Assembly (NCBI GenBank): GCA_030145625.1 | Contig: JAQYVF010000047.1 | Coordinates: forward strand, 1-37,698 | Direction of reading: 5' to 3' | DNA from: Desulfocapsa sp. | GTDB lineage: Bacteria; Desulfobacterota; Desulfobulbia; Desulfobulbales; Desulfocapsaceae | DNA: 37,698 nucleotides | In this document: one piece after another, positions 1 to 37,698 of the stretch | Layout: each line of letters starts with the position of its first letter | Position numbering within the stretch: position 1 is the first letter of the stretch | Position numbers and translations under genes: made by a program | The notes under the pieces: model-generated | What the model was told of the DNA's origin: nothing | Seen by the model: only the letters and a program-made list of their open reading frames with translations | Databases searched by the model: none

Positions 1-93
1 GAGGGCTTCATTGTCACCCGGGCTTCACACAAAGCCGTTACCAGCTATGCGTGCCGGGATAGAAAACTGCCGACGAAACGGCAGGCTGACTCA
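1..93 (+). CDS. 3' end of an unidentified ORF cut by the window edge
   Basis: Frame 1 is open from the first base to a TAG at 91-93 and gives about 30 basic residues ending in KLPTKRQADS. I do not recognise the family and the fragment is too short to assign. It lies in the accessory patch downstream of tRNA-Pro, so a mobile-element or phage gene is possible. It could also be chance open frame. Confidence 0.25.
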
Positions 94-180
94 TAGGTCA
101 GCAATAAAAGAGGCGACTTTCAGGTCGCACCCGGTGTATTTTTTGGTTAGAGTGTAGTTCTTGCCACTGAAAAGGTGCTT

Positions 181-720
181 TTAAGCACCAGAATGGGCAA
201 TTTGTAAAGGAAAAATTCTATAAAACCAATATGTTGACATGGTCCTACCCTGTTGTTTGATCGGGCCTATCTTGAACCATGTTTTTCTTTGTTTAGATTG
301 TCTAAAAAAAATCATCATTACCTGGTTGACTTCATAAGAAATTTCTGTGATTTGCCATGGCTTTGTTTCAGTAGTTACTTTGAGTCTTGCATAAATTAAG
401 TGCGCAACCTCTTTACCTGCTCGTTGTTTTGCTTTTTTGAGTATTGCAGAAAGCTTTGGACCAAGCTTAATCCATTTTGATTCAGAGCCAAAGTAATCTT
501 GTGCAAGTACATCATCTTTTTGTGGGCTTTCATTATATAGAAAATCCATTAATCCTCGCACATGAATAACAAAGGATTCCAATAGAGCACTCGTGATCCA
601 TCCCTCTTTTGATATCCCAGATGCTATAGCTTAGGATACTGAACTCAACATCCAAAATTCATAATGCAAATGATTAGAGGCTTCTTGCAACTCAAGGTTT
701 GATCGATTTTGTCTAGGCAT
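181..720 (-). pseudogene. unidentified gene interrupted by an in-frame TAA
   Basis: An ATG at 720 opens a frame that runs 29 codons (start MPRQNRSNLE) to a TAA at 633-631. The same frame then continues without another stop to 183-181, about 179 codons in all. The 133-residue part that begins at the internal ATG (582) is only the tail: the codons between the TAA and that ATG (ending GWITSALL then MESFVIHVRG) read as normal protein. The simplest view is a gene inactivated by one nonsense change, although translation from 582 or readthrough cannot be excluded. The product is basic in its second half, with no signal peptide or membrane segment. I do not recognise the family. It sits beside a decayed phage lysozyme, which fits a degrading accessory region. 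Confidence 0.6.
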
Positions 721-787
721 TTATAACCCTACTACTCTATTCCAGCTTGCTATATACATTCTTTGAAATTTACATGTACCTCGTTGA

Positions 788-1195
788 TTATTGTTGAGCA
801 AACTTGGATAAAAATATAGTTCCTGTCACTCCCCAAATAGTGGCGAAAAGAAGTGTCCATATGGGCGTGCCTATGCCAAATCCGAGACCAAAGTAGCCGA
901 CATCCATCCGCATGGGAAAAATAATTAAGGCGCTAGATAGCCAGGGAAGAATGCTGAGCGCGGCACCTTTCTTTATGGGATTGTGTTTATAAACAGGGAT
1001 CAAAAATATAATCCCCCATAGCCCACTGGCAAAAACTCGGCGAAATACCCACTCGAAGGTGAGTTCTGGTGCCATACTAAAGCCCAATGCAGGCGTAACC
1101 CCCGCTGCACCCAAAGACCAAACCACAATGCTGTTGGTCAGTCCGCCAAGTGCTCCGGCGATGAAAAGATATAGCATTAATTTTGGTTTATTCAT
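788..1195 (-). CDS. small integral membrane protein of unknown function
   Basis: The product is about 135 residues and strongly hydrophobic, with roughly four predicted membrane segments: one after the start (LMLYLFIAGALGG), one around FASGLWGIIFLIPVY, one around ILPWLSSALIIFP and one near the C-terminus. The start is placed at the ATG at 1195 (MNKPKLM). The frame is open to 1255, but the extra 20 residues are not hydrophobic, and the extension runs into the lysozyme remnant on the other strand. I do not recognise a named family. It lies in the accessory patch downstream of tRNA-Pro, so it may be a cargo gene. Confidence 0.6.
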   Translation of the reverse strand: MNKPKLMLYLFIAGALGGLTNSIVVWSLGAAGVTPALGFSMAPELTFEWVFRRVFASGLWGIIFLIPVYKHNPIKKGAALSILPWLSSALIIFPMRMDVGYFGLGFGIGTPIWTLLFATIWGVTGTIFLSKFAQQ

Positions 1196-1238
1196 TTTTA
1201 TATAGACTCTTATTTTGAGGTAGACTAAAGGGCTCTGA

Positions 1239-1609
1239 GGCTCAACTCCGTACAAGGATAATAGAGGTGTCTGGACGATTGGCTACGGATTCGCACTGAC
1301 AGGCGGTATCACCAAAGAGGAGGCCTCAGTGCTCCTGGAGATGCGGCTCAGGAGAATTCAGTACCGGATGCCGATGGTAGTACCATACTGGTACGATTTG
1401 TCACCGAAACAACAAGAGGTATTGATCAGTATGGCTTATAATCTCGGTATCCGTGGGAAGCTTGGGTTTGATGACATGCACACTGCAGCATCTCACAAGG
1501 ATTACGAAACAGCTGCCTGCCAATGCTCGATTCCCTATGGGCAGTACAAGTTGGTGATGAGCCAGGCCAACGGGCATACGAGTTGGCTGTTTTGATGCAG
1601 AATGGATAG
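1239..1609 (+). pseudogene. phage-type lysozyme (GH24 endolysin) remnant, truncated and frameshifted
   Basis: The frame after the TGA at 1236-1238 reads ...YKDNRGVWTIGYG, the catalytic segment of T4-type GH24 lysozymes. The Asp and Thr of the E-8aa-D-5aa-T triad are present with the right spacing, but the Glu region upstream is missing. The C-terminal helical part follows (QQEVLISMAYNLG, then LGFDDMH). After the codons for AACQ near 1520 the family-like sequence continues only in the next frame, as MLDSLWAVQVGDEPGQ and then AYELAVLMQNG, stopping at 1607-1609. Loss of one A (CAAATG to CAATG) explains the shift. The gene is therefore dead at both ends. Known GH24 enzymes cleave peptidoglycan in phage lysis or spanin cassettes; this copy marks an ancient prophage. 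Confidence 0.8.
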
Positions 1610-1796
1610 AAAATGTATGAACTAAAAAAAACCACCAGGCCTGAAACGGCCTTAACAGCTGCGGCCTCTGCAATGACAACTTGCCAGGATTTCTCACTGA
1701 GGATTCAGGGAGCAGAATAATCATTGAGAAAAATCTGTCGGAAAACCACGAAGCCATCCAAGACTGTCCAGCATGAGCCATGATGTTTATCGAAAT

Positions 1797-1836
1797 AAAA
1801 AAAGGGTCAACATCGTGAAGATGCGACCCTTTTTGA
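1797..1836. terminator. bidirectional terminator-like hairpin downstream of tRNA-Pro
   Basis: AGGGTC at 1802-1807 pairs with GACCCT at 1825-1830, with a further short CATC/GATG pairing inside. The right side is followed by a T run, and the left side is an A run that becomes a T run on the minus strand. It lies about 75 nt past the 3' end of tRNA-Pro, so it probably ends that minus-strand transcript. Confidence 0.6.
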
Positions 1837-1905
1837 CAACCTACAAAGATGTTGCTAAATGTTGCTAAAAGCTCATTTTTGCAATATCAGTAAGCTGTTG
1901 ATATC

Positions 1906-1982
1906 TGGTCGGAACGAGAGGATTCGAACCTCCGACCACTTGACCCCCAGTCAAGTGCGCTACCAGGCTGCGCTACGTTCCG
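1906..1982 (-). tRNA. tRNA-Pro (anticodon GGG)
   Basis: The minus strand folds as a full cloverleaf of 77 nt with an encoded CCA. The acceptor CGGAACG pairs with CGTTCCG. The D arm is GCGCAGCCTGGTAGCGC. The anticodon stem CTTGA/TCAAG encloses loop CTGGGGG with anticodon GGG. The T arm contains GGTTCGAATCC. It is the last member of the pheST-ihfA-merR cluster, and the decayed phage genes lie just beyond its 3' end, the usual side for tRNA-targeted integration. Confidence 0.96.
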
Positions 1983-2051
1983 AAATGTGTTTCTCTATTA
2001 CCACGGTGATGCTGTGGTGTCAACAAATGGTCGATAGGAAAATGGACTTTG

Positions 2052-2399
2052 TTATTCCTTTTTTTCAAGGAGGAGCTTCATTTCCAGGAGTTCCTTCTTG
2101 ATTCTATCGAGACAGCCGGGGGCAGTTGGGGCTTCTGCCCTCGGTGTCGTTTGTTCGTTGCCGGTCAGGAATCTTTTGGCTCCTGAAATGGTGTAGCCTT
2201 TTTCGTGGAGTAATTCTTTTATCAACAGGATTGTTTCAATGTCTTCCCGTCGGTACAATCGTTGCTTGGAGTTGGCACGTTTAGGGCGAATTTCTTTAAA
2301 TTCGCTCTCCCAGTATCTGAGCACATGAGGGGCTACCTCGGCTAGTTTACTGACCTCACCGATTTTAAAATAGAGCTTGTCTGGTATTTTTGCTCTCAT
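2052..2399 (-). CDS. MerR-family DNA-binding regulator downstream of ihfA
   Basis: This 115-residue protein has an N-terminal winged helix-turn-helix of the MerR type at about residues 10-75 (FKIGEVSKLAEVAPHVLRYW, then the RLYRREDIETI segment). A short helical tail rich in Glu, Lys and Leu follows (DRIKKELLEMKLLLEKKE). There is no effector-binding domain and no cysteine metal site, so it is a minimal MerR protein whose tail probably dimerises. A gene of this type next to ihfA, pheST and tRNA-Pro is a recurrent arrangement in Desulfobacterota and Geobacter relatives; its targets are unknown to me. A GGAGG lies 14 nt before the ATG, a long spacing, but I see no closer in-frame start. Confidence 0.9.
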   Translation of the reverse strand: MRAKIPDKLYFKIGEVSKLAEVAPHVLRYWESEFKEIRPKRANSKQRLYRREDIETILLIKELLHEKGYTISGAKRFLTGNEQTTPRAEAPTAPGCLDRIKKELLEMKLLLEKKE

Positions 2400-2431
2400 T
2401 TCGGTGGATGTTGCCTCCTTGTGATTCTACG

Positions 2432-2722
2432 TTAACCGTTGATTTGATCTCGCATTTTTTTACTTGGACGAAAGCTGATCATCTGTCGGGATTTAATGGT
2501 TATGCTTTCTCCGGTACGTGGGTTGCGGCCACGACGGGGTTGTTTGTCCCGGACATTAAATGTGCCGAAGTGGACAAATTTTATTGATTCGCCACTGAGC
2601 AGTTTATCTTTCATCCTGTCCAGAAATGTGTCAACAAGCTCGGAGCAGCTGCTTTGTGAATAGCCAAGTTGCGAGGTAAGCGCCTCGGCCAGTTCCTTAC
2701 GGGTAAGATTTCCTTTGTTCAT
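2432..2722 (-). CDS. ihfA: integration host factor alpha subunit
   Basis: The 96-residue product matches the HU/IHF family in length and layout. Helices occupy residues 1-40, starting with NLTRKELAEAL. The signature segment IKFVHFGTFNVRDKQPR follows, then the DNA-intercalating arm RGRNPRTGESI with its conserved Pro, then the closing strand and helix. As IHF it would bind and sharply bend specific DNA sites as a heterodimer with IHF-beta, which is not in the window. Position directly after pheT supports the alpha subunit, since pheST-ihfA is the standard order. IHF commonly assists sigma-54 promoters, and a sigma-54 activator is encoded at 18791, but no link can be shown here. Confidence 0.95.
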   Translation of the reverse strand: MNKGNLTRKELAEALTSQLGYSQSSCSELVDTFLDRMKDKLLSGESIKFVHFGTFNVRDKQPRRGRNPRTGESITIKSRQMISFRPSKKMRDQING

Positions 2723-2796
2723 CTTTTAACCTTTTCTCTAACTTATATTATGTACATACTTGATTTTTATAATAGCGCGGGTAACTGCTGGTTAAG

Positions 2797-5241
2797 TTAT
2801 CCTTCTCTCAGACTTCCATTGAATTGAGAAGTCAGTTTTTGAATGATTTTTGTATGAGATTTATTGACATTTTTTTCCGTAAGAGTTTTCGTCGGCGAAC
2901 GATAGGTCAAGGAGATAGCAACACTCTTTGTACCTTTTTCAAGAGACTTACCCTGGTATACATCGAATATTTCACAATGCTCAATAAATTTTTCTTTGCT
3001 GGAGCGTACTGTTTCTAAGAGATCTCCGGCTTTAACCTCAACAGGAACCAGCAGTGCAATATCACGCTTTACTGCAGGGAAAACCGGCAGTGAACTGAAG
3101 TTTTTCGGAATTGCCTGCAGGGAGCAGAGGAGTTCAAAATCGAGATCGAAGAAAAAGAGTTCCTGTTTGATGCCGAAGAGTTTTGCAACTTCAGGCTGTA
3201 ATCTGGCAAGTTGTCCAAGGGCACCTTTCTTCGAATCAAGGAGAAGGCATTGCGCTGCATCACTATAGGGCTCTACCTCTTCCTCTTCAGGAATACGGAA
3301 TTCAACGAGATCAGTGGCGCTGCAGCCTTGCAGACGCAGATTCTCCAGGAGTTCTTCAAGCCCTCCTTTTGCATCAAGGATATCGACATTTTCATCGCTG
3401 AAATAGAGGGAAGAGGCGTCACCATCTCTTCTTCCGCTGAGGATACCGGTCAAGCGTTCCTTTTCGATGGGTTGCTCATTTTCTCCCTGGGGAGAAAAGA
3501 CTTTTCCTAACTCAAAAAGCTTCACATTATTCTTCTGAAAGTTAATGTTGCGTTTTACGTTTTCCAGAAGGGCAGGCAGGAGCATGGTACGCATAACAGA
3601 TTGCTCTTCACTCAGCGGGTTGAGGAGGGCTACCTGTTTTCGTCGCAGGTCATTCTCAGCAAGCTGCATAAGTGAGAGATGTTTTTCAGTGACAAAGCTA
3701 TAATTGATGGCCTCAAAGAAGCCGATACTTGTGAGAAGGTCAGCAGTCTGGGAACGAAGGCGCCTTTGCGGATCCTGTTCCGGGTAACTGAGGCTGACAG
3801 TGGGAAGGCTGGTGGGAATGTTATCATAGCCAATCAGCCTGGCCACTTCTTCCACCAGATCCACTTCACGTTCGATGTCGATACGAAAGGAGGGTGGGTT
3901 AACCCACAGGGTGTCTTTATCTTTTTCTACGCAGCGTATACCAATGGATTGGAGGAGATCTGCAATTTTATCGTAATCGAGATCGATACCCAGAAGAGCT
4001 GACGTTCGAGAAATACGGAGGGTCTGAGAATTCAGGGGCCGTATACCACCATAGCGGTCAACACCACCTGGAACAACAGTGCCTCCTGCTACTTCTGAGA
4101 GTAGCGAGGCAGCGCGTTCCATGGCTGTGATGCAGCCGTCAGGGTCAACACCTCGTTCAAAACGGTACGAGGCCTCGGAGGGGAGGTTGAGTCTGCGGGC
4201 AGTACGGCGGATGGAAATGGCATTAAAACAGGCACTTTCCAAGAGTATGTTAGTTGTGGTTTCAGTGACTTCTGAATTGAGCCCACCCATAACTCCGGCT
4301 ACGGCAACGGGTTGCGCAGCATCGCAGATCATCAGCATGTCCTGCTCAAGGGTACGCTCTACACCGTCCAGGGTGGTAAATGTCTTTTCACTGGATTTGG
4401 GGAAGCGTACAAGGATCTGTCTTCCTGCAAGGGTATCATAGTCAAAGGCGTGCAGGGGCTGACCATATTCCATCATAACCAGATTGGTGATGTCGACAAC
4501 ATTATTGATGGGACGAAGGCCAATGGAAAGGAGGCGTTTGCGAATCCACCAGGGAGAGGGGGCGACGGTCACTCCTTTGATGAGACGCGCGGCATAACGA
4601 CCACATTGTTCGGAATCTTCTATGTCAACGGTGAATTCGCAGGTGTCAGGTTCAAGGACTGCTTTACTCACGGGAGGGGTGAGCGGGGTTCTGGTAATAC
4701 CTGCAACCTCTCTGGCCACACCAATAACAGAGGCACAGTCGGGACGGTTGGGGGTCAGGTCAACCTCGATCTGAAGATCATCAAGGCCAAGGGCGCTGCG
4801 CAGGGGCAGACCATGGGCGAGATCATCGGGGAGTTCCATGATACCGGTGTGTGAGTCACTCAGTCCCAGTTCTCGTTCTGAACAGAGCATACCGTTAGAT
4901 TTTACCCCCCTGACCTTGGATGGTTTGATTTTCATACCATCAGGCATGATAGTTCCAGGTAGGGCAATGGCTGTGACAAGATCTTTACGGACGTTTGGGG
5001 CACCGCAGACTATGGAGAGTATCTCTTCTCCAACTGCTACCTCACAGAGGTGCAGACTATCGGCATTTGGATGCGGTTCTACTGAAAGGACTTTTGCGGT
5101 CTTCAGTGGCTTGAGTTCCGGAAAAACTTCGGTGACACCTTCCACCTCGAGACCAAGCATGGTCAGGTGTTCGGCCAGGGCCTCCGGGCTAAGATCTCCG
5201 GTATCGACATATTCTTTTAACCAGCTCAGGGTAAACTTCAT
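2797..5241 (-). CDS. pheT: phenylalanyl-tRNA synthetase beta subunit
   Basis: At 814 residues this is a full-length bacterial PheT. The order is an N-terminal lobe (MKFTLSWLKEYVDT), an EMAP/OB tRNA-binding domain at about 40-150 (VEPHPNADSLHLCEV, IVCGAPNVR), B3/B4 editing-type and B5 domains in the middle (DLTPNRPDCASVIGVAREVAG; NNVVDITNLVMMEYGQPLHAFD), a catalytic-like core with LIGYDNIPT and FFEAINYSF, and a C-terminal ferredoxin-like anticodon-binding domain (FPAVKRDIALLVP). It pairs with PheS as an alpha2-beta2 enzyme that charges tRNA-Phe and edits Tyr. The gene follows pheS by 43 nt and precedes ihfA. The ribosome binding site is weak (AGAGATAGAG upstream of the ATG), so coupling to pheS translation is plausible. 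Confidence 0.98.
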   Translation of the reverse strand: MKFTLSWLKEYVDTGDLSPEALAEHLTMLGLEVEGVTEVFPELKPLKTAKVLSVEPHPNADSLHLCEVAVGEEILSIVCGAPNVRKDLVTAIALPGTIMPDGMKIKPSKVRGVKSNGMLCSERELGLSDSHTGIMELPDDLAHGLPLRSALGLDDLQIEVDLTPNRPDCASVIGVAREVAGITRTPLTPPVSKAVLEPDTCEFTVDIEDSEQCGRYAARLIKGVTVAPSPWWIRKRLLSIGLRPINNVVDITNLVMMEYGQPLHAFDYDTLAGRQILVRFPKSSEKTFTTLDGVERTLEQDMLMICDAAQPVAVAGVMGGLNSEVTETTTNILLESACFNAISIRRTARRLNLPSEASYRFERGVDPDGCITAMERAASLLSEVAGGTVVPGGVDRYGGIRPLNSQTLRISRTSALLGIDLDYDKIADLLQSIGIRCVEKDKDTLWVNPPSFRIDIEREVDLVEEVARLIGYDNIPTSLPTVSLSYPEQDPQRRLRSQTADLLTSIGFFEAINYSFVTEKHLSLMQLAENDLRRKQVALLNPLSEEQSVMRTMLLPALLENVKRNINFQKNNVKLFELGKVFSPQGENEQPIEKERLTGILSGRRDGDASSLYFSDENVDILDAKGGLEELLENLRLQGCSATDLVEFRIPEEEEVEPYSDAAQCLLLDSKKGALGQLARLQPEVAKLFGIKQELFFFDLDFELLCSLQAIPKNFSSLPVFPAVKRDIALLVPVEVKAGDLLETVRSSKEKFIEHCEIFDVYQGKSLEKGTKSVAISLTYRSPTKTLTEKNVNKSHTKIIQKLTSQFNGSLREG

Positions 5242-5284
5242 GCTTTAATCTCTATCTCTTGGGGAACAGGGGGACCGGGTTGAT

Positions 5285-6301
5285 CTAAAATTGAGAGAGA
5301 AAACGGAGATCGTTTTCGTAGTAAAGACGAATGTCGTCTATACCGTATTTGAGCATAGCGATACGCTCAATACCAAGCCCAAAGGCAAATCCGCTGTATA
5401 TCTCCGGATCGTAGCCAACCATTTTGAATACTTCCGGGTCTATCATTCCGGCACCAAGGATTTCAAGCCATCCTGTACGCTTACACACCCGACAACCGGA
5501 ACCACCGCAGATGACACAGGCGATATCCACTTCTGCACTGGGTTCGGTAAAGGGGAAGAAACTCGGACGAAAACGAAGATCCAGATCCTTTTCAAACATC
5601 TTTTGGGTAAAAGTGGTGAGTATACCCTTGAGATCGGCAAAAGAGACTTGGCGATCCACAAGAAAACCTTCTACCTGATGAAACATGGGGGTGTGGGTAA
5701 TGTCGGAATCGCAGCGATATACCTTGCCGGGTGCAATGACTCTGAGTGGCGGTTGCTGGGTTTCCATAATCCTCGCCTGCATGGGTGAGGTATGGGTTCG
5801 CAGGAGTATAGAGTCACTGACATAAAAGGTGTCGTGCATATCCCTGGCCGGATGATGGGCGGGAATATTAAGGGCTTCAAAGTTGTAGTGATCGTGCTCT
5901 ACATCAGGCCCTTCAGCAACAGAAAATCCGAGGCTTTCAAAGATGGAGCAGACTTCATTCATGATCTGTGTTACGGGGTGCAGTTTTCCGCTTTGCGGTC
6001 TGCGACCAGGGAGAGTCAGATCAATTGCCCCGCTTTTTTGGGTGGCTCTACTGCTGCCTCCGGCGAGAGTCTGCTGTTTTTCAGTATAGAGGGCTTCGAC
6101 TTCTTTTTTGGCCTTGTTGGCCATCTGACCAAGTCGAGGTTTGTCCTCTACTGGAACCTTTCCCAGCCCTTTCATGAGTGAGCTGAATTGTCCTTTTCGG
6201 CCAAGAAAACGGATGCGGAATTCCTCCAGCTGCTCTCCATTTTCTATGGCCGCCAACTGCTCTTTGGCTAGGCCTTGTAGACTGAGTATTTCTTGCTCCA
6301 T
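5285..6301 (-). CDS. pheS: phenylalanyl-tRNA synthetase alpha subunit
   Basis: The 338-residue product has the PheS layout. An N-terminal coiled-coil arm at about 1-85 binds tRNA ([38 protein letters not shown]). A class II synthetase core follows, with [10 protein letters not shown], the motif 2 region ([29 protein letters not shown]) and motif 3 ([17 protein letters not shown]). A CxxC-type cluster ([17 protein letters not shown]) sits before motif 3. This form of PheS carries a short Cys insert in various bacteria, possibly binding zinc. It forms the catalytic alpha subunit with PheT. It is first in the pheS-pheT-ihfA-merR unit, about 600 nt after rplT, and probably has its own promoter in that gap. 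Confidence 0.98.
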
Positions 6302-6364
6302 GACTTTCTAGATTCTTACTCGGATATGCTAAGAAATCGACTCTTAGGCTAATAATAAATTGAA

Positions 6365-6392
6365 ATTGTATACTTTTTTTATCACCTGTGAA
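6365..6392 (-). promoter_or_regulatory. candidate sigma-70 promoter of pheS
   Basis: Reading the minus strand, TTCACA (6392-6387) is separated by 16 nt from TACAAT (6370-6365), about 65 nt before the pheS start. The match is good but not perfect, and the assignment is by inspection only. Confidence 0.3.
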
Positions 6393-6433
6393 GGATCTTT
6401 TACCCTCAAGGGGTATGGAAAGTATCCTTCAGG
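6385..6433 (-). promoter_or_regulatory. long imperfect hairpin upstream of pheS
   Basis: CCTGTGAAGGAT (6385-6396) pairs with ATCCTTCAGG (6424-6433), and an inner TACCC/GGGTA pairing extends the stem to a short loop. No T run follows on either strand, so it is not an ordinary terminator. It overlaps the candidate -35 element, so it could be an operator or simply a structured spacer. Confidence 0.4.
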
Positions 6434-6447
6434 GGATTGTCTTATAG

Positions 6448-6614
6448 GCCACCTTGCAAAATTGCCTTTCCGCCCAAACTCTTCGTTATGAGATAAATTT
6501 TATCATCGGAATATCAAGTATATGCACCACAAGGGTATTTCTTGCAGGGCACCTGCGGTAAAATTTTTCTCATGCCTCGATTATGAACGAAAATTCTAAT
6601 TTTTCAAGGTCCCC
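6448..6614 (+). repeat. MITE-like element, family A copy 1 (167 bp, 5-bp direct repeats)
   Basis: The segment starts GCCACCTTGCAAAATTG and ends AATTTTTCAAGGTCCCC. It is flanked by TATAG on both sides (6443-6447 and 6615-6619). The ends are imperfect inverted repeats of each other, and the similarity continues inward so that the whole element is a loose palindrome. A second copy lies at 13906-14045 with different flanking repeats (CCATG). Copy 1 carries about 27 extra bases near its centre. No ORF lies within it, so it looks like a non-autonomous transposable element moved by a transposase encoded elsewhere. Confidence 0.8.
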
Positions 6615-6619
6615 TATAG

Positions 6620-6741
6620 GTGAATGCTCACTTTTTGTGACAAAAAATAGAGACAATTCTTATGGCTACAAGCTACTTACATCACTCTAGAGGCTACTGG
6701 AAAAAGTCCTTAGGTTCAGGTGAGGTCCTCATTAAAACAAT
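6620..6741. other. rest of the rplT-pheS gap with no gene seen
   Basis: The 600-nt gap between rplT and pheS contains the pheS promoter/hairpin region, the family A element and the rplT hairpin. In the remaining part at 6620-6741, and from the hairpin to rplT, I see no convincing coding frame or RNA gene. An open plus-strand frame from 6662 runs mostly antisense to rplT and is a shadow. Confidence 0.5.
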
Positions 6742-6772
6742 ATGCCGGTTCCATTCAAGATGGAATCGGCAT
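6742..6772 (-). terminator. strong hairpin downstream of rplT
   Basis: ATGCCGGTTCCAT (6742-6754) pairs with ATGGAATCGGCAT (6760-6772) around a 5-nt loop, with one G-T mismatch. On the minus strand it is followed by ATTGTTTTAAT, a modest T run. It lies about 130 nt past the rplT stop and probably ends the infC-rpmI-rplT transcript. Confidence 0.5.
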
Positions 6773-6901
6773 GAAGAAACTAACCAAGGGCTGATCGCAG
6801 ACAGAGAAAGACTCTTTTCAAGGGAGGATCACGCCGTCCCTGTTTCTTTCATGTATTGTCGGCGAACAAACAAAGTAGCGACTTGTCGGAACGTGTTGAC
6901 C

Positions 6902-7258
6902 TTATGCGTTAGCCTCTTTGGCAAGTTTGACAACTTCGGTAAAAGCCGGAGCATCAAGGATAGCCATGTTGGACAGAACTTTACGATCAAGGTCGATGCC
7001 GGATTTTTTCAGTCCACTCATCAGTCTGGAATAGTTGATGTCGTTCATCTTGGCACCAGCACTGATGCGGGTGATCCAAAGACGACGAAAATCGCGTTTT
7101 TTGGTGCGACGGTCACGATAAGCGTATGCCAGAGCTTTGTCAACGGCCTCAGTGGCCGAACGGTAAAGGCGGGATTTACCACCCCAGTAACCTTTGGCAA
7201 GTTTCAGTACTTTGTTTCTTCTTCGACGGGCTTTAAAGCCCCTTGTCACGCGTGGCAT
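6902..7258 (-). CDS. rplT: 50S ribosomal protein L20
   Basis: The 118-residue basic protein has the full L20 sequence: a long basic N-terminal helix ([20 protein letters not shown]), [32 protein letters not shown] and the C-terminal globular half ([15 protein letters not shown] to [14 protein letters not shown]). L20 is needed early in 50S assembly and, in characterised bacteria, represses its own operon by binding the leader or the rpmI translation start. A clear AAAGGAG lies 8 nt before the ATG. It is the last gene of the infC-rpmI-rplT block. Confidence 0.99.
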
Positions 7259-7340
7259 TATTATGCTCCTTTTATTTCAAGAGGACTGTGTCCTCATGTA
7301 TACTCAAGATAGTGGGGATACCCCCAATGTTCTATGCTGA

Positions 7341-7538
7341 TTACAGGTACGGAAGAATCTTACGAATTACTCTACTGTTGGAGCAATCTACCAGTCCTGA
7401 TTTCCGCAGATTACGTTTTCTTTTTGTGGATTTCTTGGTCAGAATATGACTGGTAAAGGCTTTGGAACGTTTAATTTTTCCTGAACCGGTCTTTTTGAAA
7501 CGCTTTGCTGCGCCTCTTTTTGTCTTCATCTTGGGCAT
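7341..7538 (-). CDS. rpmI: 50S ribosomal protein L35
   Basis: The 65-residue protein begins [20 protein letters not shown] and contains the family segments [20 protein letters not shown] and LPYL at the end, matching bacterial L35 in length. It lies between infC and rplT in the standard order. An AAAGGAG is present about 9 nt before the ATG. Confidence 0.99.
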
Positions 7539-7570
7539 GGTATATACTCCTTTAACTGCCTATCTGTGCT

Positions 7571-7594
7571 GAGGAATGCTTTGGAAAATTCCTC
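7571..7594 (-). promoter_or_regulatory. hairpin in the infC-rpmI spacer
   Basis: GAGGAAT (7571-7577) pairs with ATTCCTC (7588-7594), about 33-56 nt upstream of the rpmI start. In E. coli and Bacillus, L20 recognises RNA structures in or before rpmI to repress the operon. This hairpin is a candidate part of such a site, but that role is inference from position alone. Confidence 0.35.
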
Positions 7595-7637
7595 ATAGTT
7601 GCTTAAGTAATGATTTACAGTATGTTTTTAGTTATTG

Positions 7638-8183
7638 TCAGGTTTTCGGACCGACAAACATGACCAACTGACGTCCTTCCATCTTTGGTGGATTAAGGAT
7701 AACTGCGTCTTCCTCAAGGGCGGCACTGATCTTTTTCATTGCTTCCAGGCCAACTGTCTGACTGTAGACGATTTCACGTCCACGGAAGCGCATGGTGAGC
7801 TTCACTTTGTGGTTTTGGGCCAGGAATTTTTTAATATTCTTTATCTTAAAGTTGAGATCATGTGAATCTGTTTTGGGGCGGAATTTTATTTCCTTTGTCT
7901 CAACTGTGGTCTGTTTCTTTTTGGCATCCTGTTGTTTCTTGGCCTGTTCATATCTGAACCGGTCGTAATTCATGATTTTACATACAGGCGGCTCTGCATT
8001 TGGTGAAATTTCTACCAGATCCAGTCCCTCATTGTCGGCAAGTTCCTGGCCTTCTACTGAGCTGACTACTCCGAGCTGACTGCCATCGCTTCCAATGAGT
8101 CGTATTTGCGCATGACGAATCATGTCATTGGTCTTAACTTTAACCTCACGCTGAACCGGGGCTCTTTTTCCTCGACGTTTAAT
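7638..8183 (-). CDS. infC: translation initiation factor IF-3, with an ATT start codon
   Basis: The frame encodes a complete IF-3 of 181 residues if translation starts at ATT (8183-8181). Downstream of ATT the frame reads KRRGKRAPVQREVKVKTND and then MIRHAQIRLIGSDGSQLG. A GGGAGG lies 7 nt before the ATT, while the first ATG (8123) has no ribosome binding site and would remove the conserved N-terminus. AUU is the known start of infC in E. coli, where IF-3 discriminates against it and so limits its own synthesis. The N-domain covers about 20-95 (LVEISPNAEPPVCKIMNYDR) and the C-domain about 100-181 (KEIKFRPKTDSHDLNFKIKN, MRFRGREIV). It follows thrS by about 50 nt. Confidence 0.97.
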   Translation of the reverse strand: MKRRGKRAPVQREVKVKTNDMIRHAQIRLIGSDGSQLGVVSSVEGQELADNEGLDLVEISPNAEPPVCKIMNYDRFRYEQAKKQQDAKKKQTTVETKEIKFRPKTDSHDLNFKIKNIKKFLAQNHKVKLTMRFRGREIVYSQTVGLEAMKKISAALEEDAVILNPPKMEGRQLVMFVGPKT

Positions 8184-8191
8184 GTTTCTAC

Positions 8192-8197
8192 CTCCCT
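8192..8197 (-). promoter_or_regulatory. ribosome binding site that fixes the infC start at ATT
   Basis: On the minus strand GGGAGG lies 7 nt upstream of the ATT codon at 8183-8181. This spacing supports the non-AUG start over the in-frame ATG 60 nt downstream. Confidence 0.8.
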
Positions 8198-8234
8198 GTA
8201 ACTCGGAATCTCTTGTAGGATATGGCGGTGGCTG

Positions 8235-10163
8235 TCATATACCGCGTCCCTCTATACACTCTTCTGAAACTTTTTTGGCAAATGCATCAATACTCATGCC
8301 CGTAATATTCTTTCCATCACGTAGCCGAAGGGTAACCGTTTGCTCTTCTTTTTCTTTGTCACCGATGATAAGCATGTATGGAATTTTGGACATCTGCGCT
8401 TCTCTAATCTTATAGTTCAATTTCTCGTTGCGCAAATCTTTTTCGACACGGACACCAGCTTTACGGAGACGGTCATAGACCTCCTCGCAGTATTCAGCCT
8501 GGGCGTCTGTAATGTTGAGAATTCTGGCTTGAAACGGGGCAAACCAAAGCGGGAAAACACCGCCGTAATGTTCGATTAATATACCAATAAAACGCTCAAG
8601 CGATCCCATAAGTGCGCGATGGATCATGATGGGCTGGTGTTCCTGATTGTCCTTACCGGTATAACTGACCTTAAAGCGTTCAGGAAGATTGAAGTCGACC
8701 TGAATGGTTGAACATTGCCAGGATCGACCAAGAAGATCTTTGATCTTGATATCGATTTTTGGTCCGTAAAAAACGCCTTCTCCGGGATCGAGCGAGTAGT
8801 CCAGTCCTTTTTTTTCTAAGGCCGTTTTCAGGGCTTCGGTGGATTGGTCCCAGTTTTCGTCAGTACCGACATATTTTTCCGGCCTGGTAGAGAGATAAAT
8901 ATCATATTGATCAAAACCAAAGGTCTTGAGGATGTGAAGATTGAGATCAAGGATGTTGAAAATCTCATCTTCGAGCTGCTCAGGCATGCAGAATATGTGG
9001 GCATCGTCCTGGGTGAATCCTCGCACCCGAAAGAGTCCGTGAAGAGCACCTGCTCGTTCGTAACGGTAGACCGTACCCAGCTCACACCAGCGAATGGGGA
9101 ATTCCCGGTAGCTTCTTTTGCGACTGTTATAGATACCGATATGAAAAGGACAGTTCATCGGCTTGAGCTGATACTGTACTTCGTCGATATCCATTGCCGC
9201 ATACATATTCTCGGAATAGAAATCGAGATGTCCTGAAGTTTTCCACAGGTCCTGGCGAGCAATGTGCGGGGTGTAGAGCAGTTCGTAATCATGACGATAG
9301 TGCTCGTCTTTCCAGTAATCTTCGATGAGTCTACGGAGCTGTGCTCCTTTAGGCTGCCACAGGATCAGGCCGGGTCCTATCTCATCCTGCATGGTGAAGA
9401 GTTCAAGCTCTTTGCCAAGTTTGCGATGGTCCCTTTTTTTTGCCTCTTCCAGGGCGTTGAGATATTTCTTCAGCGCTTTTTTGTCAAAAAATGCTGTTCC
9501 GTAGATACGCTGGAGCATATCGTTTTTTTCGTCACCCCTCCAGTAGGCACCGGCGACTCGCAGGAGCTTGAAGGCCTTGATCCAGGAGGTGTCGGGAAGA
9601 TGGGGGCCGCGGCAGAGATCGGTGAACTCACCCTGCTGGTAGATGGAGACCGTATCCACCTGAAGATCCTGAATCAGTTCGACTTTATATTTTTCCCCTT
9701 CTTCCTTATAGCGTTTTATGGCCTCGTCACTTGTGACTTCGGAGCGGGTAAAGGGTTCGGCCTCTGCGATAATTTCAGCCATCTTGGCTTCGATTTGGTC
9801 AAAATCATCGGGTGTAAACGGCTCACTTCTGTCGAAGTCATAATAAAATCCGTCTTCGATGGAAGGACCGATTGCCACTTTCACATCGGAACCAAAGAGT
9901 TTGCGTACTGCCTCGGCCATGACATGGGCCGTGGAATGGCGCAGGATTTCAAGGCCTTCCGGAGTGTCAATCTGTATGGGAGTTAGAGTTGCATCACTGC
10001 TGAGCGGGGTAGAGAGATCCACTGGGCTGCCGTCAAGTTGTGCTGCCACGGTTCTCTTCCGCTGTTTGTTTGACAACAGTTCGGCCAAGGCTTCTCTGAT
10101 GGTTGTCTCTACCGGCATGGAAGCGGTTTTGCCGTCATCTAATGTGATCTGAATATCGGTCAT
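8235..10163 (-). CDS. thrS: threonyl-tRNA synthetase
   Basis: The 642-residue protein has all the bacterial ThrS modules. These are a TGS domain at about 1-62, the N2 editing domain with HSTAHVMAEAVRKLFG and later ADHA-equivalent SAD-type sequence (CRGPHLPDTSWIKAFKLLRV), a class II catalytic core (LKPMNCPFHIGIYNSRKRSY, CELGTVYRYE, RVRGFTQDDAHIFC, IMIHRALMGSLERFIGILIE) and a C-terminal anticodon-binding domain from about 545 (PLWFAPFQARILNI). Cys and His ligands for the active-site zinc are visible in NCPFH and DDAH. It is first in the thrS-infC-rpmI-rplT block. The ATG has no obvious Shine-Dalgarno, and I see no T-box leader upstream. Confidence 0.98.
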   Translation of the reverse strand: MTDIQITLDDGKTASMPVETTIREALAELLSNKQRKRTVAAQLDGSPVDLSTPLSSDATLTPIQIDTPEGLEILRHSTAHVMAEAVRKLFGSDVKVAIGPSIEDGFYYDFDRSEPFTPDDFDQIEAKMAEIIAEAEPFTRSEVTSDEAIKRYKEEGEKYKVELIQDLQVDTVSIYQQGEFTDLCRGPHLPDTSWIKAFKLLRVAGAYWRGDEKNDMLQRIYGTAFFDKKALKKYLNALEEAKKRDHRKLGKELELFTMQDEIGPGLILWQPKGAQLRRLIEDYWKDEHYRHDYELLYTPHIARQDLWKTSGHLDFYSENMYAAMDIDEVQYQLKPMNCPFHIGIYNSRKRSYREFPIRWCELGTVYRYERAGALHGLFRVRGFTQDDAHIFCMPEQLEDEIFNILDLNLHILKTFGFDQYDIYLSTRPEKYVGTDENWDQSTEALKTALEKKGLDYSLDPGEGVFYGPKIDIKIKDLLGRSWQCSTIQVDFNLPERFKVSYTGKDNQEHQPIMIHRALMGSLERFIGILIEHYGGVFPLWFAPFQARILNITDAQAEYCEEVYDRLRKAGVRVEKDLRNEKLNYKIREAQMSKIPYMLIIGDKEKEEQTVTLRLRDGKNITGMSIDAFAKKVSEECIEGRGI

Positions 10164-10256
10164 CTGCAGTGTCTATAATATAGTGTTCGTCCAGGAATGC
10201 AGGTTTTGTCGGAGATCGAACAAAAAATCATTTCCGGATGGGTACTAGAAAAGCAA

Positions 10257-10305
10257 AGGCTAAAGGAAATACGAGGGGCAGTGCTCTCCGTATGAACTTT
10301 AGCCT
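10257..10305 (-). terminator. terminator between tRNA-Val and thrS
   Basis: On the minus strand AGGCTAAAG (10305-10297) pairs with CTTTAGCCT (10265-10257), with extra ATACG/CGTAT pairing inside, and is followed by TTTGCTTTTC. It lies just past tRNA-Val, so the tRNA is probably transcribed separately from thrS. Confidence 0.65.
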
Positions 10306-10313
10306 GTTACTTC

Positions 10314-10388
10314 TGGTAGGCGCGGGCGGTTTCGAACCGCCGACTTCTACCATGTCAAGGTAGCGCTCTCCCACTGAGCTACGCGCCT
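10314..10388 (-). tRNA. tRNA-Val (anticodon GAC)
   Basis: The 75-nt minus-strand sequence has acceptor AGGCGCG/CGCGCCT, D arm GCTCAGTGGGAGAGC, anticodon stem CTACC/GGTAG with loop TTGACAT (anticodon GAC), T arm GGCGGTTCGAAACCGCC and an encoded ACCA end. All four stems pair. Confidence 0.96.
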
Positions 10389-10497
10389 GTGTTCTATCTT
10401 CCTGCTTCTAAGTAGTCAGGACAAAATAAGCAGGGAATATTCTTTTTTTATAACTCCTTTTCCGAAAGTGCTAAGAAAAGATAAGCATAAACAGTCT

Positions 10498-10526
10498 CAA
10501 TTACCAATATCTGTAAATTCTGTCAA
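10498..10526 (-). promoter_or_regulatory. candidate promoter of tRNA-Val
   Basis: The minus strand carries a perfect TTGACA (10526-10521), a 17-nt spacer and TAATTG (10503-10498), about 105 nt upstream of the tRNA. The -10 element is only fair, so the call is tentative. Confidence 0.35.
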
Positions 10527-10566
10527 GAAAAAATAAACCTGGTAGAGAGCGAATGCTGAGGCTGTT

Positions 10567-11175
10567 TCATACTGTTTTTGATCTGCTTTCAATGGCTTTG
10601 GCAAGGGTATGTTTGTCGGCATATTTGATATCCATGCCCATGGGAATGCCACAGGCAAGACGGGTGACAAGAACAGGCTTGTTTTGCAGCCTGTCGATGA
10701 GGTAGTTGGCCGTGGCCTCTCCGGGAACAGTGGAACTGGTGGCTATGAGTATTTCCTTGATGGAACCGCCGGCTATCCGGGCCTCCAGTTCGTTCACCTT
10801 GATTTCACTTGGGCCTATTCCGTCTATTGGAGAAAGAACTCCGTGTAGAATATGATAATGGCCCTGGAAAATTCCGGTTTTCTCAATGGCAAGGAGGTCG
10901 CCTGCCTGTTCAACCACGCAGACCAGTGTGCTGTCACGTTTTGGGTCCCTGCAGATGGTGCAGGGGTCGTCTTCAGAAAAAGAGAAACAGCAGGAGCAAA
11001 GCTGGATTGTGCTGTGCAGTTCCATCAGGGCTGTCGCTAATTCTCGGGCCTCTGCTGCTGGGCGTCTGAGGATGTTCATGGCCAACCGTGAAGCGGTTTT
11101 GTTTCCGATTCCCGGGAGCTTGGTCAGGTCCTGAATCAAACGTTCCAGAGCAGGTGGAACCACTTGTGATGACAT
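10567..11175 (-). CDS. recR: recombination mediator protein RecR
   Basis: From the ATG at 11175 (MSSQVVPPALERLIQDLTKL) the product is 202 residues, the usual RecR length. It has the helix-hairpin-helix LPGIGNKTASRLAMNILRR, a four-Cys zinc site (CSCCFSFSEDDPCTICRD), a Toprim domain (VVEQAGDLLAIEKTG to EILIATSSTVPGEATANYLI) and the C-terminal VTRLACGIPMGMDIKYADKHTLAKAIESR. The frame is open a further 66 codons upstream, but that stretch lies antisense to no start signal and overlaps ybaB, so I rejected it. RecR acts with RecO in gap repair and loads RecA. It follows ybaB by 4 nt after dnaX, the conserved order. Confidence 0.97.
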   Translation of the reverse strand: MSSQVVPPALERLIQDLTKLPGIGNKTASRLAMNILRRPAAEARELATALMELHSTIQLCSCCFSFSEDDPCTICRDPKRDSTLVCVVEQAGDLLAIEKTGIFQGHYHILHGVLSPIDGIGPSEIKVNELEARIAGGSIKEILIATSSTVPGEATANYLIDRLQNKPVLVTRLACGIPMGMDIKYADKHTLAKAIESRSKTV

Positions 11176-11179
11176 GGTG

Positions 11180-11500
11180 CTATGAAAAAATATTGGAGAG
11201 ACCGGGAACGTTGAGACCGCCGGTGAGTTTCGCCATTTCAGCCTTACCCATATCTTTAACCTTGCGCAGGGCATCATTGGTGGCTGCCACGATAAGATCC
11301 TGAAGCATCTCTTTATCATCGTTTGAGAGAATGTTTTGTTCGATCTCAATGGAGAGAATTTCGCTTCGTCCATTGGCGGTTACTGTAACCATACCGCCTC
11401 CGGCGCTGCCGCTTTCGGTTTTCTGCCCTAATTCTTCTTGCAGTGTTGCCATCTTCTGCTGCATCTGCTGAGCATGCTGCATGAGGGAATTCATGTCCAT
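11180..11500 (-). CDS. YbaB/EbfC-family nucleoid-associated protein
   Basis: The 106-residue protein begins MDMNSLMQHAQQMQQKMATL, an amphipathic helix, followed by the small beta sheet (MVTVTANGRSEILSIEIEQN) and a C-terminal helix (MLQDLIVAATNDALRKVKDM). That is the full YbaB fold and length. Members are DNA-binding dimers. The gene sits directly before recR, as in most bacteria, and about 300 nt after dnaX. The spacer to dnaX is unusual because it hosts a MITE-like element (11580-11731). Confidence 0.95.
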   Translation of the reverse strand: MDMNSLMQHAQQMQQKMATLQEELGQKTESGSAGGGMVTVTANGRSEILSIEIEQNILSNDDKEMLQDLIVAATNDALRKVKDMGKAEMAKLTGGLNVPGLSNIFS

Positions 11501-11579
11501 GGGAAAATCCTTGAATTTATTGATACTGTTATATGGTTGCGGGTTGGTGCCTGAAGGCTCTCTACCGCGTTTAATTTTT

Positions 11580-11731
11580 GTAACTATTCAGCTAATATAT
11601 AATAACTGGCGAACAACCGCTCTGTAACTGTTTAGCAGTGCTTTATATTCGTTCAGTTAGGACTTCGAAGCATACTAGTGCTATTCGAGAAGACCTAAAT
11701 GGACGAAGATGAAGTGCTGCTGAATAGTTAC
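11580..11731. repeat. MITE-like element, family B (152 bp, perfect 13-bp inverted ends)
   Basis: GTAACTATTCAGC at 11580-11592 is exactly inverted as GCTGAATAGTTAC at 11719-11731. The element is flanked by the 8-bp direct repeat TAATTTTT (11572-11579 and 11732-11739), the expected scar of transposition. The interior is itself a long imperfect palindrome (AGCAGTGCTT near 11634 against AAGTGCTGCT near 11713), so the transcript would form a long hairpin. No ORF lies within it. It separates dnaX from ybaB-recR and may affect readthrough between them. Confidence 0.82.
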
Positions 11732-11804
11732 TAATTTTTAAGAATAAGACCTTGCAGGGAGCTTGGCAACTGTTGCAGATAAAGATTGTTTTACGGAGGT
11801 TTTT

Positions 11805-13562
11805 CTAACGGCTTCGCGGCCCCACTCGGATGTCGCCGATCTGACCGTTAAAAATCTCGGTTGTCATAAGTACCAGCGGGTCATTGGCAAGTTTTTGCCG
11901 CAGTTTATGCGGACTGCCATTGTTTTGAGAATCTTCATTTTCCTTTTGATCGGGAGTGATGAAGTGGAGTCTGAGATCTTTTTGGAAAAAGTCCAGTACA
12001 AACTCGGTGAGGAGTTTGACATTTTCTTTTTGACGAAGCAGGGTGCAGTTTGCAGGGTCGCTGAAACGAAGTTGGAGTTCTCCGTCAACCTCTCTGGAGC
12101 TGTCGGCCCGTTGCAGATCTTGCGCCATCCACAGTTTCCTGTCCTTGACATGGTCGATGAAATCGGGCCAGTCACGTCGTACATCCCGTTGATGTGGGTG
12201 AGGGATCGGTTTGGATTCCTGTTGGGGCGGGATCGACTCTTCTTCAGGCAGAGGAGGTTGCTCCTCGGGCATGGGAGGGGGAGCCTGCTCTGCGGTAAGA
12301 TTGCTTACGGCAGGGGGGGCTGGTGCCGGTTTCGGATCAGGGGCTGGCCGAGGTTTTACAGGAGTCTGCTTTTTTTTTTTTGCCTCGATAGACTCAGTTT
12401 CCGGTGTGGAATTGAGGAGGATTTTTCCTTTCAGGAGACTGTCGATCTTCCCGAGAAGGCTTGAGATCGGTACAACCTCGTCAGCCTGTATGATCTTGAG
12501 GAAACTGCTTTCCAGAACCAGCCTGGGCTGGGAGGAGTAGCGCATATCTTCAACGCCCTGCATAAGCAGGTTGAGTTTCATTTGGATGGTCTGCGGGGAG
12601 TGGCTTTCGGCCAGTTTGTGGAAGAGATCAAGTTCCTGTGGTGGTATGTCGATGAGTTCCTGACAGCCCTCTATTCTGCAGAGAAGAAGGGTGCGAAAGG
12701 CGGCAAGAAGGTCATTGGTGAAACGCTTCAGGTCCACGCCAAAGGCAAAGGTCTCATTTAAGGCCTGGAAGGCAGAGCCTGGATCCTTTTCAAGAAGTGC
12801 CCTGGTCAGCTTGAGGATGATATCACGGGAGACCAGGCCCAGCACCTGGATCACATCGTCCACACTGATTGTAGTCTCACCATAGGAAAAGACCTGGTCC
12901 AGAAGGCTGAGTCCGTCTCGGACGGAGCCTTCGGATTCTCTGACTATAAGATCCAATGCTGCAGGATCAATAGCTACACCTTCTTCCTGGGCCAGTCTCT
13001 GGAAATGGGTGCTCAGCTCCGCAGCTGAGACTCGTTTGAGTTCATAGCGTTGGCAGCGGGAGAGGATGGTGATAGGGATCTTATGCAGTTCCGTGGTGGC
13101 AAATATGAAAAAGACATGACTTGGTGGCTCTTCCAGGGTCTTGAGCAGAGCATTGAATGCCTCTGTGGTGAGCATGTGGACTTCATCGATGATGATGATC
13201 TTATATTTCAGGGAGGTGGGAAGGAAACGAATTTTTTCTTTCAGTTCACGGATCTCCTGGATACCCCTGTTGGAGGCACCGTCGATTTCGTAGAGATCAA
13301 GAGCAGAGCCTGCTGTGATTTCCAGGCAGGAAGGGCAATTGTTACAGGGATTCTTTGCAGGCCCTTTTTCACAGTTGATGGCCTTGGCCATGATGCGGGC
13401 CAGTGTAGTTTTTCCAACTCCCCGTACTCCTGAAAAGAGAATGGCATGGGCAATCCTTTCGCGGACCAGACTGTTTTGCAGGGTTTTTACCACCGGGACC
13501 TGGCCTACGACCTGGGCAAAATCCTGGGGGCGTGATTTTCTGGCTAGGACCAAATAGGACAT
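11805..13562 (-). CDS. dnaX: DNA polymerase III subunits gamma and tau
   Basis: The 585-residue protein has an AAA+ clamp-loader ATPase at about 1-230: Walker A GVRGVGKTTLA, a zinc module CNNCPSC preceded by CEKGP, Walker B IIIIDEVHMLT and the sensor EEPPSHVFFIFATTE. The gamma/tau lid and collar domain runs to about 370. A Pro-rich linker follows from about 395, then a C-terminal tau domain. The linker starts with a 12-A run ending in AAAAAAG (12381-12369; codons for KKKK, last codon AAG at 398). That run is a likely slippage site producing a short gamma form of about 408 residues. The gene follows SRP RNA by 55 nt; no clear Shine-Dalgarno is visible at the ATG. Confidence 0.97.
   Translation of the reverse strand: MSYLVLARKSRPQDFAQVVGQVPVVKTLQNSLVRERIAHAILFSGVRGVGKTTLARIMAKAINCEKGPAKNPCNNCPSCLEITAGSALDLYEIDGASNRGIQEIRELKEKIRFLPTSLKYKIIIIDEVHMLTTEAFNALLKTLEEPPSHVFFIFATTELHKIPITILSRCQRYELKRVSAAELSTHFQRLAQEEGVAIDPAALDLIVRESEGSVRDGLSLLDQVFSYGETTISVDDVIQVLGLVSRDIILKLTRALLEKDPGSAFQALNETFAFGVDLKRFTNDLLAAFRTLLLCRIEGCQELIDIPPQELDLFHKLAESHSPQTIQMKLNLLMQGVEDMRYSSQPRLVLESSFLKIIQADEVVPISSLLGKIDSLLKGKILLNSTPETESIEAKKKKQTPVKPRPAPDPKPAPAPPAVSNLTAEQAPPPMPEEQPPLPEEESIPPQQESKPIPHPHQRDVRRDWPDFIDHVKDRKLWMAQDLQRADSSREVDGELQLRFSDPANCTLLRQKENVKLLTEFVLDFFQKDLRLHFITPDQKENEDSQNNGSPHKLRQKLANDPLVLMTTEIFNGQIGDIRVGPRSR
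12369..12381 (-). promoter_or_regulatory. dnaX slippery A12-G run (candidate programmed frameshift)
   Basis: The minus strand has twelve A followed by G, read as GCA AAA AAA AAA AAG, so it contains the A AAA AAG heptamer used by E. coli dnaX in the same register. A -1 shift reads 10 more codons and stops at TGA (12339-12337). A +1 shift stops within a few codons. Thermus dnaX uses transcriptional slippage on a run of nine A, so slippage by RNA polymerase is equally possible here. Confidence 0.6.
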
Positions 13563-13617
13563 GAGAAATGAAGAAACGGAATCAGGAAAATGTCATTCGT
13601 TTTGGATGAAAAAAGAT

Positions 13618-13719
13618 GATAGCCGGGCACCCCTGTTGCACACCGAGGGGGTCATTACCGTTGCTTCCTCCCGGACCTGGCGGAGTTCATGATCCTCAAT
13701 TGCACAGGACCCGACTATC
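13618..13719 (-). ncRNA. ffs: bacterial signal recognition particle RNA (small 4.5S type)
   Basis: The minus strand from 13719 begins GATAGTCGGGTCCTGTGC and ends GCCCGGCTATC, so its ends pair as a long hairpin. The apical part contains CCAGGTCCGGGAGGAAGCAA, the conserved SRP symmetric loop plus GGGA-type tetraloop region that binds Ffh. Length is about 102 nt. The position directly upstream of dnaX is a common one for this gene. It works with Ffh and FtsY in co-translational membrane targeting. Confidence 0.95.
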
Positions 13720-13807
13720 AAAAAAGAAATTCATTGATGGTAAAAAGAGAGCATATGTTGAAATGTTGAAAAGGTGGTATGTAATTCCAACTCTCTTTCA
13801 AGAGGCT

Positions 13808-13836
13808 TTTATACACCCTCTGCAAAGAGGCGTCAA
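13808..13836 (-). promoter_or_regulatory. candidate promoter for SRP RNA and dnaX
   Basis: The minus strand has TTGACG (13836-13831), a 17-nt spacer and TATAAA (13813-13808). Both boxes match sigma-70 well. It lies about 85 nt upstream of the 5' end of SRP RNA, so a trimmed leader or another closer promoter would be needed. Confidence 0.5.
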
Positions 13837-13905
13837 GAGAATTTGCATCATGCAATACGTGCCAGGCAGGTATGGATTCAATCTGTACTCAATGTATAAT
13901 CCATG

Positions 13906-14045
13906 GCCACCTTGCAAAATTGCCTTTTCGCCCAAACTCTTCGTTATAAGAAAAATTTTATCCTCAGAATATCAAATATATGCTTGCGGTAAAATTTCTC
14001 TCATGCCTCGATTTTGAACGAAAACTCTAATTTTTCAAGGTGCCC
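13906..14045 (+). repeat. MITE-like element, family A copy 2 (140 bp, 5-bp direct repeats)
   Basis: This copy begins GCCACCTTGCAAAATTG and ends TTTTTCAAGGTGCCC, flanked by CCATG at 13901-13905 and 14046-14050. It is closely similar to copy 1 at 6448-6614, in the same orientation, but lacks about 27 central bases. The conserved ends against different flanking sequences define the element's borders precisely. It lies between SRP RNA and the FapA gene. Confidence 0.8.
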
Positions 14046-14103
14046 CCATGTGCATTGGAAATACAAAAACGCTCTGTGGCGTATGGTTGCCTCGGCGGTT
14101 TTC

Positions 14104-15855
14104 TTAACGGAGTGGCATTGCGAGAATATGACTTTTCGTGTCGTCAAGTTTAAACCTTTGCCCAGCGACAGTATCTTCGACGGTCAGGGTCCGGTTCCCT
14201 ATCTGGAGTAGGGTGCCGGCAAAGATAGTTCCGTGGATATCTATGGATATGCTTCGTATGTCGATACGTGCCGTATTTTTTTTATCAGTTTGAGTTATAG
14301 TCTGGGCTGTCTGGGACGTTTCACTCTTCTCTGTCGAGCGGGAGTAGAGGCCGGTTCCGGGAATCATATTTACTCGCAAATGTTGAAGTTTAATTGCTTC
14401 AATTCCGTTTTTGAGACTTCGGATCTTTTTGGTTCTGGCAACTCCTGTATATCCCTTGAGCCGTTGTACAATTGATGCCTTGTGTTCTTGCAGCAGCTGC
14501 TGGAGCTTTCTGGACTGGTAGAGTCTTTTAGCGACAACTCCTGCAGCAATGAAGGCGGGATCAGCGCCTGTTGCTCCAGCATCGCCTAATGAAATATTTC
14601 CTTCGGAAATTAACTCTCCGCCAACAATGGCGCTGTGTTCTCTACACCGAATATTTCCACCAGCGGAAATGTGACTGTAATAACACTGTTTGCGTATCAC
14701 ACAGTTGCCCTCGCAGCGGATCTGTCCCTGTTCGATGAAGTTGATGTCAACATCTCCAGAAGCGATAACCGAACTCGCATTGCCGATTATGCCTCCCTTG
14801 ATGATAATATTGGACAGACTGGAGATCTGGGTGGACATGACACTGCCCCTGATTTCCAGATCCCCGCCTGTTTTAACCTGGAAACTGGGGAAAACTGAAC
14901 CGTGAATAACAAGGCTGCTTCTCGATTCTATGTTACCGGTTGAGTACTCAATATCTCCTTGGATTTCCTGCTTATTACAGACTCTGATAACATTGTCACG
15001 GACTACAGAAAGTACTCCGTCACTGGTGGCTGAAACCTCTAGACTTTCAGGGGAGTACACTGCATCGTCAGTGGTTTCCACTTCTATATCCAGGCCAGGT
15101 CGTTGTGCTATGCGGTCCCCCAAAACCGTTACTCCGGGAATGCCTCTGGTCGCGGGAATTTTTGAGGCTATTACTTGACCTGCGGAAACCGGTACCATGA
15201 TCTTTCTTTCCCGGAAGTCTATGCTGCCATCCTTTAACAGTTCTCCTGCAATTGGACCGATTTCCATTTTAAATTTGAGATAGGCGTTGGTTCCTGCAAT
15301 GGGGTCTTTGCCTCTGGCAAGAACAATGTGCTCGGAGTCTGTTGATCCTTTACGGATGCATTCCTTAATCAAATTCAGCTGCTTATATTTAACTCCGAAT
15401 ATAATTCCCGAACTGGTGAGCAGCTGGTAGAGGTCTTCACTGGAAAGGGTGGTGTAGTTATACAGCAGCGGTTTAAAGACAATGGATGCCTCTAACATGT
15501 CCTTGGAGAGATGAAAGAGTGGTTCAACCGACACATCAAGCTCTTTTTCTTCACTCTCCCGGACAGGACAAAAGTCAATCTTGGGGTACCCGTTTATACT
15601 CGCCAGCACCTGTTTCTTATCTTCGGATAAATAGGTGTTGGTTCCTGCGATTACGGATCTTCGCAGGAGTTTATCTGTTTCCGGCAAATCTGTATCAGTA
15701 AATTCTACCAGCACCTGATCCTTTTCTACCAATTCAGTTACTGGTAATTTCTCTATGGGGTAGTCTGAACCGATTTTTATTTTTTCTGTGGTAAAACAGA
15801 TTGTTGGCTCAATGTATTCCGGTGAGACAAAGCCTGTGTAGGGCGTTGAATTCAT
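14104..15855 (-). CDS. FapA-family (DUF342) protein
   Basis: The 583-residue protein matches the FapA/DUF342 family. An N-terminal half at about 1-240 includes the alpha/beta region around LLTSSGIIFGVKYKQLNLIK and the ARGKDPIAGTNAYLKFK motif. A long right-handed beta-helix-like section follows at about 280-430, with repeated short glycine-rich strands (IESRSSLVIHGSVFPSFQVK, GGDLEIRGSVMSTQI, GGNIRCREHSAIVGGELISE). A coiled segment (LYQSRKLQQLLQEHKASI) comes next, then a C-terminal beta part (ISIDIHGTIFAGTLLQIG). No signal peptide is seen, so it is probably cytoplasmic. Some members have been tied to membrane or polar signalling, but no general function is settled. It stands alone between two repeat elements. 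Confidence 0.93.
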   Translation of the reverse strand: MNSTPYTGFVSPEYIEPTICFTTEKIKIGSDYPIEKLPVTELVEKDQVLVEFTDTDLPETDKLLRRSVIAGTNTYLSEDKKQVLASINGYPKIDFCPVRESEEKELDVSVEPLFHLSKDMLEASIVFKPLLYNYTTLSSEDLYQLLTSSGIIFGVKYKQLNLIKECIRKGSTDSEHIVLARGKDPIAGTNAYLKFKMEIGPIAGELLKDGSIDFRERKIMVPVSAGQVIASKIPATRGIPGVTVLGDRIAQRPGLDIEVETTDDAVYSPESLEVSATSDGVLSVVRDNVIRVCNKQEIQGDIEYSTGNIESRSSLVIHGSVFPSFQVKTGGDLEIRGSVMSTQISSLSNIIIKGGIIGNASSVIASGDVDINFIEQGQIRCEGNCVIRKQCYYSHISAGGNIRCREHSAIVGGELISEGNISLGDAGATGADPAFIAAGVVAKRLYQSRKLQQLLQEHKASIVQRLKGYTGVARTKKIRSLKNGIEAIKLQHLRVNMIPGTGLYSRSTEKSETSQTAQTITQTDKKNTARIDIRSISIDIHGTIFAGTLLQIGNRTLTVEDTVAGQRFKLDDTKSHILAMPLR

Positions 15856-15934
15856 TGAAGAGCAATCTCCTTATTGTAAGTCGGCATAAGTCGAACCTGT
15901 GTGTACTGCAAAGGCCGCACAAAATCTATTTTTG

Positions 15935-15960
15935 ATTACAGCTGATTATTACAGCTGATT
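15935..15960 (+). repeat. 13-bp tandem duplication
   Basis: ATTACAGCTGATT occurs twice head to tail (15935-15947 and 15948-15960), just upstream of the FapA gene on its promoter side. It may be a replication slip or a pair of operator sites; CAGCTG is itself palindromic. Confidence 0.7.
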
Positions 15961-16025
15961 ATAGCAGTTTCGTCGAAAATAGAGAAGTGGTCCTGGATTA
16001 TGGCTACGTTCATCATAAAGAAATT

Positions 16026-16206
16026 TGATTACGTACAAAGCTCAGCCAGCCCCATACACACAATCATAACCTACTGATAAAGAAAATAAAAAAACGAATG
16101 CACTCGAAATGTCATCCCCGCGAAGGCGGGGATCCAGTTACATGCTAAGCTCCTAGATTCCCGCGCGGGAATGACGAAAAAAGTGGCTTAGCTTCATACG
16201 TAATCA
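16026..16206. repeat. MITE-like element, family C (~181 bp, 22-bp inverted ends, 10-bp direct repeats)
   Basis: TGATTACGTACAAAGCTCAGCC at 16026-16047 is inverted with three mismatches at 16185-16206. ATAAAGAAAT lies immediately outside both ends (16015-16024 and 16208-16217), as expected for a target-site duplication. The core at 16111-16175 is a separate palindromic unit: GTCATCCCCGCGAAGGCGGG on the left answers ATTCCCGCGCGGGAATGAC on the right. That core resembles a GTCATTCCCGCG-type dispersed repeat common in many bacterial genomes. No ORF lies within it. Confidence 0.72.
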
Positions 16207-16217
16207 GATAAAGAAAT

Positions 16218-16672
16218 GAGGACAGAGCTGTTTGATTCCCCAATGCTAATAGTCAGTGCATCTCTTTTGTCTGCATCTTTGAAGCTTCCTGCAGTGTTGA
16301 AATGCAAGGATTTGTGTTTGCCCTGGCAATATTTCTCAGGGTTGTGTCTTGATATCTGGAGAATTATTTTTAAAATTGCTAAAAAATTGGTAAATATACC
16401 TATATTAAAAACAATCTATATGTGGTTAGGTGAGTGGCGATTCATTTGTGAACAGGTAGTGTTGAATATGGTTTTGTTACTGCTTTTTCGTCAATGTCCA
16501 ACCTTGCCACTACCAAGCCTTCTGGTGCAAAAAATGGGTAGATTTATTTGCTCGCAGCGTATGGTTAAAGGCCACCCTAAAAAATATCTGTTCTCTTTGC
16601 TTCTACTCAACTTATTCGTTTTTTTGAAAATATTTACAGACTTACTTATAACTCAAAAAAAGGAGGCAAAAG
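16218..16672. other. AT-rich stretch without a convincing gene
   Basis: One long open frame (16216-16725) starts inside the direct repeat of the family C element and runs out of frame into the phosphoesterase gene. Its product shows no recognisable domain and no Shine-Dalgarno is seen. I regard it as non-coding or as decayed sequence. Confidence 0.45.
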
Positions 16673-17425
16673 ATGAAAGTTTTACATTTGAGCGATTTAC
16701 ATTTCCATACAAACAGCAAGGATAACCGAAAAATTATCAAAACACTCAATAGCGTAAAAGAGAAGTACAGTAATCATTACATCGTCGTTACAGGTGATAT
16801 TGTTGATGATGGTCACGAGAAACAATTCAAAAATGCCTATAACGCCTTAAAAACTTTCAAAGGACGTATCTTCATAGTCCCGGGGAATCATGATTTCGGC
16901 GCAGCAGGTAATTTCTACAGCAGGGAACGCGCCAAAATATTTGATGAGATGCTCACAAAGCCACTGGAGCAGGGAGGGACTTTCTCATTTGATAACAAGC
17001 CAACTGTTAACGTTGTGACTGACGGAGATGACAAGACTATGTTTATAGGTCTTGATTCAAATTTGGAGACAACAAGTCCGTTTGATTTCGCTTGTGGAGA
17101 GATTGGAAAAACTCAACGAAACGCATTAGCTGAACTACTACATGATAATACCACCAGAGGAATGAATAAGATTCTGTTTTTTCATCATCATCCGTTTCTT
17201 CGTAATGATCCATTTATGGAGATGAAGGATGCGTCAAAACTCGCGCGTTTAATTTATGGGAAGGTGAATGTAATTATGTTTGGGCATAAGCATGAGATGG
17301 ATTGTATCAAAAACACATGGGGTGCGGATTACATTCTCGCTGCTGATAACTCACCTGGTAAAGCAAAAGTGGGTGAGTTAACTATAGAGGATGGAAATAT
17401 TAGTTTTAAGTATGTCCAAGTGTAA
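16673..17425 (+). CDS. calcineurin-like metallophosphoesterase
   Basis: The 250-residue protein has the five metal-binding motifs of the family in order: SDLHFH (7-12), GDIVDDG (41-47), GNHDF (71-75), FHHHP (170-174) and GHKHE (204-208). A two-metal centre that hydrolyses phosphoesters is therefore expected; the closest general type is CpdA/Icc-like, but substrate cannot be told from sequence. There is no signal peptide, so it is cytoplasmic. AAAGGAGG lies 7 nt before the ATG. Base composition is more AT-rich than neighbouring housekeeping genes. It stands alone on the plus strand beside a MITE-like element and gene debris, which suggests acquisition by transfer. Confidence 0.92.
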   Translation: MKVLHLSDLHFHTNSKDNRKIIKTLNSVKEKYSNHYIVVTGDIVDDGHEKQFKNAYNALKTFKGRIFIVPGNHDFGAAGNFYSRERAKIFDEMLTKPLEQGGTFSFDNKPTVNVVTDGDDKTMFIGLDSNLETTSPFDFACGEIGKTQRNALAELLHDNTTRGMNKILFFHHHPFLRNDPFMEMKDASKLARLIYGKVNVIMFGHKHEMDCIKNTWGADYILAADNSPGKAKVGELTIEDGNISFKYVQV

Positions 17426-17538
17426 CTGAAAGTTGGGGGGGGAGGGAATTTCCCTGGCAAATACGTAGCCTTCCTATAAGATGTTGAGCTGTGATTTTAG
17501 AATAGATAATGCTCTTAACTGCTCAACCTGGTGATATA

Positions 17539-17717
17539 ATGTCGTTGCTGATTGGTTTTGAGGCTCTACAGGTACATACAGAGGAGGAAAAGACCTGGAC
17601 TGCAATATTTGAAATCGATCAGCAGATGATGAGCTCACCCAACTAAAGCGTCAAAAAGAAATTCTTCAAGAAAAAAAAGACATTAAAGAGTTGAAAGAAG
17701 GATTGAAGGCAGATTAA
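17539..17717 (+). pseudogene. possible small gene broken by a frameshift
   Basis: An ATG at 17539 opens 35 codons (MSLLIGFEALQVHTEEEKTW and on to EIDQQ) that stop at 17644-17646. In the frame one base back, sequence continues from about 17625 as DDELTQLKRQKEILQEKK and KELKEGLKAD to a TAA at 17715-17717. The second part is a plausible coiled coil. Joined, they would make about 59 residues. I do not recognise the product, and both parts are short, so chance is a real alternative. Confidence 0.3.
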
Positions 17718-17820
17718 TTGCTTTGTGCTGAGTTGTGGAAGAGGCCGTCAGGATCTTTCTGGCTCAAATTGGGGTCCACTTTTTCTATACCACTTCAGTT
17801 GATGCCTGGCAGGAAAAAGA

Positions 17821-17882
17821 AAAGCCCATTTTATACTCCTTGTATATCGTGTGGATAATACAAGTGCATAAAATAGGCTTTA
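17821..17882 (-). terminator. terminator of tRNA-Ser
   Basis: On the minus strand AAAGCCTATTTTAT and CTTGTAT (17882-17858 side) pair with ATACAAG and ATAAAATGGGCTTT (down to 17821), giving a long stem followed by TTTTCTTTTT. It lies about 40 nt past the 3' end of tRNA-Ser. Confidence 0.7.
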
Positions 17883-17921
17883 TATGTTGAAATCATTAAA
17901 AAATCGAATGATTCTAGCTAG

Positions 17922-18007
17922 TGGCGGAGAGGGTGAGATTCGAACTCACGGTACTTGCGTACACACGCTTTCCAGGCGTGCACCTTAAGCCACTCGGTCA
18001 CCTCTCC
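17922..18007 (-). tRNA. tRNA-Ser (anticodon GGA)
   Basis: The 86-nt minus-strand sequence has acceptor GGAGAGG/CCTCTCC, D arm GACCGAGTGGCTTAAGGTG, anticodon stem CACGC/GCGTG with loop CTGGAAA (anticodon GGA), a long variable arm (GTACGCAAGTAC region) typical of class II tRNAs, T arm with GTTCGAATC, and an encoded GCCA end. It lies 98 nt after tadA on the same strand. Confidence 0.96.
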
Positions 18008-18105
18008 GTAAAATCGATTTAGCGTTTCCGATTGAGTGCCTTTCTAAACTGTGAATGGAAATTTCGCAATCAAAAATTCAGTAAAAGTAGAAAAAAAGGG
18101 ATTAC

Positions 18106-18642
18106 TTATGGAATTAAGGTGTTTTTGCGTCTTGCCTTGAAAAAAGCTTTGAGCAGAGATGAACACTCTGCTTTACAGATCCCACCAGTGATCTTAAGGT
18201 TATGATTAAGTAGGTCATCGTTACCAATGGAGTAACGGGAGCCGGCCGCCCCTGTTTTAGGGTCAAAGGCACCAAAAACTACTCTTTCCAGGCGAGCATG
18301 GATAATGGCCCCCATGCACATGATACAAGGTTCTAAAGTGACATAAAGGGTGGTGCCCGGAAGCCTGTAGTTACCGATTCTCTTGGAAGCCTTGCGTAGG
18401 GCGATGATTTCTGCATGGGCGGTGGGGTCGTGACTGTTAATAGGACTGTTCATTCCTTCTGCAAGGATAGTGTCGCCCATGGTAAGGATTGCTCCTACTG
18501 GAACTTCTCCCTGTTGCGCTGCTGAATGTGCAAGCGTGAGAGCACGTTTCATAAATGTAGTGTCGATTGCAATTTGATCCATAACAGAGGCGATTGATGG
18601 CTGAAGTGACCTTTGGCAACACTGATCTGTCGAAAATGACAC
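18106..18642 (-). CDS. tadA: tRNA-specific adenosine deaminase TadA
   Basis: The 178-residue frame has the cytidine/deoxycytidylate deaminase fold with zinc ligands and proton shuttle: HAE (76-78) and PCIMC (105-109), counted from the first ATG. The segments FMKRALTLAHSAAQQGEVPVGA and TLYVTLEPCIMCMGAIIHARL are characteristic. TadA converts A34 of tRNA-Arg(ACG) to inosine. A second ATG at 18582 (MDQIAIDTTFMKRAL) would give 158 residues, closer to the usual length; neither start has a clear Shine-Dalgarno, so the first 20 residues may not be made. It precedes tRNA-Ser(GGA) on the same strand. Confidence 0.95.
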   Translation of the reverse strand: MSFSTDQCCQRSLQPSIASVMDQIAIDTTFMKRALTLAHSAAQQGEVPVGAILTMGDTILAEGMNSPINSHDPTAHAEIIALRKASKRIGNYRLPGTTLYVTLEPCIMCMGAIIHARLERVVFGAFDPKTGAAGSRYSIGNDDLLNHNLKITGGICKAECSSLLKAFFKARRKNTLIP

Positions 18643-18790
18643 ACAGATATTGCTAAATCACGGATGGAGCGAATTTTGTTTGCAAAAAGAATAATTGTTA
18701 CGTATGTTTTAATACGAATTACAAATATGAAATCCTGAGGTCCGACTTTTTTTGAGTTAATACGATCTTAGATTATTATAAAGGAGCCCT

Positions 18791-20158
18791 ATGTATACTA
18801 TCTTAGCGTATGCAATTCCAGAAGAAAGTCGCCATATCATGCAGACTGCCCTTGATGAAAAGACCAGCATTAAATTTTGTTCGGATCTGGATGGTTTTTT
18901 TGGAGAAATGAAGAGACATGAATATGATACCCTCTTTCTTTTTATGGAGGATGTTCATTCAGATATGGAGCTTCTGGAAAAGATCTATCAGCGTAGCCCA
19001 CATACTCCGATAATTATTGTTAGTCAGGAGGAGAAGACGGAACTGGTTGTTGAGGCACTGAAAAATGGGGCCAGTGACTATCTGGTTCATCCGGTTTCCG
19101 CAGCCCGTTTTGAGGTGGCAACTCGACGAGCCAGGGAAAACAGGGCCTTGCGTAATGAGATTGCCTATCTGCGCCACAAGCAGGATATTGTCTATCATTT
19201 TGATGATGTCATTGCCTTTAGCCCGAATATGCAGCAGGTCCTGAAAAGTCTGGAGAAATTTGCCAAAACCGATTCCACTATTCTCATCACCGGCGCGACC
19301 GGGAGCGGGAAAAGTTTTCTTTCGGGAACGGTACATTACAACAGTCCGAGAAAACAGAAGCCTTTTATCAAGATTAACTGCGCCAACATTCCGGAAGATC
19401 TCCTTGAATCAGAACTTTTTGGACATGAGAAAGGGGCATTTACCGGAGCAGAGAAGTTGCGTATAGGTCGTTTTGAACAGGCCAGTGGCGGGACACTTTT
19501 TCTAGATGAGATTGGTGAAATCAGCCTTGGACTGCAGACCAAGCTGCTTCGGGTTCTGGAAGAAAAGTCTTTTGAGCGAGTGGGTGGGAATAAGACCATT
19601 TATGCCGATGTCAGAGTGATTGCCGCCACCAATAAAGATCTGTTAGAGCAGATTAACAAAGGGAAATTCCGGGAAGATCTCTACTACCGGATCAATGTCC
19701 TTCCCATTCGTTTACCGGATCTGCGGGAACGGCGTCAATGTTTACTCCCGCTTGCTCAATATTTTCTGAAAAAATATTCAAAATCACTGGCTAGTGATGT
19801 GCGGGGATTCACTGATCGAGCCCTGCAGCAGATTCGGGAGTACAGCTGGCCGGGAAATATCAGGCAGCTGGCAAATACCATAGAACGTGCTGTTATTCTT
19901 GAAGATGATGAGTTAGTTGATACCCATAACCTTTCATTGCCCATGGAGAGGGGGGGGAGAAGTGTTTCCGAGATTGTTAAGGAGACTGCAAAGGGATCAC
20001 TGGTCGATCAAGAGAAGGAGCTGATTCTCAAGGCCCTGGAGGAGAGCCTCTGGGTACAGAAAAATGCTGCTGAAAAGCTTGGGATTAGTCCCAGGTCTTT
20101 AAATTATAAGGTGAAAAAGTTCGGGATTACTCATCCTCACTGGCGCAAGCATCGATAA
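18791..20158 (+). CDS. sigma-54-dependent activator with a degenerate receiver domain
   Basis: The 455-residue protein has a receiver-like domain (1-120), an AAA+ sigma-54 interaction domain (about 138-365: Walker A GATGSGKS at 168-175, GAFTGA at 215-220, Walker B LFLDE at 236-240, SWPGNIRQL at 352-360) and a Fis-type helix-turn-helix (422-445, [20 protein letters not shown]). The receiver lacks the usual residues: the N-terminal acidic pair is replaced (ILAYAIPEE), the phosphoacceptor position after YDTLFL is Phe51, and the conserved Lys is His100 (DYLVHP). It therefore probably does not respond to ordinary phosphorylation. No kinase gene is adjacent. AAAGGAG precedes the ATG. It likely activates sigma-54 promoters elsewhere. 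Confidence 0.95.
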
Positions 20159-20202
20159 TGGCGTCCTAAAAAACAATTTTTTCGCTGTTACGAATTTTCA
20201 AT

Positions 20203-20241
20203 CACTGCGACGTACTTTCTGTACGCCGCAGTTTTTTTTTG
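20203..20241 (+). terminator. terminator of the sigma-54 activator gene
   Basis: ACTGCGACGTAC (20204-20215) pairs with GTACGCCGCAGT (20221-20232) and is followed by nine T. It lies 45 nt past the stop codon and is a textbook intrinsic terminator on the plus strand. Confidence 0.85.
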
Positions 20242-20249
20242 CTTTTTGC

Positions 20250-20287
20250 TGGAGCAGGTTTGTAGCCTGCTCCTTGATGTTTTTTGC
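20250..20287 (+). terminator. second, tandem terminator
   Basis: GGAGCAGG (20251-20258) pairs with CCTGCTCC (20266-20273), followed after TTGATG by a T run at 20280-20286. It backs up the stronger terminator 10 nt upstream. Confidence 0.55.
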
Positions 20288-20341
20288 AAAGTTGGATCTA
20301 ACGATAATCTGATGGTGCAAGAAATATTGTGATAAAGAAAT

Positions 20342-20364
20342 GGTTCAATCTGTAAGATTGAATC
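20342..20364 (-). terminator. weak hairpin downstream of trpA
   Basis: GGTTCAATC (20342-20350) pairs with GATTGAATC (20356-20364). On the minus strand it is followed by ATTTCTTTATC. The stem is AT-rich and the T run broken, so it is at best a weak terminator of trpBA. Confidence 0.35.
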
Positions 20365-20415
20365 AGCATAGCCCCAGTTATGCATCGCTTGATCGATAAC
20401 GGTGGCTGGGATTTT

Positions 20416-21180
20416 TTATCGCAGTCCGGCAATAAAAGGGCCGACTGCCGTCGGGCCTTCGCTGTCCACCAGGCTGATAGTGCGGGAACCGATGACTGCC
20501 ATGTCTGCCTTACCTTTCAGGGCCTCGATATCTTCCCGGCTTTGGATGCCGAATCCCACTGCCAGTGGGAGAGAGGTCGCTTTCCGGCAACGGGTGAGAT
20601 AGTCGTTGAAATCCTGGCCGAATTCCGATTTTTTCCCAGTTACTCCCCGTCTGGCTGCGCAGTAGATGAAGCCATGTCCATGTCCTGCCAGTTCGCGCAT
20701 GCGTTCATTTGTGGAGGTGGGCGCAAAGATCAAAACGGGGGCCACCTGGTATTTATCTGCCAGGGCCAGGAAGGATTCACCCATTTCCGGCGGCAGATCA
20801 GGGATGATGAGTCCTTTTATTCCATCTTCCGCAGCCCTTTGGAAAAAAGGCTCTTCCCCATATTTGAAGATGATATTGTAATAAGTCATATAGAGGAAGG
20901 GGATGTCATATTTTTCTGCCATTTCAGCACCGAAGGAGAGGCAGTCCTCCACCTTGGTTCCGGCAGCAAGGGAATCCTGGTTGGCCTTCAGGATTACCGG
21001 TCCGTCCGCCATGGGTTCGGAAAAGGGGATCTGCATTTCAATACAATCCACTCCGTTTTCCACCATTTGTTTGATGACTTCTCGGTTGGCATCAAAGGAC
21101 GGATAGCCAAGAACTATGTGTGTCATGAGAAGAATATCTTTTTCTTTTCGTTTGTTGCGTAGTTGTTGTTCTAACTGCAT
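20416..21180 (-). CDS. trpA: tryptophan synthase alpha chain
   Basis: From the ATG at 21180 (MQLEQQLRNKRKEKD) the product is 254 residues. It has the TIM-barrel motifs of TrpA: the catalytic Glu in CIEMQIPFSEP, the catalytic Asp in MADGP, the GLIIPDLPPEM loop, FIYCAARRGVTG (usual family form Y..S..G.TG) and GFGIQSREDIEAL with VIGSRTISL. The frame is open 62 codons upstream, but that stretch overlaps trpB and carries no family sequence. TrpA releases indole from indole-3-glycerol phosphate and passes it to TrpB. The sequence is divergent (for example THIVLGYPSF near the N-terminus), matching a type I would expect in Desulfobacterota, not enterics. It follows trpB by 19 nt. Confidence 0.95.
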   Translation of the reverse strand: MQLEQQLRNKRKEKDILLMTHIVLGYPSFDANREVIKQMVENGVDCIEMQIPFSEPMADGPVILKANQDSLAAGTKVEDCLSFGAEMAEKYDIPFLYMTYYNIIFKYGEEPFFQRAAEDGIKGLIIPDLPPEMGESFLALADKYQVAPVLIFAPTSTNERMRELAGHGHGFIYCAARRGVTGKKSEFGQDFNDYLTRCRKATSLPLAVGFGIQSREDIEALKGKADMAVIGSRTISLVDSEGPTAVGPFIAGLR

Positions 21181-21199
21181 ACTGTGATCCTTATGGGAT

Positions 21200-22432
21200 T
21201 TATTTGGCGCTATATTCCTTTCCACGATCAATAATGAATTTCTTCCAGGAAGGATCTTCAAAGGCATGGGCAATGGTGAAGATATCTTTGTCGCCCCGCC
21301 CTGATTGATTGATGATGATGGCATCGTCCGGTGAGAGGTCGCCGACTTCTCTGAAGGCGCCGGCAAAAGCGTGGGAAGATTCCAGGGCCGGGATGATCCC
21401 TTCTTTTTTCATGGTGAGATCCAGGGCCTCCATTACCTCATTGTCTGTGGCTGATTCAAAGCGTACTTGTTTCTTTTCCCACAGATCCGAGAGGATGGGA
21501 GAGACCCCGACATAGTCGAGACCGGCTGCCACCGAATGGGTGTGTTTCATCTGGCCATCCTCATCTTGGAGGAACATGGTCTTATACCCCTGAGCTACTC
21601 CGGGAGAGGCGTCGGGACAGTTGAGACGGATGGCATGGGAGCCACTGTCGATTCCGTGCCCGCCAGCCTCTACACCCACCAGTTCCACATCATTTTCGTC
21701 AAGGAATCGTTTGAAAATCCCCATGGCATTGGAACCGCCTCCGACACAGGCGTAGATCTTAGCCGGCATTTTGCCATGATATTTTATAATTTGTTCCGCT
21801 GCTTCAATGCCGATGATGGATTGGAACCAGGAGACCATCTCAGGGAAAGGCGCTGGCCCGCAGGCGGTGCCAAAGACATAATGTGTGTCGTCAACATTGG
21901 TAACCCAGTCGCGAAAGGCCTCGTTAATGGCGTCCTTGAGGGTGCGGGATCCATCCTTGACCGGAATCACGGTGGCCCCCATCTTTTCCATCCAAAAGAC
22001 ATTGGGACGCTGGCGTAGCACATCTTCTTCACCCATGTAAATGGTGCATTCCAGGCCAAACTTGGCAGCCATGGTGGCTGTGGCCATTCCATGCTGGCCG
22101 GCTCCGGTTTCGGCAATTACCCGTTTTTTACCCATCCGTTTGACCAGGAGGCCCTGGCCCATTACGTTGTTGGCCTTGTGGGCTCCGGTATGGTTGAGAT
22201 CTTCCCGCTTGATATAGATCTGGGCACCACCGAAATAGTTACTCAGATTTTCAGCATAGGTGAGTGGGGTGGGGCGGCAGGAGTAGGTTGACATCAGGGA
22301 GAGATACTCTTCCCAGAAGGCAGGATCCTGTCTGCAGCGGTCATATTCTTTCTGCAGTTCCTGAAAGGTCTGATAAAGCACTTCGGGGATATAGGCCCCG
22401 CCCCAGTTTCCAAAAAATCCTTTTTTGTCCAT
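21200..22432 (-). CDS. trpB: tryptophan synthase beta chain
   Basis: From the ATG at 22432 (MDKKGFFGNWGGAYIPE) the product is 410 residues, normal for TrpB. The PLP lysine is in LNHTGAHKANNV, the phosphate-binding loop in CVGGGSNAMG, and the catalytic Glu in AETGAGQHG. A GGAG lies 8 nt before this ATG; an in-frame ATG 30 nt upstream (22462) has no such site. It condenses indole with serine, using PLP. It pairs with trpA, but no other trp gene is present in the window, so the rest of the pathway must be elsewhere. Confidence 0.97.
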   Translation of the reverse strand: MDKKGFFGNWGGAYIPEVLYQTFQELQKEYDRCRQDPAFWEEYLSLMSTYSCRPTPLTYAENLSNYFGGAQIYIKREDLNHTGAHKANNVMGQGLLVKRMGKKRVIAETGAGQHGMATATMAAKFGLECTIYMGEEDVLRQRPNVFWMEKMGATVIPVKDGSRTLKDAINEAFRDWVTNVDDTHYVFGTACGPAPFPEMVSWFQSIIGIEAAEQIIKYHGKMPAKIYACVGGGSNAMGIFKRFLDENDVELVGVEAGGHGIDSGSHAIRLNCPDASPGVAQGYKTMFLQDEDGQMKHTHSVAAGLDYVGVSPILSDLWEKKQVRFESATDNEVMEALDLTMKKEGIIPALESSHAFAGAFREVGDLSPDDAIIINQSGRGDKDIFTIAHAFEDPSWKKFIIDRGKEYSAK

Positions 22433-22587
22433 TCGTAGCTCCAGTGAAAATAGCTTCTGCATACTGTATTAGTGCTCATAATAAGGCACTTATAAAAAGA
22501 TGGATGCAGGTGATTTCTTATCTAACCTGGGTCAGTTTAATTTGACATAACCCTGGATTTTATTCGATACTCTCTTGAGAAGTGCAT

Positions 22588-22639
22588 GTACCTGTAAAAG
22601 TATTTTGCTAAAAAAGCACAAAAAAAATTTTACAGGTAC
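22588..22639. promoter_or_regulatory. perfect 12-bp inverted repeat between trpB and fliW
   Basis: GTACCTGTAAAA (22588-22599) is exactly inverted as TTTTACAGGTAC (22628-22639) around a 28-nt AT-rich loop. It lies between two divergent starts, 100 nt before fliW and 156 nt before trpB. A large operator or a structured RNA element are both possible; there are no flanking direct repeats, so it does not look like a MITE. Confidence 0.5.
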
Positions 22640-22738
22640 TAAAATATACTGTTTTTGATGTCGATAGAAACTGTATGCAACAGCTGAGCATGCCTTGATC
22701 GAAGCAATATCTTAATCTCTACCACTTGGGAGCTTACC

Positions 22739-23170
22739 ATGAGTATGGAAAGCAGAGTGAAACGTCAACCGGCGATTCAGTCTGAAAAGATCTTTACCTT
22801 CCCTAAGGGGATACCTGGTTTCGAAGAATACACTACTTTTAAAATTTTTCATAAGGATGATGGCAAAATTTCAGCATATTGGCTTGAATCCTGTGAAACA
22901 CCTATTATTACTTTTACTCTGGTGGATCCCACTGCTTATGACCTGAATTATGATATCTATCTTGATGACAGCGAGCAGGAAATTATCAAGGCTGATAATC
23001 CTTTTGATATCGGGGTGTTTCTCATATTGAAGAAAGATATCCCCGAGGCATCCTCAAATGGGCTCGGTGCCAATATCGGCGGCCCGTTGGTGATCAATGT
23101 TGTGAAGCAACTGGGGCTGCAGAAGGTCATGAGAAGACGGGTTGCAAGGGGGAGCAGCCGGGAGAATTAA
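22739..23170 (+). CDS. fliW: flagellar assembly factor FliW
   Basis: The 143-residue protein has the FliW family pattern: FTFPKGIPGFEEYTTFKIFH near the N-terminus, the central ITFTLVDPTAYDLNYDI, and the C-terminal GPLVINVVKQLGLQKVM. FliW binds flagellin and antagonises CsrA, thereby matching flagellin synthesis to export. In many genomes fliW is followed by csrA; here the next gene is unrelated and on the other strand. GGGAG lies 7 nt before the ATG. No other flagellar gene is in the window. Confidence 0.93.
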   Translation: MSMESRVKRQPAIQSEKIFTFPKGIPGFEEYTTFKIFHKDDGKISAYWLESCETPIITFTLVDPTAYDLNYDIYLDDSEQEIIKADNPFDIGVFLILKKDIPEASSNGLGANIGGPLVINVVKQLGLQKVMRRRVARGSSREN

Positions 23171-23253
23171 CCTGTATGATCGAAGAGAGGTGTCCTATTT
23201 CTCTGCTTTTGAACCGCAAATGTTGCAGAGGGGATGCATTTTTTCCTTGTTAT

Positions 23254-24897
23254 CTAAAATTCTCGATTTGCTATTCCACTGTTCATAAGTTGTTGTCGAC
23301 ATACAGCAGCAAAATCCTCCGGATAGTGACCATTGATAAACCGAAGTTGCGCCTCGCTGAATGCCCCTGGTGATTCCGGAAGTCTGGGAAGAAAGGCATA
23401 GAGCAGGTGCTGTCCTATTACACCTGTTTTTCCCAGTCGTTTGGGGTATTCGATGGAGGTGACCATCCTTGCCCCTAAGGCGGCAAGAGATTTCTGAGCC
23501 AGAAAAATTCCATAATTGAGCGATGTCCTGACTGCAGTGTCTGCTTCCAGGATATTTCCCACAACCTCACCATTCTGATTCTGAAGAGCCATAAGCTGCA
23601 GTTCCCATTGTGAAGTCTGAGCCTTGGGAACAAAGAGCATGGCATGTTCGTCTTCCCAGATGATCAGGCTGGATTCCAGGTCACTCCGACTATCCATACG
23701 GACATTGTTGCGGATACAGGCCAGATAATCCGTAAAGAAATCATTGCCTGTCTCATTTCGATAATCTTGGATTACCTCGGCAATCATGTCGCCGCAGCCA
23801 AATGCAGGCATGCTCCCACAGGCATTGAGCTGATCACCGGAAAAGGTGTCCACCTCCTGCGGCAGCATGGCATACTGCTGATGGATCTGCTGATGGGACG
23901 CATGCAGGCGGTATCCGGTGGGTGCATAGTCAAAGCCAAAATTCCATCCCCAGAGCGTGGCTGTGAAATCCAGTGCTTTGTCCTCTCCGATTTTTTCTAT
24001 GATTTTCCTGCGCACCCCTTCTAGTTCAGCAACAGAGAACATTCGCTGCTCCTCACCACACTGAAGTCCCAGGTGAGTGGCCAGGCGAACAAAAGTACGC
24101 TGATAGTAGAGATGACGTAATCCTTCCATATCGGTTTCTGACAAGCTGTCAATTGAGTAACGGATGGCATCATCGGCCATGTTGGCAGCATAATGACCTC
24201 CGGCAATATAGGAGTTGCGTCTCAGATATTCAAAGATATGTGTTTCATTGTCTTCACTATAGTCTCCAATTATTTCACTCCCCCCTTGTGCTCCTGGGCG
24301 CAAGACCATAACTTTCTTGTAACTTTCAGGCAGGGCCGGATTGTTGGCTACTGCCTCAAAGAGGGAATGATCGTTGATAAGAGCATGGCTACGCCCCCGG
24401 TCATCAAGGGTATAGACCAATCCGGTTGGGGAACCCTTTTCATCCTTTTCCAGCTGACAGGAAAGTTCAGCCAGTTTAACCAAGTCTTTGCTGTCTGTGG
24501 AACTGGTGGCCAGGGCCAGGAGCAGCGGTGCTGGAAGTTTATCCAGAAGGGTGGCAGGGATATGCTCTTCTGCAAGGATATTGCTTAGGGAGAGTGTCTG
24601 TCTCTGTGGCAAACTGATCCGCTGAGGGTTGGCAGCGCTGTTGTCGGCCCATTCCTTGTCGATAAAGGTCGTTCCTTTAAAGGGAAGGGGGTTGGGGATT
24701 TCAAAGATCCAGTCTGCCTCTTCAACCTGTATCGTGCCCTGTGGAAAATTTCTCTGATTAGTGTATGGCTTCCCGCTACGCAGGTGACCGAGGTTTTCTA
24801 TTCTTGCAGTGCTTCTCAGGTTTTGGACGCTATAGTTTGGTTTATGAATACCATAGATAAACTGTTGTTGCGGAGTAATGCAGGATCTTATACGCAT
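23254..24897 (-). CDS. unrecognised 547-residue protein
   Basis: I do not recognise this protein with confidence. It is soluble, without signal peptide or membrane segments. The middle third is helical and acidic (SIDSLSETDMEGLRHLYYQR). The C-terminal third alternates strands and helices and carries distinctive segments: HAMLFVPKAQTSQWELQLMA, LNYGIFLAQKSLAALGARMV, GQHLLYAFLPRLPESPGAFS and INGHYPEDFAAVCR. The VPKAQTSQWELQ stretch faintly recalls the HIT/GalT superfamily, but the histidine triad is absent, so I would not name it so. It is divergent from luxP (269 nt apart) and convergent with fliW. The size and clean frame leave little doubt that it is a gene. Confidence 0.85.
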   Translation of the reverse strand: MRIRSCITPQQQFIYGIHKPNYSVQNLRSTARIENLGHLRSGKPYTNQRNFPQGTIQVEEADWIFEIPNPLPFKGTTFIDKEWADNSAANPQRISLPQRQTLSLSNILAEEHIPATLLDKLPAPLLLALATSSTDSKDLVKLAELSCQLEKDEKGSPTGLVYTLDDRGRSHALINDHSLFEAVANNPALPESYKKVMVLRPGAQGGSEIIGDYSEDNETHIFEYLRRNSYIAGGHYAANMADDAIRYSIDSLSETDMEGLRHLYYQRTFVRLATHLGLQCGEEQRMFSVAELEGVRRKIIEKIGEDKALDFTATLWGWNFGFDYAPTGYRLHASHQQIHQQYAMLPQEVDTFSGDQLNACGSMPAFGCGDMIAEVIQDYRNETGNDFFTDYLACIRNNVRMDSRSDLESSLIIWEDEHAMLFVPKAQTSQWELQLMALQNQNGEVVGNILEADTAVRTSLNYGIFLAQKSLAALGARMVTSIEYPKRLGKTGVIGQHLLYAFLPRLPESPGAFSEAQLRFINGHYPEDFAAVCRQQLMNSGIANREF

Positions 24898-25068
24898 GAT
24901 TTTTCTCAGCTTGCACCAAGGGGGGCAGTTCGTTTGAATGTTGGGTACGTCCTATTTTCTTTGATTAAATACCAGATGCTTAGAAATTGTGCGATTCTTT
25001 TTGAAAAGATCAGTAATGAGAATTTTATGCAAAGAAACCAGTTTTGTTTTGGAGATCCTTTTTAAAGG

Positions 25069-25099
25069 CTGACATTTTATGATAAGCTTTTTTTATACT
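25069..25099 (+). promoter_or_regulatory. weak candidate promoter of luxPQ
   Basis: CTGACA (25069-25074) and TATACT (25094-25099) lie 19 nt apart, about 70 nt upstream of luxP. The spacing is longer than ideal, so this is tentative. The rest of 24898-25166 shows no gene. Confidence 0.25.
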
Positions 25100-25166
25100 A
25101 TTTTGTAGCATCATAAAAGCGTGCATCATGCATCAGAGCAAGGATTGAAAGAAGGGTGTCGGCATT

Positions 25167-26345
25167 ATGAGGGAGAGAAGAGCTTTGCTCAACATAAAAC
25201 AATATTTAGGGATTTTATTCTGTTGTTTATTTGTCTGTCCCCTGCAGGGGGCTGCTGGTAGCAGAGAAAAACAGGCTGCTCAAGAGAGTCATCTGAAGGG
25301 GCAATATATAGCTGTTGAAGACTATTTTGCTCTTCACCCGGATGAGAAAAAAATCTCTATGAATTTCGGTAAGCTTGTCCAAGGTCCTCCACAAGCAATT
25401 CCTTCGACACTTCAGGGGCAAAAGGTTTCCGTCGCTATAGTCTATCCCGGTGAACAGGTTTCTGATTATTGGCGGCGCAGTTTACAGTCGTTTATCGGGC
25501 GTATGCAGGAACTTGCTATCGATTATGAAATCAGCGAATATTTTACCAAGGGTGGTGGGGTAGAGACTCGGATTCAGGAGAAACTCTTGAAGGAAGCCCT
25601 GGCAAAGAATCCGGATTATCTTGTGTTCACTCTGGATGTGAATAGACACAAGCGGTTGATTGAACGGATCTTGGCCAAAGGCAGACCTCGGCTGTTCCTG
25701 CAGAATATCACCACTCCTTTGGTAGCCTGGGAAGAAAATCAGCCATTTTATGTGGGATTTGATCATGTCATAGGGACTCGAATGCTTGCCGATTATTTTT
25801 TGAGAAAGTTCGGTTCGCAAGGGAGCTATGGCCTGCTTTACTACTCGCAGGGCTATGTCAGCAGGATGCGAGGGGACACCTTTCATGACTATATGCATCA
25901 GGGCAATGGTCCGCGACTGGCGGCCTCTTTTTATACTGATGGCAGCAGAGAAAATGCCAGAAAGGCTGTGGCCCGCAGTCTTGGCAACGTTCCGGATCTG
26001 CAATTCATTTATGCCTGTTCCACAGATGTTGCCCTGGGTGCTGTTGATGGATTGAAAGAGGCCGGGACAAGTACTCGCATTGCAGTAAACGGTTGGGGAG
26101 GCGGCAGTGCAGAGTTGGCTGCCCTGGCAAAGGGAGATCTTGATGTAACTGTAATGCGAATGAATGATGATAACGGAGTTGCCATGGCCGAGGCTATCCG
26201 TCTGGAGCTGCTTGGCCGTAAAAAAGATGTCCCTACCATTTTCAGTGGAGAATTTATTCTGGTTACAGGAGAGAATTCTCCAGAAGAGCTGAATGCTCTG
26301 AGGCATCGGGCCTTTCGTTATTCCGGGATTCATGAATCCAGGTAA
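25167..26345 (+). CDS. luxP: LuxP-like periplasmic autoinducer-2 binding protein
   Basis: The 392-residue protein has a signal peptide (hydrophobic core at about 13-28) and a two-lobed periplasmic-binding fold. It follows Vibrio LuxP closely: VAIVYPGEQVSDYW (90-102), YLVFTLDVNRHK, LQNITTP (178-184), YVGFDHVIGTR, YSQGYVSRMRGDTF, IYACSTDVALGAVDGL, NGWGGGSAEL, LDVTVMRMNDDNG and RAFRYS near the end. Equivalents of the residues that hold borated AI-2 in LuxP are present: Gln97, Ser99, Trp102, Asn180, Arg235, Ser285, Thr286, Asp287, Trp310 and Arg331. It would bind AI-2 in the periplasm and pass the state to the kinase encoded next, whose ATG overlaps its end. An AGAAGGG lies about 10 nt before the ATG. 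Neither luxS nor lsr genes are in the window. Confidence 0.92.
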   Translation: MRERRALLNIKQYLGILFCCLFVCPLQGAAGSREKQAAQESHLKGQYIAVEDYFALHPDEKKISMNFGKLVQGPPQAIPSTLQGQKVSVAIVYPGEQVSDYWRRSLQSFIGRMQELAIDYEISEYFTKGGGVETRIQEKLLKEALAKNPDYLVFTLDVNRHKRLIERILAKGRPRLFLQNITTPLVAWEENQPFYVGFDHVIGTRMLADYFLRKFGSQGSYGLLYYSQGYVSRMRGDTFHDYMHQGNGPRLAASFYTDGSRENARKAVARSLGNVPDLQFIYACSTDVALGAVDGLKEAGTSTRIAVNGWGGGSAELAALAKGDLDVTVMRMNDDNGVAMAEAIRLELLGRKKDVPTIFSGEFILVTGENSPEELNALRHRAFRYSGIHESR

Positions 26346-29300
26346 CAGAAATATGTTTAGAACTAATAAAAGATATTCATTTTTGACCTTTCTGGGCAGA
26401 TTCCTGTTCCCGCCTCTTCTTATCCTCCTCTCTGTACTACTTTTTTGGATTTATCATGTAAGTGAGAAGAATATCCGTAACCAGCAGAATTTGAGTATAG
26501 AGCTGAACAATAAGAATGCAGCAAGAGAGCTGGAGCGTGTGCAACACTATCTTCTAAGTGCGTTGCAAGAGACGGTACTGCTCCTAAATGAGGTAGTAAA
26601 TTCTCAAGAAGTCATTGCCGACGACACTATGATGAAAGTTTTGCAGAAAGGAGAGGATAATCAATTCGATTTTCTCCATTTTGTACCTTCAAGTGGAGAG
26701 TTGGAAGTGGCGGTGAGTGATTCTCCTTTTTTTGATTTCAGCGACTCTATTGATCAGTTCAGAGATGGGGCCGAATTTTTACTCAATTCCTGGCATATCA
26801 TAAATGTGGGTTTACCCGGCGATCAGCTCTGGATTATGGCTACCGGTAAAAGGATAATAGTGCGTGACACAGGTTTGGTGCTTGGAACCTTGGTGGGAGG
26901 TATTGTGATTAATGACAATCAAACTCTTGCCCGTGATATTTTGATGAATACCAATGCTCGGTATGCCGCCCTTGCAGTTGAACAGAATATCATTGCCGCA
27001 AATGTCCCCCTTACCCTGGAGACATTGAACGCTCTGGGAGGAAGCAGTAGCACTGTGAGTAGAGATATGTTGAAAGAAAAGGGCGAGCAACAGGCAGTGC
27101 TCATCAGTCGTTCTCGTTATCCCTTTGCAAACAACAATGATCTGAAAATTCTTCTGGTTTATGAGGACAGCCTCTACCCTGAAATTCGGAAAACTTTTCT
27201 CCACTCAGGGGGTACGGCACTGCTCTTTACTGTATTACTCTTTGTTGTTTTTGCACTTTTCTCGAGGAGACAGACAGAAAAAGCGATTGGTAATCTGCTC
27301 CATTATACTGAGACGGCGGCAACAAGACCTGGGGAAGTTATTTATAGCCCGGGACCACTCCTGGAATTCAACCGCATAGGAAAAGCGGTGGAAGAAATGA
27401 TCTGTTTGCTGAACACTGCTGCCGATGAGTTGAAAGAGAGTAAGGATCGATTGGAGCTTGTCATTGATGGAGCTGGATTGAGTACCTGGGATTGGAATGT
27501 TGAGACTGGAGAGATGAGATATAACGAGCGTCGGGCCGAGATGCTAGGCTTGAGTCCGGACGAGGTTGGACCCTATTTTACGAGCTGGAAAGAATGTCTT
27601 CATCCTGATGATAAGGATATGGTTTTGCAGCTTTTGACCAATCACTTAGATGGTAAAAGCCCTGTCTTTCAGAGTGAACATCGTTTGCAGAGTAAGTCGG
27701 GAAAATGGATTTGGGTGTTGGATGCCGGTAGGGTTTTCAAGCGGGATGCGGCGGGAAATCCTCTGCTTGCTGCAGGTATTAATCTGGACATCAGTCGTCA
27801 GAAAGAGGCGGAAAGAGCACTTTTAAAAGAAAGGGCCTTGTTGCTCTCTCTTATCAATTCCATACCTGATCTTATTTTTTATAAAGATCGGGAAAGTGTC
27901 TACCTTGGATGCAATAAGGCCTTTGAAAGTTTCACCGGGAAAACGGAACAGGAAATTATTGGCAAAAATGATTTTGACCTCTTTTCGAAAGAAGAGGCAG
28001 AGTTTTATCTGAAAAAAGACAGAGTTATGCTTTCTTCTGCAGTAGCTTGCCGCAATGAGGAACAAGTGACGTATCCTGATGGCCATCTGGTACTGCTTGA
28101 TACCATGAAGACGCCACTTGTTGGATCAGATAGGGATATAGTTGGACTTATCGGGGTTAGTCGGGATATCACCAGGCTGAAGGAGGTTGAGCAAAGGTTG
28201 GCGGAGGAGCGTGAGCGACTTGCTGTGACTTTGCGTTCCATTGGCGATGGAGTAATTACCACTGATACCGGGGGACGCATTGTTTTTCTCAATAAGGTGG
28301 CCGAAGAATTGACAGGGTGGACTGATGAAGAGGTGTCCGGGAAAAACTTTGTGGAAGTTTTCGATATTGTAAATGAAAAGTCAGGGCGAAAAAAGATTGA
28401 TCCGGTAAGCCAGGTAATGGCGGATGGGAAAATCTCAGGAGATAGCAGCAACACAGTACTTGTGAGCAGGGGGGGGACGAAAAGAATAATTGCAGAGAGC
28501 GCTGCTCCCATTAAAGATAGAGCGAATACTATTATTGGGGTGGTTATTGTATTTCGTGATGTAAGCAATGAAAGAAGAATGGAAGAAGAGCTACTTAAAA
28601 TTAGGAAAATTGAGTCTATAGGAGTACTAGCCGGCGGTATTGCCCATGATTTTAATAATATCCTGACAGCGGTATTGGGTAATATCGAACTTTCCCGCTC
28701 CCGTGTCGCAAGAGTCGATGAGAAGGCCGAGCACTTTCTTGACGAAGCTGCTAAGGCAACCAAAAGAGCGGTTAAACTGACCCAGCAGCTATTGACCTTT
28801 GCCAAGGGTGGAGAACCGATTCGGGAATCAACTGATTTGCGGATACTGATCCAGGATACTGCTGATTTTGTTACGCATGGCAGTCAGGTTATCTGTGAGT
28901 ATGATTTTGCCGAAGAGTTGTGGAGAGTGGATGGTGACTCCGGTCAGATCAGTCAAGTCATTCAGAATATAGTATTAAATGCAAAATATGCCATGGAGGA
29001 AGGCGGTATCATCCATATACGCTGTGAAAATGTTGAAAAATTGGATGAAATCTCTCAGACCAGTACGCATAAAGGTGGTTTTGTTAAAATAGTAATTGCT
29101 GATAGTGGTAAAGGAATTCCCGAGGAGATGATAGATAAGATATTTGATCCTTATTTTACTACCAAGCAAACAGGGAATGGACTCGGACTTGCGATTTCCC
29201 ATTCCATTATTGTCAAACACCGGGGTGTGATAACTGTTCATTCTCGTCTTGGTGAGGGAACAAGGTTTGTAATTTTTCTTCCTGCTATCTTGGGTGGCGA

Positions 29301-29721
29301 TAAAGATGGGGACGGAGAAAAAGGAGGTGAGCGATCAGTGGTCAAATCTGCCAGAATCCTGTTGATGGATGATGAACAGGTGGTGCTCGATATTGTTGAA
29401 GCGCAATTAAAATCACTTGGGCATAATGTTGTTCAAGCGACCGAAGGCAGGCAGGCTGTGGAAATCTATGAGCAGCTTCAGGCTGAAGGTACTCCTGTGG
29501 ATATGGTGATTGTGGATTTGACTGTGCCTGCAGGTATGGGCGGACGGGAAACAGCTGGACAACTCTTGGAATTGAATCCCGAGGCAAAAATTGTTGTGGC
29601 CAGTGGTTATTCCAATGATCCAATTATGGCCAATTACGAGGACTATGGTTTTAAGGGGGCGGTGTCTAAACCTTTTGGACTTGCCGAGTTAAGTCATGTT
29701 CTTCATCAGATTCTGGGGTGA
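26332..29721 (+). CDS. luxQ: LuxQ-like hybrid sensor histidine kinase
   Basis: The 1129-residue protein has TM1 (about 20-43), a periplasmic domain (44-290) similar to LuxQ (NSWHIINVG, VLGTLVGGIVINDNQTLARD, AANVPLTLETL), TM2 (293-312), a HAMP-like linker, three PAS domains (about 372-490, 500-612, 626-745), HisKA with VLAGGIAHDFNNILT (His772), HATPase (NAKYAM, DSGKGIP, FTTKQTGNGLGLAI) and a C-terminal receiver (Asp-Asp 1013-1014, phosphoacceptor Asp1062, Lys1113). Vibrio LuxQ is shorter, about 860 residues, with fewer PAS modules. The start overlaps luxP by 14 nt; an alternative ATG at 26353 lies just after the luxP stop. No luxU or luxO homologue is adjacent, so the next phosphorelay partner is unknown. 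Confidence 0.9.
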   Translation: MNPGNRNMFRTNKRYSFLTFLGRFLFPPLLILLSVLLFWIYHVSEKNIRNQQNLSIELNNKNAARELERVQHYLLSALQETVLLLNEVVNSQEVIADDTMMKVLQKGEDNQFDFLHFVPSSGELEVAVSDSPFFDFSDSIDQFRDGAEFLLNSWHIINVGLPGDQLWIMATGKRIIVRDTGLVLGTLVGGIVINDNQTLARDILMNTNARYAALAVEQNIIAANVPLTLETLNALGGSSSTVSRDMLKEKGEQQAVLISRSRYPFANNNDLKILLVYEDSLYPEIRKTFLHSGGTALLFTVLLFVVFALFSRRQTEKAIGNLLHYTETAATRPGEVIYSPGPLLEFNRIGKAVEEMICLLNTAADELKESKDRLELVIDGAGLSTWDWNVETGEMRYNERRAEMLGLSPDEVGPYFTSWKECLHPDDKDMVLQLLTNHLDGKSPVFQSEHRLQSKSGKWIWVLDAGRVFKRDAAGNPLLAAGINLDISRQKEAERALLKERALLLSLINSIPDLIFYKDRESVYLGCNKAFESFTGKTEQEIIGKNDFDLFSKEEAEFYLKKDRVMLSSAVACRNEEQVTYPDGHLVLLDTMKTPLVGSDRDIVGLIGVSRDITRLKEVEQRLAEERERLAVTLRSIGDGVITTDTGGRIVFLNKVAEELTGWTDEEVSGKNFVEVFDIVNEKSGRKKIDPVSQVMADGKISGDSSNTVLVSRGGTKRIIAESAAPIKDRANTIIGVVIVFRDVSNERRMEEELLKIRKIESIGVLAGGIAHDFNNILTAVLGNIELSRSRVARVDEKAEHFLDEAAKATKRAVKLTQQLLTFAKGGEPIRESTDLRILIQDTADFVTHGSQVICEYDFAEELWRVDGDSGQISQVIQNIVLNAKYAMEEGGIIHIRCENVEKLDEISQTSTHKGGFVKIVIADSGKGIPEEMIDKIFDPYFTTKQTGNGLGLAISHSIIVKHRGVITVHSRLGEGTRFVIFLPAILGGDKDGDGEKGGERSVVKSARILLMDDEQVVLDIVEAQLKSLGHNVVQATEGRQAVEIYEQLQAEGTPVDMVIVDLTVPAGMGGRETAGQLLELNPEAKIVVASGYSNDPIMANYEDYGFKGAVSKPFGLAELSHVLHQILG

Positions 29722-32700
29722 CGGCTTTATCTTGGACAGGGCCATAGCCACCACCTCCCGGTGTTTTGATACAGATGCTATCCCCTTTGTTCAGGACGAT
29801 ACTGTTTTTCCCTCCAATATCGGTCTGTTGTCCGTCTCTGATAACACTATTTTTTCCACAGTGCCCATTTTCGCCACCGGCAAGACCATTGGGAGACAGC
29901 TTTCGCCGTTCGGAGAGGATGGACATCTGCAGTGGCGCCAGGGCTTCGATATGTCGGATAAGGCCGTCACCTCCACGGTATTGACCATTGCCTCCAGAGC
30001 CTTTTCGCAGAGAAAATTCTCTGAGTAACACCGGGTAGCGTCTTTCCAAAATCTCTGGGTCGGTAATGCGGGTATTGGTCATATGAGTGTGTACCCCGGA
30101 TTGTCCGGACCAGCCCGGACCGGCTCCGGCACCGCCGCCGATGGTCTCGTAGTAGCCGAAATTTTCATTACCAAAGGTCAGGTTATTGGTGCAGCCCTGA
30201 GAGTCGGCAGCAGCAGTAAAGGCCTTGAAAATGACATCGGTGATTCGTTGAGAGGTGAGCACATTCCCTCCAACCACTGCAGCGTCTTCAGCAGGATTGA
30301 GTAGAGATCCTTTTTCTACGAGGACGGAGACCGGATTCAGGCAACCCTGGTTGAGAGGGATTTCTTCTCCTATAAGGCAGCGCAGACAGTAAAGAATAGC
30401 AGAGTGGACAACGGCTGGAGGGCAGTTGAGGTTCCCGGCAAGCTGTTTGCCTGATCCTGTAAAATCAAAGATTGCGTTGCCGGTATCGGGGGCAATGGTG
30501 ATGCGGAGTCGGATGGGAGTGTTGTCATCAAGAAAATCTTCCCCCTGCAGTTCAAGTGTTCCCTCTCTATTCGTATTTCGACAGAGTTCTTTGAGCATAG
30601 TCCGCACTGCACGTTCTGCGTTGTCCTGGATGTGGCCCATGTAGGCCTGCACCACTTGCAGGCCGTATTTTTTCATCATTTCTTCCAAGAGTCGAACGCC
30701 ATTTTGATTGGCGGCAATCTGGGCCTTGAGGTCGGAGAGATTGTCTGCTGGATGGCGGGCCGGGGCAATGGGAGGAGTGTGATCTGCATCTGCGAATTCG
30801 GTGAGGAACTGCAGTACCTCTTCTTCTTGAAAGAGGCCGTCTTTCACGATCTTCAGTGTCCTGATGGCCGCCCCTTCTTCAATCAGTGAGGTGGAAAAGG
30901 GAGGCATGGATCCGGGGCTGATTCCTCCGATATCAGCATGATGGCCTCTGCTGGCCACGAAGAAAACAACCTTGTTATTCTGCCATACCGGAGTGATCAC
31001 CGTGATGTCAGGAAGATGGGAGCCACCTGCAGCCGGATGATTGGAGGCCAGAACCTCGCCTGGCAGCAGGGTTTCCCGGTGGAGAGTAATCTGTGTTTTG
31101 ACAGCCTCTCCCATTGCACCAAGATGAACAGGAATATGAGGGGCATTGGCGATCAGATCACCTTTGGCATCAAAGACAGCACAGGAAAAATCCAGTCGTT
31201 CCTTAATGTTTGTGGAAATGGCACTTTTTTGCAGCGTTCTCCCCATCTGTTCGGCAATGGACATGAACAGATTACTGAAGATGGAGAGCTGTACCGGATC
31301 CACGCTTGTAGAGAGCTGTTTGTGTTTCCCCTTGCCGAGTTCGATAATGATGTCGCCGTATTGGGTACGTTGGACACGGTTTTGTGGTTCTACAAGAATG
31401 GTGGAACCATCCTGAATGATGATGGCTGGTCCGGTGAGTGGTTTTTCCGGAGGGATTTCTTCCAGCAGATAGAGAGGAGTGGAAAGCAGGCCTTCAAGAA
31501 AGTAACAGCTTATGTACCGAAGAGGGATAGCCGTGTCGTTGTTGCAGGTGATAAGTGGGCGGGGCAAGGATGATTCCCTACCTGTTAATCTGACTCGGAT
31601 ATTGTCTACCAGGATATCACGATCAGAGAGAAGGAAGCCATATTCCTGCAGGTATTGCTCGCAAAAAATGCTGGCAGGATCGTCTCCGTTTTCCATGGCA
31701 ATCATCATGGCCGTATCTGTTCCCTGGAAGCGAAGGTTCAGGTAGCGGGTAGTGAGGGGAGAATGACCATGGGGACACTGCTTGTGAAATTCATCAAGGG
31801 CATTGTGTTCCAGTCCATCGAGCCTTGCCAGTAAGCGGGGTAGGGATGTTTCGGTTAGGATCTCGGCTGCTGCTTCCTGGCGGTCTACCACCGTCTCTGC
31901 CAGGGATATGCCGAGAGCTGAAAGAATACCGGCATGATGATGAATAAAAACCGTATTAATACCGAGTGTTGCAGCAAGAGCGCAGGCATGTTGCCCTCCT
32001 GCTCCTCCAAAACAGGAAAGAACATGTTCCTTGATGTCATATCCTCGCATTACCGAAATCTCGCGGATAGGTCGGATCATGGTTTCATTGGCGACTTCCA
32101 GAAATCCCAGAGCGACCTCTTCTGGGGACTTGGCAGCTAAGCCGATTTTTGCTGAATCTTTGTTGATCTGCTCAGTGAGTTGGTGAAAGGCCTGGGTGAC
32201 ACCTTTGAGGTCCAGGGCTTGATTTTCGTTGGGGCCAAAGATATGAGGGAAAAAATCGGGCTGAAGCCTTCCAAGAAAGAGATTGGCATCGGTGACTGCC
32301 AGGTATCCCTGTTTGCGATAACAGATTGGACCGGGATGCGCTCCTGCTGATTCGGGTCCTACCTGCAGCATCCCATTTCTATAAAAGAGACGGGATCCTC
32401 CTCCGGCAGCAACCGTTTTGATGTGCATTTGCGGTGCCTGTATCCTGACTCCTGCGGTTTTTGTCTCCTGTACCAGTTCGTAGCTGCCGTTATATCGTGA
32501 GATATCTGTAGACGTTCCTCCCATATCAAAGCCGATTACCGGCCTCTGGTTGGTTTCCGGGTACGCGGTGAGAGCGCAGCCTACCACACCTCCTGCCGGG
32601 CCGGAGAGGATAGCATTAGACCCCTTGAAGCGATCAGCAGCAGTCAGACCACCGTCAGATTGCATGAAGAGCAGGGGGCATTTTTGCAGTTTGTCGATAA

Positions 32701-33469
32701 AACCGGACTGGAAGGAGTCGAGATAACGGCGGATATGGGGGGTGAGGTAGGCATCTACCAGGCAGGTATCACCCCGGGCCACGATCTTGACCTGAGGCAT
32801 GACCTGGTGTGAGAGTGAAATTTGGCTGAATCCTATTTCTTGGGCAAGTTCACCGATTAAGAGTTCATGCTGGTACACAGAATAGCCATGCATACAGACA
32901 ACAGCTACACTGCGGATACCTGCATTATAAATTTTTTGCAGTTCCTCCCTGATGCGTTGTGGGTCAGGTTTTTTAAGAATATGAAAAGCTTCACTGCTTT
33001 TCCCTATAACTGTATCAGCTCCTGAAGTTTTCTCTCCGGGTTGTAGGGGGCGGATTCGATCATCTACTTCCAGAACCGTCTTGTAGAGAAGGTCAGGCTT
33101 GACTATTTGCAGGTCAAAGAGATTTGGCCTGGTTTGATCACCAATGGCCAGCAGGTCGCCAAAGCCTCTGGTGATAATGAGAGCAGTATCAGCACCTGTT
33201 CGTTCGAGCAGAGCGTTGGTGGCCACGGTGGTTCCCATGCGAATCCATGCTATTTGGTCGGTGGCAAGAGGAGCAGTGGGAGGAAGGGAGATTCCGCGTA
33301 CTTTTTCCAGGATTCGCCTGATCCCTTCTCGTGGGGCATCACTGTAATTGGCTGGATCTTCAGAAAGAAGCTTTTCTGTGTAGACTTTCCCGGATTCAGG
33401 GACCTCTGCATACACATCAGTAAAGGTTCCACCCCGGTCAATGGAGAAACGAATCTCTGCAGGACGCAT
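29666..33469 (-). CDS. 5-oxoprolinase/hydantoinase-type fused HyuA-HyuB enzyme
   Basis: From the ATG at 33469 ([20 protein letters not shown]) the product is 1267 residues. The HyuA half (about 1-700) has two phosphate-binding signatures, DRGGTFTD and [14 protein letters not shown], as in actin-like ATPases. The HyuB half (from about 720) has [40 protein letters not shown] and [20 protein letters not shown]. This fused form is typical of ATP-dependent 5-oxoprolinase, which opens 5-oxoproline to glutamate, but hydantoin hydrolysis cannot be excluded. The gene is last in the upp-uraA-lysE-rsmI cluster, its ATG one base after the rsmI stop. Its last 56 bases overlap the end of convergent luxQ. 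An open extension upstream to 33562 overlaps rsmI and is not used. Confidence 0.94.
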   Translation of the reverse strand: [1267 protein letters not shown]

Positions 33470-33470
33470 G

Positions 33471-34331
33471 TCAGTCCTTTTTTTTCTGGTAGACCGCAAG
33501 GGCCTCCTGATAGACCTGAGAACGGGAGAGGCCGAGGTCACTGGCCAGCTTACGACTGACATCTTTTAAAGACATGGAGGTGTTGTCGCGATACCAGGCG
33601 AGGAGTTCCAGGAGGTTTTCGCCTTCGGCCTCCTGGCTTCCACCCGGTTCGATAACAAGGACAAATTCGCCCCGATTTTTATCGCCGGAGGCAAGTTCCA
33701 GGAGTGTGCTGATACTCCCTGCCTGCAGATCTTCATAGGATTTGGTCAGCTCTCTGCCCCAGAATGCCTGACGATCTCCCATGATCTGGAGAATGTCAGA
33801 GAGCAATGACTGGATGCGGCGGGGAGATTCGTAAAAGACAATGGGCCAAGCTGTATCGATGAGGGAGGTGAGCAACGTCCGTCTTTTTGAGCTTTTTGAA
33901 GGAGGAAAACCTAAGAACAAAAAAGAGGGGTGCGAAAGACCGGAAGCAGAGAGGGCAGTGGTAAGGGCAGACGCTCCTGGCAGAGGAACAACGACTATTT
34001 CAGCCCTTCGTGCCTCTGTTACCAGTACTGCTCCTGGATCAGATATTCCCGGGGTGCCGGCATCGCTGACGAGAGCGATGGATTCTCCGGCAAGGAGTCG
34101 TTGTACAAGCTGTTGCGAGCGTTGGACCTCCTTTTCACGGTAGTAGCTGATGAGAGGAGTTTGAATATCGAAATGAGTGAGAAGTTTTCGAGTATGGCGG
34201 GTATCTTCGGCAGCAATCAGGTCCACTTCTGCAAGAATTCGAAGACAGCGTAACGTAATGTCTTCCAGGTTGCCGATGGGAGTTGCGGCGATATAAAGGG
34301 TACCAGGGGAGGGCTGTTTACTTTGCACCAT
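33471..34331 (-). CDS. rsmI: 16S rRNA (cytidine-1402 2'-O) methyltransferase
   Basis: The 286-residue protein is of the SAM-dependent tetrapyrrole methylase-like fold. The family segments are present: TLYIAATPIGNLEDITLRCL at the N-terminus, AAEDTRHTRKLL, ALVSDAGTPGISDPG and VPLPGASALTTALSASGL, FLGFPP, FYESPRRI and GRELTKSYED. RsmI methylates C1402 of 16S rRNA in the decoding centre together with RsmH. A C-terminal helical tail (SLKDVSRKLASDLGLSRSQV) is the usual small domain. It begins 8 nt after lysE and ends one base before the next gene. Confidence 0.96.
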   Translation of the reverse strand: MVQSKQPSPGTLYIAATPIGNLEDITLRCLRILAEVDLIAAEDTRHTRKLLTHFDIQTPLISYYREKEVQRSQQLVQRLLAGESIALVSDAGTPGISDPGAVLVTEARRAEIVVVPLPGASALTTALSASGLSHPSFLFLGFPPSKSSKRRTLLTSLIDTAWPIVFYESPRRIQSLLSDILQIMGDRQAFWGRELTKSYEDLQAGSISTLLELASGDKNRGEFVLVIEPGGSQEAEGENLLELLAWYRDNTSMSLKDVSRKLASDLGLSRSQVYQEALAVYQKKKD

Positions 34332-34339
34332 AGAGTATC

Positions 34340-34966
34340 TCAGGATTTAAAAGAGGCAAGCAGGGCACCGGCGCCAACAAAAAGTGAGCCGAAGATCCTG
34401 TTTTGAAGCTGCATGGCCTTTTGATTTTTTAAAAGGGGTCGCAGTCGAGAGGAAAGGTGTGCATAGCCTATCATAACCAGGGTGTCAACACCGACGGAGG
34501 TGGCGCCGAGGATCAGAAACTGGATGGCTTTTGGGGCATCAGGGTTAAGAAAAATTGGAAAGAGGGCAACCAAAAAGACAATGGCTTTAGGATTGGTCAG
34601 GTTGATGAAAACGGCACGTACAAACAGGGTGGCTGCAGTGACGCTCTGTTGCTCAGAAGAGCTGGTATTCAGGATTACTTCGGTGGAATCTCCCCATTTT
34701 TTATATCCGAGCCAGATGAGATAGAGGGCTCCAAACCATTTAAGAAGAGAGAGGGCCATTGATGAGGTAGCAATGATTGCACCAAGGCCAAAGCCCACCA
34801 GGAGGATACAGAGAGCAAGGCCAACTTGTAGTCCTAGAATGGCGGGCAGGGTGCGACGCATTCCGTAATGAAGCCCGCAACTCATACTATTAATGGCTCC
34901 TGCTCCGGGTGAGACGGAAAGAACAATCACTGAAAGCAGATAGGTAAGCCATACATCGAGAGTCAT
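34340..34966 (-). CDS. LysE/RhtB-family amino acid exporter
   Basis: The 208-residue membrane protein has about six membrane segments and the family N-terminal signature SVSPGAGAINSMSCGLHYGM, followed by GLQVGLALCILLVGFGLGAI, WFGALYLIWLGYKKW and LTNPKAIVFLVALFPIFL. LysE/RhtB proteins export amino acids such as lysine, homoserine or threonine; the substrate cannot be read from sequence. Its start overlaps the stop of uraA by 4 nt (ATGA), so translation is probably coupled. Confidence 0.93.
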   Translation of the reverse strand: MTLDVWLTYLLSVIVLSVSPGAGAINSMSCGLHYGMRRTLPAILGLQVGLALCILLVGFGLGAIIATSSMALSLLKWFGALYLIWLGYKKWGDSTEVILNTSSSEQQSVTAATLFVRAVFINLTNPKAIVFLVALFPIFLNPDAPKAIQFLILGATSVGVDTLVMIGYAHLSSRLRPLLKNQKAMQLQNRIFGSLFVGAGALLASFKS

Positions 34967-36237
34967 TGCAGTTTTCTCGCTTTTTTCTTTCTGCCGGGCA
35001 GGACAAGATTGAGGAATACTCCAAGAATACCGGCCAGGCCGATTCCTTTTATGGTAAAAGCACCGGCGGAAAAGCTCATGCCTCCGATACCCATAATTAG
35101 AATAAGGGAGACGATCGCCAGGTTTCTAGGCTCGGTGAGATCTTCTTTGGCACGTACCAGAGTGTTGAGACCGATGACTGTAATGGCTCCGAAAAGAAGC
35201 AGCATGATACCACCCATGACAGGTGTCGGGATGGTTTGCAGCAGGGCGCCTACTTTTCCAACAAAGGCAAGACAGATTGCCGCAAGGGCTGCCCAGGTCA
35301 TAATTGCTGGATTAAAGACTTTAGTGAGCGTTACTGCACCGGTTACTTCGGAATAGGTTGTATTGGGAGGGCCACCCAAAAGAGCGGCTAGACTGGTGGC
35401 CAAACCGTCGCCTAGCATGGTGCGGTGGATACCAGGATCCTTAATGTAATCTTTGTTGGCAACAGACCCGATGGCCAGGATATCTCCAAAGTGTTCGATG
35501 GCAGGGGCAATGGCAATAGGTACGATAAAGAGGATAGCCTCCAGGTTCCATTCGGGATACGTAAAGGAAGGGACTGCAAACCAGGCTGCATCAATAACCG
35601 GTTGCATATTGATCAGGCCAAAGGGGATGGACACCAGGTAGCCGGTACCGATACCACAGAGAATGGGAATGAGTTTAAACATTCCTCGACCCAGTAGAGT
35701 AACGGCAAGGGTTACGCCAAGGGAGGTAAGCGAAACAATAAGTGATGTGGATCGAGGAACAAGTACGGCAGATCCGTCGCCAGTCATGCCGGTAGCCATG
35801 AACACGGCAACAGGTGCCAGGATGAGACCAATAACCATGATAACCGGTCCGGTGACTATGGGAGGCAGAAGGGTGTGAAGGATGCTACTGCCCTGATAAT
35901 AGATCAAGAGACTGAGGAGCATATAAAAGATTCCGGCTGCCATAAGACCACACATGGTACCGGCAATTCCCCAGGTCTGAACGCCATAGATAATAGGAGC
36001 GATAAAGGCAAAGGATGAAGCGAGAAAGATGGGGACCTTGCCCTTGGTTACGATCTGAAAGAGGAGGGTGCCGGCTCCTGCCGTGAACAAGGCAACATTG
36101 GGGTTGAGTCCGGTGAGCAGAGGAACAAGCACCAGGGCACCCAGAGCTACAAAGAGCATCTGAATTCCAAGAATAATACCCTTGGCATTCAGTTTGTAGT
36201 CTGTTTCATATTGAGGTGTGTCCATTTTTTTGTCCAT
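34963..36237 (-). CDS. uraA: uracil/xanthine permease (NCS2 family)
   Basis: The 424-residue protein has about 12-14 membrane segments. The NCS2 signature regions are visible: ILGIQMLFVALGALVLVPLL in TM1, LPPIVTGPVIMVIG, and the substrate-binding helices around IAIAPAIEHFGDILAIGSVA and TTYSEVTGAVTLTKV. The position 6 nt after upp strongly supports uracil as substrate, for salvage to UMP. Two nearby Met codons (MDKKMDTPQ) are possible starts; I use the first. Confidence 0.94.
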   Translation of the reverse strand: MDKKMDTPQYETDYKLNAKGIILGIQMLFVALGALVLVPLLTGLNPNVALFTAGAGTLLFQIVTKGKVPIFLASSFAFIAPIIYGVQTWGIAGTMCGLMAAGIFYMLLSLLIYYQGSSILHTLLPPIVTGPVIMVIGLILAPVAVFMATGMTGDGSAVLVPRSTSLIVSLTSLGVTLAVTLLGRGMFKLIPILCGIGTGYLVSIPFGLINMQPVIDAAWFAVPSFTYPEWNLEAILFIVPIAIAPAIEHFGDILAIGSVANKDYIKDPGIHRTMLGDGLATSLAALLGGPPNTTYSEVTGAVTLTKVFNPAIMTWAALAAICLAFVGKVGALLQTIPTPVMGGIMLLLFGAITVIGLNTLVRAKEDLTEPRNLAIVSLILIMGIGGMSFSAGAFTIKGIGLAGILGVFLNLVLPGRKKKARKLQ

Positions 36238-36243
36238 AACCCT

Positions 36244-36870
36244 TTATTTGGTACCGAAAATCTTGTCACCTGCATCGCCGAGACCAGGGAGGATATAGCC
36301 GTTTTTATTCAGCCGGTCATCTAAGGCAGCAGTATAGATATCTACATCGGGATGACGATTGGTCACTGTTTCGATCCCTTCTGGGGCAGAGACAAGAAAT
36401 AGGCCTTTGATGTTTTTACATCCAGCCTCTTTTAGTAAGTCTATGGTGGCATTCAGAGTGCCACCGGTGGCCAGCATGGGATCGAGGATCATGGCCGTGC
36501 GCTGTTCTATATTTTTGGCGAGTTTGACATAGTACTGTACAGGCTTCAGGGTGGTTTCGTCACGGTAAAAACCTACGATGGAGACTTTGGCGGAGGGGAT
36601 CAGGTCAAAAACTCCATCCATCATTCCGAGCCCGGCACGCAGGATCGGGACAAAGGTGACTTTTTTGCCCTTGATAGTATCAACATCAACAGGACCGGAC
36701 CAGGTTTCTATGGTTTTGGTCTCAGTTGGCAGGTTTTTAGTCGCTTCATAGGTGAGAAGTCTGGCAATTTCATTGGCAAGGGCGCGAAAATCTTTAGTGG
36801 GAATATCTTTCTCGCGTAAAAGACCGACCTTGTGGCGAATGAGCGGATGATCAACAACATGGACTGTCAT
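36244..36870 (-). CDS. upp: uracil phosphoribosyltransferase
   Basis: The 208-residue product is a standard Upp. It has [20 protein letters not shown] at the N-terminus, [20 protein letters not shown], the PRPP-binding [31 protein letters not shown] and [20 protein letters not shown] before the C-terminal [13 protein letters not shown]. It forms UMP from uracil and PRPP. AAAAGGGG lies 5 nt before the ATG. It is first in the cluster upp-uraA-lysE-rsmI-hyuAB. Confidence 0.98.
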
Positions 36871-36919
36871 GGTTACCCCTTTTAGTTGTTATACAGAGTG
36901 GTATAAAAGTAATTTCTAT

Positions 36920-36955
36920 TGTTACATACAAAAAATCGGCATGAAACTCAAGGCA
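36920..36955 (-). promoter_or_regulatory. candidate promoter of upp
   Basis: The minus strand reads TTGAGT, a 17-nt spacer and TATGTA, about 55 nt upstream of upp. Both boxes are imperfect matches, so this is a suggestion from inspection only. Confidence 0.3.
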
Positions 36956-36957
36956 GG

Positions 36958-36985
36958 TTGACAGATTGTGCTGGAAATATAGGCT
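36958..36985 (+). promoter_or_regulatory. candidate promoter of the HTH gene
   Basis: TTGACA (36958-36963) is a perfect -35 box. TAGGCT begins 16 nt further on and is a weak -10. It lies about 130 nt before the gene at 37115. Confidence 0.3.
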
Positions 36986-37114
36986 TAATCTGGTATCGTA
37001 TATTTAGGGAAGGGGAGAAAAGCGTGTCACTGGTCGGTGAGCTTTATGGAGAGATTTGAATTTTCCAGCGCTTATCGAAAGAGGTGAGTAAAAAAGAACG
37101 TAACGGGTATTGTT

Positions 37115-37486
37115 TTGGAAAAAGAAGCTTTTGTAACAATCAGAAAGAAGATGAATAGAACCCAAAAACAATTGTCAGAGTTGTTGGGAGTGTCTTTAAA
37201 AGCAATTCACAGCTATGAGCAGGGGTGGCGAAAGATCCCGTTACACATAGAGCGTCAGTTATGGTTTCTCATCTATCAAAAGAAAAAAAATGGTCAAAAT
37301 CCTGCACCGTGCTGGGAAAGAAAATCTTGTGAGATGAAAGATCAATGTCCGGCATGGGAATTTAAGTGTGGTGATATGTGTTGGTTCGTTTGTGGAACGA
37401 AATGTGATTGTACCAAAGATATTGATGTCAGAGAAAAAATGGTTATCTGCCGATCCTGTAAAATTCTTAAACAGCTTTTAAAGTAA
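37115..37486 (+). CDS. XRE-type HTH protein with a cysteine-rich C-terminus
   Basis: The frame starts at TTG (37115) with GGGT upstream, or possibly at ATG 37151 (MNRTQKQLSELLG). An XRE-like helix-turn-helix covers about residues 8-55 (NRTQKQLSELLGVSLKAIHS). The C-terminal half has about eleven cysteines in a pattern PCWERKSCEMKDQCPAWEF, then KCGDMCWFVCGTKCDC and VICRSCKIL. This resembles the CW-type cysteine clusters seen in short regulators of sulfate reducers; it could bind zinc or an iron-sulfur cluster and so sense metal or redox state, but that is inference. It stands alone, divergent from upp. Confidence 0.8.
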   Translation: MEKEAFVTIRKKMNRTQKQLSELLGVSLKAIHSYEQGWRKIPLHIERQLWFLIYQKKKNGQNPAPCWERKSCEMKDQCPAWEFKCGDMCWFVCGTKCDCTKDIDVREKMVICRSCKILKQLLK

Positions 37487-37572
37487 AAGAATTAATTATT
37501 TTAAGTCGGTTAAACGTTTAGCATAAAATGCATTGATTTGTTTTCTCTGCTCTTGCCAAGAGCTTATGATGC

Positions 37573-37612
37573 AAAAAGGCCCGTACAGGAGACTGTACGG
37601 GCCTTTTTTTGT
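37573..37612 (+). terminator. strong intrinsic terminator after the HTH gene
   Basis: AAAGGCCCGTACAG (37575-37588) pairs with CTGTACGGGCCTTT (37593-37606), with a 4-nt loop and a run of T after it. It lies about 90 nt past the stop. The A run on its left makes it usable on both strands. Confidence 0.85.
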
Positions 37613-37698
37613 ATAACATAAAGCGGTGTTCTATGCGGTGTGCAGTAAAAGAGTGCGGACCGATTTTTTTCAGCTCAACCCTCAATCCTTCCAGCAGC

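Follow-up and report, generated by a model that had tools for sequence, protein, structure and literature searches.

Does a Desulfocapsa-like bacterium carry a true AI-2 receptor of the LuxP/LuxQ type and, if so, whose signal might it perceive? The question is raised by a gene pair in a 37,698-nucleotide stretch of Desulfocapsa sp. DNA (here called the window), which forms a single contig in an assembly of 4.98 Mb (229 contigs; completeness rating, 100%). The first gene (25167..26345, forward strand) is luxP-like by open reading frame (ORF) call, homology, tree, and structure, and its 392-aa product begins with a hydrophobic segment that, by eye, is a probable signal peptide. The second gene (26332..29721, forward strand) is luxQ-like and, by ORF call and Pfam, encodes a hybrid sensor histidine kinase of 1129 aa. 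Both ORFs lie where a first-pass annotation had placed them, and the 14-nt overlap that it described holds if the kinase gene begins at its first ATG. A second ATG at 26353, with AGGTAACAGAAAT ahead of it, is a plausible alternative start that would replace the overlap with a 7-nt gap. Upstream of luxP, a 547-aa ORF on the reverse strand (23254-24897) returned no Pfam or NCBIfam matches. Downstream, a hydantoinase A/B fusion gene (29666-33562, reverse strand) shares 56 nt at its 3' end with the kinase gene. Because the upstream ORF is on the opposite strand and the hydantoinase gene is convergent at the 3' end, luxP and luxQ look like a two-gene unit. Scans for promoters (11, against 8.0 in shuffled sequences; SD, 2.7) and terminators (3, against 4.8; SD, 2.1) revealed no clear excess.

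Is the first product a LuxP, or is it an ordinary ribose- or galactose-type sugar-binding protein that feeds a histidine kinase and resembles LuxP through a shared fold alone? The fold class is the same, and the window protein weakly matched the RbsB model (33 bits; cut-off, 337) and that of allose-binding protein (27 bits; cut-off, 335). Against this stand its matches to the LuxP chains 4yp9, 1zhh, and 1jx6 (E value of 1e-96 and 327 bits over query residues 47-386); no chain other than LuxP scored above 35 bits. LuxP is the closest solved homologue, clearly ahead of the ribose and galactose binding proteins, and it is also the top structural match. In a quick IQ-TREE phylogeny (87 rows, 368 columns, SH-aLRT as the sole support measure, outgroup rows L102, L104, and L108 left out), 81 LuxP rows split from 6 sugar-binding-protein rows with an SH-aLRT of 100, on long outgroup branches for whose placement the program issues a warning. 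Since homology scores, tree, and structure match all disfavor it, we find the sugar-binding explanation hardly credible.

The residues of the binding pocket point the same way. Ten residues of LuxP make its AI-2 contacts (1JX6). In our alignment, Q97, S99, W102, N180, and R235 of the window protein match LuxP Q77, S79, W82, N159, and R215, and S285, T286, D287, W310, and R331 match S265, T266, D267, W289, and R310. They fall in six forward-strand motifs: QVSDYW (25455..25472; Q77, S79, and W82), LQNITTP (25698..25718; N159), SRMRGDT (25860..25880; R215), ACSTDV (26013..26030; S265, T266, and D267), NGWGGG (26088..26105; W289), and VMRMND (26151..26168; R310). Gln77 and Trp82 are described as LuxP ligand contacts in PMC12921845, and Arg215 and Arg310 are so described in PMC3794749. 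The pocket that the first-pass annotation had claimed for AI-2 is therefore kept at 10 of 10 positions. Together with the separation of the LuxP rows from the sugar-binding rows and the structural match to LuxP, this upholds its view that the protein is not merely a sugar-binding relative. The window LuxP likely binds AI-2.

The same phylogeny bears on where the gene came from. The window LuxP paired with a second Desulfocapsa row (L020) at an SH-aLRT of 99, and the next-nearest rows by path were mostly from Desulfobacterota (one of them, L023, is titled "Proteobacteria bacterium"). A recent transfer from Vibrio was unsupported: a 31-row clade with all Vibrionaceae rows, which also takes in Aliagarivorans and some Oceanospirillaceae, leaves the window outside (SH-aLRT of 96).

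Is the second product, in turn, a LuxQ? Both stretches that had been singled out in its periplasmic part, NSWHIINVG (aa 152) and VLGTLVGGIVINDNQ (aa 183), were found in the kinase. Its LuxQ-type periplasmic tandem-Cache domain (26494..27168, forward strand) spans aa 55-279 by structure match and aa 80-225 by Pfam LuxQ-periplasm (PF09308), which scored 31.5 bits against a gathering cut-off of 25.7 and so confirms the LuxQ-like domain previously proposed. When the N-terminal 323 aa were searched with phmmer, LuxQ (3c30) was the sole match (E value of 2.6e-5). The LuxQ tandem Cache was likewise the top structural match of the sensor domain in Foldseek, by a narrow margin (E value of 8e-9, against 4e-8 for the next entry, which is not LuxQ) and with an identity to solved LuxQ of only 12 to 16%. 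Pfam places the remaining domains, all on the forward strand, in the order PAS_3 (27517..27780; aa 396-483), PAS_4 (27856..28182; aa 509-617), PAS (28216..28563; aa 629-744), HisKA (28627..28812; aa 766-827; H772 in HDFNN), HATPase_c (28933..29286; aa 868-985), and a C-terminal receiver (29356..29700; aa 1009-1123; D1062 in VIVDLTVP and the lysine in VSKPF). No HPt domain was matched by Pfam in the kinase. The identities of both proteins, the pocket residues, and this domain order were read from sequence and model comparisons.

How closely does the pair resemble the Vibrio system? Compared with the V. harveyi and V. cholerae LuxP-LuxQ structures (PDB 1JX6, 1ZHH, 2HJ9, and 3C30), the ten contact residues are the same, and the kinase beside luxP likewise bears a LuxQ-type tandem-Cache periplasmic domain. 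Its HisKA-HATPase-receiver order without HPt is also that of Vibrio albus (L061). The differences are a length of 1129 aa, three PAS domains, and the low sensor identity. Against the NCBIfam equivalog for Vibrio LuxQ (NF041947), the kinase scored 125.9 bits, with a cut-off of 1200, and the best stretch was the kinase part. The LuxU model (NF041948; cut-off, 140) gave three matches in the whole genome at 27, 24.4, and 24.3 bits, the top one within a larger protein; none of 14 control genomes exceeded this cut-off either. Because the kinase fails the Vibrio LuxQ model and no LuxU exceeds the cut-off, we place the pair outside the Vibrio circuit. By these model tests, it would work like LuxPQ at the receptor end without being a member of that circuit.

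Of the 14 HPt domains matched in the genome search, three belong to free-standing proteins of HPt size, which we rejected as LuxU (18.5 to 25.3 bits against the NCBIfam cut-off of 140). A sigma-54 NtrC-type regulator in the window (18791-20158) scored 307 bits as LuxO, with a cut-off of 800, and scored higher as AtoC. It was not assigned as LuxO because it is nearer to AtoC/NtrC types and sits between the FapA and FliW genes. NF008187, the LsrK model, had no match in the genome, and no control genome exceeded its cut-off either.

Can this bacterium make AI-2 itself? No intact luxS was found in its genome, a caveat being that the assembly, despite its completeness rating, is split into 229 contigs. 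The sole LuxS match lies on a separate contig (G000 C111:12178-12399, reverse strand; locus L012/L019); it is 74 codons long and corresponds to Pfam positions 76-151 of 154, and the N-terminal metal-binding half is not recognizable. The stretch HTLEH, the metal site motif of LuxS, did not appear in the three frames of the surrounding 916 nt, read by eye. Across the genus, luxS was matched in 1 of 20 genomes, namely by this fragment. The Pfs model (MTA/SAH nucleosidase, TIGR01704) had no matches in the genome and was positive in 12 of 14 control genomes. SahH is encoded by a single open frame of 447 aa matching Pfam positions 1-142 and 171-299 of 299. The canonical Pfs-LuxS route is not seen in this genome, which leaves room for alternative routes to AI-2-like compounds. 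The first-pass annotation had called the LuxP/LuxQ-like receptor pair complete. This stands for the receptor part and fails for the rest of the circuit, as no intact luxS, Pfs match, or LuxU above the cut-off was found in the genome. On balance, we think it probable that the window encodes an AI-2 receptor of the LuxP/LuxQ type and that its Desulfocapsa-like host makes no AI-2 itself.

A luxS remnant in the same genome as an intact receptor could also mean that the receptor is vestigial and heading for loss after luxS decay. The occurrence of luxP among the 36 genomes searched for it is patchy. LuxP matches were found in eight, the window's own included; a full luxP gene was present in four (its own, G013, G017, and G035), and pieces at contig ends were present in two more (G008 and G019), so that intact or contig-edge LuxP occurs in 6 of 36. 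The match in G015 is a generic ribose-type protein. The last, in G002 of the same genus (C72:27557-28115, reverse strand; loci L005, L009-L011, and L017), consists of broken luxP pieces with a LuxQ-type kinase receiver tail nearby and is a decaying luxPQ pair. The remnant, the decayed pair, and the patchy distribution are what a receptor on its way out might leave. On the other side, luxP and luxQ of the window both have their full length and preserve the residues of the pocket, the phosphoacceptor, the ATP-binding site, and the receiver, and we judge loss in progress to be quite improbable here.

In a broader set of 395 genomes from the phylum, LuxP was matched at an E value of 1e-3 in 10. 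The protein was full in two, the window's own and G420, and partial in the other eight (at most 36.5 bits). LuxQ-periplasm matched in 18 of the 395, with five over the cut-off. Two genomes, G010 and G070, carry LuxQ-periplasm kinases (L129 1544-5071 and L130 3747-6584, both on the reverse strand), and neither genome yielded a LuxP match. In G420 (L134 5774-12545, forward strand), luxPQ is directly followed by genes for 128-aa and 832-aa proteins, both with receiver-like N termini by eye, which are possible relay partners.

How widespread is the pair? We scanned one genome per species for LuxP relatives and kept 80 of 93. Because the scan was seeded with the patterns G[EKN]Q[VA]SDYW and DYLV[FY]TLD, conservation of Q77, S79, and W82 across the family is partly the result of selection. 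By record title, the relatives come from Desulfobacterota, Pseudomonadota (gamma, alpha, and Magnetococcales), Spirochaetota, Campylobacterota, and Cloacimonadota. A same-strand downstream gene of at least 298 aa was present at 79 of the 80 loci; the other, L059, was excluded, its downstream ORF having just 156 aa. Pfam LuxQ-periplasm (E value of 1e-3) was matched in 70 of these 79 neighbors plus the window (by batch, 40 of 40 with the window included, and 31 of 40). The outputs differ: Pfam tallies gave HATPase_c in 48, GGDEF plus EAL in 27, and SpoIIE in one, and the remaining three (L020, L070, and L081) are presumably cut or split genes. A looser script sorted all 80 neighbors into 42 kinases, 27 GGDEF-EAL proteins, and 11 others, so that the figure of 48 belongs to the Pfam tally. 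The SpoIIE case (L021 8254-10488, forward strand; Desulfococcaceae bacterium HSG9) fuses a LuxQ-type periplasmic domain to a SpoIIE phosphatase and adjoins luxP. In Vibrio anguillarum DSM 21597 (L070 8108-10667, forward strand), luxQ is present as two ORFs of 494 and 361 aa. LuxP distances and LuxQ-domain distances were correlated (r = 0.86 for 61 pairs; none of 2,000 permutations was as high), a correlation to which common host ancestry contributes. The structure alignment (A4) omits 19 of the 79 neighbors, hand-picked and mostly near-duplicates, and L036, L085, and L086 entered the analysis with manually trimmed starts.

Do the hosts of these pairs carry luxS? The survey covered 79 of the 80 loci (L087 omitted) in 76 distinct host genomes, with a LuxS model that was positive in 5 of 14 control genomes. 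The gene was found in 39 of the 76: all 22 Vibrionaceae, 9 of 11 Oceanospirillaceae, all 4 Halomonas, both Aliagarivorans, Zobellella, and the Arcobacter. The other 37 gave no match, namely, all 6 searched genomes with a Desulfobacterota taxon in the title, all 18 searched genomes that are Alphaproteobacteria by title or class, 5 Ectothiorhodospira, a spirochete, a cloacimonad, one of the Magnetococcales, 2 Oceanospirillaceae bins, and 3 others (L023, L024, and L099). Many of these hosts are metagenome bins, in which absence is weaker evidence; several of the alphaproteobacterial ones bear isolate strain names. Since 70 of 79 neighbors match LuxQ-periplasm, the outputs differ, and luxS was not found in 37 of 76 hosts, LuxP-LuxQ looks like a swappable receptor module that often occurs in apparent nonproducers.

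Such hosts invite another explanation, namely, that in LuxS-free lineages the physiological ligand of this LuxP/LuxQ-type receptor is a different furanose, borated or not, such as a xylulose-, 1-deoxyxylulose-, or MHF-like compound. Besides the 37 hosts without a luxS match, including every searched Desulfobacterota-titled and alphaproteobacterial genome, the known breadth of LuxP favors it. L-Xylosone, L-xylulose, and MHF likewise elicit a response from V. harveyi LuxP (PMC12921845), and PDB 4yr7 is, by its title, V. harveyi LuxP solved with a deoxyxylulose borate. Because of these xylulose- and xylosone-type responses, furanosyl-borate binding by the window LuxP is something that we infer. 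The pocket is also not uniform. All ten contacts were present in 61 of the 81 LuxP family members, and at the S265 position 17 of the 81 have Ala or Gly instead; the sister protein L020 carries Ala there, so that the pocket varies within the lineage. The same S265A change, however, occurs in V. splendidus (L052), a luxS-bearing genome. All ten contacts were kept in the window and at 25 of the 38 loci whose genomes gave no luxS match (34 of 41 loci with luxS), and the nine other than S265 were kept at 35 of 38 (41 of 41 with luxS). AI-2 binding has, moreover, been reported for three LuxP proteins from Proteobacteria and Deferribacterota, out of 267 listed (PMC12268683, 2025). Weighing both sides, we consider a ligand other than AI-2 unlikely and continue to favor an AI-2 receptor.

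LuxPQ is indeed best known from Vibrionales, as the first-pass annotation stated, and LuxP homologues elsewhere, Deltaproteobacteria included, were published as early as 2008 (PMC2561040). A 2004 survey described LuxP as limited to Vibrio (PMC524169), and the 2008 survey described the LuxPQ receptor as limited to Vibrionales while reporting LuxP homologues in Desulfuromonas acetoxidans and Desulfovibrio desulfuricans, both without luxS (PMC2561040). The D. acetoxidans LuxP (Dace_1280/1279) adjoins a PAS-domain regulator, and the Desulfovibrio LuxP homologues include Dde_3311 and one in D. hydrothermalis (PMC2561040 and PMC5187520). Sensing of foreign AI-2 was raised there, as unproven and as less realistic for D. 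desulfuricans (PMC2561040). A 2016 study lists LuxP in three Desulfovibrio species, LuxS in D. hydrothermalis, and Desulfovibrio LuxQ as partial matches with 31% cover (PMC5187520; column read with PMC8586430). The window shares with D. acetoxidans and Desulfovibrio a deltaproteobacterial LuxP and, with D. acetoxidans and D. desulfuricans, the reported absence of luxS. It differs in that a LuxQ-type periplasmic domain is supported by Pfam and structure for its partner, whereas none is described for theirs in the sections of those papers available to us, and it differs from D. hydrothermalis in that the latter is listed with LuxS. Pairs from Stappiaceae, Halomonas, Oceanospirillaceae, and Ectothiorhodospira share LuxP and, where matched, the LuxQ-type sensor domain, but the output of their GGDEF-EAL members is c-di-GMP turnover, in contrast to the phosphorelay predicted for the window. 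Table 1 of a 2016 study gives 115 LuxQ-periplasm proteins, with 112 histidine kinases and one c-di-GMP protein among them (PMC4822843). In the open-licence literature, to the extent available to us, we found no published LuxQ-type domain beside LuxP in Desulfocapsa-like genomes and no published LuxP beside a LuxQ-GGDEF-EAL protein. Two other receptor types also sense AI-2; LsrB takes the borate-free R-THMF (PMC12921845), unlike LuxP, and dCache_1 (CahR) receptors hold AI-2 directly in the Cache domain (PMC12268683).

How might the receptor work? We propose that the LuxP homologue would be exported and would close around borated AI-2 (S-THMF-borate) or a furanosyl borate much like it. The protein would be seated on the periplasmic tandem Cache of the LuxQ-like kinase and would switch this kinase between kinase and phosphatase states. 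H772 would hand its phosphate to D1062 in the C-terminal receiver, from which it would travel through a free-standing HPt protein to a response regulator. The ligand, the direction of the switch, the relay partners, and listening to the AI-2 of others are what we infer in this scheme. In Vibrio, LuxP-LuxQ acts as a kinase when ligand free and as a phosphatase when ligand bound, and the relay runs from the LuxQ histidine to the LuxQ aspartate, an HPt protein, and a response regulator (PMC524169 and PMC3794749).

A Desulfocapsa cell may thus listen to the AI-2 of other species without producing any. We regard as evenly balanced the broader reading that LuxP and the LuxQ periplasmic domain form a portable furanosyl-borate receptor module, spread over at least five phyla by record titles, with varied outputs and many eavesdropping nonproducers, and that the window belongs to a Desulfocapsa member which keeps the receiver while its sole luxS is a remnant. 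We found the module intact here, in a Desulfocapsa-like bacterium, as well as in many further lineages; its outputs comprise kinase, c-di-GMP, and phosphatase types, and often no luxS was found in the host genome. If these receptors bind AI-2, the evolution of dedicated listening to a nonself signal would become directly testable; if they do not, the lineage would supply a natural collection in which to look for the determinants of ligand choice in LuxP.
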